64,000 nucleotides of DNA from Candidatus Rifleibacteriota bacterium (GTDB taxonomy: Bacteria; Muiribacteriota; Ozemobacteria; Ozemobacterales; Ozemobacteraceae). The DNA lies in the NCBI GenBank assembly GCA_018818125.1, contig JAHISQ010000137.1, positions 1 through 64,000 of the forward strand, in the 5' to 3' direction. A program made the position numbers and the translations under genes. Positions 1 to 64,000 of the stretch are shown here, piece by piece (position 1 is the stretch's first letter; each line of letters opens with the position of its first letter). The notes under the pieces were generated by a model, which saw only the letters and a program-made list of their open reading frames with translations, was not told the DNA's origin and ran no database searches.

Positions 1-108
1 GGAGTTGCAATCGAACTGCTTGATCGGCTGCGCCTGGCCGGCATAAGCAATGTGTCGTTCGGCGGCATGCCCTATAAAGACGAAAAACCACCAGGCAACC
101 CCAGATGA
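1..108 (+). CDS. exbD: ExbD biopolymer transport protein, C-terminal end (partial)
   Basis: The window opens inside a frame that reads through to a TGA at 106-108. The last residues include ELLDRLRLAGISNVSF, which matches the C-terminal helix and strand of ExbD/TolR proteins. ExbD forms the proton-motive-force-driven motor with ExbB in the inner membrane and passes energy to TonB. Its stop codon overlaps the tonB start as ATGA (105-108), so the two genes are translationally coupled. Only about 35 residues are visible, so the family call rests on this motif plus the tonB neighbour. Confidence 0.72.
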   Translation, partial: GVAIELLDRLRLAGISNVSFGGMPYKDEKPPGNPR

Positions 109-998
109 CCAGATCTGGTTTGCAGCTGAACAGAAAAATGCTCTGGCCGATAAGTATCGTAGCCGGTCTGTTGCTGCAAATACTACTGGCAAATGTTCTC
201 TGGCAAGTCTGTAATTCTTATGACGAGCGCGCCCAACCAGCACTACGTATCATAAATCTCAACCCCGCGCCAGTTATGGCGCAGACCCCATCAATCGAGA
301 TTCCTGCAGCAGTTGTCGAGCCGGTTGTTCAGCAAGAACCAGTTATTGAAGCGATTGTTGAACCAGTTCACCCCGAACCCGAGCCGGTTATTCCAGAACC
401 GATTTTGCCAACGCAACCGGAACCGGTCAAGCCTGAACCAGTTAAGCCGCAGCCGGCAATAGTAAAGCCAAAAATAAGCCCGCCACCAGTTGTTAAAAAG
501 ACTCCGCCAAAACCAAAAAAACCATCACCCAAAAAGCCAATGACAAAAGTGGTAGAAGCTCCCCCTACCCCCAAATTGTCAGACATAAGCCAGGAACCAA
601 CAAAACAACCGGTAGCCACAAAGAGCAAATCAACGGTACAAAGCAAAGTTGCATTACCTGCTGCCAAAGTTCCGGCAACCGGCTCAAATGCGATAACCAC
701 GCCAGTCATACCGCAAAAAGACTTCCATCAGTATCTGCAAAAGATCTACCGGTTAATCGAAAAGAACAAACGCTATCCGGCTAATGCCAGACGACGGGGA
801 ATCACCGGCAAAGTCCTGGTTTCGTTTTCGATCAGCGCAGACGGCAGAGCCAACAACGTCACCGCCAAAGACACCATGGCACCTGAATTAAGAGAAGCAG
901 CACTGAAATTACTGGCCAGTCAGCGGTTTCCGAAGCCACCCATCGACTGGAACCAGCAGGCCAAAATCGACCTGACAATTAACTATTCGCTCAAATAG
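105..998 (+). CDS. tonB: TonB family energy transducer
   Basis: TonB spans the periplasm and carries ExbB/ExbD energy to outer-membrane TonB-dependent receptors. The 297-residue product has one N-terminal membrane anchor (about residues 11-35), then a long Pro/Glu/Lys-rich stretch (about 50-160, with many PEPV and KPEPV repeats) that would bridge the periplasm. It ends in a TonB C-terminal domain (about 205-297) with the typical YPANARRRGITGKVLVSF start and a closing beta strand. The start codon overlaps the exbD stop as ATGA. The gene implies an outer membrane and TonB-dependent uptake, although no receptor gene lies in the window. The dense Pro repeats explain the long spurious antisense frame. 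Confidence 0.9.
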   Translation: MTRSGLQLNRKMLWPISIVAGLLLQILLANVLWQVCNSYDERAQPALRIINLNPAPVMAQTPSIEIPAAVVEPVVQQEPVIEAIVEPVHPEPEPVIPEPILPTQPEPVKPEPVKPQPAIVKPKISPPPVVKKTPPKPKKPSPKKPMTKVVEAPPTPKLSDISQEPTKQPVATKSKSTVQSKVALPAAKVPATGSNAITTPVIPQKDFHQYLQKIYRLIEKNKRYPANARRRGITGKVLVSFSISADGRANNVTAKDTMAPELREAALKLLASQRFPKPPIDWNQQAKIDLTINYSLK

Positions 999-1025
999 AC
1001 AATCGCTTAACTCCAACTAGTAACA

Positions 1026-1073
1026 GGCGTAAAATTCAACCCGTCTGACAGGCCAAAGGGCTTTGTTTACGCC
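1026..1073. repeat. 8-bp inverted repeat between tonB and the next gene
   Basis: GGCGTAAA at 1026-1033 is the exact reverse complement of TTTACGCC at 1066-1073, with 32 nt between. It follows tonB without a T-run, so it is not a clear intrinsic terminator. It lies upstream of the promoter at 1111 and could be an operator or RNA stem. Its role is unknown. Confidence 0.35.
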
Positions 1074-1110
1074 ATCTAACAGAATCATTACGACCAATTG
1101 CTCATATTCA

Positions 1111-1139
1111 TTGAACTTGCGGCGAATTTTTCCTATAAT
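1111..1139 (+). promoter_or_regulatory. Sigma70-type promoter for the dehydrogenase-like gene
   Basis: A -35 box TTGAAC (1111-1116) is followed after exactly 17 nt by a consensus -10 TATAAT (1134-1139). Transcription would start near 1146 and leave a leader of about 136 nt before the ATG at 1282. That leader contains a perfect 7-bp hairpin (ACAATTT 1151-1157 with AAATTGT 1165-1171). Confidence 0.7.
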
Positions 1140-1281
1140 GGAAGCTCAGCACAATTTGGAGAGCAAATTGTATTGAGACTTTTCCTGACGAAGTCATTCT
1201 TTAATTGTTATCTCGTTACAGCATCAGTGGCTCCCAAGACCGCCAAAAATGCCCTTTCTACAGTAAGGACAGAATCATAAT

Positions 1282-2589
1282 ATGAGCAGAACCATCGCCA
1301 TTCGCCGCGAAGACAAAAGCATCTGGGAAAAACGTGTTCCCATTTCCCCGGAAGGCATAAGAAAACTAAGACACAGCGACGTCCATATTCTTGTGCAGCC
1401 CTCAAAAACGCGCATATACAAAGACGAAGAATACGCTCATTTCGGGGCAAAGCTGACCGAAGATATCAACCACTCTGATCTGGTCATTGGCGTCAAGGAA
1501 ATGCCAATCCAAAGCTTCAGAGAGGGCGGAGCTTACATGTTTTTCTCACACACCATCAAGGGTCAGCCGCATAATATGCCGATGCTCAAAAAGCTGGTTG
1601 AACTGAAAAGCACTCTGATAGATTTTGAATGCATTACCGACAATAACAACAAACGCCTGGTTTTCTTCGGAAAATACGCCGGTCTCGCCGGTATGATCGA
1701 TACTTTTCACACTCTTGGCATAAAATACCAGGATGAGGGCCTGAAAACCATCTTTGCCAGCGTCAAAATGGCCTATCAATACGGAACCCTTCACAAAGCC
1801 AAAGAAGCCCTGAAGGTGCTCGCCGACCACGTGGAAAAGCATGGAATCAGGCCAGAGATTCAACCGGCCGTATTTGCTTTTACCGGTTACGGCAATGTAT
1901 CAGAAGGCGCCCAGGAAATCTTCGATATCTTCCCCTACATTGAGATTACTCCGGCGCAGCTTTTACAGCTGGATAAAATGGAAATCCCCGCTAATGTCCT
2001 GGTGAAGGTTGTTTTCAAAGAGAACGATACGGTCGAACTCATTCAACCAACCGGCGAAAAATTCGACAAGCAGCATTATTTCGCGAATCCCACTCTTTAC
2101 AAGTCGAAGTTCTTTCCATATCTTCAGCACCTGACCTGCCTGGTAAACTGCATTTTCTGGGCCAACGGGTTCCCAAAACTCCTGACCAGCGATGAATGCG
2201 ATACGCTGTACCGCAACCCGGCAAACCGTCTCAAAGTCATTGGCGACATAACCTGCGACCTTAATGGCAGCATTGAATGCACTAAAAAAGCGACCCAGCC
2301 CGATAACCCGTTTTATGTTTACGATATCGACAAGAAAGATATTGTCACCGATTTAAAGGGAAAAGGCCCTCTGGTCATGGCGGTCGACAACCTGCCCTGT
2401 GAGGTGCCAAAGTCAGCTTCAGATGCGTTCAGCAAGGCGCTGATGCCATTCATGCCAGAACTGGCAATGCTCGACACCACCCTGCCCTTTGCCGACGCCA
2501 AGCTTCCTGAACCCATTAAACGCGCCGTAATTCTCTGGAACGGCGAATTTACCCCGGCTTTCGCTTACATGAAAAACTTCATAAAATAA
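1282..2589 (+). CDS. Lysine-ketoglutarate reductase / alanine dehydrogenase-like protein
   Basis: The 435-residue product begins like the AlaDH/PNT N-terminal domain of lysine-ketoglutarate reductase (saccharopine-forming) proteins, with IAIRREDKSIWEKRVPISPE and the following RKL helix. It continues with a TFHTLG segment and a nucleotide-binding-like TGYGNVSEGAQEIF around residues 197-213. Eukaryotic LKR domains and bacterial stand-alone relatives share this layout, but relatives act on several substrates, so lysine specificity is not shown. The RBS AAGGA (1265-1269) lies 12 nt before the ATG. The gene follows a strong promoter and precedes a DUF362 Fe-S protein by 66 bp, suggesting a two-gene transcript. 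Confidence is good for the fold and low for the exact reaction. Confidence 0.75.
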   Translation: MSRTIAIRREDKSIWEKRVPISPEGIRKLRHSDVHILVQPSKTRIYKDEEYAHFGAKLTEDINHSDLVIGVKEMPIQSFREGGAYMFFSHTIKGQPHNMPMLKKLVELKSTLIDFECITDNNNKRLVFFGKYAGLAGMIDTFHTLGIKYQDEGLKTIFASVKMAYQYGTLHKAKEALKVLADHVEKHGIRPEIQPAVFAFTGYGNVSEGAQEIFDIFPYIEITPAQLLQLDKMEIPANVLVKVVFKENDTVELIQPTGEKFDKQHYFANPTLYKSKFFPYLQHLTCLVNCIFWANGFPKLLTSDECDTLYRNPANRLKVIGDITCDLNGSIECTKKATQPDNPFYVYDIDKKDIVTDLKGKGPLVMAVDNLPCEVPKSASDAFSKALMPFMPELAMLDTTLPFADAKLPEPIKRAVILWNGEFTPAFAYMKNFIK

Positions 2590-2655
2590 CCCCGGATTTG
2601 TAAAATCTGATGAATTGAGCTAAAATCGCTTATTCAAATATTCAGGCGGGCAATA

Positions 2656-3690
2656 ATGGCTAAAGTCTTTTATCAGGCACTTTCCAAGGATTATTCGGTC
2701 GAAGACGCTAGCGGCATGGCGCAAAAACTTTTTGAAACTCTGGTTAGCGAAGAAAAAATCAGTCTGGCCGCCAAAGTTCCCCTTAAAGTGCATTTTGGCG
2801 AGGCCGGGAACACCACCTTTTTAAAATCTGAAAACTATCTCGGCATTATCGACTCTCTGAAAAGCCGGGATATTGATTCATGCTTTATTGAAACCAACGT
2901 TCTATACGGCGGCAAGCGCAACAACCGCACCAATCATCTTCTTACCGCTGCCGAGCACGGATTTACGCAGCTCCCGATTGAAATTGCCGATGGCGAGGTT
3001 GGGCAGGAATACCAGGAAGTGAAAATAGACGGGCGGCAGTTTAAATCCTGCCTTATCGCCTCTGGGTTTAGGCAATACGATCAGATGATTGTTCTGGCCC
3101 ACTTCAAGGGGCACATGCTTGCCGGGTTTGGCGGGGCGGTCAAACAACTGGCAATGGGCTGTGCTTCGCGCGGCGGTAAAATGGCGCAGCATCAGTCAGC
3201 CAAGCCATTTATTGTGCCATTTCTCTGCCGCAAATGCGGGGCATGTAAGCGAGTCTGCGCAGTAGACGCGATTAAACTGGGATGGTGGTCAAAAATAGAT
3301 CATAAAAAATGCGTGGGATGCGCTGCCTGCACCGGAGTTTGCAAATTTCATGCTATCCACACCAACTATCTGCGCTTCCTGATGCTGGGCAATTTCAGTG
3401 AAAAGCTGGCAGAATATAGCTATGCCGCGCAACTTGGCAAAAAGAACATCTATTTGAATTTTGCCATGAATATAACCTCAGGCTGTGACTGTGAAGGGCG
3501 CAAAATGACACCATTAATGCCAGATCTTGGCATCTTCGCGTCTACTGACCCTATCGCCATAGACCAGGCCTGCCTGGACATGATAGACAAGGCTGCCGGC
3601 AAAAAAGTTTTTAGCAAAGGGCGCGAAACTCTTGAATTTGCCGAAAAACTCGGAATGGGCAACAGAACTTACGATCTGGTTACAATCTGA
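2656..3690 (+). CDS. DUF362 domain protein with two [4Fe-4S] clusters
   Basis: This 344-residue protein has a DUF362-type N-terminal half (VHFGEAGNTTF, and later AHFKGHMLAGFGGAVKQLAMG). A bis-[4Fe-4S] ferredoxin insert follows, with CRKCGACKRVC near residue 190 and CVGCAACTGVC near residue 218. The C-terminal CDCEG and DPIAIDQACLDMI motifs are also typical of this family, whose members are annotated as uncharacterised Fe-S proteins of anaerobes. There is no signal peptide, so it is probably cytosolic. It lies 66 bp after the dehydrogenase-like gene and is probably cotranscribed, so it may pass electrons in the same pathway; that link is inference. Confidence 0.85.
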   Translation: MAKVFYQALSKDYSVEDASGMAQKLFETLVSEEKISLAAKVPLKVHFGEAGNTTFLKSENYLGIIDSLKSRDIDSCFIETNVLYGGKRNNRTNHLLTAAEHGFTQLPIEIADGEVGQEYQEVKIDGRQFKSCLIASGFRQYDQMIVLAHFKGHMLAGFGGAVKQLAMGCASRGGKMAQHQSAKPFIVPFLCRKCGACKRVCAVDAIKLGWWSKIDHKKCVGCAACTGVCKFHAIHTNYLRFLMLGNFSEKLAEYSYAAQLGKKNIYLNFAMNITSGCDCEGRKMTPLMPDLGIFASTDPIAIDQACLDMIDKAAGKKVFSKGRETLEFAEKLGMGNRTYDLVTI

Positions 3691-3737
3691 TTGTTCTTTA
3701 TGACCAGATCTAACTGACACTGGAAAGAACAGAACTT

Positions 3738-5657
3738 ATGACCGAGCCCATCCATCAAGACCTGAATCCTGAACCACTTCTCGCCGGCTGGAAAATATGG
3801 AGACACGGACGACTGTTTCTCATCATTTTGCCAGTCCTTGTCTTCATCTGGAACACCTTCTGCGTTTCCAGGGTGGTCGAAATTGTCAACGCCGAAAAAA
3901 AAACTCCGCTGCGCCTGGAGGCCCCGATTTTCTATGAAACCGGAGAAAATGAACTGAGCCCTTTTTGCTGGCTGGCCGGGTCGAAAGAGCAGATGACCGG
4001 TTTTCTGAAAAAACCGGTTCTGGTATTGCTGGATGGCGTTGATTCCAGATTCTGGAGTGATGAAGGAGTAGAATTCATCTATGCAACCCTGGAAGTTAAG
4101 GACGGGGAAAATCCGCGGATCCCGGCTGAAAGCCCGGATTTTCCGGGAATTATCGCATCACATCCAGTTACCTCTGAGATCGGCATAACCTTCCACCTGA
4201 ATGGGCCGGGCAAGCCGCTGAGAGGCGGCCCTGGAATGATCGGAGTTTTCCTGCAGGACCTTTTCGGAAAGCTTGTTTTCGACCATGCCGGGTCCGCCGG
4301 AGAACGTCGGTTCTTCCTGGCCATCGATGCAGACATATTCTACGGTAAGAGTAAAACACCCAGCGACGAAGGTGGTTTACTTTCACGCATCGAACGGAAC
4401 TTCCAACTCCCCGCCTTCTTCCTCCGCAATGCCCTGGCCAGAGAAAAACTGTACGCCAATGAGCTTCTGGCCGAAAATGGATGGATAAAATCCAATTATA
4501 TCGGGTTCCCGGTTTTCATTTCCAGACGACTGACTTCAGATACCATCGATTTTCTGAAAACACTGTGTGAAAATGAGACCCGCCAATTCCCTTTCGAGAA
4601 TTTCCACAGCGAAATGATTTCAAAACAATTGACCTATGTATTTTTGAAGGAACAAGAGCATGGGAAGAACGGAGGATTCTCTTTCACCAACTATCTCAAC
4701 CATCCACTGATAACGTCATGGATTGAGGAGACCACATCTCCAACGGAAGGCGATTCCTTCATAGACAGGGAAAATCTTTACCGGACGCTGGCGCATGAGA
4801 CATTCCATGCCATGCAATCTTCATGGAAAACCGGCAAACCGCCTTACGACAATAATGAAGGCATCGCGTTGTCAGAATCCGGAGCGGTTTGGTTCGAGTA
4901 TTTCGTCGCCGGCCGGGGAAAGGGACTGGAACTTGAGGAAAAGCCTTTCAGCCCGGGTAGCCCTGGCCTCTGGCCGCCCAAAGAGAAAGTGGAGAAGTCC
5001 AACACTAGCCACTACAAGCTCTACGGGTTACTGCAGATGCTGTTCCTCCGCATGGAGAAAAACCCGGAGGTATTCCTCGGAATCCTTCTGGATGCTACTC
5101 TGGAAGGTAGTTTTTCCGGGCTTGCAAAAAAAGCAGGATATCCGGATACGGGTACCGCGCTTCGGGAATTTTACGCTTTCTGCTGGTGGAATAGCCTGGG
5201 CTGTCCCGGGTCCTTGGAAGAACCATTTGAGCCGATGTTTTCCGCTCTTTCCCGCAAGGCTTTTTTTGCCCGGAACCCCGCAGACCGGTTTCAGGAAATT
5301 TTTAAAGCCAGCCAGGAGCAGAAATACTTCAAATACTACCCAAGACCAGGTCACAGTTTGTTCTTCAAAGGAACCACCGATGAGCTGAGGGAAGGGTTTG
5401 AGCTCATCGGCAATATCCCGGCAAACAACATGCTTTTGTATGTGGCCTTTCTCGGGGGAGAAAAGTATCTATCCCATCGCCGGTTGAATGGACTGGAAGA
5501 GTTCCGCGAGCTGAAAAATCAGATCGCGACCGGCGCTGATGGCTGGTCTCTGTGGCTTTACCACATTTTTCCCGGAACAGACTCCGGCACTGACGATTTA
5601 TGCCAGGCAACGGGAACAGAGTACATCGTGGAGATTTTCCGGAGCGTAAAAGAATAG
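3738..5657 (+). CDS. Membrane-anchored putative zinc metallopeptidase
   Basis: I do not recognise a named family for this 639-residue protein. It has an N-terminal membrane anchor (about residues 29-50, LFLIILPVLVFIWN) and a large, presumably periplasmic, remainder. Near residue 353 it carries HETFH, an HExxH zinc motif. E374, E380 and E387 follow and could supply the third ligand, as in gluzincins. The surrounding segment (ENLYRTLAHETFHAMQSSW) looks helical, as expected for the active-site helix. The start at 3738 places the anchor correctly. It sits 48 bp after the DUF362 gene. Codon choice looks somewhat more GC-rich than its neighbours, which hints at a different history. Peptidase activity is inferred from the motif only. 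Confidence 0.6.
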   Translation: MTEPIHQDLNPEPLLAGWKIWRHGRLFLIILPVLVFIWNTFCVSRVVEIVNAEKKTPLRLEAPIFYETGENELSPFCWLAGSKEQMTGFLKKPVLVLLDGVDSRFWSDEGVEFIYATLEVKDGENPRIPAESPDFPGIIASHPVTSEIGITFHLNGPGKPLRGGPGMIGVFLQDLFGKLVFDHAGSAGERRFFLAIDADIFYGKSKTPSDEGGLLSRIERNFQLPAFFLRNALAREKLYANELLAENGWIKSNYIGFPVFISRRLTSDTIDFLKTLCENETRQFPFENFHSEMISKQLTYVFLKEQEHGKNGGFSFTNYLNHPLITSWIEETTSPTEGDSFIDRENLYRTLAHETFHAMQSSWKTGKPPYDNNEGIALSESGAVWFEYFVAGRGKGLELEEKPFSPGSPGLWPPKEKVEKSNTSHYKLYGLLQMLFLRMEKNPEVFLGILLDATLEGSFSGLAKKAGYPDTGTALREFYAFCWWNSLGCPGSLEEPFEPMFSALSRKAFFARNPADRFQEIFKASQEQKYFKYYPRPGHSLFFKGTTDELREGFELIGNIPANNMLLYVAFLGGEKYLSHRRLNGLEEFRELKNQIATGADGWSLWLYHIFPGTDSGTDDLCQATGTEYIVEIFRSVKE

Positions 5658-5663
5658 AATCCG

Positions 5664-5705
5664 CCTTCGAACAGCCGCTCACGGCTCACCATTCGGACTA
5701 TTTTC
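5664..5705. terminator. Convergent hairpin between the peptidase and Sel1 genes
   Basis: The 40-bp gap between converging stops holds AGCCG (5673-5677), loop CTCA and CGGCT (5682-5686), flanked by TTCGAA-like arms that partly extend the stem. A TTTT follows at 5701-5704 on the plus strand. It is a plausible weak bidirectional terminator. Confidence 0.4.
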
Positions 5706-6654
5706 GTGTAGCTTTAGTCTTCAGGTTTGTATCGATGTGTTTCTGCAGCTCTCTGGCCAGCGATTGCGCACGCTCAATCTTGTCGAGCGTCATTTTTTGA
5801 GCAATCTCATCACGGCAGCGGGTGGCTGAAATTTCGCCCAGACAAAACCCTTTGGCAGCAGCCAGATTAAACCAGGCATGCGCCTGAATGTCGTCTTGGG
5901 CCACACCATGCCCCTTGGCAAACAGGCTGCCGAGAAGCAGTTGAGATGCCGGATCACCAAAATCAGCTGCTTTACGATAGCATTTTGCGGCTTCGACATA
6001 ATCTGGCTCTACGCCATCACCCTTGGCATAGATAATGCCAAGGCTCTGCCAGGCATCGACAATGCCGTGTTCTGCAGCCACACGAAACAATCTTATCGCT
6101 TCATTACAGTCTTTTTCGATTCCTTCACCTTTGGAAAGCATTGTCGCAAGCCGCATCTTCGCTTCAATATTCCCTTGTTTCGCAGCCTGTCGATATCTAG
6201 ATGCGGCATCGGCAAGATTTTTTCTGATGCCCTGCCCCTGTTCAAGCATTTGCGCAAGCACAAATTGGGCATTTTCTTCGCCATTGTCGGCTGCCATTCG
6301 GTACCAGTCTGCAGCTACTGCAAAATTCTGTTTTACTACGCTGCCATTGTAATAAATGTTGCCCAGTTTAAGCTGAGCAATTGAATACCCGCGCTCGGCA
6401 GCAAGGCGATACCAGTTCAATGCTTCTTTATAGTCTTGCAAAACGCCATCGCCGCTATAATACATCAGTCCCAGATTAAACTGAGCGACGGCGTCGCCCT
6501 GATCAGCAGCCATACGATACCATTTCAAAGCTTTCTCAAAATCCTGTTTGCCGCCAACTCCTTTGGCACAGACAGCGCCGAGAAGCGTCTGCGCCAGGGC
6601 ATCACCCTTTTCAGCGAGTTCCTGGAGTTTTTCGACCTCTACTTTTCCGCTCAT
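5698..6654 (-). CDS. Sel1-repeat (TPR-like) protein
   Basis: The 318-residue product is built almost wholly of about seven Sel1-like repeats of 36 residues, each with the pattern AxxxLGxxYxxGxGVxxDxxxAxxWYxxAAxxG. Sel1 repeats are alpha-solenoids that act as protein-protein adaptors, often in signalling. There is no signal peptide, so a cytosolic location is likely. The tail after residue 290 is charged and helical. The start has a good RBS (AGAGGTG, 5 nt upstream on the minus strand). It is a single-gene unit between convergent and divergent neighbours. Its partner cannot be told from sequence. Confidence 0.88.
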   Translation of the reverse strand: MSGKVEVEKLQELAEKGDALAQTLLGAVCAKGVGGKQDFEKALKWYRMAADQGDAVAQFNLGLMYYSGDGVLQDYKEALNWYRLAAERGYSIAQLKLGNIYYNGSVVKQNFAVAADWYRMAADNGEENAQFVLAQMLEQGQGIRKNLADAASRYRQAAKQGNIEAKMRLATMLSKGEGIEKDCNEAIRLFRVAAEHGIVDAWQSLGIIYAKGDGVEPDYVEAAKCYRKAADFGDPASQLLLGSLFAKGHGVAQDDIQAHAWFNLAAAKGFCLGEISATRCRDEIAQKMTLDKIERAQSLARELQKHIDTNLKTKATRK

Positions 6655-6684
6655 ATATCTGCACCTCTCACTTATCTTTTTCCA

Positions 6685-6713
6685 ATTCTACCACAGAATA
6701 TTTTACAGCTAAA
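6685..6713 (-). promoter_or_regulatory. Promoter candidate for the Sel1 gene
   Basis: On the minus strand an extended -10 (TGGTAGAAT, core at 6685-6690) lies 17 nt downstream of a poor -35 (TTTAGC at 6708-6713). The TG extension compensates for the weak -35. The start codon is about 30 nt further on. Confidence 0.4.
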
Positions 6714-6759
6714 GCCTCAGCAGCATCTCTGTCCGCTCAGGCTTACAGTAAATAAATGA

Positions 6760-6935
6760 TTGCCTGGACTGGCAAATTGCGCTTTCTTCACTTACTTGTC
6801 GAAGAAATGCGTTTGACTAACCTCGGGGCAACATGTAGGCTGTAGCAAGAACGTCTTGCGGACTGCCCATACAAAGAATGTGATCTGTTTGAGTGCTAGA
6901 TAAAACATGTGGCAGCCCAGTCCGCATGTTTTTTT
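6760..6935 (+). ncRNA. Structured leader with terminator/antiterminator-like pairing upstream of the TPM genes
   Basis: The region holds consecutive stems: TTGCC/GGCAA (6760-6764 with 6771-6775), a 10-bp stem with one bulge (6780-6789 with 6801-6811) and GCAAGA/TCTTGC (6845-6850 with 6854-6859). An 11-bp terminator-like hairpin follows (6902-6912 with 6922-6932, one T-G wobble, loop 6913-6921), ending in the T-run 6929-6935. A perfect 9-nt match, TGCGGACTG (6857-6865) with CAGTCCGCA (6918-6926), would open the terminator. AACATG at 6830-6835 competes with 6904-6909 for the same partner (6925-6930). The RBS of the next gene begins 8 nt after the T-run. I matched it to no known riboswitch; it could instead be a free small RNA. 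Confidence 0.5.
6902..6935 (+). terminator. Intrinsic terminator just before the RBS of the first TPM gene
   Basis: The arms AAAACATGTGG (6902-6912) and CCGCATGTTTT (6922-6932) pair around a 9-nt loop and run into seven Ts (6929-6935). Because it precedes a gene by only 21 nt on the same strand and follows no coding gene, it looks like a transcription attenuator rather than an end-of-operon terminator. Confidence 0.6.
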
Positions 6936-6956
6936 CAGCAAAAAGAGGTGAAGATT

Positions 6957-7496
6957 ATGAAATGTCCTCAGTGTGAAGCTTATATGAACGACTGCACACC
7001 TATCTGCAGCGGGTGCGGTTTTAATATTACCGAATTTGACAAGGTGCTGCAGATACCAACCGAACGCACCGGCCTGATCATGGACTGGGCCGAAGCTATC
7101 AGCAGCGAAGGACTCGACCGTATTAACACCCGTCTACAGTCCTTTTGCGAAACAACAGACATGGATTACTGCCTGGTCACTGTTTCTACATCGGCGCCAC
7201 GCTCACCGCGAGAATTTGTTTACTGGCTGTTTAACCGCTGGCAAATTGGCGGCGAGAATCATCTTGGCGTGCTCGTTCTGCTCGCGATGAATGAGCGCCG
7301 AATCGAAGTCGAAGTTGGACATAACCTCGAAAAGTATATCAGCGACGATGAAGCAGGCGGCGTTCTCGAACATCATGCCGTGCCTTTTCTGAAAAAGGGT
7401 GACATCGACAACGGCCTGTATCACTCACTTGACATGCTCGGCAAGATTATCGAGCACGGCGTAGCTGAGGAGAAGCAGAATGAAAAAGCAAATTAG
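6957..7496 (+). CDS. Zinc-ribbon TPM-domain protein
   Basis: The 179-residue product has an N-terminal zinc ribbon (C3, C6, C17, C20) followed by a TPM domain (about residues 40-165) with the family's LVTVSTSAPRSPREFVYWLF and MNERRIEVEVGHNLEKYISD segments. TPM domains occur in photosystem repair protein TLP18.3/Psb32 and in bacterial YgcG-type proteins; phosphatase activity is reported for some members. No signal peptide is seen, so it is probably cytosolic. The ATG at 6957 is chosen over an upstream ATG (6909) because AAGAGGTG (6943-6950) lies just before it and the upstream ATG falls inside the terminator. It overlaps the next TPM gene by 17 bp, so the two are coupled. Confidence 0.85.
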   Translation: MKCPQCEAYMNDCTPICSGCGFNITEFDKVLQIPTERTGLIMDWAEAISSEGLDRINTRLQSFCETTDMDYCLVTVSTSAPRSPREFVYWLFNRWQIGGENHLGVLVLLAMNERRIEVEVGHNLEKYISDDEAGGVLEHHAVPFLKKGDIDNGLYHSLDMLGKIIEHGVAEEKQNEKAN

Positions 7497-8658
7497 CCGA
7501 CCTGTCTTCTGCGCTTTTGTTTTGTTGCTGTTAACAGCCGTCAGCAATATCTGCTTCGCACGCGAAATGCCAATCAGGCGAGTTCCGCTCAACGATGAGA
7601 TTGGCCTGCTCGACCAGCAGACAGCAACCGAAGTTAAGCGAATCAGTCAACTGCTCTATCGCGATCTTAAAAGCGAAATGGCGGTGCTGATAATTCGCTC
7701 GACCGAAGGTAAAAACGCCAGTGACTATGCCCTGGAAATATTTAACAACTGGACACTCGGCCAGACTGGCGTTGATAACGGCATGCTGATTATGTTTGCA
7801 ATAGATGACCACCGCGTCGAGATCAAGCCGGGTATTCGTTACAAAGGCAAATTTACCGATTCATTCTGCACCAGTCTGCTGACCCGGCATGTAGTGCCGG
7901 AAATGAAAGCCAATCGACCGGCGCAAGGCGTCCTGGTCGCAGCACGCGAGGTGGCCGCTGAAATCAGACGCTGCGAAGGGGTCGATATCGGCACCAGCAA
8001 TAACACGTCACCGGGCGAAGCACCCATAAGTGGTAGCAATAGCAGCACCAATGTTAGCGGAAGCAGTGGAAGCAGCAGCAGTAACAGTGTTACCAGCAGT
8101 AGCGGCAGTAGTAATAGCTACAGTTCCAGTTCTTCAGGTCGAAGTAACCCAAAAAATCTGCTAAAACATCCGGCACTTAGAATTGCTCTATTTATCGTTA
8201 TAGGATTGTGGGTCGCCGGCGGCGTGTTCTATTTTATCAGAGCTTTCAATCATGGGCAGCTGATTATGAGCCCATGGATCTTTATAATTTTGATGTTTCT
8301 TTCGGGCATTATTATAGCGATGCTTGTCAGCCAGGCATTTAACATGACCGACAGCCCACTCGACCAAGTGTTCGCCGGCACTGGCGGCGCTTCTTTTCTC
8401 GGTTTCATGTGGTGCTTTTCACATATCTGCCCACGCTGCAACAAATACATGATGGTTCATAACAGAACTTTGCATAGTCCAACCTATTATTCATCTGGTC
8501 TCGGAGAAAAAACGGTACATTGCGAGAATTGTGGTTATCACAACGTGAGCACATACACAATTGCTCGGCGCACAAGAAGCTCAAGCTCAAGCAGTTCAAG
8601 TTCCAGCAGCGGAGGCGGCGGACGCTCTTCCGGTGGCGGTGGCGGCGCCAGTTGGTAA
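7480..8658 (+). CDS. Secreted/membrane TPM-domain protein with Ser/Gly-rich tail (YgcG-like)
   Basis: The 392-residue protein starts with a signal peptide (about 1-27). A TPM domain follows (about 35-165, with a SEMAVLIIRSTEG strand and DDHRVEIKPG) and then a Ser/Asn-rich linker (about 170-225). Two membrane helices lie at about 232-252 and 266-287. A zinc ribbon (CPRC and CENC) precedes a tail of Ser then Gly ending GASW. A Gly/Ser-rich tail ending in SW is common in YgcG-like TPM proteins. The start lies 17 bp inside the preceding TPM gene, so one cytosolic and one envelope TPM protein are made together under the structured leader. The function of such pairs is not established. Confidence 0.85.
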   Translation: MKKQISRPVFCAFVLLLLTAVSNICFAREMPIRRVPLNDEIGLLDQQTATEVKRISQLLYRDLKSEMAVLIIRSTEGKNASDYALEIFNNWTLGQTGVDNGMLIMFAIDDHRVEIKPGIRYKGKFTDSFCTSLLTRHVVPEMKANRPAQGVLVAAREVAAEIRRCEGVDIGTSNNTSPGEAPISGSNSSTNVSGSSGSSSSNSVTSSSGSSNSYSSSSSGRSNPKNLLKHPALRIALFIVIGLWVAGGVFYFIRAFNHGQLIMSPWIFIILMFLSGIIIAMLVSQAFNMTDSPLDQVFAGTGGASFLGFMWCFSHICPRCNKYMMVHNRTLHSPTYYSSGLGEKTVHCENCGYHNVSTYTIARRTRSSSSSSSSSSSGGGGRSSGGGGGASW

Positions 8659-8661
8659 TTA

Positions 8662-8690
8662 TTGAAAAGAGATTCGCGCCGGGTTATAGT
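8662..8690 (+). promoter_or_regulatory. Promoter for the ABC transporter genes
   Basis: TTGAAA (8662-8667), a 17-nt spacer and TATAGT (8685-8690) form a good sigma70-type promoter. Transcription would begin near 8697, 35 nt before the short upstream ORF. Confidence 0.6.
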
Positions 8691-8731
8691 GTGCCTGCAG
8701 ATACCTTTTAATTAATCGGAAGGAAAAACCC

Positions 8732-8794
8732 ATGCTGGCCGACAAGTATATTGCCAGAGTGCAGCTCCCAGCATTGGCAGACCTGGGAAAATAA
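8732..8794 (+). CDS. Possible 20-codon upstream ORF before the transporter gene
   Basis: An ATG at 8732, preceded by a strong purine-rich RBS (GGAAGGA at 8718-8724), opens a 20-residue frame that ends at TAA 8792-8794. The transporter frame has no ATG nearby; its first usable start after this stop is TTG 8802, 7 nt beyond. The short frame may let ribosomes reinitiate on the transporter, or it may be the displaced true start of the transporter after an indel. The peptide resembles nothing I know. Confidence 0.35.
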   Translation: MLADKYIARVQLPALADLGK

Positions 8795-8801
8795 CAATCT
8801 C

Positions 8802-11075
8802 TTGAAAATACTCAGCATTAAAGGGAAAGGGCCGGCATTCTTTTTCGCAGAAGCCTTGCGGGTCATCTTTCTGCTGAGCCTTTTACTGTATTCAACTTCG
8901 GCACACACCGCTGAAGAGATAACTCTTCGGGTCTGGGTGATGGGTGGAGAAGCTGATTCACTGCCACAAATCAGCAAAAAATTCGAGCAGGAAAACCCGG
9001 GCATAAAAATTAGGATTCAGGCGCTTTCATGGGGCGGCTCTTACGAAAAGCTGGTAACAGCATTTCTTGGTGGTGCCCCACCAGATGTATGCCAGCTGGG
9101 CACAACCATGATGAATGACTTTCACGCCATGGGCGCTCTTGAGAGCCTGCAATCACTTTTTGACGAACACAAACTGGCCAGCGACGATTTTTTCAGCGAT
9201 TCACTCAAAACCTGTGTTTTTGGAAAAGAGCATTTTGGGATTCCATGGTATGTAGACACTCGCGTTGTCTTTTATCGTCAGGAGTATCTCGACAAATTTG
9301 GCTGGAAAACTTTTCCGCAAACATGGAAGGACTTCTTCAAGCTTGGCGAACAGGTAACTGCCGACAAGCGAGCAAACGGTAGATCAACCGATTACTTTTC
9401 CAGTCTGCAGGGATTTACCTTCGAAATGTTTTATTGGCAGGCCGGCGGAAATTTCACGCCATTGCGAGCCGATCATCCCACCTTTGACGAGACGACAATG
9501 GCCGAAGCCATCAGCTTTGATCGCAACATGCGTCAGGCCGGTTTTAATGGCAAACCAAATGATTCTGGAATAGATTACATTTCCGAATTTGATCAGGGCA
9601 TTTACGAAGTGGCCATATCAGGTCCCTGGATGGCCTCAGACCTGCAGAAAAACCAGCATCGCCTGAAGAATGCCTGGGGTATGGCACCACTACCAGCCAA
9701 CAAAACCAGAACGTCTTTTATCGGCGGTTCTAACCTTGTTCAATTCAAAGACTCGCGCAACAAGGAAGCCGGCAGAAAACTCATTCTTTTTCTAAGCAGA
9801 CCTGATGTTCAGGCCGAATGGTATCGAATTTCGAGTGACATACCGGCCAACCGACATGCCATGGAAACCCCGGACCTGCTCAACGATCCAGTCATGAAGG
9901 TTTTTCGAGAGCAGCTCTCCGACACTCACCTGCCACCACCAGAGAAGGAGTGGACTATCTTCTGGGATCGCTTTTATCGGCAATACGATGAGTTCATGGA
10001 AAGCGACGATGACGTAGAGCCCTTCGTCAAGAAGATGAATGCATTAATGGCTGAAATAATAAGAGAACGAGATGCCGCAGGCATGCCTGAGACTGGAGCG
10101 TTCTACTGGGTGGCACTAACACTGTTTCCACTGTTGCTCGCGTTTATCTACGTTACCAGAGGCTGGCAACACCAGAAGCACATTTTGCAGCGAGTTCTCT
10201 TTCGAACGCCGGTAAAAAGCCTGGCATGTTTTCTACTGCCAGCGCTGATCATATTGCTGGTCTTTCGTATGCTGCCACTATGCGTGGCTTTTGCCGCGAG
10301 TTTTACCGATCTTGGCGCGACCAGCATTACCGACCCGACGCGGGCACTGTTCACCGGCAATCAGAATTATCTACGTCTCTATCAGGATCAGGTTTTCTGG
10401 AAAAGCTTAAAAAACACTCTTGTTTACCTGCTGATAGGAGTTCCGGCAAATCTAATTATTGCGCTGGGGTTGGCTCTCGCCGTAAATCGCTTCAGAGGCT
10501 GGAAACGACACTTACTGGCAATGGGCCTGTTTCTGCCCTCGGTTGTGACTACAGTGGCTTCGGCTGTCACCTGGCGCTGGCTTTACTGTCAGCAGAGTCC
10601 CCTCAACATTGCGGTCAACTGGCTTGGCCTCGGGCCAGTCAACTGGCTCAACGATCCTGACCTGGCACTACCTTCGCTGATATTTTTCTCGATCTGGCGC
10701 AGTTATGGCCTGAGCATGATAATAATTCTGGCCGGACTGGAACTGGTCAACCCCGAACTTTATGAGGCAATCCGCATCGACGGTGGCAACAGATGGCACG
10801 AATTCAGACATGCTACCCTGCCGGGTCTGCGCCGCACCCTTTTTGCTCTGATAATCGGAGTAACCATTGCCAACATTCAATTTTTTATCGAACCATACGT
10901 ATTAACCGGTGGCGGGCCAAAAGACGCGACCATGTCAGTGCTGCTGTTCTCTTATAACCGTGCATTTGGCTCATTTCAGCTGGGTTATGCCTCGTCGGTC
11001 ATAACAGTTTTGTTTGTATTCTTTGTCATCTTCAATATCTGGCAGAAAAGCATTCGCCAGAAACTCAATCAATAG
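8802..11075 (+). CDS. Fused sugar-type solute-binding protein and MalF-type ABC permease
   Basis: This product of about 757 residues joins two proteins that are normally separate. After a signal sequence (VIFLLSLLLYSTSAHTAEE) comes a family 1 extracellular binding domain of about 400 residues (LRVWVMGGEADSLPQ at its start, FIGGSNLVQFKDS near the hinge). A membrane helix (FYWVALTLFPLLLAFIYV) leads into a MalF-like permease with about six helices and an EAA loop (EAIRIDGGNRWHEFRHATLP) that docks the ATPase. Binding domain and channel are thus tethered. The frame is open from TTG 8751, but TTG 8802 gives a more normal signal-peptide length; no ATG fits. The MalG-like gene follows by 9 bp. No ATPase gene is present, so a shared MsmX-like ATPase elsewhere is likely. 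Confidence 0.85.
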   Translation: MKILSIKGKGPAFFFAEALRVIFLLSLLLYSTSAHTAEEITLRVWVMGGEADSLPQISKKFEQENPGIKIRIQALSWGGSYEKLVTAFLGGAPPDVCQLGTTMMNDFHAMGALESLQSLFDEHKLASDDFFSDSLKTCVFGKEHFGIPWYVDTRVVFYRQEYLDKFGWKTFPQTWKDFFKLGEQVTADKRANGRSTDYFSSLQGFTFEMFYWQAGGNFTPLRADHPTFDETTMAEAISFDRNMRQAGFNGKPNDSGIDYISEFDQGIYEVAISGPWMASDLQKNQHRLKNAWGMAPLPANKTRTSFIGGSNLVQFKDSRNKEAGRKLILFLSRPDVQAEWYRISSDIPANRHAMETPDLLNDPVMKVFREQLSDTHLPPPEKEWTIFWDRFYRQYDEFMESDDDVEPFVKKMNALMAEIIRERDAAGMPETGAFYWVALTLFPLLLAFIYVTRGWQHQKHILQRVLFRTPVKSLACFLLPALIILLVFRMLPLCVAFAASFTDLGATSITDPTRALFTGNQNYLRLYQDQVFWKSLKNTLVYLLIGVPANLIIALGLALAVNRFRGWKRHLLAMGLFLPSVVTTVASAVTWRWLYCQQSPLNIAVNWLGLGPVNWLNDPDLALPSLIFFSIWRSYGLSMIIILAGLELVNPELYEAIRIDGGNRWHEFRHATLPGLRRTLFALIIGVTIANIQFFIEPYVLTGGGPKDATMSVLLFSYNRAFGSFQLGYASSVITVLFVFFVIFNIWQKSIRQKLNQ

Positions 11076-11084
11076 GTAGAAAAC

Positions 11085-11921
11085 ATGAGCAATCTAACAA
11101 AAAACAGGCTGTTTAAAGAAACTCTGTTCTTTACCTTTCTCGTCTTTTCGCTGGCATTAACCATGTTGCCGTTTATATTCATGTCGGCAGAAGCCTTTGC
11201 ACCAGCAACCACCGGCGAAAACAGTCTATGGCGATATATGCCGCAGCAATGGTCATTGCAGTCGTTCAGGCAGCTTTTTGAGATGGGTGATATTCCGCGA
11301 TTTGCCATAAACAGCATGATACATGCTTTTGGCTATACCTTTTTATCTCTTGTTATCAACGCGCTTGCCGCTTTTGCTTTTGCCAGAATGGTATTTCCGG
11401 GGCGCGACCGGCTCTTTCTGATGCTGATTTTGACCATGATGATTCCAAGCCAGGTCATAATGATACCGGTTTTTATTATTGTAAAAACACTCGGTCTGCT
11501 CAATTCTTACGCAGGCCTTATTGTACCAGGATGCGCACATGCTTTTGGTATATTTGCGATCAGACAGTTCATGCTCGATCTTCCTGACGAGGTATTTGAT
11601 GCAGCCAGAACCGAAGGTTGCACCGACTTCGATCTGTTCATGCACATCGCACTGCCACTGTGTCGGCCGATTCTGGCAAGTCTGGCAGTTACCAGCTTCA
11701 TTTACACCTGGGATCAGTTTCTTTACCCGCTGGTAATCATGCAGGACGAGCCAATGTTTACACTCCCGGTTGCGCTGGTCTCATTGACGTCACAGCACTT
11801 CGGGCGCTGGGGCATGCTGCTGGCAGGCGGCATAGTCACAGCCATTCCCTCGCTTATAGTCTTCATGCTCGCTCAACGCGCCTACGTCGCCGGAGTCACC
11901 GGCGGCAGCGCCAAGAGTTAA
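11085..11921 (+). CDS. MalG-type carbohydrate ABC transporter permease
   Basis: The 278-residue membrane protein has six predicted helices and the MalG-family EAA loop (DAARTEGCTDFDLFMHIALP, about residues 167-186), where the cytosolic ATPase binds. It would pair with the permease half of the upstream fusion to form the channel. It starts 9 bp after the upstream stop, with AATAGGTAG as a modest RBS, so the genes form an operon. The sugar transported is not evident. In the EAA loop the usual Gly-Ala pair is Gly-Cys, a mild deviation. Confidence 0.9.
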   Translation: MSNLTKNRLFKETLFFTFLVFSLALTMLPFIFMSAEAFAPATTGENSLWRYMPQQWSLQSFRQLFEMGDIPRFAINSMIHAFGYTFLSLVINALAAFAFARMVFPGRDRLFLMLILTMMIPSQVIMIPVFIIVKTLGLLNSYAGLIVPGCAHAFGIFAIRQFMLDLPDEVFDAARTEGCTDFDLFMHIALPLCRPILASLAVTSFIYTWDQFLYPLVIMQDEPMFTLPVALVSLTSQHFGRWGMLLAGGIVTAIPSLIVFMLAQRAYVAGVTGGSAKS

Positions 11922-11965
11922 GCGACAGGCATACTATAATATTTTTCTGAAGGAAACACACCGGC

Positions 11966-12490
11966 ATGAAATGGCGAAAGTCAAAACCAGGCACTGAAAA
12001 TGGTGGCGGATGCATGATGGTGCTGCCCACAATGTTTCTGCTGTTGTTTCCGACTTTGTTTATCGGCCTTGGTATACACCTGTTCCTGAAAAACCGCGAG
12101 GCGCTTTCATGGCCGACGACACCAATCATAATTACCGGTTCAGAAGCTAAAAGCACATACAGTGAAGATTCTGAGACCAATAAGAGAACCTACTCAGTTG
12201 AAGTTAAGATCTACTTTTCCGGGCACTTCGAGGGAAATTCCATCTCCAGCTTTTTTATCAGGGCGGCAGAGGTCGGCGATGATGAGCCGCCACAGGTAAT
12301 AATCGAGCAGAAACAGCATGAACTACTGACAAAATATCAGCGAGACGGCCTGACCGCCCACGTAAACCCTGCCGATACCACGCAGACAATGGTAGAACCA
12401 TCACTGATCGGCCCGATCATCATGGTGGTATTTGGATTAATTTTGCTGCTCTTTATCGTTCGCAAACACAAGGAGATTCTGGCTGATTAA
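11966..12490 (+). CDS. DUF3592 membrane protein
   Basis: The 174-residue protein has an N-terminal membrane helix (about 18-40), a beta-rich soluble segment (about 45-145) and a second helix (about 150-168). The pattern of Trp-Pro plus a strand after the first helix (ALSWPTTPIIITGSE), a V-K-I-Y-F strand and a late VNPADTTQTMVEP fits DUF3592, an envelope domain of unknown function. A perfect -10 box (TATAAT, 11935-11940) lies 26 nt before the ATG, but no good -35 is visible. GAAGGAAA provides the RBS. It probably has its own transcript rather than belonging to the transporter. Confidence 0.65.
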   Translation: MKWRKSKPGTENGGGCMMVLPTMFLLLFPTLFIGLGIHLFLKNREALSWPTTPIIITGSEAKSTYSEDSETNKRTYSVEVKIYFSGHFEGNSISSFFIRAAEVGDDEPPQVIIEQKQHELLTKYQRDGLTAHVNPADTTQTMVEPSLIGPIIMVVFGLILLLFIVRKHKEILAD

Positions 12491-12498
12491 TGAAACCT

Positions 12499-12717
12499 TT
12501 ATTTGCCATCGCCGAACAACGAATCAATAAATTTACTGATATTTTTGAGACTAAATGGCGAGGCGTCTGCTTCTTCTTCTTTCAGCTCGGCAAGCTCTTT
12601 GCGCAAAGCGCTGATCTTCATGTCATGATGAGGAGAATCCTCCCAGAATTGGGACTCCTTGTAATCAAGTTCTTTTTTGATTTCTTCAATGCGAAGTTTC
12701 CGTGCTGATCGCTCCAT
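12499..12717 (-). CDS. Small charged coiled-coil protein
   Basis: I do not recognise this 72-residue protein. It is rich in Lys and Glu, with a heptad-like helix over residues 1-50 (LRIEEIKKELDY, ISALRKELAELKEEE) and a short amphipathic C-terminus. Its stop is 9 bp from the convergent DUF3592 stop. A GGGGGC stretch about 10 nt upstream could serve as RBS. The overlapping plus-strand frame at 12490-12708 is rich in Phe and Cys and looks like a shadow. It is probably real, but small frames of this kind can be spurious. Confidence 0.5.
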   Translation of the reverse strand: MERSARKLRIEEIKKELDYKESQFWEDSPHHDMKISALRKELAELKEEEADASPFSLKNISKFIDSLFGDGK

Positions 12718-12794
12718 GTAGTATAAGCCCCCAGGCTACCGCACAAGTTTTGGACCGACCATTCTGTCGGCTCAGCTATGATTCCTTATTATCG

Positions 12795-12822
12795 AAAAAA
12801 CCGGGTCTTTGCTCAGACCCGG
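12795..12822 (-). terminator. Intrinsic terminator of the arginine deiminase gene
   Basis: On the minus strand an 8-bp stem (CCGGGTCT 12801-12808 with AGACCCGG 12815-12822, 6-nt loop) is followed by six Ts (12795-12800). It lies 33 nt past the stop of the deiminase gene. Confidence 0.8.
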
Positions 12823-12854
12823 CTTTCAATAGACTTTTCAGACAGTTAACAGTC

Positions 12855-14333
12855 TTATCTGGGCTTGACGAAATATTTATTCGGGTGCCTGAAGACGTTA
12901 GTGCCACAATGCAGCTGACCCTGCAGGTTGTGATATGGAATGGAATCAATAAAGTTGGCTTTGAGACCTATCATGCTGGCTGAGCGGGCGATGTTACGGC
13001 GCATGCTTTCGACCTGGGGATCAGGAACAATCAGCTGGTTATTCAGAATCAGCTGATTTACACTGCCCGGGAAATACGCAATGTGCTTGTCGCTTCGCAT
13101 TTTGCGATACATGGCCGGGAACGACAGAACCGAATGGGCTTTGCCGGTTTCTTTGCGCACTTCAGAAATTTTGGCACAGGCCTTTTTAACATTAGAATCG
13201 ATAACATTGGCAAGAGTCAGATTCAGCTTGATGAATTCTTCAATCTCAGCCTTATCAACACTGTGCCCAGAGGCCAGATCAACGCCAGAACTCCGGTTTA
13301 CCAGCGGCATGCCGTCGTCGCCGGCGGAACGATCGAGATATTCAAGAACAGCTTGTGAGAACTTATGCTCTTCAGGAACTCCAGCGTTTCTACCACCACT
13401 GAGTTTATGTTTAGCACGAATTGCTTCGGCTTCCTGCAGGTAGTTTTTGATTTTGATTGATACATCACGATAATCACTATGCGGAATAGCGTTGAGCTCT
13501 TCAAGTGAGGCGTCTTTAATCAGACGCAAAGCCAGCCTGGGATTGGATTTTATCAGAGTATAGCCCCGAGCTGCTTTAGCGTTGGGACAAACCGAAATAT
13601 ACTCATCGACATGACCAACGTGCAACCACGAGGTTTCAAGCACAGCCATACGGCCAGCGTAGCCATGTTTTTCGAGATATTCGCGCAACTGCGGTGTCGA
13701 AGTGTCGCCGATCAAAAGCACATTATCAGGTGTTACCTCAATGTTTCCGCCATAATCGCCACCTGAACGCGCGGTTGATGGGTTTGTCAGCACATAGCAG
13801 TTCCAGAAGTTGGCCAGCTCGTTGGTTAAATAGGTGTTGCCGCGACCACGATTTGAATCAAAAACAACCAGCTGCGGTTTTTTTTCGGATTTAAGCTTAA
13901 CTACACCGACTTCGCCCCAATCCTGCATCCACATGTCATTAGAAACATCGGTGCTGCTGAATTCTACGTATTTTTTCAGAAGTTCAGCACTGACTTTTTT
14001 GCGAATCCCGGCAAAATCAGACGATTTAGCCGAGGCAGTCGGTATTACATGCACTTTAAAGAAGCAGTCTTTGGGAACCCAGCCTTTTTCCTGCATATTA
14101 GCGACAATATTGATCAATGAAACCACGAAGTTTTCGTTGCCCTGCTCGGGGGCATAAGCCACCAGCACCTTGACCGGGACATTGTTTGCGCCAAGAAATC
14201 TTATGGTTTCAATATCTTCGGGCGATGCAATCGTTTTGACTTTGGCATCTGCCGATGACAACGTGGCAATAAACACAACCAGCAGCAAGCAGACCCAGAA
14301 AGATCTGCACAGATTTTTACCGTTATTCTTCAC
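12855..14333 (-). CDS. Secreted protein-arginine deiminase (PAD_C family)
   Basis: Peptidylarginine deiminases convert arginine side chains to citrulline and ammonia. The 492-residue product has a signal peptide (about 1-30) and carries the catalytic layout of vertebrate/cyanobacterial PADs: NDMWMQD (D133), VVFDSNRGRG (157-165), GGNIEVTP (195-202), WLHVGHVDEY (H241, D243) and QLHCGTNVFR near the end (C476). These align with Asp350, His471, Asp473 and Cys645 of human PAD4. The N-terminal PAD_N and PAD_M domains of animal enzymes are absent; about 100 residues of other sequence take their place. It is a different family from Porphyromonas PPAD. It lies 82 bp downstream of tnaA on the same strand and ends at a strong terminator, so the two may be cotranscribed. 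Peptide versus free-arginine specificity is unproven. Confidence 0.85.
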   Translation of the reverse strand: MKNNGKNLCRSFWVCLLLVVFIATLSSADAKVKTIASPEDIETIRFLGANNVPVKVLVAYAPEQGNENFVVSLINIVANMQEKGWVPKDCFFKVHVIPTASAKSSDFAGIRKKVSAELLKKYVEFSSTDVSNDMWMQDWGEVGVVKLKSEKKPQLVVFDSNRGRGNTYLTNELANFWNCYVLTNPSTARSGGDYGGNIEVTPDNVLLIGDTSTPQLREYLEKHGYAGRMAVLETSWLHVGHVDEYISVCPNAKAARGYTLIKSNPRLALRLIKDASLEELNAIPHSDYRDVSIKIKNYLQEAEAIRAKHKLSGGRNAGVPEEHKFSQAVLEYLDRSAGDDGMPLVNRSSGVDLASGHSVDKAEIEEFIKLNLTLANVIDSNVKKACAKISEVRKETGKAHSVLSFPAMYRKMRSDKHIAYFPGSVNQLILNNQLIVPDPQVESMRRNIARSASMIGLKANFIDSIPYHNLQGQLHCGTNVFRHPNKYFVKPR

Positions 14334-14414
14334 TCAAAAACTCCTTATTTTACATCTGCATTATTCTAACATTTTATCAAATTCCTGCCGGTTAAAGCGT
14401 CGAAAATGATTTGT

Positions 14415-15788
14415 CTATTTCACCGGAGCGAAGCGGGCAGAAAAGTGACGCAGGAATGGCGGTTCCCAGGTGATTTTCAGGCCGGTAGCCTTTTTGCGTT
14501 CTGCATAGGTTTCAATGATCGCTTCGACTGCATAATCGAAATGGCTTTGAGTGTACACCCGCCTCGGGAATGCCAGACGCACCAGTTCCATCTCCGAAGG
14601 AATCTCTTTTCCGGTCTTTTTGTCTTTTTTGCCAAACATTACCGAGCCGATCTCGACGCTGCGGATACCGCCCTTGCGATATAGTTCACAGACAAGAACC
14701 TGCCCTGGATACTGCTCTCCCGGAATATGCGGATATACCGACTTTGCATCTATATACACAGCGTGTCCGCCGGTTGGCCGGATAATGCCTATGCCGGCGG
14801 CAAGCAGACGCTCGCCCATGTATTCGGCAGTGCGCACGCGATAGCATAGGTAGTCTTCGTCGAGTGCTTCCATCAGGCCTACAGCCAGAGCATCGAGATC
14901 ACGCCCAGAAAGACCGCCGTAACTCGGGAAACCTTCGGTGAGAATCAGCAGATTTCGGCAATTTGCCGCAAGACTATCATCGTTCATAGCCAGAAATCCA
15001 CCCATGTTTACCATACCGTCTTTTTTGGCGCTCATGGTGCAACCGTCGGCGTAAGAAAACATTTCCTGAGCAATTTCAAGCACCGTCTTTTTCTCGTAGC
15101 CCTTTTCGCGAATCTTGATAAAATAAGAGTTTTCGGCGAATCTGCAGGCATCGATGAAGAACGGAACTTTGTACTTTTTATAGATCTTTGCCGCATTTCT
15201 GATGTTTTCCATCGAAACTGGCTGGCCGCCGCCGGAATTGTTGGTTACTGTGAGCATGCCGAGCGGAACTGTCTTGTGATTTTTCTTGAGAAAAGCCTCA
15301 AGCTTTACGAGATCGATGTTGCCCTTGAACGGGTGAATAAGAGCCGGTTGCTTGCCTTCGGCAATAACCATGTCGACCGCTTCGGCTTCTTTATATTCAA
15401 CATTGGCGCGGGTGGTATCAAAATGCGTGTTGTTCGGCACGCTGTCACCTTTTTTAACTGCAGCCGAAAACAATATGCGCTCGGCAGCCCGGCCTTGATG
15501 TGTCGGAATAATATGCTTAAAACCGGTGATACTTTTTACAACACTTTCAAAATGGTAAAAACTCTTGCTGCCGGCATAAGATTCGTCGCCAGTTATCATC
15601 GCAGCCCACTGTTTATCGCTCATCGCGCCAGTTCCGCTGTCGGTAAGAAAATCGAGCAGAATGTCATCAGCCTTTATTAAAAACGGGTTGTAGTGGGCCT
15701 CTTTGAGAAGCTTGATGCGCTGTTTCTCGGTAGTCTGGCGAATAGACTCAACCATCTTGATTTTGAAAGGTTCGATTAATGTCTTCAT
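14415..15788 (-). CDS. tnaA: Tryptophanase (tryptophan indole-lyase)
   Basis: Tryptophanase is a PLP enzyme that splits tryptophan into indole, pyruvate and ammonia. The 457-residue product has the fold-type I beta-eliminating lyase features HQGRAAERILF, NSGGGQPVSMENI and the PLP-lysine segment MSAKKDGMVNMGGFLAM. Two sites separate it from tyrosine phenol-lyase: VEIGSVMFGKK, where phenol-lyases have an Arg (MERG), and LRHFSARF, with the tryptophanase His. Both favour tryptophanase. The frame is open 28 codons further upstream, but ATG 15788 has AGAGGTG just before it and matches the family N-terminus. No TnaC-like leader peptide is seen. The secreted deiminase follows by 82 bp. Confidence 0.92.
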   Translation of the reverse strand: MKTLIEPFKIKMVESIRQTTEKQRIKLLKEAHYNPFLIKADDILLDFLTDSGTGAMSDKQWAAMITGDESYAGSKSFYHFESVVKSITGFKHIIPTHQGRAAERILFSAAVKKGDSVPNNTHFDTTRANVEYKEAEAVDMVIAEGKQPALIHPFKGNIDLVKLEAFLKKNHKTVPLGMLTVTNNSGGGQPVSMENIRNAAKIYKKYKVPFFIDACRFAENSYFIKIREKGYEKKTVLEIAQEMFSYADGCTMSAKKDGMVNMGGFLAMNDDSLAANCRNLLILTEGFPSYGGLSGRDLDALAVGLMEALDEDYLCYRVRTAEYMGERLLAAGIGIIRPTGGHAVYIDAKSVYPHIPGEQYPGQVLVCELYRKGGIRSVEIGSVMFGKKDKKTGKEIPSEMELVRLAFPRRVYTQSHFDYAVEAIIETYAERKKATGLKITWEPPFLRHFSARFAPVK

Positions 15789-15939
15789 ACACACCTCTAT
15801 TTTTATATCTAGACAAAACACTGCACAACAACAGTCATCAGAATACCATGATGAATTAGTCAGGTAAAGCAAAAGCCCTTGCTATATTTGGCAAAATCCG
15901 TTGTTAAATGCGCTCAGTCTGTATAACTGAGGCTGTTCA

Positions 15940-18000
15940 TCAACTGGCGGCGGTAGTGCAGTTTCTGCCGGCCTGTTTGGAGCGATAAAGAGCTTCATCG
16001 GCAATCTTTATAAGACTTTCTTTGTCTTTGGCATGTTCAGGGAAGGTGGCGCAACCAAGGCTTATAGTAACACTGATGCTGTGTTCCTCATGCTGCATCC
16101 TGGTCTGCTCAATAGCAAGGCGAATGCGTTCAGCCAGTTGAAAAGCGCCTTCAAGTTCAGTGTTCGGCATAATCACAACAAATTCTTCGCCGCCGTAGCG
16201 TGCTGGCAGATCTATACCCTCACGAACAGTGGCTGCGGTGACATCTGAAACTTTTTTCAAAACCTTATCACCAAGCTGGTGCCCCCAGGTGTCGTTAAAC
16301 TTCTTAAAATGGTCGATATCGAAAAGAATCAGCGAAACTGGCTCCTGCCAGCGCTTCGCTTTGGTGATTGCAGCATCTAGTCTAAGTTGAAAATACCTGT
16401 GAATGTAAAGACCGGTAAGCCCATCAGTGATGGCTAACTGATGCAGTTGAGCTTTCTGTATGGCGATGGCAATCTGAATAGAAATATCAGAGAGCAGATC
16501 AACGTCTTCATTGGTAAAGCCGCCCGAGCGATCAACCAGATAGACTACGCCAAGAATGCCTTTGTCGCCAGACAGTGGCAGAGCGAGCAGATTGCCTGCA
16601 GTTTTAACCCACTCTGGCTCGGTGGTCAGATCGGCAACAGGCTCTTTTGCAAGGTCGGCACACATTATGGTGCGCGGCTTCAGCGCAATTTTTCCGGCAA
16701 AACCGCAACCGGCAGCAATTTGAACGCGCGCCGAAGAAGCATTCGCATCGGGAGCGGCATCAACAGCGGTCAACTCCATACGCTCTGTAGATGGATCGAA
16801 CATGAACATGGCCGCCACTCTGACCTGAATCGTCTGCCGCAGAATCTCGAGAATACCTCGGATCAGATCACTTTCTTTCTGGTAGATTATGGCCTGATTG
16901 ATCAAATTGCGCAGAGAAAGATCAAATACCTGACGATCCAGCTTTATATTGGCATTTTTAAGTTTTTCTATTGTGCTTTTGATCTCGCAGCGCATATCGT
17001 CCATGGTCTTACCAAGAAAAGCGACTTCATCATGTGATTCGACGCCAATCTTCTGACTGAAATCGCCGGCGCCAATTGCCAGAGCCGAAGTCACCAGCGA
17101 ATTTATCGGCCCGGTAAGCGTGCGCGAAAACAACAGTGCCAGCACAATTGCGAAAAGAACTGCCAGCAGACCAATCTGCACAAGATTCTTACTCAGCACG
17201 ACGATCATTTCGGTCACAAATGCCTTTTCAACTGCAGTTCCGATAAAGAAACTACCGTTCTGCGCCTCGACCGGCATTACCTGAAACAGATATTTTCGCC
17301 CGAAAACCGACTTTTCAAACGTCGATTGCGCCGACTCGGCCGCGCTGATATCCAACAAAACCCGCTCGCCAGCTTCCCTGAAAGTTGAGCCAAACAATAG
17401 ACAGCGCTCATCGACAAAGCCAAAAAAAATCATCTCGGTTCCGATGATTTTCTTGATTTCTTCGGCAAATTGATGAGTCGAAAACAACGACAGCACAATA
17501 GCTCCAATCGGGCCGGAAGCGCTTTCGTGATACATCGGAGCAGCCGAACAGATGCGCAGATGCCCATCGACAACTTCTCTAAAGGAAAGAATCTTGCCCT
17601 GCAAAACCTCTTCTACTACCTGCTTTGGGCAAAGCGGGTATTTCGTGCATGGCTCGCCCGCCAACAGATTGGCATTTTTGTCGTAAATCTCGGTAACAGC
17701 GTCATAAGAATTGAGTTTGAGGTGACGGTTTGTCAGATTCACCTTGTCGATAAGTTCAATCAGATCGCTGGTCTTTACCGCCTCTCTGATGTCTTTGCTC
17801 TGCGCCAGAATCTGCACCTTCAGCGCCATTTCGTCGAGAGTGTTGAGGAAGAAATTGTGAGCCACCGCCAGACTTTCGCCGACCCGCTTCTGCAACATGC
17901 CGGTCAGATGATGGGAAACCAGTCTGGTGGTCGTAAAAATGGCGAGAAACATCGGGATCACAACCACAATCAAAAACAGAAAAGCGAGTTTGCGTTTCAT
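15940..18000 (-). CDS. Membrane sensor with HAMP, GAF and GGDEF domains (diguanylate cyclase)
   Basis: The 686-residue protein would make c-di-GMP in response to an extracytoplasmic signal. Order: TM1 (about 6-28), a periplasmic cache-like sensor (about 30-265), TM2 (about 270-295), HAMP (about 296-350), coiled coil, GAF (about 365-520), then GGDEF with an intact active site (YGGEEF, GGEEF at 603-607) and a D-x-D-x-F metal site (FDIDHFKKFNDTWGHQ). The inhibitory I-site is not canonical: upstream of GGEEF the sequence reads REGID rather than RxxD, so product inhibition may be weak. Its ATG overlaps the stop of the upstream solute-binding lipoprotein as ATGA (17997-18000), so the two are made together and the lipoprotein may deliver the ligand. 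Confidence 0.9.
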   Translation of the reverse strand: MKRKLAFLFLIVVVIPMFLAIFTTTRLVSHHLTGMLQKRVGESLAVAHNFFLNTLDEMALKVQILAQSKDIREAVKTSDLIELIDKVNLTNRHLKLNSYDAVTEIYDKNANLLAGEPCTKYPLCPKQVVEEVLQGKILSFREVVDGHLRICSAAPMYHESASGPIGAIVLSLFSTHQFAEEIKKIIGTEMIFFGFVDERCLLFGSTFREAGERVLLDISAAESAQSTFEKSVFGRKYLFQVMPVEAQNGSFFIGTAVEKAFVTEMIVVLSKNLVQIGLLAVLFAIVLALLFSRTLTGPINSLVTSALAIGAGDFSQKIGVESHDEVAFLGKTMDDMRCEIKSTIEKLKNANIKLDRQVFDLSLRNLINQAIIYQKESDLIRGILEILRQTIQVRVAAMFMFDPSTERMELTAVDAAPDANASSARVQIAAGCGFAGKIALKPRTIMCADLAKEPVADLTTEPEWVKTAGNLLALPLSGDKGILGVVYLVDRSGGFTNEDVDLLSDISIQIAIAIQKAQLHQLAITDGLTGLYIHRYFQLRLDAAITKAKRWQEPVSLILFDIDHFKKFNDTWGHQLGDKVLKKVSDVTAATVREGIDLPARYGGEEFVVIMPNTELEGAFQLAERIRLAIEQTRMQHEEHSISVTISLGCATFPEHAKDKESLIKIADEALYRSKQAGRNCTTAAS

Positions 18001-19205
18001 TGGCGAAGTTCCTCCAGTTGCTCAATGCGACTTTGCGCTTCGTTGAGCACTTCAGACAGGCCACGAGCCGGATTGTTGAACACTTCGTTGAGAATCCAGC
18101 TGGTTTCCTGCCAGACTAATTTCATGCTTTCGCCGGGTGGCAAAGGAATACCATAACGAGCACTGTCAAGAAATCCCTGCTGATGCAACGTAAGTTCCTG
18201 ATTACCAGAAACCGGCTGATAACACGGCAACAACCCGATTCGACGTGCCGCCAGACTCTGGATTTCCTGAGAACCCAGCATTTCAACGACCATCAGCGCC
18301 TCTCTGGGGTGCGCAGTGTGTGCGTTGACAGCAAAGCCTTTGATACCGATGAATGGTCGGGCCGGCTGACTGGCCGAAATATCAGGAATTCTGGTGACGG
18401 CAAAATTAACCGGACTACGCTCTATTTCTGGCATTGACCATGGTCCAGAAATAATCATGCCAATCTGACCTCTTCCGAAAAGATTGATCATGGCCGGGTA
18501 ATTTGCCTTGGCCGGTAGCAGATTCCAACGCACCTGCAGATCTCTGGCAAACTTTAGAGAGTTCTCATGTTCGGCAGTCTGCAGATCAATGCGGCCATCT
18601 GCAGCAAAAATACTGGCTCCGAAGCCAAAAAACAGCGGAGCATGGGAGTAAAAATTCTTGTTTTCGTAAATAAAGGGGTACAGGCAATTCGGACCGAGCG
18701 CCGCGCCGATCGAGATCAACTCTTCAAAGTTGCGTGGTGGCGTGGCAACCAGGTCGGTATTGTAAAAAAGAGCCAGCGCCTCAAAACTCCAGGGAACCGC
18801 ATAAAGTTTGTTCTCAACAGTTACTCCGTCGAGCATGGCCGGCATGATGTGCGAAAAGCTTGCTGTAATTGGCAAAAGAAGGTTCTGCCGCGACAGTTCG
18901 CCTATCCAGTCATTCACCAGCAATACAATATCTGGCTCGCGAGTGCGTTGTGCGTGCCCGAGGAATGTCGGTTTGAGGTCATTCAGACGAGTAACTTTCC
19001 AGTGTAGAACTATTCCCGGAATCGCCTTCTCTATTCTGCCACCGATCTCACGAAAAAATTCAATTTCACGGGCGTTAGCATCAAGCCAGATCTGGATCGG
19101 CTGCCTGGAGTCTATTGGCTGATCACCCGACTGACAACCGGTAAAGAGACATACCGCCAGAAACGCTGAAACCAGAGCGGCAAACACTGTTTTGTTGTTC
19201 TTCAT
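17997..19205 (-). CDS. Solute-binding lipoprotein (family 1)
   Basis: The product of about 402 residues has a lipoprotein-type signal ending FTGC near residue 25 and the two-lobed family 1 extracellular binding-protein fold. Signs are IQIWLDANAREIEFFREIGG at the first strand, DIVLLVNDW, YAVPWSFEALALFYN and the hinge RPFIGIKGFAVNAH. Such proteins normally serve ABC importers, but no permease is beside it. It is instead coupled by an ATGA overlap to a membrane diguanylate cyclase, which suggests a ligand-presenting role for that sensor. Either of two adjacent ATGs (19211, 19205) could start it; I prefer the one giving the shorter n-region. The ligand is probably a sugar or oligosaccharide, by family only. 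Confidence 0.85.
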   Translation of the reverse strand: MKNNKTVFAALVSAFLAVCLFTGCQSGDQPIDSRQPIQIWLDANAREIEFFREIGGRIEKAIPGIVLHWKVTRLNDLKPTFLGHAQRTREPDIVLLVNDWIGELSRQNLLLPITASFSHIMPAMLDGVTVENKLYAVPWSFEALALFYNTDLVATPPRNFEELISIGAALGPNCLYPFIYENKNFYSHAPLFFGFGASIFAADGRIDLQTAEHENSLKFARDLQVRWNLLPAKANYPAMINLFGRGQIGMIISGPWSMPEIERSPVNFAVTRIPDISASQPARPFIGIKGFAVNAHTAHPREALMVVEMLGSQEIQSLAARRIGLLPCYQPVSGNQELTLHQQGFLDSARYGIPLPPGESMKLVWQETSWILNEVFNNPARGLSEVLNEAQSRIEQLEELRQ

Positions 19206-19316
19206 GAGCATTCTCGATCATTATTTTACAACAAAATACCATATCTTTATAACCGATGATGATTTTATCTGGTCTGACACCCATCAAACCGTAAAATATT
19301 GGTCAGAAATCAAAAT

Positions 19317-20249
19317 TCAGTCGCGGTTTGTTATTCCAAACGGAATATGAACTGACGGAATATTCTTGCCAGAAGATGATTTAAGATGAACCATCTGGTC
19401 ATCGAAGAAAATATGAGGGTGCATCACTTCAAGAATGCGCCGCTTTTCTATTCCGCCAAGAAAAAAGGCTTCGTCGACAAAAATCTTCCATTTGCGCAAA
19501 GTGTTGATGGCACGCTCGTGTGCCGGGGCACTGCGCGCCGTAACAATTGATATGCGCAAAAATCTTTTGTAATTCTTATCGCGTCGTTCCTGCAAACGAT
19601 CAAACTTCTGCACCACTGCCAGGTGCCTGAAAAGCTTGAACAAAGGCCCAGGATCCATAGGCTTGCCAGCCATCTGCGTCTCAGATTCATGAAAACGATC
19701 AATATCATGGGTTGTCTGATAAACCTTTTCAGCTTCGTCATCGACTATAACCCCATCAAAGTCAAAGGCAATCCTGAGTTCGTCATCTTCAGGATCATCT
19801 TCCAGAGGGCTTCCCAGAACCGTGCCCGCCGGAAAACCTGCGTTTATAGCTTCTTTTACGTCCGCAGCATTGGCAGACAAAAACAGCGCGGCATTAAAAG
19901 CCGGAATGTATTTAATCGGAGACTTGCCATTCAAAAAGCCGGCACGGATTATCTCGAGCCCATAGTGCTGAATTGAGTTAAATACACGCAGACCGGTATC
20001 AGGGTCATTCTTTGAGAGCAAGACCACCTCAATCGGCTGCCTACCCACAAATCGTTTGTTAATATTAAGCAGGCGCCTGACAAAAGGAAAAGCCACACCT
20101 TGTTTTAGCGCAACATTCTGCTTCTGGCGCTGATACCGATGGTATGCATCGCAGCCTTTATCTTTGAAAACCTTGTCAGATTCGCCCAGGTCAAAAAGGG
20201 CACTCGAAGCAACGGCTATTACCAGCTTGTCTTTTATTTCAAATGGCAT
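19317..20249 (-). CDS. Cytosolic 5'-nucleotidase (cN-I type)
   Basis: The 310-residue product matches the 5'-nucleotidase family related to animal cytosolic nucleotidase I (NT5C1). Markers are LVIAVASSALFDL at the start, VVLLSKNDPDTGLRVFNS, AFLNGKSP-like FLNGKSPIKYIPAF and the HAD-like IAFDFDGVIVDDEAE (nucleophile Asp in DFDGV). A late IFFDDQMVHLK carries the acidic metal site. It would dephosphorylate nucleoside monophosphates to nucleosides, feeding salvage; a nucleoside phosphorylase is encoded elsewhere in the window. ATG 20249 is chosen because GGAAAG lies 6 nt upstream; the frame is open 7 codons earlier from a TTG. It has no signal peptide and stands alone between short gaps. Confidence 0.85.
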   Translation of the reverse strand: MPFEIKDKLVIAVASSALFDLGESDKVFKDKGCDAYHRYQRQKQNVALKQGVAFPFVRRLLNINKRFVGRQPIEVVLLSKNDPDTGLRVFNSIQHYGLEIIRAGFLNGKSPIKYIPAFNAALFLSANAADVKEAINAGFPAGTVLGSPLEDDPEDDELRIAFDFDGVIVDDEAEKVYQTTHDIDRFHESETQMAGKPMDPGPLFKLFRHLAVVQKFDRLQERRDKNYKRFLRISIVTARSAPAHERAINTLRKWKIFVDEAFFLGGIEKRRILEVMHPHIFFDDQMVHLKSSSGKNIPSVHIPFGITNRD

Positions 20250-20408
20250 ATTTCTTTCCGAAAAACACAAATTACCGCCAGAGCAGGCAGCAGCTGACTT
20301 ATCGGCACAAGCCCACTGTTAGTTAACCAGTCTAATACAACGCCTATAAAGAACGAACAGACTCACCCAAACCCAAAAAACTGGCTGGCTCGTGTGTGCG
20401 GCATGATA

Positions 20409-21647
20409 CTATTTCCGAACTATTCTGGTAACTACTGCCTTTGTCGGATGTGAAATTGTCACGTAGAGATCTAATTTCCCGTCTTTCCTGGCGCAGATCA
20501 TTGGATCGCGCTGCTGCGTAAACATGCTCACACATTTGAATTTAGCGACAGGCGAATGCGACCAGCTTGCTGATGAGTCTTTCCGGGTCGATAGATTAAG
20601 CGCGGTATCGCGATTGAACCAGGCGACTATTTCCTGCCCGTTGGCCACAAGAGTTGCGCCCATGGCACCACTGCTTAGAGTGCTCCCCATACCTGTATTC
20701 TTACGAGTCCATTTGTTATTCTGATAAGTGGCATATCCGAGCACTCCGCCATGCGTGTAAACTGCCGTTGGAAGGCCAGCAGGGCTTACATAAGCAGCTA
20801 TTGCATCACCAGAAAGAACGCCAAGCTCACCAGTTATGCCGCTGTTTTTCCATTTACCTTTGCTGTTTATAGCACAATCGACAAACTGCGCTACAACAAC
20901 ACGGTTGCGGTGATGGGTGCCCATATAGGGGATCATGATCGTGCCATCACTGAGCAGGATAATCTCTGAAACCTGGCCTTTTTCCAGAAAGTTATTGCCG
21001 GTTTTATCAGCCATGACCATAGAAGCTACGAATTTGCCGGTTGAATTTTCTGCGTATTTGAGTCCGCCCTTGTAATAGCTCACATGAACAACTTTTTTGG
21101 GATCAATCAGCAGACCAATCTGATGTATCGAAGTATCGCTGACCTGATCGATCACTGATTGGCTTTCCAGGCTGTTGTCATTCTTGATGAGGCTATAGCA
21201 GATCTGTGCTGTTTTACCGCTTTTCTTAATATAGACGAGATGAACGCTGCCATCACCTGCGATAGCTATTGATGGTCGATGTGTCGGAATGTCTTTAATG
21301 ACTATACCGGACTCTGTTCTGGTTTTTCCAACCGTATCTACTACAGTACCCTCCCAGGTCGCACCTTTCTGGCGTAAATAGCGCAACACAATCTTCTGCG
21401 ATTTAAGCCGGTCGAGAAAAGCCAGGTGCGCCTGCCCACTGCTGTCGAGGGTCGCCGACACGGCACTTAAAACACCCAGCGAATCGTCAAAGGAAAATTG
21501 TGAAAGCGTAAAATTCTGATTCAAGTCACTAACATCAGAAAAAGGAATCTCGCTTATTGGTAAAAAAACAAGAGGAGCTGCCGTGATGGTGTTGGTAATG
21601 ATCAATAAGGTTATGATTGCAAGTGTTCGAACTAATTGTTTCAGCAT
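20409..21647 (-). CDS. Secreted hypothetical protein, beta-propeller-like repeats
   Basis: I do not recognise a family. The product of about 412 residues has a signal peptide (about 1-24, LAIITLLIITNTITAAP) and then repeating strands with Asp-Gly-Ser/Thr turns: SIAIAGDGSVHLVYIKK, GLLIDPKKVVHVSYY, ILLSDGTIMIPYMG and MICARKDGKLDLYVT. Blades of about 50 residues with 'DG..H.VY' signatures resemble six- or seven-bladed propellers of the sialidase/BNR-like type. GGAGAG lies 7 nt before ATG 21647, so I use that rather than the ATG 15 nt upstream. No enzymatic motif is evident; a binding or surface role is inference. Confidence 0.6.
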   Translation of the reverse strand: MLKQLVRTLAIITLLIITNTITAAPLVFLPISEIPFSDVSDLNQNFTLSQFSFDDSLGVLSAVSATLDSSGQAHLAFLDRLKSQKIVLRYLRQKGATWEGTVVDTVGKTRTESGIVIKDIPTHRPSIAIAGDGSVHLVYIKKSGKTAQICYSLIKNDNSLESQSVIDQVSDTSIHQIGLLIDPKKVVHVSYYKGGLKYAENSTGKFVASMVMADKTGNNFLEKGQVSEIILLSDGTIMIPYMGTHHRNRVVVAQFVDCAINSKGKWKNSGITGELGVLSGDAIAAYVSPAGLPTAVYTHGGVLGYATYQNNKWTRKNTGMGSTLSSGAMGATLVANGQEIVAWFNRDTALNLSTRKDSSASWSHSPVAKFKCVSMFTQQRDPMICARKDGKLDLYVTISHPTKAVVTRIVRK

Positions 21648-21768
21648 CAGATATCTCTCCAATTATGTATTGCATTTAAAACTAACTTAAAAATTTCAAC
21701 GTTGCAACAGGAGATGTCGATTCTCATTCTTGCTGGTCAGTCACTTCACTGCTACGCGATCCCCACCA

Positions 21769-22407
21769 CTATCTTTTTACAATCGCAAGCAGGCGCAATT
21801 CGCGACTGAGGCGGTCGAGATTCTGAACAAACTGGTTGGAATCAGGACCGGCCTGGCCCACGACCGGGCCTTCATACCAGCCGGGAAGTGTCAGCTCCAG
21901 CTTTTTCGCAGCGGATTCTACACAGCCATAAATCATCAGCTCCGGCAAAAACAGCCAGAACTGACTCTGCTCTTTAGAAGCCTCACAAACAGTCTGTTTG
22001 CGAACTTTGAAAAAATCACGCAAGTTTTTGCCATAAGTGGTCATGGCGCAGGCTGACGGCGCAAGCAGCGCCAGTAACGAGCCGAAAATGAAGCCAAAAC
22101 AACGATATGAATTTTTGAAGAAAAAACTGCCGGTTTCGCCATATCCAGTATGAACAGCGACCACGGCAAGATAGATGAGAAAACCGACGCCAAGATAACC
22201 TAGAAAGTTACCGAAACTGAATTGGCGGCCAAGTCTGAACAGAGCTCCGAAATAGACCCCAACCAGCAGCAGGTCTAACCCGGCATAGACATAAAACTCG
22301 ATCGAATGCAGAGGCTGACCGTCAACAAAAAACGAAAAACCACTCGCCAACATAAAAAAAGACGCGGCACAAATAAACAGCTCCAGAAAAGTGAGACGCC
22401 TATAAAT
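21769..22407 (-). CDS. Integral membrane protein, start uncertain (no ATG/GTG/TTG)
   Basis: An unrecognised membrane protein with about four helices at the N-terminus (including YVYAGLDLLLVGVYFGALF, FLGYLGVGFLIYLAVVAV and a Gly/Ala/Leu-rich third) and a soluble C-terminal third. The first ATG (22353) falls in the middle of an obvious first helix (LELFICAASFFMLASGFSFF) and has no RBS. The frame is open further upstream but offers only ATT 22407 (giving YRRLTFLELF with the expected basic start) or CTG codons. ATT 22407 lies 14 nt after the uup stop codon, so initiation by coupling from uup on a rare start codon is plausible. An assembly error is the alternative. Confidence 0.55.
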   Translation of the reverse strand: MYRRLTFLELFICAASFFMLASGFSFFVDGQPLHSIEFYVYAGLDLLLVGVYFGALFRLGRQFSFGNFLGYLGVGFLIYLAVVAVHTGYGETGSFFFKNSYRCFGFIFGSLLALLAPSACAMTTYGKNLRDFFKVRKQTVCEASKEQSQFWLFLPELMIYGCVESAAKKLELTLPGWYEGPVVGQAGPDSNQFVQNLDRLSRELRLLAIVKR

Positions 22408-22421
22408 TGCGCAGAATGTTT

Positions 22422-24323
22422 CTACTGCTCGCTGCGTTTTTGCAGGTCTTCCCAGCGTTCAAGGCAGCCCATCAGCTGGTTTTCAAGCCGGTTAAGACGC
22501 ATACTCAGCCCGCCGGCATCGGCACCGCTTTTATAAAAGTCCGGGTTAGAGAGATTTTGCTGGACCAGCTCGATCTCTTTCTCGGTTCGGTCTATCAAAT
22601 CGGGCAGTTGCTGGAGTTCCTGTTTTTCTTTAAAACTCAGCTTTGTCGACTTCTGGCGATTGTCGACAGCGGTCTTGACAACCCTGTCGGCCTTGTCGTT
22701 GTCGGCTTTTCGGCGAACTTCTTCTTCCTGAGCCTTTCTTTCGTTCAGCCAGTCGTCGTAACCGCCGACGATCTCGCGAACATCGCCATTTTCAGCAAAC
22801 ACAATGGTGCTCGATACAACGTTGTTCAAAAACGCGCGATCATGGCAGATAAGCAAAACCGTACCGGGGAAATCAATGAGCCGCTCCTCGAGAAGTTCAA
22901 GTGTTTCGACGTCGAGGTCGTTGGTTGGTTCATCAAGGACCAGCAGATTTGCAGGACGCGCAAACAGCCGTGCCAGCAGCACTCGATTACGCTCACCGCC
23001 AGAAAGCACGCTGACCTTGGTTTTGGCGCGGTCAGGCGTAAACAAAAAATTCTGCAGATAGGTAATTACATGAACGCTGTGCCCGTCTATTTCGACGACA
23101 TCTCCTGTATCCAAGACGTTTTCCCAGACGGTTTTGCTTTCATCGAGCTGTTCACGCATCTGGTCGTAGTAAAGCACTTCAAGATTGGTGCCATACAAAA
23201 CTTCGCCGGCATGTGGCTTGAGCTGACCAAGCAACAGCTTGACCAAAGTCGTTTTGCCGCAGCCATTCGGCCCTATTATGCCGATTTTGTCGCCACGGGT
23301 GATTTTGAGCGAAAAATCTTTGATAACATCTTTTGGCGGGTAAGAAAACACAAGATTACGCGCCTCAATTACGTCTTTGCCCGAGCCTTGCCCCATGTTG
23401 ATCTGCATCGATACGCGGCCAACATGTTGCCGACGTTGACGGCGTTCTTCGCGCAGTTTTTTTAGAGCACGCACACGCCCTTCGTTGCGGGTTCTGCGCG
23501 CTTTAATGCCCTTGCGGATCCAGACTTCTTCCTGAGCCAGCTTCTTGTCGAAGCGCTCCCAATCTTTCGCCTCGGCAGCCAGGAGCTCTTCCTTGCGTTG
23601 CAGAAAAGTTTCGTAATTGCATGACCAGTCATAAAGACGCCCACGATCAAGCTCGATGATACGTGTGGCCAGACGCCGAAGCAGCATGCGGTCGTGGGTT
23701 ACGAAAAGAATGGTAATGCCAAGGCGTTGCAAAAATTCTTCGAGCCAGGCAATAGTGTCGATATCGAGATGGTTGGTCGGTTCGTCGAGCAAAAGGACAT
23801 CCGGCTTTGAGACGAGTGCCGCCGCGAGAAGAACCCGACGTTTCTGGCCACCCGAAAGTTTTTCGTATTCCCAGTCGCCTTCGATACCCAGCCGGGAAGT
23901 AACCCGACCGATTTCGTCAAGGCAGTTCCAGGCATTTGCTTCTTCAATCTGATTGCGTAAGCGGTCGAACAGCGCCGTCTCGGTGTGGTCACCACTGGCA
24001 CATGACTTTTCAAGCGCGTGATAACGAACCAGCAGCTCACCGCTGGCGCCCAAACCGGCAGCAATAATAGAAAACACGCTTCCGGCAAGGTAATCAGGGA
24101 TTTTCTGCGCAAAATATGACACGTGAACGCCCTGTGACACCTGAACGAAACCGCTATCGGGAGCTTGTTCGCCCGCGATGGTGCGCATCAGACTGGTTTT
24201 GCCCTCGCCATTTCGCCCGAGCAGACAGATGCTCTGGTTCTTTTCGATCTGCAGGCTGAGGTTTTCAAACAGCGGTGCGTCACCAAACTTCAGGCTGATA
24301 TTTTGCAGTGACACCAGTGCCAT
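22422..24323 (-). CDS. uup: ABC-F family ATPase, Uup-like
   Basis: ABC-F proteins are soluble twin-ATPase proteins that bind the ribosomal E site. The 633-residue product has two nucleotide-binding domains with Walker A motifs GRNGEGKTSL (about 36-45) and GPNGCGKTTL (about 350-360), signatures LSGGQKRRV and LSGGERNRV, and LLLDEPTNHLD and LVLDEPTNDLD Walker B blocks. A charged linker sits between the domains, and a C-terminal coiled coil (about 555-633) is the Uup hallmark. Uup is linked to ribosome assembly/translation and to precise excision of transposons in E. coli. It is transcribed divergently from the glycosyltransferase at 24464. A second ABC-F gene (ettA) lies at 45524. Confidence 0.9.
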   Translation of the reverse strand: MALVSLQNISLKFGDAPLFENLSLQIEKNQSICLLGRNGEGKTSLMRTIAGEQAPDSGFVQVSQGVHVSYFAQKIPDYLAGSVFSIIAAGLGASGELLVRYHALEKSCASGDHTETALFDRLRNQIEEANAWNCLDEIGRVTSRLGIEGDWEYEKLSGGQKRRVLLAAALVSKPDVLLLDEPTNHLDIDTIAWLEEFLQRLGITILFVTHDRMLLRRLATRIIELDRGRLYDWSCNYETFLQRKEELLAAEAKDWERFDKKLAQEEVWIRKGIKARRTRNEGRVRALKKLREERRQRRQHVGRVSMQINMGQGSGKDVIEARNLVFSYPPKDVIKDFSLKITRGDKIGIIGPNGCGKTTLVKLLLGQLKPHAGEVLYGTNLEVLYYDQMREQLDESKTVWENVLDTGDVVEIDGHSVHVITYLQNFLFTPDRAKTKVSVLSGGERNRVLLARLFARPANLLVLDEPTNDLDVETLELLEERLIDFPGTVLLICHDRAFLNNVVSSTIVFAENGDVREIVGGYDDWLNERKAQEEEVRRKADNDKADRVVKTAVDNRQKSTKLSFKEKQELQQLPDLIDRTEKEIELVQQNLSNPDFYKSGADAGGLSMRLNRLENQLMGCLERWEDLQKRSEQ

Positions 24324-24463
24324 TACTATTCATTCTCCATGATTTGAGCTATTACAATTCACAAGCATACTGCAAAAAGGATCCAAAGACTACCGGTATT
24401 TGACTGTTTGTAGAATCTTAAATGTGATAATATCTATATCTGTAAACTGGAATCAAGCTGGCA

Positions 24464-25630
24464 ATGCAGATATTACCCAAAAGTCTATACGCGGCGTTCG
24501 ACACTTATCCGGCCCCGAAGGGTGCGGCGGTACATATCCGCGAGTTTGCACAGACGCTGTTCACTCATACCGGCAGCGGCCTTTTGCTGGTGCTCGGTGA
24601 TGAAAATCTGCCGTCGTGGCAGATCGAGGGCGGCATGCAGATCAGGCGACTGGCCTCAGACGAGCCTAACTACCTCAAAAGAGCCATGCAGTTTGGCGAG
24701 TTTGTCTATGCTCACGCTGAAATGCTGCGCAGCGACCTGCAGATCGCCCATTTCCGTGACCCATGGAGCGGCATTCCGCTGTTGGACGTTCAAGACAGGC
24801 GTTACAAAACAGTTTATGAGGTCAATGCCCTGCCCTCGATCGAGCTTCCGGCCCGATACGGCGCTATTTCCAGCACAACCTGCAATAAAATAAGATTGTT
24901 TGAGAAGCGCTGCTGGGAAGAAGCCGACTGGATTGTCTGCCCATCACAGGTCATAAAGAATTGCCTGACGGAACTGGGCGCAAATGCCAGCAAAATTACG
25001 GTAATCCCAAATGGAGCAAAACTGATTGACCCAACCCAGATCAGCTTGCCAGCAGATTCGCCAGAACAATATCTGATTTATTTTGGTGCGGTGCAAAGCT
25101 GGCAGGGTGTCGAAGTCCTTTTCAAAGCCATGACGTTTTTGCGTGACATGCCTGAACTAAAGCTCGTGTTATGCGCTTCAGGCAGTAAACCGAGACTCAA
25201 ATATCTGCAGAAACTGGCCGTGCGCATGGGATTAGAGCAACAACTTATCTGGCATTTTAAAGTTTCGCAGACTGTTGTGACTGAGTGGTTGGCCGGCGCT
25301 GCAATTTCGATCGCGCCGCTGGTCGAGTGCTCACGCAATCTTATTCAGGGCTGCTGCCCGATCAAAATTGTCGAATCAATGGCTATGGGCAAGCCGGTCA
25401 TTGCCTCTGACCTGCCGGTAGTGAGAGAGCTGCTTGAGCATAATCAAACCGGCTGGTTGATTCGCCCGGACCGGCCGGCTGAACTCGCGCGCGCCATACG
25501 CATTCTACTTGCGCACCCGCAGGAGCGCGATAGAATCGGCGAAAACGCGCGCAGAAAAGCCAGCACCGACTTGACCTGGGAAGCCTCCGCCAACACACTA
25601 AAAGCCATATACAGTCAGCTTCTAGCCTAG
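24464..25630 (+). CDS. GT4-family glycosyltransferase
   Basis: The 388-residue GT-B enzyme has a Rossmann N-domain with an acceptor-side loop (PAPKGAAVHIREFAQTLF) and a C-terminal donor domain. Donor-site motifs are VIPNGAKLID, YFGAVQSWQGVEVLFKAM and KIVESMAMGKPVIASDLP, the GT4 E-x7-E region. It would transfer a sugar from a nucleotide-sugar donor to a glycan or lipid, at the cytosolic side. It starts the plus-strand block that holds two further glycosyltransferases (27077, 28956). The donor and acceptor cannot be read from sequence. Confidence 0.88.
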   Translation: MQILPKSLYAAFDTYPAPKGAAVHIREFAQTLFTHTGSGLLLVLGDENLPSWQIEGGMQIRRLASDEPNYLKRAMQFGEFVYAHAEMLRSDLQIAHFRDPWSGIPLLDVQDRRYKTVYEVNALPSIELPARYGAISSTTCNKIRLFEKRCWEEADWIVCPSQVIKNCLTELGANASKITVIPNGAKLIDPTQISLPADSPEQYLIYFGAVQSWQGVEVLFKAMTFLRDMPELKLVLCASGSKPRLKYLQKLAVRMGLEQQLIWHFKVSQTVVTEWLAGAAISIAPLVECSRNLIQGCCPIKIVESMAMGKPVIASDLPVVRELLEHNQTGWLIRPDRPAELARAIRILLAHPQERDRIGENARRKASTDLTWEASANTLKAIYSQLLA

Positions 25631-25727
25631 AAAGAGCTCTTCGTGCGCCTCCTGGCGGAAAAAAACTAATTTAATCGACAGCAAAAAATATGATATGCTT
25701 CGTTTATACACTTTGAGAGGTGCGAAA

Positions 25728-26621
25728 ATGAAATTTTTTGGAGCTGTTTCGAAGTATCGGAAACTCAGTCCAGACCAACAGAACTTCATTCGTCAAGGGC
25801 AGCAGAAATTCAACAATACACCAGAAAAGCTGCTCGAATTTTTCAAACCTATGGCGGAATTCGACAAAAGTTGCGACGAGGCAAGAGACCAACTCCTGAA
25901 CTATATTTTTATATGCGTTGCGCTGATATTTCTCGGAGTTATTGGGATTGCGGTCTCCTCTGGACACCCACTGGCATTTATGCTCCCCGTGATCCTTTTT
26001 TTCATGATTTTTCTGATTATGTTTCTGCGCTGGATGCTGGGACGCATTGACATTCATAACAACCTGCGCGGTTTTGTAGTGCCAATAATCAACCTGCTTG
26101 GGCAGGATATGACAGCCGGTCAGAAAATAATTCTTGATCTGGATCTGCGCGGCAAAAAGTTACCGAGCAAACTGAAGCAATGCGTCAAGGACGACCCAGG
26201 CTGGTTCAGTTACCCGAAAACCACTACATCGACATTCGAAGACCCTTGGTTTAATCTGACAACCGAACTTGTCGATGGCTCAAAACTCATGCTGACGGTT
26301 GATGATGAGATAACCCAGCTTGATCGAACCCGCAAGAACGCAAGAGGCAAAATCAAGAGCAAGAGCAAAGACAAAATCAAACACATGATCAGAGCCAGTC
26401 TGGCACTTAAACATAAAAAATATGCCGTAGCCACCCAGAACGACATTGAGAAGTTCGGCTCCGACCTGAAATTGAAGAATGGACAGAATCGCCAGATCTT
26501 CGGCCTTAAGCATGTAGTCAAGGGCACCGACGTCGAGGCCAACCTTGATCCAAAGTTATGTTTTGAACTTCTTGGCAGAGTATTCATGAATGTGCAGCCT
26601 GCACAGCAGAAAGGAAGCTGA
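25728..26621 (+). CDS. Hypothetical membrane protein with two helices
   Basis: Unrecognised. The 297-residue product has a soluble N-terminus (about 1-60), two adjacent membrane helices (about 65-90 and 92-115) and a soluble, basic C-terminal domain of about 180 residues. That domain contains a run of Lys/Arg (KNARGKIKSKSKDKIKHMIR) and ends KLCFELLGRVFMNVQP. ATG 25728 has GAGAGGTG 6 nt upstream and is preferred to the ATG at 25695. The next gene begins 3 nt after its stop, so the two are cotranscribed. No catalytic motif was found. Confidence 0.7.
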   Translation: MKFFGAVSKYRKLSPDQQNFIRQGQQKFNNTPEKLLEFFKPMAEFDKSCDEARDQLLNYIFICVALIFLGVIGIAVSSGHPLAFMLPVILFFMIFLIMFLRWMLGRIDIHNNLRGFVVPIINLLGQDMTAGQKIILDLDLRGKKLPSKLKQCVKDDPGWFSYPKTTTSTFEDPWFNLTTELVDGSKLMLTVDDEITQLDRTRKNARGKIKSKSKDKIKHMIRASLALKHKKYAVATQNDIEKFGSDLKLKNGQNRQIFGLKHVVKGTDVEANLDPKLCFELLGRVFMNVQPAQQKGS

Positions 26622-26623
26622 AA

Positions 26624-27067
26624 ATGGAAAACTGTAACATGAAAAGAGGATTTTTCTTTCTGCGCGACTGCGACCATCCGGCACACCAGAGCTGCAGCGT
26701 CTGCCAGGCATCGTTTTGTAGCGAACATCTGCGCATAAAACCGGAAACTAACGAACCAGTATGCCTGGACTGTCTGGGCAGAACAATGCAGCAGCAACAA
26801 CAGCAACAGCAGCAGAACCAGACGCTGAACACCAGAAACAGGCGCAACGACTATTATGATGATTACTATTACGACAACGCCTGGTGCTACGGTTATCGCA
26901 GCAACTATTATTCAAGCAGTCACTATTCTCCATGGTATTTAGGCAATTCAAGCCGCAATAACTCGCAATTTAACGATCAAGACATGAGAGTGTTCGATAA
27001 CTCAGCTGATATAAACGATCCAGATGCCGAAGCATTCGACCCCGAAGCCAACGTATTTGACAGTTAA
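26624..27067 (+). CDS. Small Cys/His zinc-finger-like protein with Gln- and Tyr/Asn-rich tail
   Basis: The 147-residue protein begins with a Cys/His cluster (about residues 16-48: CDHPAHQSCSVCQASFCSEH, then CLDC) spaced like a B-box or AN1-type zinc finger. A run of glutamines follows (about 52-65), then a disordered Asn/Tyr/Ser/Asp-rich tail with FDPEANVFD-like repeats. No signal peptide or membrane helix is seen. It follows a membrane-protein gene by 3 nt and precedes a glycosyltransferase by 9 nt, so it belongs to that operon. It might be an adaptor; this is a guess. Confidence 0.65.
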   Translation: MENCNMKRGFFFLRDCDHPAHQSCSVCQASFCSEHLRIKPETNEPVCLDCLGRTMQQQQQQQQQNQTLNTRNRRNDYYDDYYYDNAWCYGYRSNYYSSSHYSPWYLGNSSRNNSQFNDQDMRVFDNSADINDPDAEAFDPEANVFDS

Positions 27068-27076
27068 GTAACGATC

Positions 27077-28234
27077 ATGCGCGTTCTCTGGCTGACCGAA
27101 AATTATCCGCCCCGACGTGGTGGCATGGCACAGGCCTGTGACCGCATCGTCGCGAACCTGCGGCAGGGCGGACTGACTATCGATGTTGCCTATTTTACGC
27201 CAGGCGGGCATTCATTCAAAACTATACAGCAGCAGAGCGGTCGACTATTACTTCTACCAGTCAGCGACAGCCCTGGTCATACATTAAACTGCCTGTATAA
27301 CTATCTCTGTGACCCTGCCACCAGAGTTGAATACACACATATAGTCGCCTTTGGCGGCTATATGCCTATTCTGGCGCTGCCCGTTTTTAAGAACTGGCTT
27401 AAGGCATCAGCAATCCTGATGCTTCGCGGCAACGATTTCGACCTCGGCATTTTCATGCCGCAGCGCCGCGCCATGCTTGCAGATGCACTGAGCGCGGCAA
27501 CCACGGTGTGCGTTCTCAGCGAGGAGTTGAAACAGAAAATCTCACTGCTTTTCCCCAAAACAAAGCTTAAAGTTATTGCCAATGGCATAGATTGTGCAGA
27601 CTGGCACTGTGAGGACTGCGACTACCAGGCCGCAGAAACCTGGAGGAAGCAAAACGCGGCTGATAATCGTCTGAACATCGGTATAATCGGGCAACTTAAA
27701 GAAAAAAAGGGTGTGATATTTTTTCTGGAAAATGTAATTCGCGCCAACCTGCACGAAAAGTTCCGCTTTCTGCTGATCGGCGATGTTGAGCCACAGGTAC
27801 AGGATTGGCTGACTGCAAAAGCTGAAACGTTGTCAATTGTGCAACTGCCTTTCCTCGACCGCTTTGAGCTGCTCAGCTGGTATCCGACCTGCGATTACAT
27901 CGCCCTGCCATCTCACTACGACGGCATGCCAAATGTTCTGCTTGAAGCTGGTGCTCTCGGAACACCGATCATTGCGGCACGCGTGGGCGGCATACACGAG
28001 GTTTTGCCAGACGAGCAGTATCAGTTGACCTTTCATCCCGGAAACGCTGATGCCTGCCGTGAAGCTATCTGGCAGGCCGCGAACCTCAGCGAAAAAGAGC
28101 GCCAGAAAATTGGAGCGGGCTTGAAAAAACATATCGAAAAACATTTCAGTGCCAACCGCGAAGCCACGAAATATCTGAAAGTATTTGAAGATATCGACCG
28201 GAAAAAGACCAGTAAGAAAGGTAAAAGAATATGA
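27077..28234 (+). CDS. GT4-family glycosyltransferase
   Basis: The 385-residue GT-B enzyme opens with the typical LWLTENYPPRRGGMAQA loop and has KVIANGIDCADW, IGIIGQLKEKKGV and the donor-site segment LPSHYDGMPNVLLEAGALG, followed by TPIIAARVGGIHEVL. These are standard GT4 features for nucleotide-sugar binding. Its stop overlaps the start of the following lipoprotein gene as ATGA (28231-28234), and that gene overlaps another glycosyltransferase, so all three are coupled. This suggests a common surface-glycan or glycolipid job, but the product is unknown. Confidence 0.88.
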   Translation: MRVLWLTENYPPRRGGMAQACDRIVANLRQGGLTIDVAYFTPGGHSFKTIQQQSGRLLLLPVSDSPGHTLNCLYNYLCDPATRVEYTHIVAFGGYMPILALPVFKNWLKASAILMLRGNDFDLGIFMPQRRAMLADALSAATTVCVLSEELKQKISLLFPKTKLKVIANGIDCADWHCEDCDYQAAETWRKQNAADNRLNIGIIGQLKEKKGVIFFLENVIRANLHEKFRFLLIGDVEPQVQDWLTAKAETLSIVQLPFLDRFELLSWYPTCDYIALPSHYDGMPNVLLEAGALGTPIIAARVGGIHEVLPDEQYQLTFHPGNADACREAIWQAANLSEKERQKIGAGLKKHIEKHFSANREATKYLKVFEDIDRKKTSKKGKRI

Positions 28235-28956
28235 AAAAGTTCAGTTTCCCACTTTTGATAACTATGCTGTGCATGGTTGCAGGCGTTTTTGTTCTCGGCT
28301 GCGGCGGAGAACAACCGCCAGCTCAGCAGCAGGCAACCAAACCGACCGAGCAGGCAGCGCCGGCTGCTTCCTCAGTTGCTGCAAGCGCCGATACTGACTC
28401 TTATCAAAGCAAAATCAAGTTCAAGGCTGGCGACGGCTCTGAAGCACTGATAATCAAGCGCTACAAAGACCACGACAAGCTCGAAATCAATTTCGAAGGC
28501 AGCAAAGCCTTGATAAAGGCGCGTTCTAACGCCGAAAACCGCTGGAAATATAAAGAATCTACTGACGGCAGCGACGAAAAAGAGCAGATCGCTGAAATCA
28601 AGCTCAAAGATGACAGTTTTAAACTGGTTGATACCGACGAAAAGCTGCTCTGGAAGGTGCGCCTGGACGAAGGTAAAATCAAGGTCAGCGACAATGAAGA
28701 AGGCAATAATTCATGGGAAATCAAAATCAAGTCAGCCGAAAAAGCTGAGATTCGAGATGCGAGCGGCGCAGAAATCGGCAACGTCAAATTTTATGCTGAC
28801 AATGGCAAGCTCAAAGTTAAAGACGCCGACGAGAGCGAAATCTTTGTCAGCAAAGATCTCAAATTCTCGGCAGCACCCGGCGTAATTCTGTTCAAGCATA
28901 TTCCGCTCAAACATCGCATAGTGATTATTTCCGAGCTTCTCCGCATGGGTCGCTGA
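28231..28956 (+). CDS. Hypothetical lipoprotein
   Basis: The 241-residue product has a lipoprotein signal (residues 1-25, lipobox VLGC) and an Ala/Gln/Pro-rich linker. The rest is a highly charged domain built of repeating short strands (IKFKAGDGSEALIIKRYK, AEIKLKDDSFKLVD, WKVRLDEGKIKVSD, VKFYADNGKLKVKD), which looks like a stacked beta structure with Gly-Lys turns. No catalytic motif was found. It is joined by 4-bp and 1-bp overlaps to the glycosyltransferase genes on both sides, so it probably works with them at the cell envelope. Confidence 0.7.
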   Translation: MKKFSFPLLITMLCMVAGVFVLGCGGEQPPAQQQATKPTEQAAPAASSVAASADTDSYQSKIKFKAGDGSEALIIKRYKDHDKLEINFEGSKALIKARSNAENRWKYKESTDGSDEKEQIAEIKLKDDSFKLVDTDEKLLWKVRLDEGKIKVSDNEEGNNSWEIKIKSAEKAEIRDASGAEIGNVKFYADNGKLKVKDADESEIFVSKDLKFSAAPGVILFKHIPLKHRIVIISELLRMGR

Positions 28957-29801
28957 TGATTCTTTATTACTGCATGGGCGGTGGATTTGGGCACATAACC
29001 AGATTTACCGCCTTCTGCAGGCAGCATAGGATCAGACCAGCCCTGATCACCAATTGTGAACAGGTGATATCTGGTAAAATCGCAGTTGATGCCGAGCGAA
29101 TCTTAATGCCCGACACAAAGCATACTGCGAGCAAAGAAAGTCTGATGACATGGGTTGGCGAAGCAATAAGCAGTTGCCGACCCGAGAAGTTGCTTGTCGA
29201 CGCCTTTCCTGGCGGTGTTCTTGGCGAACTGTGTAGCCTTGATCAACTGCAGAATATTGAATGCGAGTATCTTGCCCGCATTCTCGATATACCAACTTAC
29301 CAGAAGCGGCTCAGCGGCAATCTCCCTAAGTTCTCAAAGATCCATCGGCTCGAAAAGCTCAGCAATGATCATGAAAACTGGTTGGAGAACATGCAGGCAC
29401 CAATCGAGAATACAGATCTTCACTATGATTCGGGGCAACTCCGTAAACCACAACTCCCGGCAAACTGCTGGTTGATTATACACTCAGGTAATAATGATGA
29501 ACTTGAACAGCTCTGGCTGTTTGCCAGACAGACAGCTGACATCGAAATGGCAACAGCAGAATTTGCCATGGTAAGCCCTGGTCAGCGACCTGACTTTTTG
29601 CCGCCAGAGGTAGCCCATTTCGATATTTATCCGGCTGATGCCCTGTTCCAGCAGGCCAGTCGAGTATTTTCAGCCGCAGGTTTTAACATTATGAAGCAGA
29701 TGCAACAATGCCCGACAAAGCATCATGTATTGCCAATGCCCCGCGTGCTTGACGACCAGTTCTTACGTCACCGCTTCTGGCTCGAATCATCTGCAGAATG
29801 A
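28956..29801 (+). CDS. MurG/GT28-like glycosyltransferase
   Basis: The 281-residue protein starts with YYCMGGGFGHITRF, the Gly-rich GGxGH loop of GT-B enzymes of the MurG/GT28 type. Near the C-terminus it has a donor-side segment (AGFNIMKQMQQCPTKHHVLPMPR) resembling the family's G-x-x-x-E/Q-x-x-x-x-x-P pattern. It is shorter than MurG (about 350), and the middle is not conserved enough to assign a donor. Its ATG shares the A of the preceding TGA stop (28954-28956), so it is translationally coupled to the lipoprotein. It ends 2 bp from the convergent histidine-kinase stop. Confidence 0.7.
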   Translation: MILYYCMGGGFGHITRFTAFCRQHRIRPALITNCEQVISGKIAVDAERILMPDTKHTASKESLMTWVGEAISSCRPEKLLVDAFPGGVLGELCSLDQLQNIECEYLARILDIPTYQKRLSGNLPKFSKIHRLEKLSNDHENWLENMQAPIENTDLHYDSGQLRKPQLPANCWLIIHSGNNDELEQLWLFARQTADIEMATAEFAMVSPGQRPDFLPPEVAHFDIYPADALFQQASRVFSAAGFNIMKQMQQCPTKHHVLPMPRVLDDQFLRHRFWLESSAE

Positions 29802-29802
29802 T

Positions 29803-32800
29803 TCAAATATAGCCTTTGGTCTTTATAATTGCGGTAAAAACGTTCATCTGTTTTTCGAGTTGCCGCAGAGATTCTGGAAGCTGGTCAAACATCTCGTCTA
29901 TGATCAGAGTTTCAACCGCCAGGGCCGCCTCTCTGAGCGCAGTCGCCGAAACATTTGCGGCAGAACCCTTGATATTATGTACCAGACGCCGCCCCTGCGA
30001 ATAATCATGATCGTCAATCGCAGCTTTCAGCTGCATCAGGTGCGTCGGTGCGTCAGTAAAAAATGCTGTAACTATTCGCTGCAGTAAGGCTTTGTCTTCC
30101 ATCAGTCTTTCCATCAGCTCGTCTTCGTCAAATATTGCTTTCATATCCATCGCTGGAACTGACTCGCTCTGAACCACCGCATCGTGAGGCTTGAGAGTCT
30201 TCATTAGCCAGCTTCCCAGCTTTTCGAGCAATTCAGCAGGCTGCACCGGCTTTGCGAGATAATCATCCATGCCCGCCGCAATACAACGCTCACGATCACC
30301 CTGCATTGCATTAGCAGTCATTGCAATAATTGGCACCGCTGAATTGAAAACCTTGCATTTACCACTGCGAATGTTGGCAGTCGCTTCAAATCCATCCATA
30401 ACCGGCATCTGACAATCCATCAGCACCAGGCTGTAATTGTGCTCCGACAGCAGTCTTATCGCTTCCTGACCATTCGTAGCCAGGTCGGCCCGATATCCAA
30501 GCTTCTTAAGAGTAATCAAGGCGACTTCCTGGTTGGTGAGGTTGTCTTCAACCAGAAGAATGCGAACATTGCGCCGATGCGCCTCCAATACCCTGTGCCT
30601 GGTGATAAGTTCGTTGCTGATCTCCTTACCACTGTCTTCGGACATTCCTACCACCATTGCCAGACAGTCATGCAACTGGGACTGACGAAGCGGCTTGGTC
30701 AGGTAACCGACAAAACCAGCTTTCTGTATCCACTCAGCATCACCGCGCTGTCCAAGCGAGGTCAACAGCACAAGTCTTGTTGCCGACAACGTAGGACTGC
30801 TCTTGATTCGCACGCATAGATCACGGCCATCCATGTTGGGCATCAGCATGTCGAGAAGAGCAACGTAATAAGGATCGCCATCAGCAACGGCACTTTCGAG
30901 CATTTGCAGAGCAACATCTCCGCCCTCAGCTTCAGAATAGCGGCAACCCCAGGACTTAAGCAAGCTCGCCACAAGTAATCGATTAACGGCATGATCATCG
31001 ACAATCAAAATTCTTATACCGGTTATATCAGCCATTGGCAATAATTCAGGCACTTTGTCGTCAGCCTGAAGCGAGAACCGGGCTGTAAACCAGAACTCTG
31101 AACCCTTGCCCGGCTCACTGTTCACACCGATGCTTCCCTGCATCAACTCAGTCAGCTGTTTGCAAATAGCCAGCCCCAGCCCGGTGCCACCGTATTTTCT
31201 GGTGGTCGAACCGTCTACCTGCGTAAATGTGGCAAACAGCCTTGGCAGATGCTCTGGAGCCACGCCAATGCCGGTATCCTTGATAGAGAAATGCAAAGTA
31301 ACCTCAGATTCGGACTCTTCGTCAACGCTGACAGTGAGAACAACCTCACCACTATCAGTGAATTTAATGGCATTGCCGACCAGATTCAAAATAATCTGGC
31401 GCAGACGGCCTGGATCACCAACCAGCAACGACGGAGTTTCAGGATCGACCATACAGACAAGCTCAAGTCGTTTCTCATGAGCTCTTATTGCGATCATTTC
31501 TATTGCATTTTCTAAGGTCGTGCGCAAATCAAAGCGGATTTGCTCAAGACTTAGCTTGCCAGCCTCAATCTTGGAGAAATCAAGAATATCATTTATCAGT
31601 GATAGCAGATTCTCACAGCTGTTTTTAACAACGTCAGCATATTGTCGTTGCTCGGTGGTCAGCTCTGTTTCAATTAATAGACTGCTCATACCAATAATTC
31701 CGTTCATCGGAGTGCGAATCTCATGACTCATATTGGCCAGGAATTCGCTCTTGGAGGCATTTGCCAACTCAGCCTGACGCGCCAGATCGGCAGCTTGATT
31801 GCTGATATTTCTCAGCTCTTCGTTGGTGATTTCCAGCTTTGCAATGGCCTTTTTATAGGCTAATTCAGCCTCTCTACGAGCATCAGTATCGATAATTACG
31901 CCTTCCAGACACTGCAACTGCCCCTGCTCATCATAAATTCCCTGCCCTTTGTCATAAACCCAGAGATACTCTGAGTCAGCACACAAAATTCGGTATTCAA
32001 TTTCGTAGCATTTATTTGTTTTTAGCCCTTTAGCGACAGCCTGCTCAACCGCCTCAGTGTCCTCATGATGGATTATGCTGGCAAAACTACGCACCTGATT
32101 ATTCAAAAAATCGCTGGCAGGATAGCCCGTCATTCTCTGAACTTCATCACTGATAAAAGCCATGGTCCAATGTTTGTCATTGGCACAACGATAGGTGATG
32201 CCAGGAACATTGGCAATCAGAGTTTTAAGCTTTTTCTGGTTCTCAAGCAAAATCGTTTTGATCCGGTACTGCTCAGTCACATCATGAAAAACAAGAACAG
32301 CGCCGCGAACGCTGCCGCCTTCGTCACGAATAGGTGCCGCGCTGTCGGCAATCTGTCGCTCAGTGCCATCTTTTGCACACAAAGTAGTGTCGTTGCCAAG
32401 CTCAATTGTTTTACCGGTATACAAAACCTCGGCTATCGGGCAGGCGATGATCTGGCGGCTACCATACTGATAAATCCTGAATATTTCACTGACTCTGACT
32501 CCAATCGCGTCAGCCAGAGACCAGCCCGTAAGTTTTTCAGCCACAGGATTCATTCTTGTAATAAGACCATCTTCGTCGGCAGCAATGACTGCGTCACCAA
32601 TCGAATTGAGAGTTATCGACAAATCTTTCTCTCGCTCAGCCAGCTCTTTTGATCGAATGCCGACCAGGATTTCGAGGTCATGCTGACGATTTTTAAGAAA
32701 TCCGATGAACAGACTCAACAGAAATGTTACCAGCAGACACACAAGCCCTGATGCGATGGCATTCGCCCAGGTTCGACGTGCCGTCAAGAACTGTAGGCCC

Positions 32801-35040
32801 GGATGAATATTAACTACAATGCTTCTACCAAAAATAAAAAGCGGATAAGTTGTGCTGAATGCATGTTGAGGATAATAACCAGCTTCAAGATTCGACGATG
32901 CTGCAGCCGGATAAAGTGCCTGCAATGTTTTGTGGGCGGGCGCCAGATCTAACATCTCGACAACCACATCATCACTGTGTATCGAACCACCGAGTACCAT
33001 TCGTTCCAGTATCAGCTGCTGTCTCAAAATACAGGCAGCAAAACCGATTGGCTGCTCTGAATTTTGAGCAAAAACCGGCTGCAACACCAGGGTTACCGGG
33101 AAAGCAGACTTCTGCTTATTCAAAAACGCTTTTGAAACGCGCGAGAAGGACAATTTTTGCTTAAGTACAGAATCTGGCAATTTGCCATCCTCGCCACTGA
33201 ACAGAGATGGCTCGAGTCCCATCAACTCACGATTAATATCAAGAGGCGAAACGTAAACAAATGGAATATAAAAGTCTTTATCTTGTAATGGCGCAACATG
33301 GCCTTCTGCATCATATTTAAAAATTGAAAAATCGGCAAATCCCTGTGTAGCTAGAAAGTCTGTGAGTTCCTGCACCTGCGATTTTGCCACCAATGGCATC
33401 CAGGCCCATGCCTGCGCTGCAGTAGAGCGAGTGATAGGACTAACATAGTTTTGAAACTCAGCAAATGATTTATAGGTGCCAGTATTGGAAGAAAAACGCG
33501 CCAGACTTTCGAGATCTCTTCGAATCTGGCGAAAAGTCTCGCCAATCAGCTGATTTTTTGCGTCCGCTATCCAGCGAAATTCCTGATAATTTTTTTGCGT
33601 TTCGACCTGCTGAACAAATAACACAACAATTAAACTGATCAGTATTCCATAAAAACTGGCAAACACAGTTTCGACGTGACGAGACCACCAGCCCTGATCT
33701 TTGCCCTGAGAAGCATTTTCACGCCACTGCACGAACAGGAAACCCATCATGGTAAGCAGCACCAGCAAAAGAACTATACAAATAATGGTAATCCTGGCTG
33801 TAGCAACCAGCAAGCGCCAGTCATTTGCTATCGCGTCTATGCCTACCACCATGGCAACCTCTCCGCTTTTGCCATCTATTACCGGAGCAAATGCCGAAAC
33901 AAAACTGCCGTATTCATCGACAAAAGGACCAACGACGACTGGGCGGCTGGTTGCAAACACCTCATAAACCCCCGGATCAGGCTGCTCATAGACCGTGCCC
34001 GGTGGTGATGCCTGCGGGTCGTTCACATCATAATTTTCAGGACCGAAAATCAGGTTATCATCGCGCAAAGCCATTGTATAAATGCCTCTGAGACCTTTTT
34101 TTTGCATCCCAAAAGAGGTTAATTGTTCGCGCAGACGTATAAAAGCCTCGTTGTTCCGGTCTTCCAGTGAAAAATCGAGGAGACGGATTCTATCAGGATT
34201 AATGGTCTGAGCGATACTTACGCCCAGGCGCAGAATATCCCGGCGGAATGATTCATCAGCCAGGTTGCCGTTCCATTCTGTTGCGAACCATCCTGCTACA
34301 AATAAAACCGGCAACAAAAAAGGGAACATAAGTCGCCGAAAGATGATATCGCGGGTTGAGCGCTGACTCAACCCGTGCCCGAACCACCAGATACCGCACA
34401 GACATGCGGCAGCTGCCAATGCACGTATAATTTGAACCGGGAAACCAGCAAAGTCTTGCCAGAGCTCTTCGTTTAAAGAGGAAGCCGGCCAGCAAGGGCT
34501 TTCTGTGCCAATCAACCCGGAAAAAACTGCATAGACGGCCATCGAAACTGCCGCAAGTCGCAAACCTCGACGTGCTACCTGCTGACAATTATGTGACTCC
34601 TGCCAGAAAGCCAAGGCTGTCAAAACAGCGGCGAAAAATCCAATGCAGATGCGAACCGCCGTTTCTGGACAATAAGCTCCGCTAATTACCGCTGCAGTGG
34701 TGCCGCCAAATAAGAGAACTCGTATCAGCAGCCCCTTGTAGCTTAGAAAAAGCGGAAAAAAATAACGCAGAGCAAACTCAAGCAGCATGGCAAACGAAAA
34801 AGCCAACGAGCTCAACAACGCAGGATAACAAGTGATATTGCCGACCAGATAGTTATCGACCATTTTATGCCACTCGTTAAAGCCCTGAAATACAGCAAAC
34901 AGCGCCAGCCATTTCCAGCGAAAACGGCTGCCGTCTTCCATCCATGAAATTTTAATGGCAACAACTGCCAGAAAAACAAAGGAAAGGCCAAACCATAGCA
35001 TTACGTAATCAAGCTGGCTTAGCCACCAATTAAGTTGCAT
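29803..35040 (-). CDS. Hybrid histidine kinase with two extracytoplasmic sensors, two receivers and HPt
   Basis: A complete phosphorelay in one chain. Numbering from a TTG five codons upstream: eight or so helices (about 15-260), a first periplasmic sensor (about 262-412), TM (415-443), TM (466-482), CHASE domain (about 490-755, with YVSPLDINRELMGLEPSLF), TM (765-786) and two PAS domains (about 810-930 and 940-1060). HisKA follows (MSHEIRTPMNG, H1111), then an HATPase with GGTGLGLAIC, receiver 1 (D1402), receiver 2 (D1547) and HPt (HNIKGSA, H1693). All phospho-acceptors are intact. The ATG at 35040 is preferred because it has AGG upstream and follows a good promoter. No output regulator is adjacent, so the final target is unknown. 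Confidence 0.93.
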   Translation of the reverse strand: MQLNWWLSQLDYVMLWFGLSFVFLAVVAIKISWMEDGSRFRWKWLALFAVFQGFNEWHKMVDNYLVGNITCYPALLSSLAFSFAMLLEFALRYFFPLFLSYKGLLIRVLLFGGTTAAVISGAYCPETAVRICIGFFAAVLTALAFWQESHNCQQVARRGLRLAAVSMAVYAVFSGLIGTESPCWPASSLNEELWQDFAGFPVQIIRALAAAACLCGIWWFGHGLSQRSTRDIIFRRLMFPFLLPVLFVAGWFATEWNGNLADESFRRDILRLGVSIAQTINPDRIRLLDFSLEDRNNEAFIRLREQLTSFGMQKKGLRGIYTMALRDDNLIFGPENYDVNDPQASPPGTVYEQPDPGVYEVFATSRPVVVGPFVDEYGSFVSAFAPVIDGKSGEVAMVVGIDAIANDWRLLVATARITIICIVLLLVLLTMMGFLFVQWRENASQGKDQGWWSRHVETVFASFYGILISLIVVLFVQQVETQKNYQEFRWIADAKNQLIGETFRQIRRDLESLARFSSNTGTYKSFAEFQNYVSPITRSTAAQAWAWMPLVAKSQVQELTDFLATQGFADFSIFKYDAEGHVAPLQDKDFYIPFVYVSPLDINRELMGLEPSLFSGEDGKLPDSVLKQKLSFSRVSKAFLNKQKSAFPVTLVLQPVFAQNSEQPIGFAACILRQQLILERMVLGGSIHSDDVVVEMLDLAPAHKTLQALYPAAASSNLEAGYYPQHAFSTTYPLFIFGRSIVVNIHPGLQFLTARRTWANAIASGLVCLLVTFLLSLFIGFLKNRQHDLEILVGIRSKELAEREKDLSITLNSIGDAVIAADEDGLITRMNPVAEKLTGWSLADAIGVRVSEIFRIYQYGSRQIIACPIAEVLYTGKTIELGNDTTLCAKDGTERQIADSAAPIRDEGGSVRGAVLVFHDVTEQYRIKTILLENQKKLKTLIANVPGITYRCANDKHWTMAFISDEVQRMTGYPASDFLNNQVRSFASIIHHEDTEAVEQAVAKGLKTNKCYEIEYRILCADSEYLWVYDKGQGIYDEQGQLQCLEGVIIDTDARREAELAYKKAIAKLEITNEELRNISNQAADLARQAELANASKSEFLANMSHEIRTPMNGIIGMSSLLIETELTTEQRQYADVVKNSCENLLSLINDILDFSKIEAGKLSLEQIRFDLRTTLENAIEMIAIRAHEKRLELVCMVDPETPSLLVGDPGRLRQIILNLVGNAIKFTDSGEVVLTVSVDEESESEVTLHFSIKDTGIGVAPEHLPRLFATFTQVDGSTTRKYGGTGLGLAICKQLTELMQGSIGVNSEPGKGSEFWFTARFSLQADDKVPELLPMADITGIRILIVDDHAVNRLLVASLLKSWGCRYSEAEGGDVALQMLESAVADGDPYYVALLDMLMPNMDGRDLCVRIKSSPTLSATRLVLLTSLGQRGDAEWIQKAGFVGYLTKPLRQSQLHDCLAMVVGMSEDSGKEISNELITRHRVLEAHRRNVRILLVEDNLTNQEVALITLKKLGYRADLATNGQEAIRLLSEHNYSLVLMDCQMPVMDGFEATANIRSGKCKVFNSAVPIIAMTANAMQGDRERCIAAGMDDYLAKPVQPAELLEKLGSWLMKTLKPHDAVVQSESVPAMDMKAIFDEDELMERLMEDKALLQRIVTAFFTDAPTHLMQLKAAIDDHDYSQGRRLVHNIKGSAANVSATALREAALAVETLIIDEMFDQLPESLRQLEKQMNVFTAIIKTKGYI

Positions 35041-35117
35041 AGAGCGACGCCTCAAAAACCTCGATTTGCTGTTGCGGGATGCTATATCTGTAGGAAATTA
35101 CAACAGCATTCGTTGAC

Positions 35118-35146
35118 AGTATAACTTTAACCACCCTATTTATCAA
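35118..35146 (-). promoter_or_regulatory. Promoter of the hybrid histidine kinase gene
   Basis: On the minus strand TTGATA (35141-35146), a 17-nt spacer and TATACT (35118-35123) make a good sigma70-type promoter. The start would be near 35111, about 70 nt before the ATG at 35040. Confidence 0.6.
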
Positions 35147-35173
35147 CACCGCACTATATACAAAAAGGATTTA

Positions 35174-35224
35174 AAGGACAGGGTGACTTGCAAAATTTAC
35201 AATTTTGCAAGTCACCCTGTCCTT
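35174..35224. repeat. 51-nt palindrome: 24-bp perfect inverted repeat with a 3-nt loop
   Basis: The left arm 35174-35197 and right arm 35201-35224 are exact reverse complements separated by TAC. It lies between the kinase gene and the nucleoside phosphorylase gene, 17 nt beyond the phosphorylase stop. It has no T-run and is far longer than the other terminators in the window. It resembles a REP/MITE-type mobile palindrome, but no second copy is visible in the 64 kb. It may also stop transcription. Confidence 0.8.
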
Positions 35225-35241
35225 AGCAAGTTTCTTGTTGG

Positions 35242-35973
35242 CTACCTGACAGTTGCAGCGCTCATAGCCGCCATAGCTTCAAGGCCTATTTTGAGCATAC
35301 GCGCCTTACCGAGAGTAACTTTTTCGCCATGCGGGTCGTAGTTGCCTTCATCCCATTTTAGCGGGTTGCCATCAACGGTCGCAATAGCGCCAGCGCGAAT
35401 ACCGCGCAATGAAGCGATGACGAACAAAGCTGAACACTCCATTTCGACGCCAGGAATCCCGGCCTTGCTGTATAACTCAAGTGAGGTCGGCAATACGGCC
35501 GGGTAAAAAACATCACTTGTCAGCATAATACCGCGCTTATAGGGTGCCGCCATGTCTTTGCAGACTTTTTCCAGCGCCAGGCATACTTCGGCATCAGAAA
35601 TTGCCGGATAGCCGAGCGGAACCAGCAGCGGAGTCACACCATCTTCGCGAACTGCACCAGTAGCAATAATATGATCGCCCTGTCCAAGAGTATCCTGCAG
35701 ACTACCACAGGTGCCTACTCTGACAATTATTTTAGCACCGATTTTGATCAGCTCCTCAAAGCATATTGACGCGCCGGCTGAGCCAACTCCGTGCGAAGTT
35801 ATTGTAATTTTCTGCTGCTTATATGTGCCAAGAAAGGTGCGATATTCACGGTTATACGCCAGTTCTTCGTAACTGTCGCAAAGCTTGGCGATTTTTTCGG
35901 CACGAGCCGGATCGCCGCAAACGAGAACGTATGGAGAGATCTGACCTTCTTTTAACTTGAGATGAGGAGTCAT
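35242..35973 (-). CDS. Nucleoside phosphorylase (uridine/purine type)
   Basis: The 243-residue enzyme belongs to the PNP/UDP phosphorylase family, which splits a nucleoside with phosphate to a base plus (deoxy)ribose-1-phosphate. It has VLVCGDPARAEKIA, ITSHGVGSAGASICFEELI, VRVGTCGSLQ, an AREDGVTPL-like stretch and GVEMECSALFVIASLRG. The last holds the ribose-binding Glu-Met-Glu, here VEMEC. These are closer to uridine phosphorylase than to DeoD, but substrate is not certain. The open frame begins 39 codons upstream, yet ATG 35973 has GGAAAGGG before it and lies 33 nt after the predicted transcription start. It likely salvages nucleosides with the 5'-nucleotidase at 19317. Confidence 0.88.
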   Translation of the reverse strand: MTPHLKLKEGQISPYVLVCGDPARAEKIAKLCDSYEELAYNREYRTFLGTYKQQKITITSHGVGSAGASICFEELIKIGAKIIVRVGTCGSLQDTLGQGDHIIATGAVREDGVTPLLVPLGYPAISDAEVCLALEKVCKDMAAPYKRGIMLTSDVFYPAVLPTSLELYSKAGIPGVEMECSALFVIASLRGIRAGAIATVDGNPLKWDEGNYDPHGEKVTLGKARMLKIGLEAMAAMSAATVR

Positions 35974-36012
35974 AGTTTTTCCCTTTCCTTGTATCAACTT
36001 TATTGTCTTCGA

Positions 36013-36042
36013 AATATAACGAATCTGCGCAGCTATGGTCAA
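36013..36042 (-). promoter_or_regulatory. Promoter of the nucleoside phosphorylase gene
   Basis: TTGACC (36037-36042), an 18-nt spacer and TATATT (36013-36018) on the minus strand. It places transcription near 36006 and supports ATG 35973 as the start. Confidence 0.65.
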
Positions 36043-36200
36043 ATCAAATAAAACCTGTGCAACAATTGCACACATAGACTGTAAATTCAAGTTCGTCTTT
36101 CTACATCAGCGTTGAAACCGGCATTCAGCAGGCACCTTAAAACATGGCACGATTAATGCATATCTTAGGCTTGACCGATTTTTACGAAAGGAGGAGTGTT

Positions 36201-36338
36201 ATGATGGACCTCAGCATACTGGTATTCTTTCAGCGCTGGCTTATCGACAACGAGAGAGAACGTAACAATCATGGCATGTCTGACCGCAACAACGAGGGCT
36301 CCCTGAACGGGCACCCTCCTGCTAACCGGGGCCGCTGA
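36201..36338 (+). CDS. Candidate 45-residue small protein
   Basis: A very strong RBS (AAAGGAGGAG, 36187-36196) lies just before paired ATGs at 36201 and 36204. The product has a short hydrophobic start (LSILVFFQRWLI) and a charged Asn/Arg/Glu-rich tail ending NRGR. I recognise no family. The frame is open upstream to 36144, but the RBS decides the start. About 50 nt downstream is a 10-bp hairpin. It may be a real small membrane-associated protein, or the RBS may be coincidental and the region an RNA. Confidence 0.45.
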   Translation: MMDLSILVFFQRWLIDNERERNNHGMSDRNNEGSLNGHPPANRGR

Positions 36339-36387
36339 TACCGAAAAACTCGGCTTCAGCAGAACTACCTGATGACCTCGACCAACC

Positions 36388-36423
36388 CGTGAGCCGATGT
36401 GGCAAAAACCGCTTCGGCTCACG
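36388..36423 (+). terminator. 10-bp GC-rich hairpin after the small ORF
   Basis: CGTGAGCCGA (36388-36397) pairs perfectly with TCGGCTCACG (36414-36423) around a 16-nt loop. No T-run follows, so it is not a classical intrinsic terminator. The 145 nt between it and the next ATG show no gene. Confidence 0.4.
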
Positions 36424-36568
36424 TCTCATATCTGGCTCTGCCCCATGCTAAGCTACTCTGTGTCGACGAATCGACATAAAAGCCCAGAGAAAACGCTACA
36501 GAACCATTAGTTTTTCAAAATTGCTGGTTCGTGGTAGGGTGAGAGAAAAAGGAAGGGGCTAAAAAGAT

Positions 36569-38881
36569 ATGTTTGCAAAAATTATTAGACTGGCTCTTGT
36601 TGTAACAATCTGCGTATTTGCTGCTTTGGGGCTGAACCTGATGATTGCCAGAACGGCAAATGCTGGCGCGAACATTTTCTGGGTTGAAATCGGTTATTTT
36701 GTCTGCGCCTTTTTAATATCAAGAATTGTTAGAATGGTTTCAGATAAACGTTTGGCTATGCTTCGCTCGATTTACCTGGAATACGTTTTTTCGCTTACCT
36801 ATTTTGTCTTCTCTTTCTTTAACCTGTCTGTTTATGCCCATCTTAATTTTGTCATAGCCTTTGTCATGATCTTTCTCTGGCATTCAAAAATTCTCAGTGG
36901 AAACAACGTCCTGGTGTTCTTGATTCTCGCCTCTTTTAACGCTGCTGTACGCTGGGACAGGCTTTTTTACCTTTTACTGGTGACTCCAACCGCTTACCTG
37001 CTATCGCTGCTGCTGGGAATAATTCTGAACAACGGGTTTTCCAGCGCACTGGCGTTTATGTGCCCAGATGATGAAAAGGTCATGAATGAGAACGAACGCG
37101 AAAACCACCTCAAATGGTGGTCGTTCTTGATGAACATCAAGCTGTTTGTTGATGCAAACTATGACATGAACCTCGACAGCGTCGAAACCCGCAAGATAAA
37201 AAAGGCAGAACGAAAGAGTCTGAGCGATACAGATTTTTTACAGCTGCAGTCACCTGTCATACTCTCTGAATCATTGTCGAAGATCAAGCGCCGCGACGGC
37301 ATGTTTTCATATGACAGATTCCTCAAACGTGCAAACAGCGTATTTGACAAGATTTACAATGCACTTTACAGCAACAGCATCGATCAGATCGAACATCTGG
37401 TTTCTGACGCACTATTTGAACAGTTTAGATATCAGATGATTGAGGCAGGCAAAAAAACTGGCAGACTCATCTCGGTTGAGTTTACCATCAATGATCTGCA
37501 GATTGCCCAGGTCAATCTCGACAACAACTTTGATGTGCTGCATCTGTTTGCCCGCGCCGTTTCGAGAGATTACGAAGCCGGACCGGCCGAAAAAAATCTT
37601 ACTGTAGATGATGTAAAAGCAGACAAAAAAAAGGTTTTGAATGAACGGGTCATTTGTGAATACTGGAGTTTCATACGCAAACCTTCTGCGAAAACTCGCG
37701 ACTGCCCTGGCCTGCTCGAAGGCCAGTGCCCGAACTGCGGAACCCCAATCATGATTGGTCAGGCAACTGTCTGCCCGAACTGTTCTTCTTTTATCAGATC
37801 AGGCCAATACGACTGGGTGCTGACGAAAATTACCCCGGCCAGCTCGTGGGTCTATTCTGAACCCTCCTCGATACCGGGCTGGCAAAAAATGCTTCAGGCC
37901 GACAGCAACTTTTCTGTACAACAGATCGAAGACCGGAGTTCGAGTATCTTCTGGCTACTGCGAGCATCTGAAAAGACGAGAAAAATTGATGGATTAAGGC
38001 GCTTTTCTGAAGATGAGTTCTGCAAGAATCTGGCCTACGAGTTCGAGAATGATAGTTTTGGCAGGTATTCTGCGGTCGAGGCGGCGGCGTTTGAGTCCGC
38101 TTCTTTAAAGGGTATAAGCATTGGTAATGACCTTGATTTCTGCTACATTCTGATTATCTGGAATGCTACTTTTGCGAACAAAAAAGGTGCAGCGACGATC
38201 AAATCAATGCGCGACGTGCTTGTTCTGTCACGTCCGCATAAGTCATCAACAAAAATAAACAACAGCCTCAGCAGTATTCACTGCGCCAATTGCGGCGGCC
38301 CGCTCTCTTCTTCCTTCGAATCTACATGCACGTTCTGCGGCTCTCTGGTCAACGATGGCAGTGAGTGGAGCCTGACCAGGGTTATAAAAGAAAGTGAACC
38401 TGAATATGTCAATACTGTTCCGTCTAGCGCCAGCAAGGCTCCTGATAAGAAAAATAGCGGCGAGCCAGTCTACACACATGGAATTAGTGGAGTGGACTCG
38501 GCAACCGATGTCATTACTATTGCAGCCCAGATACTCATGGCCGACGGGAAAATAGACGCGAAGGAAATGACAATGATCAAAACAATTGCAGCCAGACACT
38601 CGATTTCTGAAGCGTCTCTGCAGAGTATTCTTGATGCCGTGCGCAGTGGCATGGTTCATGTTCCTGTGCCCGAACCAAAATCGATCGGCGCGCAGAACCT
38701 CATTCGGGAAGCCGCAAAAATGGCACTCGCCGACGAAGAGCTCAGCACTGACGAGAAAGATGCCATAATGAACCTCGGCATGCAGCTCGGCTACTCAAAA
38801 ATCGATATTCAACAGATAATCAATTCTGAACTGACTGCGTTAAAAAACAGATTAAGCAAAGGGCCAGTAAAAAAGGGATGA
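36569..38881 (+). CDS. Membrane protein with Tim44-like domain, zinc ribbons and TerB-like domain
   Basis: The 770-residue protein has several N-terminal helices (about residues 5-165). A Tim44-like domain follows (about 250-380, starting YDRFLKRANSVFDKIYNALY), then a zinc ribbon (CPNCGTPI..CPNC, about 388-408), a second module of the same type (about 420-600) and another zinc ribbon (CANCGGPL..CTFCG, about 570-590). A C-terminal TerB-like helical domain (about 645-765) carries two acidic repeats, MADGKIDAKEMTMIK and LADEELSTDEKDAIM. Tim44/Zn-ribbon/TerB combinations occur in uncharacterised bacterial membrane proteins, sometimes near tellurium-resistance-type systems. GGAAGGGG supplies the RBS. 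The function is unknown. Confidence 0.75.
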   Translation: MFAKIIRLALVVTICVFAALGLNLMIARTANAGANIFWVEIGYFVCAFLISRIVRMVSDKRLAMLRSIYLEYVFSLTYFVFSFFNLSVYAHLNFVIAFVMIFLWHSKILSGNNVLVFLILASFNAAVRWDRLFYLLLVTPTAYLLSLLLGIILNNGFSSALAFMCPDDEKVMNENERENHLKWWSFLMNIKLFVDANYDMNLDSVETRKIKKAERKSLSDTDFLQLQSPVILSESLSKIKRRDGMFSYDRFLKRANSVFDKIYNALYSNSIDQIEHLVSDALFEQFRYQMIEAGKKTGRLISVEFTINDLQIAQVNLDNNFDVLHLFARAVSRDYEAGPAEKNLTVDDVKADKKKVLNERVICEYWSFIRKPSAKTRDCPGLLEGQCPNCGTPIMIGQATVCPNCSSFIRSGQYDWVLTKITPASSWVYSEPSSIPGWQKMLQADSNFSVQQIEDRSSSIFWLLRASEKTRKIDGLRRFSEDEFCKNLAYEFENDSFGRYSAVEAAAFESASLKGISIGNDLDFCYILIIWNATFANKKGAATIKSMRDVLVLSRPHKSSTKINNSLSSIHCANCGGPLSSSFESTCTFCGSLVNDGSEWSLTRVIKESEPEYVNTVPSSASKAPDKKNSGEPVYTHGISGVDSATDVITIAAQILMADGKIDAKEMTMIKTIAARHSISEASLQSILDAVRSGMVHVPVPEPKSIGAQNLIREAAKMALADEELSTDEKDAIMNLGMQLGYSKIDIQQIINSELTALKNRLSKGPVKKG

Positions 38882-38893
38882 TTCTATTCGGGG

Positions 38894-38922
38894 TTGACAG
38901 TTTTGATGGAGGTTGCTAGCAT
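38894..38922 (+). promoter_or_regulatory. Promoter of the DUF1015 gene
   Basis: A consensus -35 TTGACA (38894-38899), exactly 17 nt and TAGCAT (38917-38922). The transcript would start near 38929, with AAGGAGAAG ahead of the ATG at 38962. Confidence 0.65.
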
Positions 38923-38961
38923 GCAGACAATTCAGATATCACCGCATCAAGGAGAAGTAAA

Positions 38962-40200
38962 ATGGCAATAGTTCGTCCTTTCAGGGGTCTCAGACCGCCA
39001 AAAGCCATAGCACCCAAAGTGGCATCGTTCCCATACGATGTAATCAACTCAGATGAAGCCCGCGAACTGGCAAAAGACAATCCCTGCTCGTTTCTTCACA
39101 TCAACAAACCTGAAATAGACCTTGATCCTGACATAAACCTCTATGATCAGAGAGTTTACGATAAAGCTGTCGCAAACTTCAAAATGTTCCAGGAAAAGGG
39201 TTGGCTGGTACGTGACCAGGAAGACTGTTTTTACATTTACAAACAGGTGATGGATGGCCGCAGCCAGATCGGCCTGATGTGCTGCTGCAGCGCCCAGGAA
39301 TACTGGGATGGCAAGATCAAGCGCCACGAATTCACCCGCAAGGTCAAAGAAGAAGATCGACTCAAGCACGTCGACATGACTAACTGCAACGCTGGCCCGG
39401 TTTTTCTTACCTATCCGGCTTGTGACTCAATAAATACGTTAATCGACGAAATCATTAAAACAACTCCAGAAGTTGACTTTACCTCAGAAGATGGCATTCA
39501 ACACGTTTTATGGGTAGTTAATGATGCCACCTGGAGCAAAAAAATTACCGAAGAATTTGCAAAAATTCAGGCATTCTATGTTGCCGACGGGCACCATCGC
39601 ACTCAGGCAGCTGCCCGCATCGCGCAGCTGCGCACAAAAAATAACGCTGCCCATAACGGCAACGAAGAGTACAATTTCTTTTTGTCGGTGGTTTTCCCGC
39701 ACAATCATCTCTACATCATGGACTACAACCGGGCCGTAATAGATCTGAATGGCCTGAGTGAAGCAGAATTCATTAAAAAGATTGAAGAAAAATTTACTGT
39801 TGAAAAGCAGGAATACAAAAAGCCAACCGCCCGCAACACCTTCGGCATGTATCTCAAGGGAGCTTGGTATAAGCTGACCGCAAAATCTGGCACTTTCGAT
39901 GCAAATGACCCGGTAAACAGCCTCGACGTCGCAATCATGCAAAACAATCTACTCAACCCGATTCTCGGCATCGGCGACCCGCGCACCGACAATCGTATTG
40001 ATTTTATCGGCGGTATCAGAGGGATCAAAGAACTCGAAAGAATCGTAAACAGCGGCAAATTTGCTGTTGCTTTTGCAATGTTTCCAACTTCTATCGAACA
40101 GCTCATGAAAATCGCTGACAGTGGCGAAGTAATGCCACCCAAATCAACCTGGTTCGAGCCAAAATTGCGCTCCGGAATGGTAGTCCACACTCTTGACTGA
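38962..40200 (+). CDS. DUF1015 family protein
   Basis: The 412-residue protein matches DUF1015 over its full length, beginning IVRPFRGLRPPKAIAPKVAS and continuing with PYDVINSDEARELA, KRHEFTRKVKEEDRL and a conserved FYVADGHHRTQAAARIA. The last is ADGHHR, with two histidines that look like a catalytic or metal site. DUF1015 genes are common in clostridia, spirochaetes and other anaerobes, often near serC/serA, but their reaction is not established. There is no signal peptide. It has its own promoter, and a strong terminator follows 22 nt after the stop. Confidence 0.9.
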   Translation: MAIVRPFRGLRPPKAIAPKVASFPYDVINSDEARELAKDNPCSFLHINKPEIDLDPDINLYDQRVYDKAVANFKMFQEKGWLVRDQEDCFYIYKQVMDGRSQIGLMCCCSAQEYWDGKIKRHEFTRKVKEEDRLKHVDMTNCNAGPVFLTYPACDSINTLIDEIIKTTPEVDFTSEDGIQHVLWVVNDATWSKKITEEFAKIQAFYVADGHHRTQAAARIAQLRTKNNAAHNGNEEYNFFLSVVFPHNHLYIMDYNRAVIDLNGLSEAEFIKKIEEKFTVEKQEYKKPTARNTFGMYLKGAWYKLTAKSGTFDANDPVNSLDVAIMQNNLLNPILGIGDPRTDNRIDFIGGIRGIKELERIVNSGKFAVAFAMFPTSIEQLMKIADSGEVMPPKSTWFEPKLRSGMVVHTLD

Positions 40201-40221
40201 CCATCCCATCTGGTTTTACCA

Positions 40222-40250
40222 GGCCGCCGTCTCACCACCGGCGGCCTTTT
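40222..40250 (+). terminator. Intrinsic terminator of the DUF1015 gene
   Basis: GGCCGCCG (40222-40229) pairs with CGGCGGCC (40239-40246) and runs into TTTT (40247-40250). Confidence 0.8.
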
Positions 40251-40283
40251 CATTTGCACTAACAGCGGCAGCAAATTCAACTC

Positions 40284-40312
40284 TTAAACATTTTATGTTT
40301 TTGAGGTAGAAT
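40284..40312 (+). promoter_or_regulatory. Promoter candidate for the ferredoxin-pdxY operon
   Basis: A weak -35 (TTAAAC, 40284-40289), 17 nt and a good -10 TAGAAT (40307-40312), located 34 nt before the ferredoxin ATG and just after the preceding terminator. Confidence 0.45.
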
Positions 40313-40345
40313 GATTCGAAACAATCATAGAACAGGAGCAGTAAA

Positions 40346-40531
40346 ATGAAAGCATTTGTAGACCAGGATGTATGCATCGGCTGCGGACAGTGCGAAATGA
40401 TCTGCCCGGCGGTATTCAAGCTAAACGAAGGAAAATCAACGGTTATTCAAAAACCTGTTACTGCTGAAAACGAAGCAACAGCTGAAGAAGCCGCCGATTC
40501 ATGCCCGGTGGCAGCAATTACCTTCAGCTGA
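40346..40531 (+). CDS. Small single-cluster [4Fe-4S] ferredoxin
   Basis: The 61-residue protein has the ferredoxin motif CIGCGQCEMIC near residue 10 and a fourth, distant Cys in DSCPVAAI near residue 53, giving one [4Fe-4S] cluster. The acidic surface is typical of ferredoxins carrying low-potential electrons in anaerobes. A good RBS (GGAGCAG) precedes the ATG. Its TGA shares an A with the ATG of the next gene (40529-40533), so the two are translationally coupled, although a kinase has no obvious need of a ferredoxin. Confidence 0.9.
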   Translation: MKAFVDQDVCIGCGQCEMICPAVFKLNEGKSTVIQKPVTAENEATAEEAADSCPVAAITFS

Positions 40532-41409
40532 TGTTCAGCCCGATCAAGCGCATTGCAGCGATTCACGACCTCTCTGGTTATGGCAAAGTATCGCTGACTG
40601 TTGTTATCCCGATATTGTCTTCGATGGGATTTCAGGTTTGCCCGCTCCCCACGGCTGTACTGTCATCAAATACCGAAATGCCAGGCTTCCGATTCGTCGA
40701 TCTGACCGACAACATGCGCGATTTTATCGAACACTGGAAATCACTCAATCTTGAATTCAACGCCATTTATAGCGGGTTCCTCGGCTCGCACCACCAGATC
40801 GAGATGGTTAAAGACTTTATTGAGTATTTTCGCCGACCTGACCAGCTCGTGGTGGTTGACCCAGTTCTTGGCGACGATGGACGCCTCTATGACTCAATGA
40901 CGCCAGATATGGTCAACGAAATGAAAACATTGATCGCGCGTGCTGGCATTATAACCCCAAATCTGACCGAAGCCTGCGCCCTGCTCGACATTCCATATGA
41001 CGAAAAAATGAACGAACCCGAACTTAAGCAGCTGCTCAAGGCTCTCAGTAACGCTGGCCCGCAAATTGTTATTATCACCAATGTTCATAAATCAGACAGA
41101 AAAAAACAGACCTTTGTCTATGCCTATAACAAACTTGACCGCCGCACCTGGAAAGTGCAATGCGACTACGTGCCAGCAAATTATCCGGGCACCGGCGACG
41201 CCTTTACCAGCGTCCTGATTGGTTGTCTTATGCAGGGAGACAGTTTGCCAGTAGCGCTGGACCGCGCTGTCCAATTTATCTCAACTGCAGTAAGAGCGAC
41301 CTACGGCCATGCTCACGATCCCAAAGCCGGCATTTTTCTGGAAAGAGTTCTACCCAATCTGAGCGCCCCATTCAGACCCAGCAGTTTCGAGCTGCTCGAA
41401 CAGGATTAG
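40531..41409 (+). CDS. pdxY: Pyridoxamine/pyridoxal kinase
   Basis: The 292-residue kinase phosphorylates pyridoxal or pyridoxamine for PLP salvage. It has AAIHDLSGYGKVSLTVVIPI at the start, TAVLSSNTEMPGF, VDPVLGDDGRLYDSMTP, GIITPNLTEACALL and the anion-hole motif NYPGTGDAFTSVLIG with its catalytic Asp. This set is typical of the PdxY/PdxK ribokinase-like family. ATG 40531 overlaps the ferredoxin stop; the open frame upstream lies inside the ferredoxin gene and is rejected. The HAD gene follows by 4 nt. PLP would serve, among others, the tryptophanase of this window. Confidence 0.88.
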   Translation: MFSPIKRIAAIHDLSGYGKVSLTVVIPILSSMGFQVCPLPTAVLSSNTEMPGFRFVDLTDNMRDFIEHWKSLNLEFNAIYSGFLGSHHQIEMVKDFIEYFRRPDQLVVVDPVLGDDGRLYDSMTPDMVNEMKTLIARAGIITPNLTEACALLDIPYDEKMNEPELKQLLKALSNAGPQIVIITNVHKSDRKKQTFVYAYNKLDRRTWKVQCDYVPANYPGTGDAFTSVLIGCLMQGDSLPVALDRAVQFISTAVRATYGHAHDPKAGIFLERVLPNLSAPFRPSSFELLEQD

Positions 41410-41413
41410 TCTG

Positions 41414-42238
41414 ATGCGCCCAGCAATGGTTCTTACTGATCTCGACGGTACATTTTTAAACTCTGATCGCAGTATTGCATCAGAGAATCTCGACACCCTG
41501 CACCAGCTTGGACAACATGGCATTGTCAGAGTTGCAGCGACAGGACGAACCCTGCATTCCTCGCGCGAAGTGCTTGGTTTCGAGCTTCCGTTCGATTATC
41601 TTATTTTTTCGACCGGAGCAGGTATCTGCAGATTTGCCGACAGTCAGATATTGCAGAAAATGTCGCTCACAGCCAACGACATTCACGCTGTAGCGGAGTT
41701 CTTTGTAGATTGTCAGCTTGATTTTTCGATACATCACCCAATTCCAGACAATCACCATTTCCACTGGTATTCGTCACCGAACCCAACTCCAGATCTGGTT
41801 TCGCGCCTGAAATACCTGGCTGAGTTCGCTGTTCAGGGTGATTTTCGCGAGATAAAAGAGGCAACACAACTTCTAGCTATCACCCTGAATGGCCTCGAAA
41901 TTATCGAAGAACTGCAACGACGCTTTAGTCATCTGAGCATAATTCGTACAACATCACCCATAGACAACAGACACATATGGATTGAAGTGTTTCCGTCCGG
42001 GGCGTCAAAGGGCTCGGCTGCCGAATGGTTGTGTAAACATCTGAGCATCGAGAGAAACCGCACTATGAGCATCGGCAACGACTTCAATGATCTCGCCATG
42101 CTTGAGTGGACACAAGCTTCTTTTGTAGTAGCAAATGCTGCACCCGAGCTGGTCGAAAAATTTTCGCCGGCACCCGGCAACGATGACAGAGGTTTTACTG
42201 TCGCAGTCAGAGGCTGGCTGGAACAACTACTACCATGA
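41414..42238 (+). CDS. HAD-superfamily Cof-type phosphatase
   Basis: The 274-residue protein has the HAD motif I LTDLDGTFLNSD near residue 6 (nucleophile and acid/base Asp), a C2-type cap, and the late motifs SGASKGSAAEWL and MSIGNDFNDLAMLEWT (acidic motif IV). These place it in the Cof/YbjI-type family, which dephosphorylates sugar phosphates, FMN or PLP. Given the pyridoxamine-kinase gene 4 nt upstream, a PLP-phosphatase role is possible but unproven. Its stop overlaps the next gene as ATGA (42235-42238). Confidence 0.85.
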   Translation: MRPAMVLTDLDGTFLNSDRSIASENLDTLHQLGQHGIVRVAATGRTLHSSREVLGFELPFDYLIFSTGAGICRFADSQILQKMSLTANDIHAVAEFFVDCQLDFSIHHPIPDNHHFHWYSSPNPTPDLVSRLKYLAEFAVQGDFREIKEATQLLAITLNGLEIIEELQRRFSHLSIIRTTSPIDNRHIWIEVFPSGASKGSAAEWLCKHLSIERNRTMSIGNDFNDLAMLEWTQASFVVANAAPELVEKFSPAPGNDDRGFTVAVRGWLEQLLP

Positions 42239-42717
42239 TTTACATAGTTAGCGGTGAAATTAATTCAGGCAAAACCAGCTGGATGGCAACCGATTTTGGT
42301 CAACAGAAAAATGCCGATGGCTTTATCTGCCGGAAAGTTTTTGTAGGCGACACGCATATCGGCTACAATCTTGAGCATCTCAGCACCGGTGAACGCTGCC
42401 ACTTTATCAGAAAACCCGAATTCTTGCCTGAGAACTGGCGCGAAGTTGCCTGTCTGGCAAAAAAATACAGTTTTTGCGAAGAAGGTTTCTGCTTTGCGCA
42501 AAAAATTGCAGATTCGGCTCTCGCAAAAAACTGCCAGCGCTTTTATTTGGATGAAATTGGCCCTCTCGAACTTATGAAAAAAGGCTTTTACAGCCTGCTA
42601 AAGCAGCTACTTCAAAACAGGTCGCTTGACCTGGTAATCGCAGTAAGAGCCAGTCTGGTGACTACTGTCATAGATTTTTTTGAACTCCAGGAAATCAACT
42701 ACATAAACATTGTTTAA
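42235..42717 (+). CDS. P-loop NTPase (THEP1/NTPase_1-like)
   Basis: The 160-residue protein has Walker A SGEINSGKTSW near residue 6 and Walker B FYLDEIGPLELM near residue 103, the latter characteristic of THEP1-type nucleoside-triphosphatases (consensus D-E-I-G-P-L/M-E). Such proteins hydrolyse NTPs slowly and have no settled role. It is coupled to the HAD gene by an ATGA overlap. A phosphatase plus NTPase pair suggests nucleotide or cofactor housekeeping. Confidence 0.75.
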   Translation: MIYIVSGEINSGKTSWMATDFGQQKNADGFICRKVFVGDTHIGYNLEHLSTGERCHFIRKPEFLPENWREVACLAKKYSFCEEGFCFAQKIADSALAKNCQRFYLDEIGPLELMKKGFYSLLKQLLQNRSLDLVIAVRASLVTTVIDFFELQEINYINIV

Positions 42718-42749
42718 CCAGCCGCACTGCAATTGCCGATAATTTGAGC

Positions 42750-43259
42750 ATGGGATGGCTCTGGAACGATTTACACCACATGTTCGACAATGACGATGGC
42801 AGTTTTCCTGAAATCTGCATCTGTGGCCTTTCTGCAGAACAGGTAAGTGCCGGCTATCTCTTTATTCGTGAAATCACCGACTTTGTTGTGGGCGCACCGC
42901 GTTTTTTCAACCATGAAGCAAAGTGCGAAATGGGTCTTGATGAAGTTGAAAACCCGGCTCTGCTGGTTTGCACGAAAAAAGCCAACCCTTTTCACTTTAT
43001 GACGCGCAGTATCAGGTATGCAAAGGGAACAGTGCACGAGCTTGGCGTGTTCATTCTCAACAATGCCATCGCCCTTGATTACGAAAAAGGGCCGATTTGG
43101 GGCGAACGCGAAATTGAAACTCTTCTGCAAATGATTCTAAAAATCAGGGCCGAATCACCAGACTCTGTTATTCGCCTCGAAGACGCCGTGAGTGCAAATG
43201 ATCGTCAGCTGATCGAAGACGCTCTCGACCACCTCGCAAATCCACGAGAAGACGACTAG
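42750..43259 (+). CDS. Hypothetical protein
   Basis: Unrecognised. The 169-residue protein begins GWLWNDLHHMFDNDDGSFPE. It has beta-rich, mixed-charge sequence with no signal peptide, membrane helix or clear catalytic motif. The segment ICICGLSAEQVSAGYLFIRE looks like an alpha/beta core. It follows the NTPase gene by 32 nt, with no clear RBS. The stop overlaps the stop of the convergent acetyltransferase gene inside the palindrome CTAG (43256-43259). Confidence 0.65.
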   Translation: MGWLWNDLHHMFDNDDGSFPEICICGLSAEQVSAGYLFIREITDFVVGAPRFFNHEAKCEMGLDEVENPALLVCTKKANPFHFMTRSIRYAKGTVHELGVFILNNAIALDYEKGPIWGEREIETLLQMILKIRAESPDSVIRLEDAVSANDRQLIEDALDHLANPREDD

Positions 43260-43879
43260 TTATCGAGTATCGCCTGAAAGCGGTCAAAAAACCTTGCGAC
43301 ATGTAGTCCATCAACAAGCGCGTGGTGGACCTGAAGAGCAACCGGCATCATCATTTTATCGCCCTGCTGGTTGGCCTTGCCAAATATGAATTTGGGAATC
43401 GCATCATTACCCTTGAGATTGCGAGCAAAGGTCAAAGCCGAAAATTTAAGCCAGGGCAAACTCGAATAATATATCTGGTCGTAGCGAAAATCGTTCTCCA
43501 GGCACATGCCACTGCGCGACTTTACCAACTCTATCTGGCACATGGCGTTTGCGGCAAATTCCTCAAAATCGGGTTTAAACTCAATAAAACAGCAGCCAAA
43601 AGTCTCATCTGCACGCATAATCGTGGCAGAAGCGTGCAATGGAGCAAAACAGCAGACTTCGCTGTCAACTATTCGATATCCAAACTCTTCGGTTGCGTTC
43701 GCTGCCTGCAGCGAAGCATGCAGACAAAGCAGAAAAAATGACTGCGACCGACTTTTGGCGGTAGCAAAAGCTTTGCTGCAGTCAACCTCGACAACCAGCC
43801 CCCAGTAAGGGTCATCCAGATTGCTGAAATGAAGATAGTGCTCTTTGCGCTTCCAGTTTTCTATATCAATTTTTTTCAT
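43256..43879 (-). CDS. Chloramphenicol acetyltransferase family protein (CatA-like)
   Basis: The 207-residue product matches the trimeric CAT family: W-x-R-K-E-H-Y near the start (NWKRKEHYLHF), SSLPWLKFSALTFARN, PKFIFGK and the active-site block VALQVHHALVDGLHVARFF. The last holds the catalytic His (about 186) and the supporting Asp (about 190). CATs transfer acetyl from acetyl-CoA to chloramphenicol; chromosomal members may act on other hydroxyl acceptors, so resistance cannot be assumed. The ATG at 43879 gives the usual length. It is a monocistronic gene convergent with a hypothetical gene, sharing a CTAG at the stops. Confidence 0.85.
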   Translation of the reverse strand: MKKIDIENWKRKEHYLHFSNLDDPYWGLVVEVDCSKAFATAKSRSQSFFLLCLHASLQAANATEEFGYRIVDSEVCCFAPLHASATIMRADETFGCCFIEFKPDFEEFAANAMCQIELVKSRSGMCLENDFRYDQIYYSSLPWLKFSALTFARNLKGNDAIPKFIFGKANQQGDKMMMPVALQVHHALVDGLHVARFFDRFQAILDN

Positions 43880-43969
43880 AACTTTACCGAACAAAATATC
43901 AGAAACACCTCATAATTTAAAGAACTTACATTGAGTTATCTGCAATATACTCCAGATTTTAAGGTTGTC

Positions 43970-44021
43970 TCGCGACGTGCTCGCAATGGTTCGCGAAGGC
44001 ATTCAGCGCTAATTTTCGCGA
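43970..44021. repeat. Three TCGCGA hexamers upstream of the tandem membrane-protein genes
   Basis: TCGCGA occurs at 43970, 43991 and 44016, spaced 21 and 25 nt, directly in front of the -35 box at 44037. The copies are palindromic and the first two are two helical turns apart, so they may be an operator. They could also be chance, as the hexamer is short. Confidence 0.35.
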
Positions 44022-44036
44022 CTTTCTGCTTCAAAC

Positions 44037-44064
44037 TTGAAAAAAGCAATTATACTGATATACT
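44037..44064 (+). promoter_or_regulatory. Promoter of the first tandem membrane-protein gene
   Basis: TTGAAA (44037-44042), 16 nt and TATACT (44059-44064). The ATG at 44102 is about 30 nt from the predicted start of transcription. Confidence 0.6.
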
Positions 44065-44101
44065 TAGGTTGTGGATCGATTTTGATTAAGCAGAGAGAAA
44101 T

Positions 44102-44710
44102 ATGAATAATAACGGGGGCAGAAAGAGTTACGGCTTCAACCTTAAGCCTGATCTCAGCGAATACAACAAAAAAAAGGCAGAACCGGTAGAACTGGTCGAA
44201 GACAAGAAAAACGCTGAGAACATCCAAAGAGACGACGACGACAACGATGTTGAACTGGTAAAACTTGCCACAGTCGGCATGGCACAACTCGCCTTGGATT
44301 TTGTTCTGTATATATTTCTCTGGTATTTCACCTACCCTATTCTGGTGTATTCAAATTTCATCCTTTTACAAAAGTATCTGAACCTGAATTTTGAAATTTT
44401 CACTCCCTTTGAAGCCCTTAACATATTCATAACGCTTGGCGCCGGCATGTATTATGCATATTACCTTCTGACACCCTTTATTAACGAACACAGCGATGCA
44501 CAAGGATACGAGATAGAAAAACAGTATTTCTTTCAGAGAATCGCCTGCTATGCTCTATTTATGAGCTTTGTGCTTTACATGTCAAATATGCTGAATCTTG
44601 AAACACTGCAGAACGCAAAATTAATAAGACTTTTCATAATTTTTTATCTGCTTTATGTCACTGCAACAACCACATTCAAGCACTTCAACACCAAGATCAG
44701 CAAACACTGA
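44102..44710 (+). CDS. Membrane protein, first of a tandem paralogous pair
   Basis: Unrecognised family. The 202-residue protein has a charged cytosolic N-terminus (about 1-58, rich in Lys/Glu/Asp) and then about four helices (approximately 58-88, 98-120, 143-160 and 173-190). Motifs shared with the next gene product are LVKLATVG, LWY followed by YP, GAGMYYAYYLL (CAGMYYAYYLL there) and LYMSNMLNL/LYTSNLLNL. No catalytic motif is seen. It has its own promoter with TCGCGA repeats in front and is separated from its paralogue by 109 bp with a second good RBS. Confidence 0.8.
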   Translation: MNNNGGRKSYGFNLKPDLSEYNKKKAEPVELVEDKKNAENIQRDDDDNDVELVKLATVGMAQLALDFVLYIFLWYFTYPILVYSNFILLQKYLNLNFEIFTPFEALNIFITLGAGMYYAYYLLTPFINEHSDAQGYEIEKQYFFQRIACYALFMSFVLYMSNMLNLETLQNAKLIRLFIIFYLLYVTATTTFKHFNTKISKH

Positions 44711-44819
44711 TAAGCTTCTGCTATTCAAAAGAAGTTAGAAACTGCCGATATATATAGTAGCTCAGCATCAAAATCTGTTCGCTCATTTTGCTGAGAAATT
44801 ATAAACAGGTGGTTTAATC

Positions 44820-45449
44820 ATGTCTGCAACACTAGAATCAGTCCTGACAAGCCATGGAAGCGACGAACAATTCGGATTCGATATTCAGCTTGAGCGCAAC
44901 GAAGCGCAAGAACCCGAGAATACAACAGAAATTCGCAGGAAAAAAAAGACTGGCAAAGCGTCAAGAAACTCTAAAAAAGGCGTTTCTGACATTACCCTGG
45001 TTAAACTCGCAACCGTAGGCTTCCTGGAAGGCGCATGGAACCTGTTTCTCTACCTGAATCTGTGGTATATCTTATACCCAGTTCTCCTTTTCACATCTTT
45101 TTACATGAGCCAGACACTGCTTAAGCCAGAATTCGCAACCCTTACGCCAATACGCCTGTTCAGCACGATCATATCAGTCTGCGCCGGTATGTATTATGCT
45201 TACTATCTTTTGATCACGTTTATCTGCGAAAACGGCGATCCGGAAATGTATGAAAAAGAACGCCCATATTTTTTATTAAGAATCTTGATGTACAGCCTGA
45301 TAATGGGAACTGTGCTCTACACTTCAAATTTGCTCAACCTGAAAACTGTTCAAAACCCTGAAAATCAGAGGTTGCTTATCAGTTTTTATCTGATGTTTGT
45401 AACTTCAACAGCAGTATTCAAGTATTACAATTACAAAATCAGCAACTGA
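44820..45449 (+). CDS. Membrane protein, second of a tandem paralogous pair
   Basis: The 209-residue product repeats the layout of the gene before it: a Lys/Glu-rich cytosolic stretch (about 1-62), then four helices and the same motifs (LVKLATVG, CAGMYYAYYLL, LYTSNLLNL) in the same order. Similarity runs across the whole membrane part, while the N-termini have drifted, which indicates an old duplication with conserved membrane geometry. A polar loop of about 16 residues between helices 2 and 3 (CENGDPEMYEKERPYF against NEHSDAQGYEIEKQYF) is also alike, so it may be functional. An RBS (CAGGTGGT) lies 7 nt before the ATG. Confidence 0.8.
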   Translation: MSATLESVLTSHGSDEQFGFDIQLERNEAQEPENTTEIRRKKKTGKASRNSKKGVSDITLVKLATVGFLEGAWNLFLYLNLWYILYPVLLFTSFYMSQTLLKPEFATLTPIRLFSTIISVCAGMYYAYYLLITFICENGDPEMYEKERPYFLLRILMYSLIMGTVLYTSNLLNLKTVQNPENQRLLISFYLMFVTSTAVFKYYNYKISN

Positions 45450-45459
45450 ACTCAAGCTT

Positions 45460-45507
45460 AAAAACAAGGCCGGGCCTGCATTCACAGCAGAGCCCGGCAT
45501 TGTTTTT
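45460..45507. terminator. Bidirectional terminator between the membrane-protein pair and ettA
   Basis: A long stem: AAAAACAA (45460-45467) with TTGTTTTT (45500-45507), GCCGGGC (45469-45475) with GCCCGGC (45492-45498), and CTGC with GCAG inside. It serves the converging plus- and minus-strand genes. Confidence 0.85.
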
Positions 45508-45523
45508 AAGGTGACTATAGAAT

Positions 45524-47197
45524 TCAGATCGCGAAGCGACGAAAGCGGGCTCGACGGCCTTCATTGGCGGCTGTGCCCAGTTTTTTAAGATACATGCTTT
45601 CGTAATCTTCAAAGTTGCCCTCAAACCAGCTGACTTTGGCGTTGCCTTCAAAAACCAGCAGATGCGTGCAGATACGGTTAAGGAAAAAGCGGTCGTGGCT
45701 GATTACCAGCGCGCAGCCGGCAAAGTCGCAGATCGCGTCTTCAAGAAGTCGCAATGTACCAACATCAAGGTCGTTGGTCGGTTCATCGAGCATCAGCAGA
45801 TTTCCGCCAGCTTTGACGATCTTGGCAAGATGCAGGCGGTTGCGTTCTCCGCCAGAGAGCTCACCAACCTTTTTCTGCTGGTCCGAGCCCTTAAAGCCAA
45901 AACGTCCGCAATATGCGCGCGACAGGATTCTACTCTTGCCGAACTGCACTTCATCGCAGCCTTCGCTGATTTCGTCAAACACGGTATTACCTGAATTCAG
46001 GCTGTCTCGGGTCTGATCTACCCACGCCAGCTTCACCGTCGGCCCTACGATTACTTCACCGTCATCAGGCTTTTCGGTGCCGGCAATCATGCGAAACATC
46101 GTAGTTTTACCAGCACCGTTCGGTCCGATGACGCCGACCACTGCGCCGCGCGGCAACGAGAAGCTGGTATCAGCAAGCAGTTTGTTGCCGTCGTAGCCTT
46201 TGCATACTCCCTTAAAGTCAACGACCAGATCACCAAGATGCTCGGCTGGTGCAATTTGAATAACAGTTTCGTCACCACGTTCACTGCCGCTCTCTCTCGA
46301 CACCAGATTTTCGAAGTGGGCAATGCGGTCGCGATGTAACTCACGGCGATCACCGGAGTTCATACGTATCCATTTAAGCTCGCGTTCGAGTGAACGGCGA
46401 CGGACCGACTCTTTCTTTTCAGATGCGGCCAAAATCTCGAGTTTCTGTGCCAGCCATGAACTGTAATTGCCTTCGAAAGGATTCCCGCAACCATCTTCGA
46501 GTTCAAGAATCCATTTGGTAATGTTGTCGAGAAAATAGCGGTCATGCGTCGAAATAATTACGGTTCCCGGGTAGTCTTTAAGATAATTTTCGAGCCAGGC
46601 GACGGTCTGGGCATCGAGATGGTTCGTAGGCTCGTCAAGCAACAGCAGGTCTGGCTGCTCAAGCAAGGCGCGGCAGAGAGCTACGCGGCGCTTTTCCCCA
46701 CCCGAAAGGCTGTCGACGATCATATCGTCGGGCGGCAGCACCAGCGCATTAGCCGCGACATTGAGACGGGTATCGAGATCCCAGCCATCGCAGGCATCGA
46801 TTTTGTCCTGAAGCGAGGCCATTTTTTCCATGGCTTTGTCCATGGCGTCAGGATCCATATCGCCCATGGCCGTCGAAATATCTTCATATTCTTTGATCAG
46901 GGCAAGTGTGCTGGCAAAAGCCGCCTCAATGTTGGCGCGAACCGTTTTGCCGTTTTCGAGCTGTGGCTCCTGAGGCACAAAGCCCACTCGAAAACCACGA
47001 CAGAGCTCGGCCTGACCCCGAAATTCCTTGTCGATGCCGGCCATGATGCGCAGCACCGTGCTCTTGCCGGCGCCATTGGCGCCGACAATACCGATTTTAG
47101 CACCGGGATAAAAGCACAGATTGATATCTTTCAGAACCTGGCGAGTGCCATAGAACTTGTTAAGCCCGAGCATGGTAAAGATATATTTTTCAGCCAT
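45524..47197 (-). CDS. ettA: Energy-dependent translational throttle protein EttA
   Basis: EttA is an ABC-F ATPase that binds the ribosomal E site and gates entry into the elongation cycle according to ATP/ADP ratio. The 557-residue length is the family norm (about 555). It starts YIFTMLGLNKFYGTRQVLKD and has Walker A motifs GANGAGKSTVL and GPNGAGKTTMF, LSGGEKRRVAL and LSGGERNRLHL signatures, LLLDEPTNHLD and LMLDEPTNDLD. The arm and P-site-tRNA-interaction linker lie between the domains. It lies 66 bp downstream of the VIT/VWA gene on the same strand, with AGAGGG as RBS, and ends at a bidirectional terminator. Confidence 0.95.
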   Translation of the reverse strand: MAEKYIFTMLGLNKFYGTRQVLKDINLCFYPGAKIGIVGANGAGKSTVLRIMAGIDKEFRGQAELCRGFRVGFVPQEPQLENGKTVRANIEAAFASTLALIKEYEDISTAMGDMDPDAMDKAMEKMASLQDKIDACDGWDLDTRLNVAANALVLPPDDMIVDSLSGGEKRRVALCRALLEQPDLLLLDEPTNHLDAQTVAWLENYLKDYPGTVIISTHDRYFLDNITKWILELEDGCGNPFEGNYSSWLAQKLEILAASEKKESVRRRSLERELKWIRMNSGDRRELHRDRIAHFENLVSRESGSERGDETVIQIAPAEHLGDLVVDFKGVCKGYDGNKLLADTSFSLPRGAVVGVIGPNGAGKTTMFRMIAGTEKPDDGEVIVGPTVKLAWVDQTRDSLNSGNTVFDEISEGCDEVQFGKSRILSRAYCGRFGFKGSDQQKKVGELSGGERNRLHLAKIVKAGGNLLMLDEPTNDLDVGTLRLLEDAICDFAGCALVISHDRFFLNRICTHLLVFEGNAKVSWFEGNFEDYESMYLKKLGTAANEGRRARFRRFAI

Positions 47198-47262
47198 AAG
47201 CCCTCTTTCGTGAGTTGATTTACGGGCTGATTCTACCCGAAAACCATGCCGGCGACAAGCGG

Positions 47263-50223
47263 TTAAAACTCAATATCGGCAACCTTGAAGGTCTCTTTGT
47301 TATCAGTCAAACGCAGCGTGACTGAGCGACGTTTTTCGCTCTCGCGCCCGAAGTTGGTGAACAAATCGACCTGCAAAGTGACAGCACCAGCGATTTTCTG
47401 CGAACGACTGCCATAGAAATTGGTTTTAACTTCGTACATGCCATGGCGGGCTTTTTTGATCATGTATTCTTCGGGACCGTAACCCTGCGTAAAGTCGCGC
47501 GAAACCAGGCCGCCGATCTGCGTGCGCGGGTTGCTGTAATACGCCTGTTCGCCGCTGGGCTCGATTACCCACAGATCCATGTCGGTCTGATCAGCATCCC
47601 AGGTCATGACAATGCGAAGGTCTACATCAATAGGCTTTACCAGACGCTCATCAACCTTGAAATCCTTGATTCCACTGCGCTTACCCTGAACAATCAGATT
47701 GTTCATTTCTTCGAGCGCAATTACTTCAATTTCCGGGAAACGGCCATCCCACTTCTTGAGCACCACTTCATAGAGCAATTCGACTGCGCGCTGATACTCA
47801 CCGCTGCGACCCAGCACCAGTGCGAGATCACGATAAGACTGTGGCTCTTCACCGCGCATTTCGAGAACTTCGGAAAATATTGCAGCACTGATTTCGAGTT
47901 CATCTATCTGAGACAAACGATGTGCCAGAATTCTCATCAATGCAGGATTTTCCAGTTCGAGCTCGGCAATATTCGACAGCACCTGCAGCGCTATATCGTT
48001 CATTTTGAGATCGAGAAATACATCAGCGCAGTCAAGATAGAAAGCCGGCGACATCATATATTCCGGTTTTTCTTCGAGATAGGCTGAATAAGGCTCTTTT
48101 GCTGCCTTGATTTTTTTAACATATAACGTATCTGGCTGCCATGGCTTGATAACAACGCCAGGATTAACCGGTCTGGAGTCCGACTCCTTATTCTCAGACA
48201 TCGACTTGCTCGATACACCCCCGACAACAGATGGTTGTGGTTCAGCGCTACCAGCACCGCCAGATTCCTGTCGGCGGCTCTCTAAAGCCGGCATGACTTC
48301 ATCAGACATTTCTTCGCGCGAAGAAAAGCTTTCGCTATCCATTGCAGGCGCGGGAGCAACACTTCCTGGTGCGTGCATTGGCTGCACCGAACGAACCGGG
48401 GGCAGCAGCGCACGGCCCTTTTTGTCGTTTTTCTGTAATTCGACCTTGGTAAAATCGGTGTTCCACCACTTCAGGCGCTCATTCCATATATTTACAACGG
48501 TTTCAAGTTTGCTGTCGCGGGTGGTCGCAATTTCAGCAGCTTCTTTTTCGAGCACAGCAAAATACTGTTGACGCCATTCAGGTTTTGAAGCCGGCGGCAC
48601 TACCCGATGTTCGAGATACTGCCCGATCGTTTCGAGCACCAGAAGAGAGGTGAATTCGTTGACGATGCTGTGTTTTTTGCTCAGAGCAACGATTTCGCTA
48701 CGATTCTTGTCTTTTTGCGCTAACAATTCGTCAATTTTGCGGGCAGCCCAGTATTTGCGCAAAAACTCGCCAGTAACCGCAGCAGATTTTTTTATGGTGA
48801 ATTTGCGATCAATTCTCTCGCTGTTGTGACTGCCAAACTGCAACAGCAGATCGGTCTCGTCACGATCAAGGACACCGGCAAGCATGAAGTGCGGATGCAC
48901 TGGCACAACACCGGCTGGGTAAATCTCGGCAATCCCGGCGCCAGCCTGCCTGTTGACCAGCCCGAAAAACTCGGCACCAACCAATTTGACAGCACGTTCG
49001 AGCTCGGTGTTCTTAAGATTGATCATCGCTCCACCGCTACTGCGGCAGATCATCTGCAAAAACCCATAATCAGCACCATCAGCTCCGGTTACAGCATAGA
49101 GCGGCGCATTCAACTCAGGCAGGACAGCCTTGCCAAAGGTATTGAGGCCATCTGAAAGCAGCAGGTAAAAATCTGGCTTTTTCAAGTTATCGGCTAAGCC
49201 GGTAAAAGAAGTGCCGCCATCAAACTTTACGTTCTCAATGTGCTTAATAAGAGCTGCCGCATTTCCACGTTCGACAGAAAAGGAGGTGGCAACGCCAGGC
49301 TTGTTTCTAAATTCTACAAATTCAACCTCAAACTTGTCAGCAACGCGGTCAGAAGCGAGAAGAGCAGTAATAAACTTCTTTTCGAGTTCGAGATCACGCT
49401 TTGCTGCCGAACCAGAGGCATCATAAATAACAGCGATGCGCGAAGCCGGTTTTGTCTCTGATTTATTGCGATTGGCAATCACACCCTGTACACTGAAATA
49501 ATACTGCCCGTCTGCTGATTTTTCGACAACCACAGATCCAGACTTCGGCATGGGCACATCGACCACCAGCTCTGACTTGATTTCCTGTTTATTTACTGTA
49601 ATTTCACTGAACCAGCCAGATTGCATACGGTTAAACTCTGTCGGCTGCAGTCCTTGAATCTGGATTTTCGGTGATTCATCTGCACTGAGAACTTCTACCC
49701 GGAGATTGAATCTGTCGGTGGCGCGGCTGAGCTGCAAAGGCACACGATAACGGGTACTGGCATCGTCGATCGCCAGCTCGGTCAGATAAGTAACCTGAAC
49801 CGTTCTGTTGCTGCGCGGGTTAAGCGGGTAAACTCTGGTCTTGAAATTGTTGCCCTTTACCTTCTCGACGAGTCCGGGGTCAACGCCTCGGCGCACTTCT
49901 GTCTCGAAAATTTCGCGGGCTTTCTGTTTTTCGACGGCGACCCCCTCAACCAGATCACCATTTACATCGAGAGCATAACCCGAAACGATTGCGCCCTCCG
50001 GCATTGGAAACTCAAGTTCGCCCTCGAGAACTCGAGAGTTTGGGTTGTAAAACTTCATGGTCATGGTTGTTTCGGCCAGATGACCGAAAATGCGCACCCG
50101 CATCTCAAGATCAGCGAGCTTGACCGGCTCTTCGCCAGCTTTTTTGACCACAATCTCAGGAATTTGTGCACATACAACCGACGCCAGAGCCATAAAAAAC
50201 ACGATCAACAGATATTTTCGCAT
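47263..50223 (-). CDS. Secreted VIT/VWA/DUF2135 protein
   Basis: The 986-residue protein has a signal peptide (1-19), a VIT (inter-alpha-trypsin-inhibitor-type) domain (about 20-165, with EGELEFPMPEGAIVSGYAL and RVYPLNPRSNRTVQVTYLTE) and a von Willebrand A domain (about 265-420). The VWA MIDAS is altered to DASGSA, fitting D-x-S-x-S. Further on are a Pro/Ser/Glu-rich linker (about 590-690), TPR-like helices (about 715-840) and a C-terminal DUF2135 beta-sandwich (about 880-986, VRIVMTWDADQTDMDLWVIEP). VIT-VWA proteins bind ligands at the cell surface or periplasm, often in adhesion or envelope maintenance. It is an exported scaffold by domain content; the ligand is unknown. Confidence 0.85.
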   Translation of the reverse strand: MRKYLLIVFFMALASVVCAQIPEIVVKKAGEEPVKLADLEMRVRIFGHLAETTMTMKFYNPNSRVLEGELEFPMPEGAIVSGYALDVNGDLVEGVAVEKQKAREIFETEVRRGVDPGLVEKVKGNNFKTRVYPLNPRSNRTVQVTYLTELAIDDASTRYRVPLQLSRATDRFNLRVEVLSADESPKIQIQGLQPTEFNRMQSGWFSEITVNKQEIKSELVVDVPMPKSGSVVVEKSADGQYYFSVQGVIANRNKSETKPASRIAVIYDASGSAAKRDLELEKKFITALLASDRVADKFEVEFVEFRNKPGVATSFSVERGNAAALIKHIENVKFDGGTSFTGLADNLKKPDFYLLLSDGLNTFGKAVLPELNAPLYAVTGADGADYGFLQMICRSSGGAMINLKNTELERAVKLVGAEFFGLVNRQAGAGIAEIYPAGVVPVHPHFMLAGVLDRDETDLLLQFGSHNSERIDRKFTIKKSAAVTGEFLRKYWAARKIDELLAQKDKNRSEIVALSKKHSIVNEFTSLLVLETIGQYLEHRVVPPASKPEWRQQYFAVLEKEAAEIATTRDSKLETVVNIWNERLKWWNTDFTKVELQKNDKKGRALLPPVRSVQPMHAPGSVAPAPAMDSESFSSREEMSDEVMPALESRRQESGGAGSAEPQPSVVGGVSSKSMSENKESDSRPVNPGVVIKPWQPDTLYVKKIKAAKEPYSAYLEEKPEYMMSPAFYLDCADVFLDLKMNDIALQVLSNIAELELENPALMRILAHRLSQIDELEISAAIFSEVLEMRGEEPQSYRDLALVLGRSGEYQRAVELLYEVVLKKWDGRFPEIEVIALEEMNNLIVQGKRSGIKDFKVDERLVKPIDVDLRIVMTWDADQTDMDLWVIEPSGEQAYYSNPRTQIGGLVSRDFTQGYGPEEYMIKKARHGMYEVKTNFYGSRSQKIAGAVTLQVDLFTNFGRESEKRRSVTLRLTDNKETFKVADIEF

Positions 50224-50311
50224 AGTTTCCCCTCTTGCTGTAAAAGTGGTTAAGTCGTTCGATCATTTATAAGAACGCACGCAATAACCAGCGGATTTAT
50301 ATATAAATGAC

Positions 50312-50875
50312 TCACTGGTCTGCCATTTCTGCCAGACCAATTGCATCATGCTCATGGCCAATAATCGCTTCAAACAGTCCAACTCGGTAAAACACCGCCA
50401 TAGAAAGCTGTTCTCCTGCGGCTCCAAGCATGTAAACCTGCTTGTGGCGAAAATGATAAAACAAAAACAGCTGGCGCACTCTTTCGTCTTTCAGCCGCTT
50501 TAAAAGCTCATCAAAGTTTGTAAGAAGTCGTTGGACATTCTCGATTTTAACCAGCACCTTATTTTCAGCTTCAAAACTCTCTTTTTCCTGGTTCAGTGTA
50601 AAATTGCGCAAAAGCTGCCCGCAAAAACTCTCGCCATAATGCTTAAAAAGGATAATTGCTGCAAGCCCACGCAAACACGGATTTTGACTTTTCATGGCAG
50701 ACTCGATCAGACGCAGAGCTGAGCCCTCAGGCTTTTGATCGATAAAGCGCGAAATGCCATTCAGAAGCCTGAGTTCGCCTTCGTTTAGAGTTAAGGCATT
50801 CGCCCGGCCATGACACAGAAAAAAAGTCAGCATCAGGCACATTGCCGGCAAAACCAGTTTAATCAACTTTTTCAT
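50312..50875 (-). CDS. Small secreted protein
   Basis: Unrecognised. The 187-residue protein has a signal peptide (about 1-27, LVLPAMCLMLTFFLCHGRANA). Helical repeats follow that look like a short HEAT/TPR-like stack (LRLIESAMKSQNPCLRGLAAIILFKHYGE, then LLTNFDELLKRLKDERVRQLF) and a Cys pair. It lies 89 bp upstream of the VIT/VWA gene on the same strand. Its start codon falls inside the tail of a decayed DUF4258 gene, so its promoter and RBS were apparently inherited from that gene. Confidence 0.65.
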   Translation of the reverse strand: MKKLIKLVLPAMCLMLTFFLCHGRANALTLNEGELRLLNGISRFIDQKPEGSALRLIESAMKSQNPCLRGLAAIILFKHYGESFCGQLLRNFTLNQEKESFEAENKVLVKIENVQRLLTNFDELLKRLKDERVRQLFLFYHFRHKQVYMLGAAGEQLSMAVFYRVGLFEAIIGHEHDAIGLAEMADQ

Positions 50876-51060
50876 AAGGGTAGCACACCGTTATTACCTT
50901 TGGAACTTCACAGTCTTTAACTACAACCTTGATATTATCACCATTGAAACGCTCACCTATTATAGCGAGCTTTTCACCGTCGCGCTATCATCTGATCATA
51001 AGCGTGCCTGGTCATCTTATATTCGCCAGCCTTCACCAGTTGGGCAATTCTACGCCGCCC
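50859..51060 (-). pseudogene. Decayed DUF4258-like gene
   Basis: The minus strand here reads in two frames. The first carries GRRRIAQLVKAGEYKMTRHA..YDQMIARR and stops at 50974-50976. A second frame, beginning about 50981, continues with DGEKLAIIGERFNGDNIKVV, then VVKDCEVPKVITVCYPYE and a stop at 50859. Together they match the start and end of a DUF4258 protein, a small family often linked to toxin-antitoxin or mobile-element contexts. The middle helix is missing, and no usable start is seen at the front. The second frame's stop overlaps the start of the small secreted protein gene. It is probably a relic of an accessory gene. Confidence 0.6.
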
Positions 51061-51074
51061 ATGATCTACCGTCC

Positions 51075-53690
51075 TTAATCAAGCTCCTTAAACCATCTGT
51101 CACTTGTCGTGTTCAGGTTACAGTGTTCGAGCCAGGCATCAGATGCTGGCTGTGGTTTCTGAATAGAATCCAGTTCGGCAAACAACTCATGTCTTTTCTG
51201 CTCGATTTTACTCTCTGCCGACTGATTTCGTAAAGACTGTGTTTCCTGTTCCGGGAAAAAATCTTTAAAAAGATCGGCTGCCGCATCGCCAATCGCGTCT
51301 TTTGCAGCTTTTTCATCATCTTCGTCTTCGCTAACCACCGAATCAGCATCATGTTGCTCCGCTGGCAATTCAACCCGGGAAACAGGCAAATCCTCGCCCA
51401 TATCAGCAGCTGCCTCAGAGACATTTTTTACATCTGCGTCTGCCAGGGCACCATGCTCCGGACAGTCTTGAAAGTCCTGACCGGCGACGAGATCACTTTC
51501 GTTAACTTCAGCATAATCATTACAATCAGTTTCGCTGTCATGCTGCACGTCGCAACATTTATCGTCAGCGGCAGCGTCTTCCGACATGCTTGCAATATAG
51601 CTATCTTCAACACCCTCGTCATATTCTTCCTGGGCGTTATCCAGAAAATCTTCTACAGCAAAAGATTCGCTGCAACCATCGGCTTCCGAAACTACTTCTG
51701 GCACGACTTCTGACGTAACATCTCGCTGCAAACCAGAGGCTATTACCCTGCGTTCTTCATATTGCGGTAACGTCTCGGCTTCAAACTCCGGTTCTGGTGT
51801 AACCTCTAGCTTTGGCGCATCGGCGCTTTGACTGGCGGCAGGCTTTGCAGACGGCGCAGGCTTGGCCTTAATCTTTGCTCTGATTTCCAACGCAGCGGCA
51901 TGACCTGGAACAATATCGAGCAGATTATCTGAATAAAGCAGGGCTTTGCTGGAATTCCCAACTCTGTAACAGCTCTTCATCAATAGAGTAAAAAGGGTAA
52001 TGCGTTCGGCGCGATCACTAACCGTGCCAAAACAGCCCTCAAGCGAGCGAATAGCCAGAGACGGAAACGGACGGGCCAAAAGGGACACTCTCCACCAGTA
52101 GGTTGATTCAAACCACTCAAAAAACGGTCGAATCAATTTGATCATCAGCAGAAAAACAACAATCAGCAGAAAAACAGCGACAGGGCGACCTTCGCCATGC
52201 ACCCAGAGTAACAGTCCAGGCCAGCGCAGACTTGCCTCGCCAGGTTTGAGCTCAAGCGCAACTTTGTAGTGTTCGCGCGCTTCAGCCAGCTTGTTATCGG
52301 AAATAGAAAGTCGCATGAGCACATAGCTGGCATAAAAGCTTTTGCCGGCTTTTTTGTTGATGGTTTCTGCCGCTTCACGCAACTGCGAGGCATCCAGATG
52401 GCCTGTTGCCTGATTGGCCATAAGACGCATTTCCCAAATCTTCAGCATTTTTTCAACCGAATTCATCAATCCGGGATTACGATTCAAAAACAACCGCAAC
52501 CGTGCATATTCAGCTTTTTCAAACAATTCTTCAGCCTCAATGAACCTTTCGTCAGCCTTAAGCCGAGAAAGAGCGATTTCCTGCTCAACATCAGCCAGAC
52601 GCTGTGAATACTCCGGCAAATCGCTTTTGAGCACCAGTATTTCTCGCAAAAGAGTAAGAACAAGCTGCAGATCCTCTTCTTTCTCGGCTTTGCGCAGGTC
52701 TGCCTCAAATCGCCTCAACTTTAATTTAAGCCGATCAGCTGGACTGCCAGGGCCAACTGCCGGCCGCTCCTGTGCTTCTTCAACCTGTTTAAGAATTCGT
52801 CTCGCAAAAAAATTATTCGCATCTATAATTAGTATGTCTTGAGCACGACGTTTTGCCTCATCGTATTTTTTGCTCAACAATGCATCATTGGCCTGAATCA
52901 GAATTTTGTCGATGCGTTCAGCTTTTTCAAGGCGCTGATAGAGCTCTGCCAGACCAAGATACTGCGAATTATAGTTCCGCACCTGATCGAGATATCCCCT
53001 GGCAGAAACCAAATTGCCCAGTGCGATCTCAACCTCGGCAAGTCCCAGGACTTTTACAGCTTTGGCTTCGGCAAGCAGCTCAATGTCGGCAAGTCGGTTC
53101 TGCAGTTCCCTGGATTCAGGTTCTAAATTGGCCAGGATCTGAACAATCTGCCGACGATAAAGAATCTGTTCGTCTCTCACCATCTCACGGTCAAGACGCT
53201 GCAAAAACTCGCGCCACTCGTCGTTGACATTGACTGGCAAACCCTGTTGAACAACATCCAAAAAGGCCTGACCGGAAATTATAAGATTCTCCGAACCCGG
53301 CATAACCGCGCCAGTTCTTAGCAGATTCAGCCAGTCGCCAGCTTCAGCCACGCCAAGATTACAGACTTCCCGTTGGAGCCGGAACAGTTCTGAGAGCTGA
53401 TCTGGCTTCAACTCAACCAAAGGCTTGTCAGATAATATCAACGCGGCTTCCGAGGCAAGGGAAAGGCGAAGCAGTTTTTCGCTTTCGGGCAAATTTATCT
53501 GCCCCAACACACACAGGCGCAAAAGACGCAGGGCTTCAGAAGCATTGCCAGTTTCAAGTGCCTGCGAAGTCTCTGCCCAGAAGCTATCCTCTTTGTCGTT
53601 CTTTTCGTCCTGTGCGAAACAGGCAAAAGAATTTAGTAGTAACAGCAAAATCACAGTTACCAACAAAAAATTATTCCAGCGAGCTCTCAT
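51075..53690 (-). CDS. TPR-like helical membrane protein with acidic cytosolic or periplasmic tail
   Basis: Unrecognised as a whole. The product of about 871 residues has a membrane segment or signal at its start (about 8-25, LLVTVILLLLLNSFACFA). A long all-alpha region follows (about 30-480) with TPR-like pairs (AKVLGLAEVEIALGNLVSA, LGLAELYQRLEKAERID, KAEKEEDLQLVLTLLREIL), then a second helix (about 490-515, VAVFLLIVVFLLMIKLIR). A helical cap is followed by a very acidic Ser/Glu/Asp-rich tail (about 620-800). It ends in a basic helix. The open frame extends 35 codons upstream, but ATG 53690 has GGGG just before it. An assembly-scaffold role is inference. Confidence 0.6.
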   Translation of the reverse strand: MRARWNNFLLVTVILLLLLNSFACFAQDEKNDKEDSFWAETSQALETGNASEALRLLRLCVLGQINLPESEKLLRLSLASEAALILSDKPLVELKPDQLSELFRLQREVCNLGVAEAGDWLNLLRTGAVMPGSENLIISGQAFLDVVQQGLPVNVNDEWREFLQRLDREMVRDEQILYRRQIVQILANLEPESRELQNRLADIELLAEAKAVKVLGLAEVEIALGNLVSARGYLDQVRNYNSQYLGLAELYQRLEKAERIDKILIQANDALLSKKYDEAKRRAQDILIIDANNFFARRILKQVEEAQERPAVGPGSPADRLKLKLRRFEADLRKAEKEEDLQLVLTLLREILVLKSDLPEYSQRLADVEQEIALSRLKADERFIEAEELFEKAEYARLRLFLNRNPGLMNSVEKMLKIWEMRLMANQATGHLDASQLREAAETINKKAGKSFYASYVLMRLSISDNKLAEAREHYKVALELKPGEASLRWPGLLLWVHGEGRPVAVFLLIVVFLLMIKLIRPFFEWFESTYWWRVSLLARPFPSLAIRSLEGCFGTVSDRAERITLFTLLMKSCYRVGNSSKALLYSDNLLDIVPGHAAALEIRAKIKAKPAPSAKPAASQSADAPKLEVTPEPEFEAETLPQYEERRVIASGLQRDVTSEVVPEVVSEADGCSESFAVEDFLDNAQEEYDEGVEDSYIASMSEDAAADDKCCDVQHDSETDCNDYAEVNESDLVAGQDFQDCPEHGALADADVKNVSEAAADMGEDLPVSRVELPAEQHDADSVVSEDEDDEKAAKDAIGDAAADLFKDFFPEQETQSLRNQSAESKIEQKRHELFAELDSIQKPQPASDAWLEHCNLNTTSDRWFKELD

Positions 53691-53798
53691 AAGCCCCATC
53701 TCAGCATTCAAACTACAGCTCACAGCGCAACCCTCTAAAACGCCACAGACAAGACAGACAGAAAAAACATAATATGTTTGTCTCAGCCACAACATTGC

Positions 53799-53827
53799 TT
53801 GTTAAACCTGTGAAAACATTCTATCAT
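53799..53827 (+). promoter_or_regulatory. Promoter of the cyclase locus
   Basis: TTGTTA (53799-53804), 17 nt and TATCAT (53822-53827), leading to a leader of about 40 nt with CTGGAGGA before the ATG at 53872. Confidence 0.55.
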
Positions 53828-53871
53828 AAGCCGATAATAATTTTGCATTTTTTGGTGATCTGGAGGATCAG

Positions 53872-54555
53872 ATGGGTGTTAAGTTTTCCGTTTTTGACGG
53901 AATGACCAGACAAAACAAGATAAATGCTCTGATGAGCATCAAAAGAAGCGAACTGCTTGATCGCACCGACTACTATCTGGCGCTGCACGCCATGCTCGAT
54001 GAAGACATGCAGATCATTATGGCTGCCAAAATGGCCGCCAGTAATTTTCAAAAACAAAGCTGGTATGTTGATTTTGGCAAAATCAGCTCAAATGACCTGA
54101 AAGTGAAAATCTCTGAGTTTTTCCGGGAAAATATCGGCTTTGGTCCGCAACTACACACAGTTGAAGACGTAATTCCAAATCTTCTTGCGCAAAACCTGCA
54201 GAAGCGACAAAAGAGATTCGAAATGATGCAGGACTGGGATGGCCCTTTCCCGCCTAATGCCATGATTCTCAATACGCTGCGCGAAGATACTCAACAATTG
54301 ATTCAGAAACTCATAAATATCGATGAAAGAATCGAAAAAGCCTGGATATGCCTTTACAACGAAAGCCTGCAACCATTCAGGGAGTGTCAGCGATCGATCG
54401 ACAGTAATACCGCCACTACAATAGTTAATCTCAGTAGAATCCTCAATCCTGGCCAGATTTCGCCAGCGCTGGAACAGATTGTTCTCCCAGACCGACAGAC
54501 CAATTTATCTGCTGGCGCTGCTGACCAACAAACGCTGCTTTCTTATCCTGCGTGA
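53872..54555 (+). CDS. Helical protein upstream of, or frameshifted into, the nucleotidyl cyclase
   Basis: Unrecognised. The 227-residue frame starts with a good RBS (CTGGAGGA). It begins MGVKFSVFDGMTRQNKINAL and has HEAT-like helices (DYYLALHAMLDEDMQIIMAA, then a second pair). It ends in a 20-residue stretch (LPDRQTNLSAGAADQQTLLS) that shows no structure. That stretch lies over the start of the next frame, which encodes an obvious strand-rich domain. The overlap is 77 bp and the next frame has only a TTG and no good RBS. A single cyclase gene broken by a +1 frameshift between 54425 and 54555 is therefore possible; otherwise these are two overlapping genes. Confidence 0.6.
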   Translation: MGVKFSVFDGMTRQNKINALMSIKRSELLDRTDYYLALHAMLDEDMQIIMAAKMAASNFQKQSWYVDFGKISSNDLKVKISEFFRENIGFGPQLHTVEDVIPNLLAQNLQKRQKRFEMMQDWDGPFPPNAMILNTLREDTQQLIQKLINIDERIEKAWICLYNESLQPFRECQRSIDSNTATTIVNLSRILNPGQISPALEQIVLPDRQTNLSAGAADQQTLLSYPA

Positions 54556-55792
54556 TGAGCTCAAAACATCGCAGGCTGCAATTCTAGCATTCAATCTACA
54601 GCAGGTACAGAGTGTTCAGCTCGTCAGGGATGCTGGCAACACCAGCGTAGAGATCGAAACTCCTCAGGATATTTTCTGTTTGCCGCAGATGCTGCCCGAC
54701 GACGCTTACGAAGCCAGTAATATGATTCGTGAGAAGAGTGTCAATGCGATAGAATCACAGGAAGAATTTATCGATCGCGACTTTGAAAAAGAGCTGAAAA
54801 AGCTCGATATGCTGTTTAAGGCCAAAGCAGTTAAAAACAGCGAATACATTTTTCGCAAATCGCGATTGCAAAAGATGGAACTTGAGAAATTTTCTGACGC
54901 AAATATCGAGCTACTTTTGGCAAAGCGCTTTTCTGAAGGTGGTAGCAGCGACAGCTTCGACGAACAGCTGATGAAGAAGTTTACGTTCGAAAAAAGCGTA
55001 ATGTTCACAGATATAGTAGGTTTCTCGTCGAGAGCTGCCCAGAAAATGCTTCTAGATACTATGACGCTGCTCGCCGTACACGACAAATTGCTTGTGCCCA
55101 TATTTAAAAAATATGATGGCACACTGATAAAGAAGATTGGCGACGCGTTGATGGTCAGGTTTGACGAGCCTCTCAAAGCCTGCAATGCTGCCAGAGAAAT
55201 GCAGGCAGAGCTTTCCGCCTTCAATCAGCGCAGCAATGAAAAAATATTTATCCGAATCGGTATCAACACTGGAACTGTCTTTGTAAAAAATGAAGATGTC
55301 TTTGGTGAAGCAGTAAACATAGCGGCCCGCATGGAAAATCTCGCCAAACCAGGCCGCATATTTATTACCGAAACCACCATGGAAAAGCTCGCCGGCAAGA
55401 TTCCATGCGCTGACATGGGATTTCACAAAATCAAAGGCAAAGATGAGCCTCTGCGTGTCTATTCGATTCAAGATGACAGCAACGCCGACACAATGGAAAA
55501 GATGGCGATTGAATTCATGCAGGAGACCGGCATACAACCCAATGAACAGCCCCTTAAGGCACCTCCCAGTCTGATGTTGCCAGTCAGCGAAATATCGTCT
55601 AATTCTGGACTGCCCGATATTGCCGACATGTACGCTCCGGCAGTTGACCCGCACGAGCAGATGCTGCAGGCTATCGACCTTGCCAGAAACAGTTACATCG
55701 CTTCGGTAAAACAGGGCAGGCAACGCAGCCCCGATCTCGAGAACTGGTTTGCCCGCTTCGAAGATCTCCTGCGCCCACAACTCAGCAAATAG
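54479..55792 (+). CDS. Class III adenylate/guanylate cyclase with PH-like and SHOCT-like N-terminal region
   Basis: The 437-residue frame has a beta-rich PH-like N-terminus (about 1-85, PIYLLALLTNKRCFLILRDEL) and a SHOCT-like helical pair (about 103-140). A class III cyclase domain (about 165-320) has all key sites: metal Asp in FTDIVGFS, the base-selecting Lys in LIKKIGDALMVRF with the second metal Asp, and GEAVNIAARMEN with the transition-state Asn and Arg. A Lys-Asp type pocket favours ATP (cAMP production). No membrane helix is seen, so it is a soluble enzyme. Its start is TTG 54479, in a different frame from and overlapping the preceding ORF, so it may really be one protein with it. Confidence 0.85.
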   Translation: MFSQTDRPIYLLALLTNKRCFLILRDELKTSQAAILAFNLQQVQSVQLVRDAGNTSVEIETPQDIFCLPQMLPDDAYEASNMIREKSVNAIESQEEFIDRDFEKELKKLDMLFKAKAVKNSEYIFRKSRLQKMELEKFSDANIELLLAKRFSEGGSSDSFDEQLMKKFTFEKSVMFTDIVGFSSRAAQKMLLDTMTLLAVHDKLLVPIFKKYDGTLIKKIGDALMVRFDEPLKACNAAREMQAELSAFNQRSNEKIFIRIGINTGTVFVKNEDVFGEAVNIAARMENLAKPGRIFITETTMEKLAGKIPCADMGFHKIKGKDEPLRVYSIQDDSNADTMEKMAIEFMQETGIQPNEQPLKAPPSLMLPVSEISSNSGLPDIADMYAPAVDPHEQMLQAIDLARNSYIASVKQGRQRSPDLENWFARFEDLLRPQLSK

Positions 55793-55847
55793 CTCTGACT
55801 GTGCACGGCGCGCAGCGAACTCGACGAGAGTGCCAGAAAATGGCTGC

Positions 55848-55877
55848 TTGTTTTTTTCAACCGTTGGTGCATATTAT
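55848..55877 (+). promoter_or_regulatory. Promoter candidate for the Cys-rich small protein and the repair fusion
   Basis: TTGTTT (55848-55853), 18 nt and TATTAT (55872-55877). GGAGA follows 9 nt before the ATG at 55904. Confidence 0.45.
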
Positions 55878-55903
55878 GAGCAGCATCTGCGGAGAAAAAC
55901 ACA

Positions 55904-56137
55904 ATGACTGACAATGACAAACCAGACAATCAAGGCAAACCTGAAGATGATGAAAACGATGTTTACAAAAGGCTCAATGCATTCAGACCGCCCGAATGCA
56001 AACTGAAGAAACACCCATGCAAAGACTGCTTCAATTGCCTTTTCTGCAGCGATACGCGCTGCGCAATATGCCTCAAGGGCAAAAACTGCAAAAAAATAAT
56101 TGATGAAAACGGCAAAAACGACAAAAACAACCAATAA
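55904..56137 (+). CDS. Small Cys-rich protein
   Basis: Unrecognised. The 77-residue protein has a Lys/Asp/Glu-rich N-terminus, then seven or eight cysteines over residues 32-61 (PECKLKKHPCKDCFNCLFCS and CAICLKGKNC), then a basic tail. The spacing suggests a small zinc- or Fe-S-binding fold rather than a known ferredoxin. RBS GGAGA precedes the ATG. The last 35 bp overlap the start of the alkylation-repair fusion, so the two are coupled. Confidence 0.55.
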   Translation: MTDNDKPDNQGKPEDDENDVYKRLNAFRPPECKLKKHPCKDCFNCLFCSDTRCAICLKGKNCKKIIDENGKNDKNNQ

Positions 56138-57320
56138 ACCTGGTTTTTACTGCAGCTTTCTGACCGCGCTCGGATCAGCAGCAATTGCCTGGCGCGATAG
56201 TAAGATTATAGGATTACTGCTGCCAGAAGCATCAGAAGGCAGCTTGCGCAAAAAAGTCGCCAAACAATTTAGCAACTGCCTGAGTGCGACGCCACCAGAG
56301 CCATTAAGTCGCCTGATCGAGCAAATCAGGGAATATTTTGCCGGCAGACCAGCCAATTTTAAGGCTGCCCGCCTCGACCTCTCTGACTGCACGCCATTTT
56401 GCCGACTGGTATACGAGCACCTGCGCCAGGTATCAGCAGGCTCAACCGTTTCTTACAAGGCTTTGGCCGAGGCCTGTGACCGCCCCGCAGCGGCACGTGC
56501 CATCGGACTGGCCGCAGGAAAAAATCCAATTCCCCTCCTGATACCATGTCACCGGGTCGTAAATGCTGATGGCCGTCTCGGCGGCTTTTCGGCCGGCGGC
56601 GGAATCAGTCTGAAAGCGCAGATGCTTCGCCTGGAAGATATCGATGTCGAAGACAAGCCTGTTTTTCGCATCAAGTCACCTCTGCTGATCAGTGACTGTG
56701 ATCTTGATCTAGTGCTTAAGCATCTCAGCAAGGTTGACCGCGATCTCGGGCAACTGATAAAAACCGCGCCACGCTTCAATCTTGAATTCAGCTCAAACAC
56801 ATCAATTTTTCAGGCCCTGCTCGAATCGATCATTTATCAGCAACTGACCGGAAAGGCAGCAGCAACCATATATAGAAGAGTGCTCGACCTGTTTTCGGGC
56901 AAGCAAGATGTAACCGCACTCGACATTATCAGAGCTGACGAAGATGAACTCAGATCGGCAGGACTGTCGCGAAACAAAGTGCTGGCAATCAAGGATCTCG
57001 CTGAATTCGCTATTTCCGGCAGGCTTCCCGATCACAAGCAGATGCTTTTGATGCCCAGCAGAGAGATTATCGACCGGCTCACTCTTATTCGCGGCATTGG
57101 GCGCTGGACAGTGGAAATGCTGCTGATTTTCAGACTGGGGCGCGCCGATTTAATGGCTGCCGACGATTATGGCCTGCGCAAAGGACTGGCCGCGATCAGA
57201 CACCAGAAAGCTCTGCCAACGCCAGCAGAGCTGACCAGGCAGTCTCTGGCCTGGAAACCATATCGCTCAATCGCAAGCTGGTATCTCTGGCGGGCAGCAG
57301 AAAATTACAAAATCGCCTAA
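56103..57320 (+). CDS. Fused methylguanine-DNA methyltransferase and 3-methyladenine glycosylase (Ogt-AlkA)
   Basis: One 405-residue chain repairs two kinds of alkylation damage. Residues about 15-180 are an O6-alkylguanine-DNA alkyltransferase with the suicide Cys in IPCHRVV (C149) and the Arg-finger segment ARAIGLAAGKNPIPL. Residues about 200-400 are an HhH-GPD DNA glycosylase of the AlkA type, with HhH loop LIRGIGRWTVEMLL and catalytic Asp in AADDYGLRKG. The N-terminal Ada regulatory domain is absent, so it is a repair enzyme, not a regulator. Coupled repair at one locus would handle both O6-methylguanine and N3-methyladenine. ATG 56103 lies inside the Cys-rich gene; its RBS is weak. Confidence 0.9.
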   Translation: MKTAKTTKTTNKPGFYCSFLTALGSAAIAWRDSKIIGLLLPEASEGSLRKKVAKQFSNCLSATPPEPLSRLIEQIREYFAGRPANFKAARLDLSDCTPFCRLVYEHLRQVSAGSTVSYKALAEACDRPAAARAIGLAAGKNPIPLLIPCHRVVNADGRLGGFSAGGGISLKAQMLRLEDIDVEDKPVFRIKSPLLISDCDLDLVLKHLSKVDRDLGQLIKTAPRFNLEFSSNTSIFQALLESIIYQQLTGKAAATIYRRVLDLFSGKQDVTALDIIRADEDELRSAGLSRNKVLAIKDLAEFAISGRLPDHKQMLLMPSREIIDRLTLIRGIGRWTVEMLLIFRLGRADLMAADDYGLRKGLAAIRHQKALPTPAELTRQSLAWKPYRSIASWYLWRAAENYKIA

Positions 57321-57366
57321 GGCCCTGCATTAAACGAATCTCGTGATTTCACATTTTGTCAGAACC

Positions 57367-58128
57367 CTAAAATTCGTTGCGACGCTTCTGTAATCTATCT
57401 GTCCAGATGTGATAACCCTGCTTGATGCGCGAGAACATACTAGTACGACGGCGCAAAACAATTGATGAAACACAGTCGGGGATTAACTCCTGAAACTTAC
57501 GGCAACTGGCAATATAGGCTCTCTGGATTTCTGATTCACTGGCATCTGGCTCTATATGCAGCATGTCAAAAAAGTCATTCATTATCAGCTCTTCCTGGAG
57601 ATGATGCGCGCTGCCAAAATAATCAAACGGCAGCGATGCGGCATAGACCGGAACAGAATTGCCCTCTTGAAAAGCAAAGACAATGATATCAGGCTTACGC
57701 TCACTGGTCTTGTGTCGCAAACCAATCGACTGCATGAGAAATCGCCAGATCGACGGCAGGATCCAGCCCTGCTCTTGAATGAAAAGCTCGTATTTCTGTG
57801 TTACTGACGGAGTCAATGTTATCAGTCGTGGAGAAACCATCCTTTCGTCAAAAGATTCAGGGTTACCAATGAACGGTTCGAACAGTTCCTTGCGGTGCAG
57901 ATCCACGAGGAACGCGCAAAGAAACAACTCACAAAAATGGCTGTCCTTTACCGAAAGCTCACCTTTGATCCTGATGCCTCTGAGCTTTCTTCCACCTGCT
58001 ACAAAACCTGCTTCGGCAATCTTCAGTCTTCCTTTGTCATTTTCGGAGTCGACTTTACCACAATTCTCAAACCACCTGCCAAACTCACGCCACTTGAACG
58101 GCAGAACAAACTGGTCGGTGTAGTTCAT
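57367..58128 (-). CDS. Hypothetical protein with a degenerate J-domain-like C-terminus
   Basis: The 253-residue protein has an unrecognised N-terminal part (about 1-185). Near residue 188 it has a J-domain-like segment (FDMLHIEPDASESEIQRAYI, ASCRKFQELIPD). J-domains stimulate Hsp70 through an HPD tripeptide; here that site reads IPD, so Hsp70 stimulation is unlikely. The rest of the segment follows the J pattern (NDFFDMLHI, AYIAS). No membrane helix is seen. It lies on its own between the Ogt-AlkA gene and the MBL gene. The function is unknown. Confidence 0.6.
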   Translation of the reverse strand: MNYTDQFVLPFKWREFGRWFENCGKVDSENDKGRLKIAEAGFVAGGRKLRGIRIKGELSVKDSHFCELFLCAFLVDLHRKELFEPFIGNPESFDERMVSPRLITLTPSVTQKYELFIQEQGWILPSIWRFLMQSIGLRHKTSERKPDIIVFAFQEGNSVPVYAASLPFDYFGSAHHLQEELIMNDFFDMLHIEPDASESEIQRAYIASCRKFQELIPDCVSSIVLRRRTSMFSRIKQGYHIWTDRLQKRRNEF

Positions 58129-58230
58129 ACGTGCCTCCGATTCATTCCACTATCATTGTACACAATTTTTTCAATTTACGCCCACAGGGGGAAAACGCGC
58201 ACTAACAATGCACTATTGGCGATTTAAAAA

Positions 58231-58923
58231 TTAAAACCGGCCATTGTTGGCAATGAAATTATTCAGGGAAAACGGTCGGCCGTGTCCAGGGTAAATCATG
58301 CCGGCGCCTGTTGCCGCGATGCGCTGCCAGGCGGCAACAATGTACTCCGGAAAATCGGCAAATGGCGGATAAAAGCAACCAGGCAGAACATGAAACACAC
58401 TGTCGCCAGCAAAAACAGCCTGTTCTCCCACCCTGGCGCATAACGAACCCGCCGTATGGCCTGATGTACAGAAAAACTCAATCTCGGTACTGCCGAATTG
58501 CATTTTAAGATTATCTTCGACTTCAATATCAACTTCGAAACCATCAAAACGGACACAATGGTGAAAAATCTGGCAACCCAGCCATGAAATTGGGCGCGAA
58601 AACCACATTGTACCGCGTGGCAACGGACTTAATCCTGCGCGCAAATTGCCTGCCTCGATTTTGTGTGCAACGATCAGGGCATCAGGAAAGGCACGCTTAA
58701 GTGCCTTTATGCTGCCAACATGATCATAGTGAGCATGGGTAACCACGATAAATCTCAAAGCGGCGGCGGCAATTTCTAACTCATCGAGAGCCTCACGGAA
58801 GCGATCTAAACGGCAACCAAGACCGCCATCTATAATTGCAGCCTCATTGCCTGATCTGATGATATACGCATTAGCGTTACCCAGAAACAGTCTTTTAACT
58901 GTTATTTTCTCTTCGCTATACAG
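58231..58923 (-). CDS. MBL-fold metallohydrolase, start uncertain (no ATG/GTG/TTG)
   Basis: The protein of about 230 residues has all metal sites of the metallo-beta-lactamase fold: THAHYDHVGS (HxHxDH), SGHTAGS, FAGDSVF and YPGHGRPF. The typical N-terminal strands (ITVKRLFLGNANAYIIRSGN, AAIIDGGLG) lie upstream of the only canonical start (TTG 58758), which would remove them. In that frame no ATG, GTG or TTG exists back to the preceding stop; candidates are CTG 58923 or ATA 58905, immediately after the glgE stop (58926-58928). Coupled initiation on a rare codon is likely. Glyoxalase-II-like or thioesterase roles are possible; the substrate is unknown. Confidence 0.8.
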   Translation of the reverse strand: MYSEEKITVKRLFLGNANAYIIRSGNEAAIIDGGLGCRLDRFREALDELEIAAAALRFIVVTHAHYDHVGSIKALKRAFPDALIVAHKIEAGNLRAGLSPLPRGTMWFSRPISWLGCQIFHHCVRFDGFEVDIEVEDNLKMQFGSTEIEFFCTSGHTAGSLCARVGEQAVFAGDSVFHVLPGCFYPPFADFPEYIVAAWQRIAATGAGMIYPGHGRPFSLNNFIANNGRF

Positions 58924-58925
58924 CT

Positions 58926-60869
58926 CTATTTTCTCAACACAAAAATATGAGCCGGCTCAATATTTGGGTCGAGCTCAATATAATTCTTTGAGCCGTACCA
59001 CAGATAACGCCGGTCAGTCAGAAGATCATGCATCTGATAGCCCTGCTCTGGTGTCAACCCGAAATGCTCAAGTGGAACATGGACAAACGAAGAATGCTTG
59101 ATAAAGGGGTCGAGATTTATCACAACCAGAATATGATCATCACCCAAAGACTTGCTGTAGAACATTATGCGATCATTATCTGCCTCAAAAAATTTGAGGT
59201 TGTCGTATTCCTGTAGCGCTGGATGCTCTCGTCTGATCTTGTTTATTCTGGTAATCAAATCGCAGATATTACCCGGCGCGTTCCAGTCACGGGTTCTGAT
59301 CTCATATTTGTCGCTATGCAAATATTCTTCTTTGCCCTGAACCGGTATGCCCTCGCAGAGCTCGAAGCCTTGAAAGATACCGTACACAGTGGAAAGTGTA
59401 GCAGCCAGAGTGGCTCTTACCTTGTAAGCCGGACGGCCACCAGCGTGCAGATAAGCAGGGAAAATATCCGGCGTATTAGCAAACAGATTAGCGCGATAAA
59501 ATTCTGATTCAGGGGGCGTAGTGAGCTCAGAAAAATACTCGATCAGTTCAGCTTTGGTGTTGCGCCAGGTGAAGTAACTGTATGACTGGGCGAAACCAAG
59601 TTTAGCCAGAGCCTTCATGACTTTGGGGCGTGTAAAAGCCTCGGCGAGGAATACGACGTCAGGATATTTATTCTGAACTTCAGCAATTACCCACTGCCAG
59701 AAAGCGAAAGGCTTGGTGTGCGGGTTATCGACTCTGAATATTTTCACGCCACGCTTGGCCCAGAACAAAAAGATGCGCAGCATTTCCTTCCAGATGGCTT
59801 TATAATCGGCAGATTCAAAATTGATCGGATAAATATCTTCATATTTTTTGGGTGGATTTTCAGCAAATTTGATAGTACCATCCGGGCGTTTGCTGAACCA
59901 GTCTGGGTGCTGCCTGAGATAGGGGTGGTCAGGCGAGCAGTTTATCGCAAAGTCGAGTGCAATTTCGATACCGTGCTTTTCGGCGGCGTCAACCAGTTCG
60001 GCAAAGTCGTCAAAGTTGCCAAGTGCCGGTTCTATTGCATCATGGCCCCCAAATTGATTGCCGATGGAATAAGGGCAACCGGGGTCGGTCGGTGCACAGG
60101 TCAGACTATTGTTGGGCCCTTTGCGCTTGCTGAATCCGACCGGGTGAATCGGCGGAAAATAAAGCACATTGAAACCCATTTCAGCAATATGCGGCAGGCG
60201 CTTGATGACATCTTTAAATGTGCCATGTTTACCGGACTCGAAGCCACATGAACGCGGGAAGCACTCATACCAGGCAGCAAACCTGGCCCTAACCCGGTCG
60301 ACCTGAACAATAAAAGTCGGGCTTTCAACACGTGAAGCCGGATCAGGATTCTGCGCCAGCAATTCAACCAGTCGATCATTGCTGAGAATCTGCCATTTTT
60401 GCAGATCATCGTCACCCTTTTCGGCCCTGGCCGTAGCTTTTTTAAGATAATCGCGATCAGCAAAAGTCAGCCAGGATTTATAGTTGTTAGCCATGGCAAT
60501 GCCTTCAAGAAGATCTGAAGCGTAATCTGTCGCAGCTTCAACCTTTTTGCCGGTATCTAAAATCCAGCTGCCATAATCTTCACAGTAAGCAACGATTTTA
60601 TATTCGTAAATGCCGATCTGATCGACCTTAAAGTTGGTTTCCCAAAGATCCATGCCAGGGTTAGCACATTGCATAGGTACTTTGTTCCAATTTTTGCGTT
60701 TCTGATGCCGATATTCAACCCAGACCGCAATCTTTTGATGACCATCCCGAAAAATATCTGCAACTACCCGCACTTCGTCGCCCAATTCGCGTTTAAGCGG
60801 GTAAACACCGGCATCAACTGTCGGCCTTACGTTCTCTATCAGCACACGTTTGCGGTTTCTGCTGCCCAT
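58926..60869 (-). CDS. glgE: Alpha-1,4-glucan:maltose-1-phosphate maltosyltransferase
   Basis: GlgE adds maltosyl units from maltose-1-phosphate to the non-reducing end of alpha-1,4-glucan, with retention (GH13_3). The 647-residue product has the N-terminal beta-domain, the segment CGFESGKHGTFKDVIKRLP, FGGHDAIEPALGNFDDFAEL, nucleophile Asp in IFRVDNPHTKP (D381) and acid/base Glu in VFLAEAFTRP (E410). The C-terminal beta-sandwich follows. Length matches the family (about 650-700). It starts one nt after the glgM stop (TAATATG), so the two are coupled, and the MBL gene follows its stop. Confidence 0.93.
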   Translation of the reverse strand: MGSRNRKRVLIENVRPTVDAGVYPLKRELGDEVRVVADIFRDGHQKIAVWVEYRHQKRKNWNKVPMQCANPGMDLWETNFKVDQIGIYEYKIVAYCEDYGSWILDTGKKVEAATDYASDLLEGIAMANNYKSWLTFADRDYLKKATARAEKGDDDLQKWQILSNDRLVELLAQNPDPASRVESPTFIVQVDRVRARFAAWYECFPRSCGFESGKHGTFKDVIKRLPHIAEMGFNVLYFPPIHPVGFSKRKGPNNSLTCAPTDPGCPYSIGNQFGGHDAIEPALGNFDDFAELVDAAEKHGIEIALDFAINCSPDHPYLRQHPDWFSKRPDGTIKFAENPPKKYEDIYPINFESADYKAIWKEMLRIFLFWAKRGVKIFRVDNPHTKPFAFWQWVIAEVQNKYPDVVFLAEAFTRPKVMKALAKLGFAQSYSYFTWRNTKAELIEYFSELTTPPESEFYRANLFANTPDIFPAYLHAGGRPAYKVRATLAATLSTVYGIFQGFELCEGIPVQGKEEYLHSDKYEIRTRDWNAPGNICDLITRINKIRREHPALQEYDNLKFFEADNDRIMFYSKSLGDDHILVVINLDPFIKHSSFVHVPLEHFGLTPEQGYQMHDLLTDRRYLWYGSKNYIELDPNIEPAHIFVLRK

Positions 60870-60870
60870 A

Positions 60871-62079
60871 TTATTTTCCTTTGATCAGTGATTTGTATAG
60901 ATCGACAGTTTGAGCGGCGATCGATTTCCAGCTAAAGGTTTCTTCGACACGACGACGCCCTGCAGCAGACATTTTTTGACATGTCTGCGGATCTGCCATG
61001 AGTTTGTTGACTTCGGTAGCCAGATCCTTAGCGAAAACATCTGGCTTAAGAGCTTCAAATGGCGATTCAGCCGTCTGTTCAAGCGCTACCAGCTTACCGG
61101 TAACCCCGTCGATTACGACTTCAGGAATTCCGCCGACAGCACTAGCCACGACTGGTGTTCCGCAGGACATGGCTTCCAGATTGATTATACCAAAAGGTTC
61201 ATAAATAGAGGGACAACAGAACACTCCTGCGTGTGAATAAAGTTCAATAAGCGTTTTGCGATCGACCATTTCGCGAATCCAGTGGATGTTGCCGCGATTC
61301 TGCGAAGCCGCTTTGACACCTTCGGTCATTTCATGCTCAATTTCTGGAGTATCAGCGGCACCGGCGGCCAGAACGACTGGAATCTCAGGATTGAGATATT
61401 TGATAGCGTTAACCAGGTGAATAATGCCTTTCTGGCGAGTAATGCGACCAACAAACAGCAGATAAGGTACCGCAGGATCAAAGTCAAAACGCTTGAGATT
61501 CTCGGTTGATGAGGTTTTCCTGAATTCATCAGTATCAATGCCATTATAAATAACTTTAAGGCGATCTTCGGCCACATTGAACAGACCTTTAACATCAGCG
61601 CGGGTGCCATTGCTGACTGCAATTACTGCATCAGCCATCTCGATCGCCGTCTTTTCAACCCATAGTGAAAAATCGTAACCGCCAGCCAGCTGTTCGCGTT
61701 TCCATGGGCGCAAGGGTTCAAGTGAATGTGTGGTTACGACCAGGGGCACGCCAAAATTAAGCTTTGCCATGATACCGGCCATGTGGGTATACCAGGTATG
61801 ACAGTGCACGATGTCAGCGTCAACACCTTCCCCAACGATCTGCAGATCGCGATCTATCGTCTTAAAAACAGACTGCAGGCCACGATTAAGGTTCTGGTAA
61901 GTCGCTGCCGACTCATAGCCGATAGCTTTTAAATTATCTTTGAACATCTTTTGATCGCCGTAACAGCGAACTTCAACGTCTGCCAGCTTTGCGACCTCTT
62001 TTGAGAGATACTCGATGTGAACGCCGGCTCCGCCATAAACAAGCGGTGGATACTCGTTGGTAATATAAAGAACCTTCAT
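60871..62079 (-). CDS. glgM: GT4 glycosyltransferase, GlgM/GlgA-like (maltose-1-phosphate or glycogen synthase)
   Basis: The 402-residue GT4 enzyme opens VLYITNEYPPLVYGGAGVHI and has IVHCHTWYTHMAGIMAK, VVTTHSLEPLRPWKREQLA, VIYNGIDTDEF, VGRITRQKGI and the donor-site CCPSIYEPFGIINLEAMSCG. These are the features of actinobacterial-type GlgA, whose Mycobacterium member GlgM makes maltose-1-phosphate from ADP-glucose and glucose-1-phosphate. Adjacency to glgE supports the maltose-1-phosphate reading, though glycogen-synthase activity is possible. AAGGAG lies just before paired ATGs (62082, 62079). The transcript starts somewhere in the 80-nt gap before the upstream gene's terminator. Confidence 0.88.
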   Translation of the reverse strand: MKVLYITNEYPPLVYGGAGVHIEYLSKEVAKLADVEVRCYGDQKMFKDNLKAIGYESAATYQNLNRGLQSVFKTIDRDLQIVGEGVDADIVHCHTWYTHMAGIMAKLNFGVPLVVTTHSLEPLRPWKREQLAGGYDFSLWVEKTAIEMADAVIAVSNGTRADVKGLFNVAEDRLKVIYNGIDTDEFRKTSSTENLKRFDFDPAVPYLLFVGRITRQKGIIHLVNAIKYLNPEIPVVLAAGAADTPEIEHEMTEGVKAASQNRGNIHWIREMVDRKTLIELYSHAGVFCCPSIYEPFGIINLEAMSCGTPVVASAVGGIPEVVIDGVTGKLVALEQTAESPFEALKPDVFAKDLATEVNKLMADPQTCQKMSAAGRRRVEETFSWKSIAAQTVDLYKSLIKGK

Positions 62080-62162
62080 CATTTCTCTCCTTGCTCTGTC
62101 GTTCCGCTGATTATACCATGGACAACCCATCTTGTCGCAAGAGAAACTATCATCAGCAAAGC

Positions 62163-62195
62163 AAAAAAGCTGGCGACTACAACCAGTCGCCAGCT
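62163..62195 (-). terminator. Intrinsic terminator of the pseudopilin-module protein gene
   Basis: On the minus strand, an 11-bp perfect stem (AGCTGGCGACT, 62168-62178, with 62185-62195) has a 6-nt loop and is followed by TTTTTT (62163-62168). It lies 23 nt past the stop. Confidence 0.9.
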
Positions 62196-62217
62196 CCTTT
62201 ACCAGGTCTATTACATG

Positions 62218-63765
62218 TCAATCATGGTCATGCATACTGCATTTGATGTCATAATCCATGCCATCACGCATAAGCTCATATTTGCCGCCGGCCGGACACT
62301 CTGGGATGCTCTGCAGATAGCCTTTTTCCTTGAGGTAGTCAAAGCCAAAGGTTTCTGGAAGATTATCTTCTTCAACCAGAAAATTTTCGAGCGCCATATA
62401 AAGCGGCTTGCGTGAATAGTTGCATTCAACATAGCCTTTATCAAGATTACCCGCTAACTCAGCGCGCTTAGTGCGCCGATCACTGATCCGGTTGCGCATA
62501 GCTGCACGAGCTTTCTTAAAATAGGGGGTAACAATAGCTGCAGCAGCACCTGTTATTCCGGTTATGCCAGAAATAACCGTCTTTTCGTCAAGCCCGGCAA
62601 TACTGACATTCAGCCAGCCACCATCAACAACAATTTTTATTGAATCAATCAGCTTCAGTCCTTTTTGGCGCTGGTCTTCAGGTAGTTGCCCCATTTGAGT
62701 ATTTGCCATCTGCCGAACAGCCAGCATCTGCTGTTTACCAATAGCAACCCACTGTTCCAGCAGATTCTTGTCATTGATTTTCGCCTTGATTTCAGCCCCC
62801 GTCGCGTTAACCAGCACGACAAAACTTTCGAACGGTTTAAGATACGTACTTGCATCAACACGCGGAATCTTTTTCGACCAAACCGGCTCATTCACTGTCC
62901 CATGAATTGAACAGACCAGCTCTTTATCCGTATTCAAGCTGTATTTACCCGCTTTGGGGCAGTAAATTCCTTCGGCAATGTAGCCTTCAGTCTTAAGAAG
63001 AGCCTGATCGAGCGAGTCCATTTCTTTGCCATTGTCGACAGCGTAAAGCTGCAGTGCTGCACTAAGAACCTTAAAATTAGACAGACACTCGAATGACTCG
63101 GATCTTTTGCTGCCCTGCGCTTTCTCGGCAAGCCAGCTTTTTATCCTATTAACATCCACTTCCAGCGCAATCAGGGTGCTTTGGTTAGCAGCGTTGGCGG
63201 CAAGAGATTTCCAGCGGGCCAGATCTTCCTTGCCTTTCGCAGAAGCGGCAGAAAGAATGATGCCATCGTCTGCCACAGACAAAGTCATGTTATAACCAGG
63301 AGTCGGGATTTCGAATTCAAGCAGATTTTTCTCGTTTTTGCCTGGGACGATTTTTTTACTGCCCAGGCGCTTTTGCACGAATTCAAAAAGCTCAAGGGGC
63401 TTGATTTTCGCAGAAATACTCAGAGCCGGGCGAAGCTCCTCGTCTATCGAAAGCCAGAATGCTCCATCTGGAACGAATATTTTTGATTCGGCAAAGCTGT
63501 CGAGCTTCTTAAAAAAGTCAGCAAAACTGAATTTACCCGGAAAATGCGTGCTCATCTGAACCTCGATTTTTTCGAGTTCTCCTGCATTCTCTGGTTTGAG
63601 CAAATCACGCGCCTGGTCAACGTAAAGACTGAAAATTCTGCCGGCATTGATGTAAACGGCTCCCAGACTGTCAGAGTTGAGAATCTGCACCCTGTCTTTC
63701 GCGAATAGCGTTGTTGCACAAAGCAACAACCCAACAAAAACACACAGCTTTACCAGCTTGTTCAT
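62218..63765 (-). CDS. Secreted protein with two pseudopilin-type C-terminal modules
   Basis: The 515-residue protein has a signal peptide (about 1-22) and a DUF-like beta domain. Two modules follow (about 225-295 and 445-515), each shaped like the C-terminal half of a type II/IV pseudopilin: a Cys, a helix with Y (LQLYAVDNG; LENFLVEEDN), a loop with GY (EGYIAEGIYCP; KGYLQSIPECP), then Gly-Lys-Tyr and a final CSIHG or CSMHDHD. Between them is a domain with KAKINDKNLLEQW. It lacks the N-terminal prepilin leader, so it is not a pilin itself; it may bind or cap pseudopili. RBS AAGGAG precedes the ATG. Confidence 0.7.
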   Translation of the reverse strand: MNKLVKLCVFVGLLLCATTLFAKDRVQILNSDSLGAVYINAGRIFSLYVDQARDLLKPENAGELEKIEVQMSTHFPGKFSFADFFKKLDSFAESKIFVPDGAFWLSIDEELRPALSISAKIKPLELFEFVQKRLGSKKIVPGKNEKNLLEFEIPTPGYNMTLSVADDGIILSAASAKGKEDLARWKSLAANAANQSTLIALEVDVNRIKSWLAEKAQGSKRSESFECLSNFKVLSAALQLYAVDNGKEMDSLDQALLKTEGYIAEGIYCPKAGKYSLNTDKELVCSIHGTVNEPVWSKKIPRVDASTYLKPFESFVVLVNATGAEIKAKINDKNLLEQWVAIGKQQMLAVRQMANTQMGQLPEDQRQKGLKLIDSIKIVVDGGWLNVSIAGLDEKTVISGITGITGAAAAIVTPYFKKARAAMRNRISDRRTKRAELAGNLDKGYVECNYSRKPLYMALENFLVEEDNLPETFGFDYLKEKGYLQSIPECPAGGKYELMRDGMDYDIKCSMHDHD

Positions 63766-63966
63766 CGTAGCTCCTTTATATGTTCTGGCGCTCTGGCACC
63801 ATGTAATTCTTTCAGCAATGATACAAAAACGAACCTCTTACATTCTACACTTCAAAGGCAAAATTTAACAGTCGTGAAAAAAGTTGCGCAGACTTAAGGC
63901 ACCGAGCATATCAACCCAAAACATGTAATACCAATTCCATTTAGTTCTTGCGTAAGCAGGAAAAAT

Positions 63967-64000
63967 GCCTGTCATCTATGCGTTCGTGAAAATGACAGGC
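63967..64000 (-). terminator. Terminator of a gene lying beyond the right edge
   Basis: A 9-bp stem (GCCTGTCAT 63967-63975 with ATGACAGGC 63992-64000) is followed on the minus strand by TTTTT (63961-63965), so a minus-strand gene ends just right of the window. Nothing coding is seen between 63766 and 63960. Confidence 0.65.

Follow-up and report, generated by a model that had tools for sequence, protein, structure and literature searches.

A 64,000-nucleotide stretch of DNA from Candidatus Rifleibacteriota (the window) encodes, on its minus strand, a protein of the peptidyl-arginine deiminase (PAD) family that consists of a predicted signal peptide and the catalytic domain PAD_C only, and that belongs to a separate one-domain branch of the family PF03068. 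We consider it quite probable that this protein is an exported peptidyl-arginine deiminase acting without a calcium switch, an activity that we infer.

Candidatus Riflebacteria are little-known sediment bacteria, and our literature search found no description of PADs in Riflebacteria. Two types of PAD are recognised, three-domain and two-domain; <1% of bacterial species have PADs, whose bacterial and fungal functions are described as unknown (PMC8826395, PMC9174705).

Gene, family and architecture

The open reading frame at 12855-14333 is genuine. The following features, all on the minus strand, belong to it or adjoin it:

12795..12823 (-): intrinsic terminator GCCGGGTCTGAGCAAAGACCCGGTTTTTT, directly 3′ of the PAD stop
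12855..14333 (-): one-domain PAD gene, 492 codons open from a GTG start, stop included
12906..12908 (-): codon of the nucleophile C476, in HCGTN (PAD4 C645)
13602..13622 (-): HVGHVDE, residues 238-244, with catalytic H241 and D243 (PAD4 H471, D473)
13734..13751 (-): GGNIEV block, residues 195-200, with E199, a ligand of calcium site 1 (Ca1; PAD4 E411)
13839..13868 (-): VVFDSNRGRG block, residues 156-165, in which D159, S160, R162 and R164 correspond to PAD4 D369, S370, R372 and R374
13920..13931 (-): W135-M-Q-D138, with the substrate Trp W135, the Ca1 residue Q137 and the catalytic Asp D138 (PAD4 W347, Q349, D350)
14244..14333 (-): signal peptide, residues 1-30, predicted cleavage ADA/KVK, without lipobox (sequence, hydropathy)
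14341..14346 (-): ribosome-binding site AAGGAG, 7 nt 5′ of the GTG, by direct reading of the sequence
14415..15872 (-): gene of the tryptophanase / tyrosine phenol-lyase family, 81 bp upstream of the PAD gene

The terminator is a GC-rich hairpin followed by a U run (-22.7 kcal/mol, z -6.8), and none of 200 shuffles was equally stable. No structured RNA in the window passed the Rfam thresholds.

By family, fold and residues, the product is a PAD. Its membership of PF03068, proposed in the initial annotation, is borne out by a score of 87 bits (E=1.7e-24) against a curated cut-off of 25, and this was by far the best family, which disposes of agmatine deiminase as the sole best match. No NCBIfam model matched. 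Pfam scans of the window PAD did not bring up the free-arginine deiminase family PF02274, and Porphyromonas PAD (PPAD; PAD_porph, PF04371) gave no match at E<=0.1, in keeping with the distinction from PPAD that had been drawn earlier; among 39 one-domain members, three matched PAD_porph weakly (best E 0.063). Judged from its sequence, the protein is thus distinct from PPAD, agmatine deiminase and free-arginine deiminase. At the sequence level, the PDB yielded human PADs only, the best at 7e-20 when the window PAD alone was the query, and a profile of the 39 relatives matched PAD4 at E=1.8e-41 over the catalytic domain, from before WMQD through HCGTN. An AlphaFold model built on a 39-row alignment (mean pLDDT 90, pTM 0.89) retrieved human PAD entries throughout the top 50 of a Foldseek search, with E down to 1.9e-22 and a probability of 1.00 to PAD4. 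The predicted structure thus has the PAD catalytic fold, although it superposed on PAD4 loosely (TM 0.58, normalised to query length; rmsd 6-8 over ~485 columns); because of this, the active-site geometry is read below from the sequence.

Two further proposals of the initial annotation, a signal peptide and the lack of the PAD_N and PAD_M domains, agree with what we found. At the N-terminus, MKNNGKNLCRSFWVCLLLVVFIATLSSADA/KVK has the look of a Sec signal peptide, with a hydropathy peak of 3.23 over 12 residues, so that by eye and by hydropathy the protein is probably exported, and a hydrophobic stretch lies directly ahead of PAD_C in all but two of 37 one-domain rows. In a Pfam scan, PAD_M was found in none of the 39 one-domain members and in 6 of 10 control proteins (from a cyanobacterium, Vibrio, Paenibacillus, Myxococcaceae, Acidobacteria and Campylobacteraceae). 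The Streptomyces control had no PAD_M by Pfam despite having room for it. In the window PAD, neither PAD_N nor PAD_M was found and there is no room for either: between signal peptide and PAD_C lie only ~15 residues, whereas multi-domain PADs have ~100-200 residues ahead of it. PAD_M is therefore truly missing from the window PAD, beyond a mere failure of detection. The window also carries a TonB gene (105-998), which suggests that the cell has an outer membrane; a signal peptide alone would then place the PAD in the periplasm.

Catalytic, substrate-binding and calcium-binding residues

We take the roles of PAD4 residues used here, both the substrate contacts and the assignment of calcium sites, to be those seen in PAD4 structures. 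The catalytic positions had initially been given as D133, H241, D243 and C476. The last three stand, but D133 aligns to PAD4 D345, and the residue aligned to the catalytic D350 of PAD4 is D138, in WMQD. Every Rifleibacteriota-type row (33/33) and every Oligoflexia row (4/4) of the alignment has D138, H241, D243 and C476, and with D138 invariant across the branch the catalytic set D-H-D-C is complete. Likewise, the blocks VVFDSN, GGNIEV and HCGTNV (the last starting at residue 475) are indeed present, but as counterparts of the vertebrate blocks they are homologous rather than identical, since human PAD4 has VVFDSP and FGNLEV. The residues that bind the peptide in PAD4, W347, R372 and R374, have counterparts in W135, R162 and R164; among the 33 Rifleibacteriota-type rows R162 is invariant and R164 is found in 30. 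The homology of R162 and R164 to PAD4 suggests specificity for peptides rather than for free arginine.

For calcium sites 1 and 2 and the switch residue we rely on statements in PMC8826395. The Ca1 ligands Q137, E141 and E199 are invariant in 33/33 Rifleibacteriota-type rows. Site 2 (Ca2) is broken in the window PAD, where W139 stands for PAD4 E351 and G163 for N373, and the switch Asp (PAD4 D388, PAD2 D389) is replaced by N178, the 388 column being loosely aligned. Judging from these residues, the animal-type sequential calcium switch could not operate, since PAD_M, a complete site 2 and the switch Asp are all missing; without such a switch, the PAD would be expected to work as soon as export brings it to an environment that contains calcium. 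In the four Oligoflexia rows Arg and Lys replace the Gln and Glu of Ca1, which suggests that these one-domain PADs are calcium-independent forms.

Relatives and gene neighbourhood

After long branches had been taken out, a tree of 61 rows (37 with one domain, 24 with several, none fungal) placed a single branch with support 100/100 between the one-domain PADs and all two- and three-domain PADs, cyanobacterial and human ones included. A fuller tree gave the same split (100/98). The one-domain clade is made up of the window PAD and 36 others from Rifleibacteriota, allied bins and an Oligoflexia bin; in neither tree did the window PAD group with actinobacterial PADs. Human PAD4 stood next to cyanobacteria in both trees, matching its published placement, with weak support here. 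Together with the missing Ca2 and switch residues, the separating branch contradicts the initial assignment of the window PAD to the animal/cyanobacterial subtype. The tree is unrooted because the superfamily outgroups are too distant, and with no direction given by a root the one-domain state may be ancestral or a loss. Two rows within the Rifleibacteriota clade come from bins whose names, Erysipelotrichia and Methylomirabilis, look wrong, and some bins may contain foreign contigs.

The nearest named relatives are in Candidatus Riflebacteria MAGs such as GWC2_50_8, HGW-Riflebacteria-1 and Ca. Rifleibacterium amylolyticum; examples of these one-domain PADs lie on MFYY01000216, PGYB01000002 and JAACJG010000005. 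These are orthologues of 63-70% identity, with identical architecture and nothing essential that differs. More distant one-domain relatives come from the Oligoflexia bin and from bins labelled Muiribacteriota, Wallbacteria or Cloacimonadota; our genome set assigns some of the latter to the same phylum. This Oligoflexia bin, nN3bin31, has seven PAD-like places in one genome, of which four were read (L076, L077, L079, L080). PADs are present in 26 of the 40 genomes of the phylum, several of which have more than one gene, so that roughly two in three of the genomes sampled from this one phylum carry the apparently exported one-domain type. Given this distribution and the PADs already known in Actinobacteria and Proteobacteria (PMC8826395), the window PAD is not an isolated case, although the initial annotation took the family to be reported mainly in animals, some fungi and cyanobacteria. 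The PADs that PMC8826395 mentions, unnamed, as a "bacterial outgroup" may include some of these Riflebacteria PADs. PAD is absent from all four genomes (G018, G021, G022, G023) of genus g11, in the same family as the window's genome; this genus is a natural contrast set for finding a trait linked to citrullination. The window's genome has a second PAD (contig C178:3692-5059, 455 aa, with WLQD), which belongs to a distinct paralogue group. The setting of this second gene is conserved in the genus and includes an acetate kinase-like gene, ABC transporter genes and a Cys-rich MYCYEAHRC protein.

The window PAD differs from both recognised types. With the three-domain PADs of animals (PADI1-4) and cyanobacteria (Clade Ai; Cummings et al. 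2021, PMC8826395) it shares PF03068, D-H-D-C, the counterparts of W347 and R372/R374, and the Ca1 residues; unlike them, it lacks PAD_N, PAD_M, Ca2 and the switch Asp, has a signal peptide and falls in a separate clade. According to PMC8826395, the known bacterial PADs, except those of the late cyanobacteria, have two domains, with a PAD_M that has diverged. Two-domain PADs, which occur in fungi as well as in Actinobacteria and other bacteria (PMC8826395), have the family and the catalytic residues in common with the window PAD, but they carry 100-200 residues (the divergent PAD_M) before PAD_C, as opposed to its ~15 after the signal peptide, and lie on a separate branch. Apparent signal peptides were also found in the Streptomyces PADs examined. 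Porphyromonas PPAD, described as phyletically distinct (PMC8826395), shares the wider fold and the concept of an exported bacterial enzyme that deiminates proteins, but is of a different family (PF04371).

No neighbour of the window-type PAD was conserved across ten related loci. The initial annotation had linked the PAD to the adjacent tryptophanase gene; this association appears incidental, and we rejected a conserved tryptophanase-PAD operon, as there was no tryptophanase near the ten related window-type PADs. The 81 bp gap between the two genes is free of hairpins, and nothing rules out their joint transcription in the window's genome. A link to the arginine-energy pathway was also rejected. 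The window's genome has a separate gene for free-arginine deiminase (ADI) and one for ornithine carbamoyltransferase (OTC), and carbamate kinase was not found in it (94.6% complete). Across the phylum, carbamate kinase was present in 31 of 40 genomes at E<=0.001 (30 above the curated cut-off), yet its presence does not track that of PAD: the four f3 genomes that bear PAD all lack carbamate kinase, which is common in genomes without PAD.

Proposed action and possible roles

We propose that the Sec signal peptide would carry the PAD across the inner membrane and that the mature protein would fold as a lone catalytic domain. In it, D138 and D243 would hold the guanidinium group, C476 would attack it and H241 would serve as acid/base, with peptidyl-citrulline and ammonia as products; R162 and R164 would grip the peptide backbone in a PAD4-like manner. 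The active site is probably ordered by a single calcium ion, which Q137, E141, E199 and two backbone carbonyls would hold at site 1. The target would most likely be an arginine of the cell's own exported proteins or of extracellular peptides and proteins.

What such a reaction is for could be explained in more than one way. A nutritional role, in which extracellular peptide arginine is deiminated and the citrulline, after proteolysis and uptake, is converted by OTC and carbamate kinase to yield ATP and ammonia, is possible but not indicated, and we think it somewhat unlikely. OTC and ADI in the window's genome and the wide occurrence of carbamate kinase in the phylum fit it; the failure to detect carbamate kinase in that same genome and its lack of correlation with PAD speak against it, as does the separate ADI, by which free arginine is already served. 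Alternatively, the PAD may mature one particular exported peptide or surface protein; the nearest precedent, as a bacterial PAD with a known target, is the Streptomyces PAD (probably of the two-domain kind) that converts a single Arg in the lasso peptide citrulassin (PMC9266682). That peptide is encoded elsewhere in the genome (PMC9266682), and the two divergent PAD paralogue groups per genome suggest different targets; still, no candidate substrate is encoded as a conserved neighbour of the window-type PAD, and we rate this role as unlikely.

The remaining explanations concern the protein itself. A PAD scaffold turned to the hydrolysis of free arginine, agmatine or another small guanidine would use the same chemistry as the rest of the superfamily, and the lack of PAD_M could accompany such a change of substrate; the weak PAD_porph matches also fit this reading. 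However, the peptide-holding residues R162, R164 and W135 are retained, PF03068 is far ahead of any other family, ADI is a separate gene, and export makes catabolism of small molecules less natural, so we judge this improbable. That the protein is a catalytically dead remnant or a binding protein fits the lack of a known activity, but with the four catalytic residues intact in every one-domain row examined it is very improbable.

If the exported, switch-free deiminase that we favour is active, it would be a minimal PAD with which to study catalysis apart from the calcium switch, a candidate for an early state of the PAD family, and it would mark a bacterial group in which to seek a native role of citrullination; a one-domain PAD may also serve as a small tool enzyme. 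More speculatively, Rifleibacteriota and their allies might hold a third PAD type, exported, switch-free and near the ancestral form, with exported proteins being regularly citrullinated, and the two- and three-domain PADs would then have arisen by gain of PAD_M and PAD_N; we regard this picture, taken as a whole, as doubtful.

Several other genes of the window are of separate interest. One ORF at 8751-11075 (+) fuses a solute-binding protein domain (residues 68-355) to an ABC permease domain (570-772), and is followed by a further, second-permease-like ORF (11085-11921). Adjoining the tryptophanase gene, a gene for a HAMP-GAF-GGDEF diguanylate cyclase (15940-18000) is overlapped at its start by 4 bases by a solute-binding protein gene (17997-19211, -), the two (15940-19211, -) forming an apparent ligand-sensing c-di-GMP pair. 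The window also encodes a 1750-aa hybrid sensor kinase with CHASE, PAS, HisKA and HATPase domains, two receiver domains and Hpt (29803-35055, -), and a 986-aa bacterial protein of the inter-alpha-trypsin type with VIT and DUF2135 domains (47263-50223, -).
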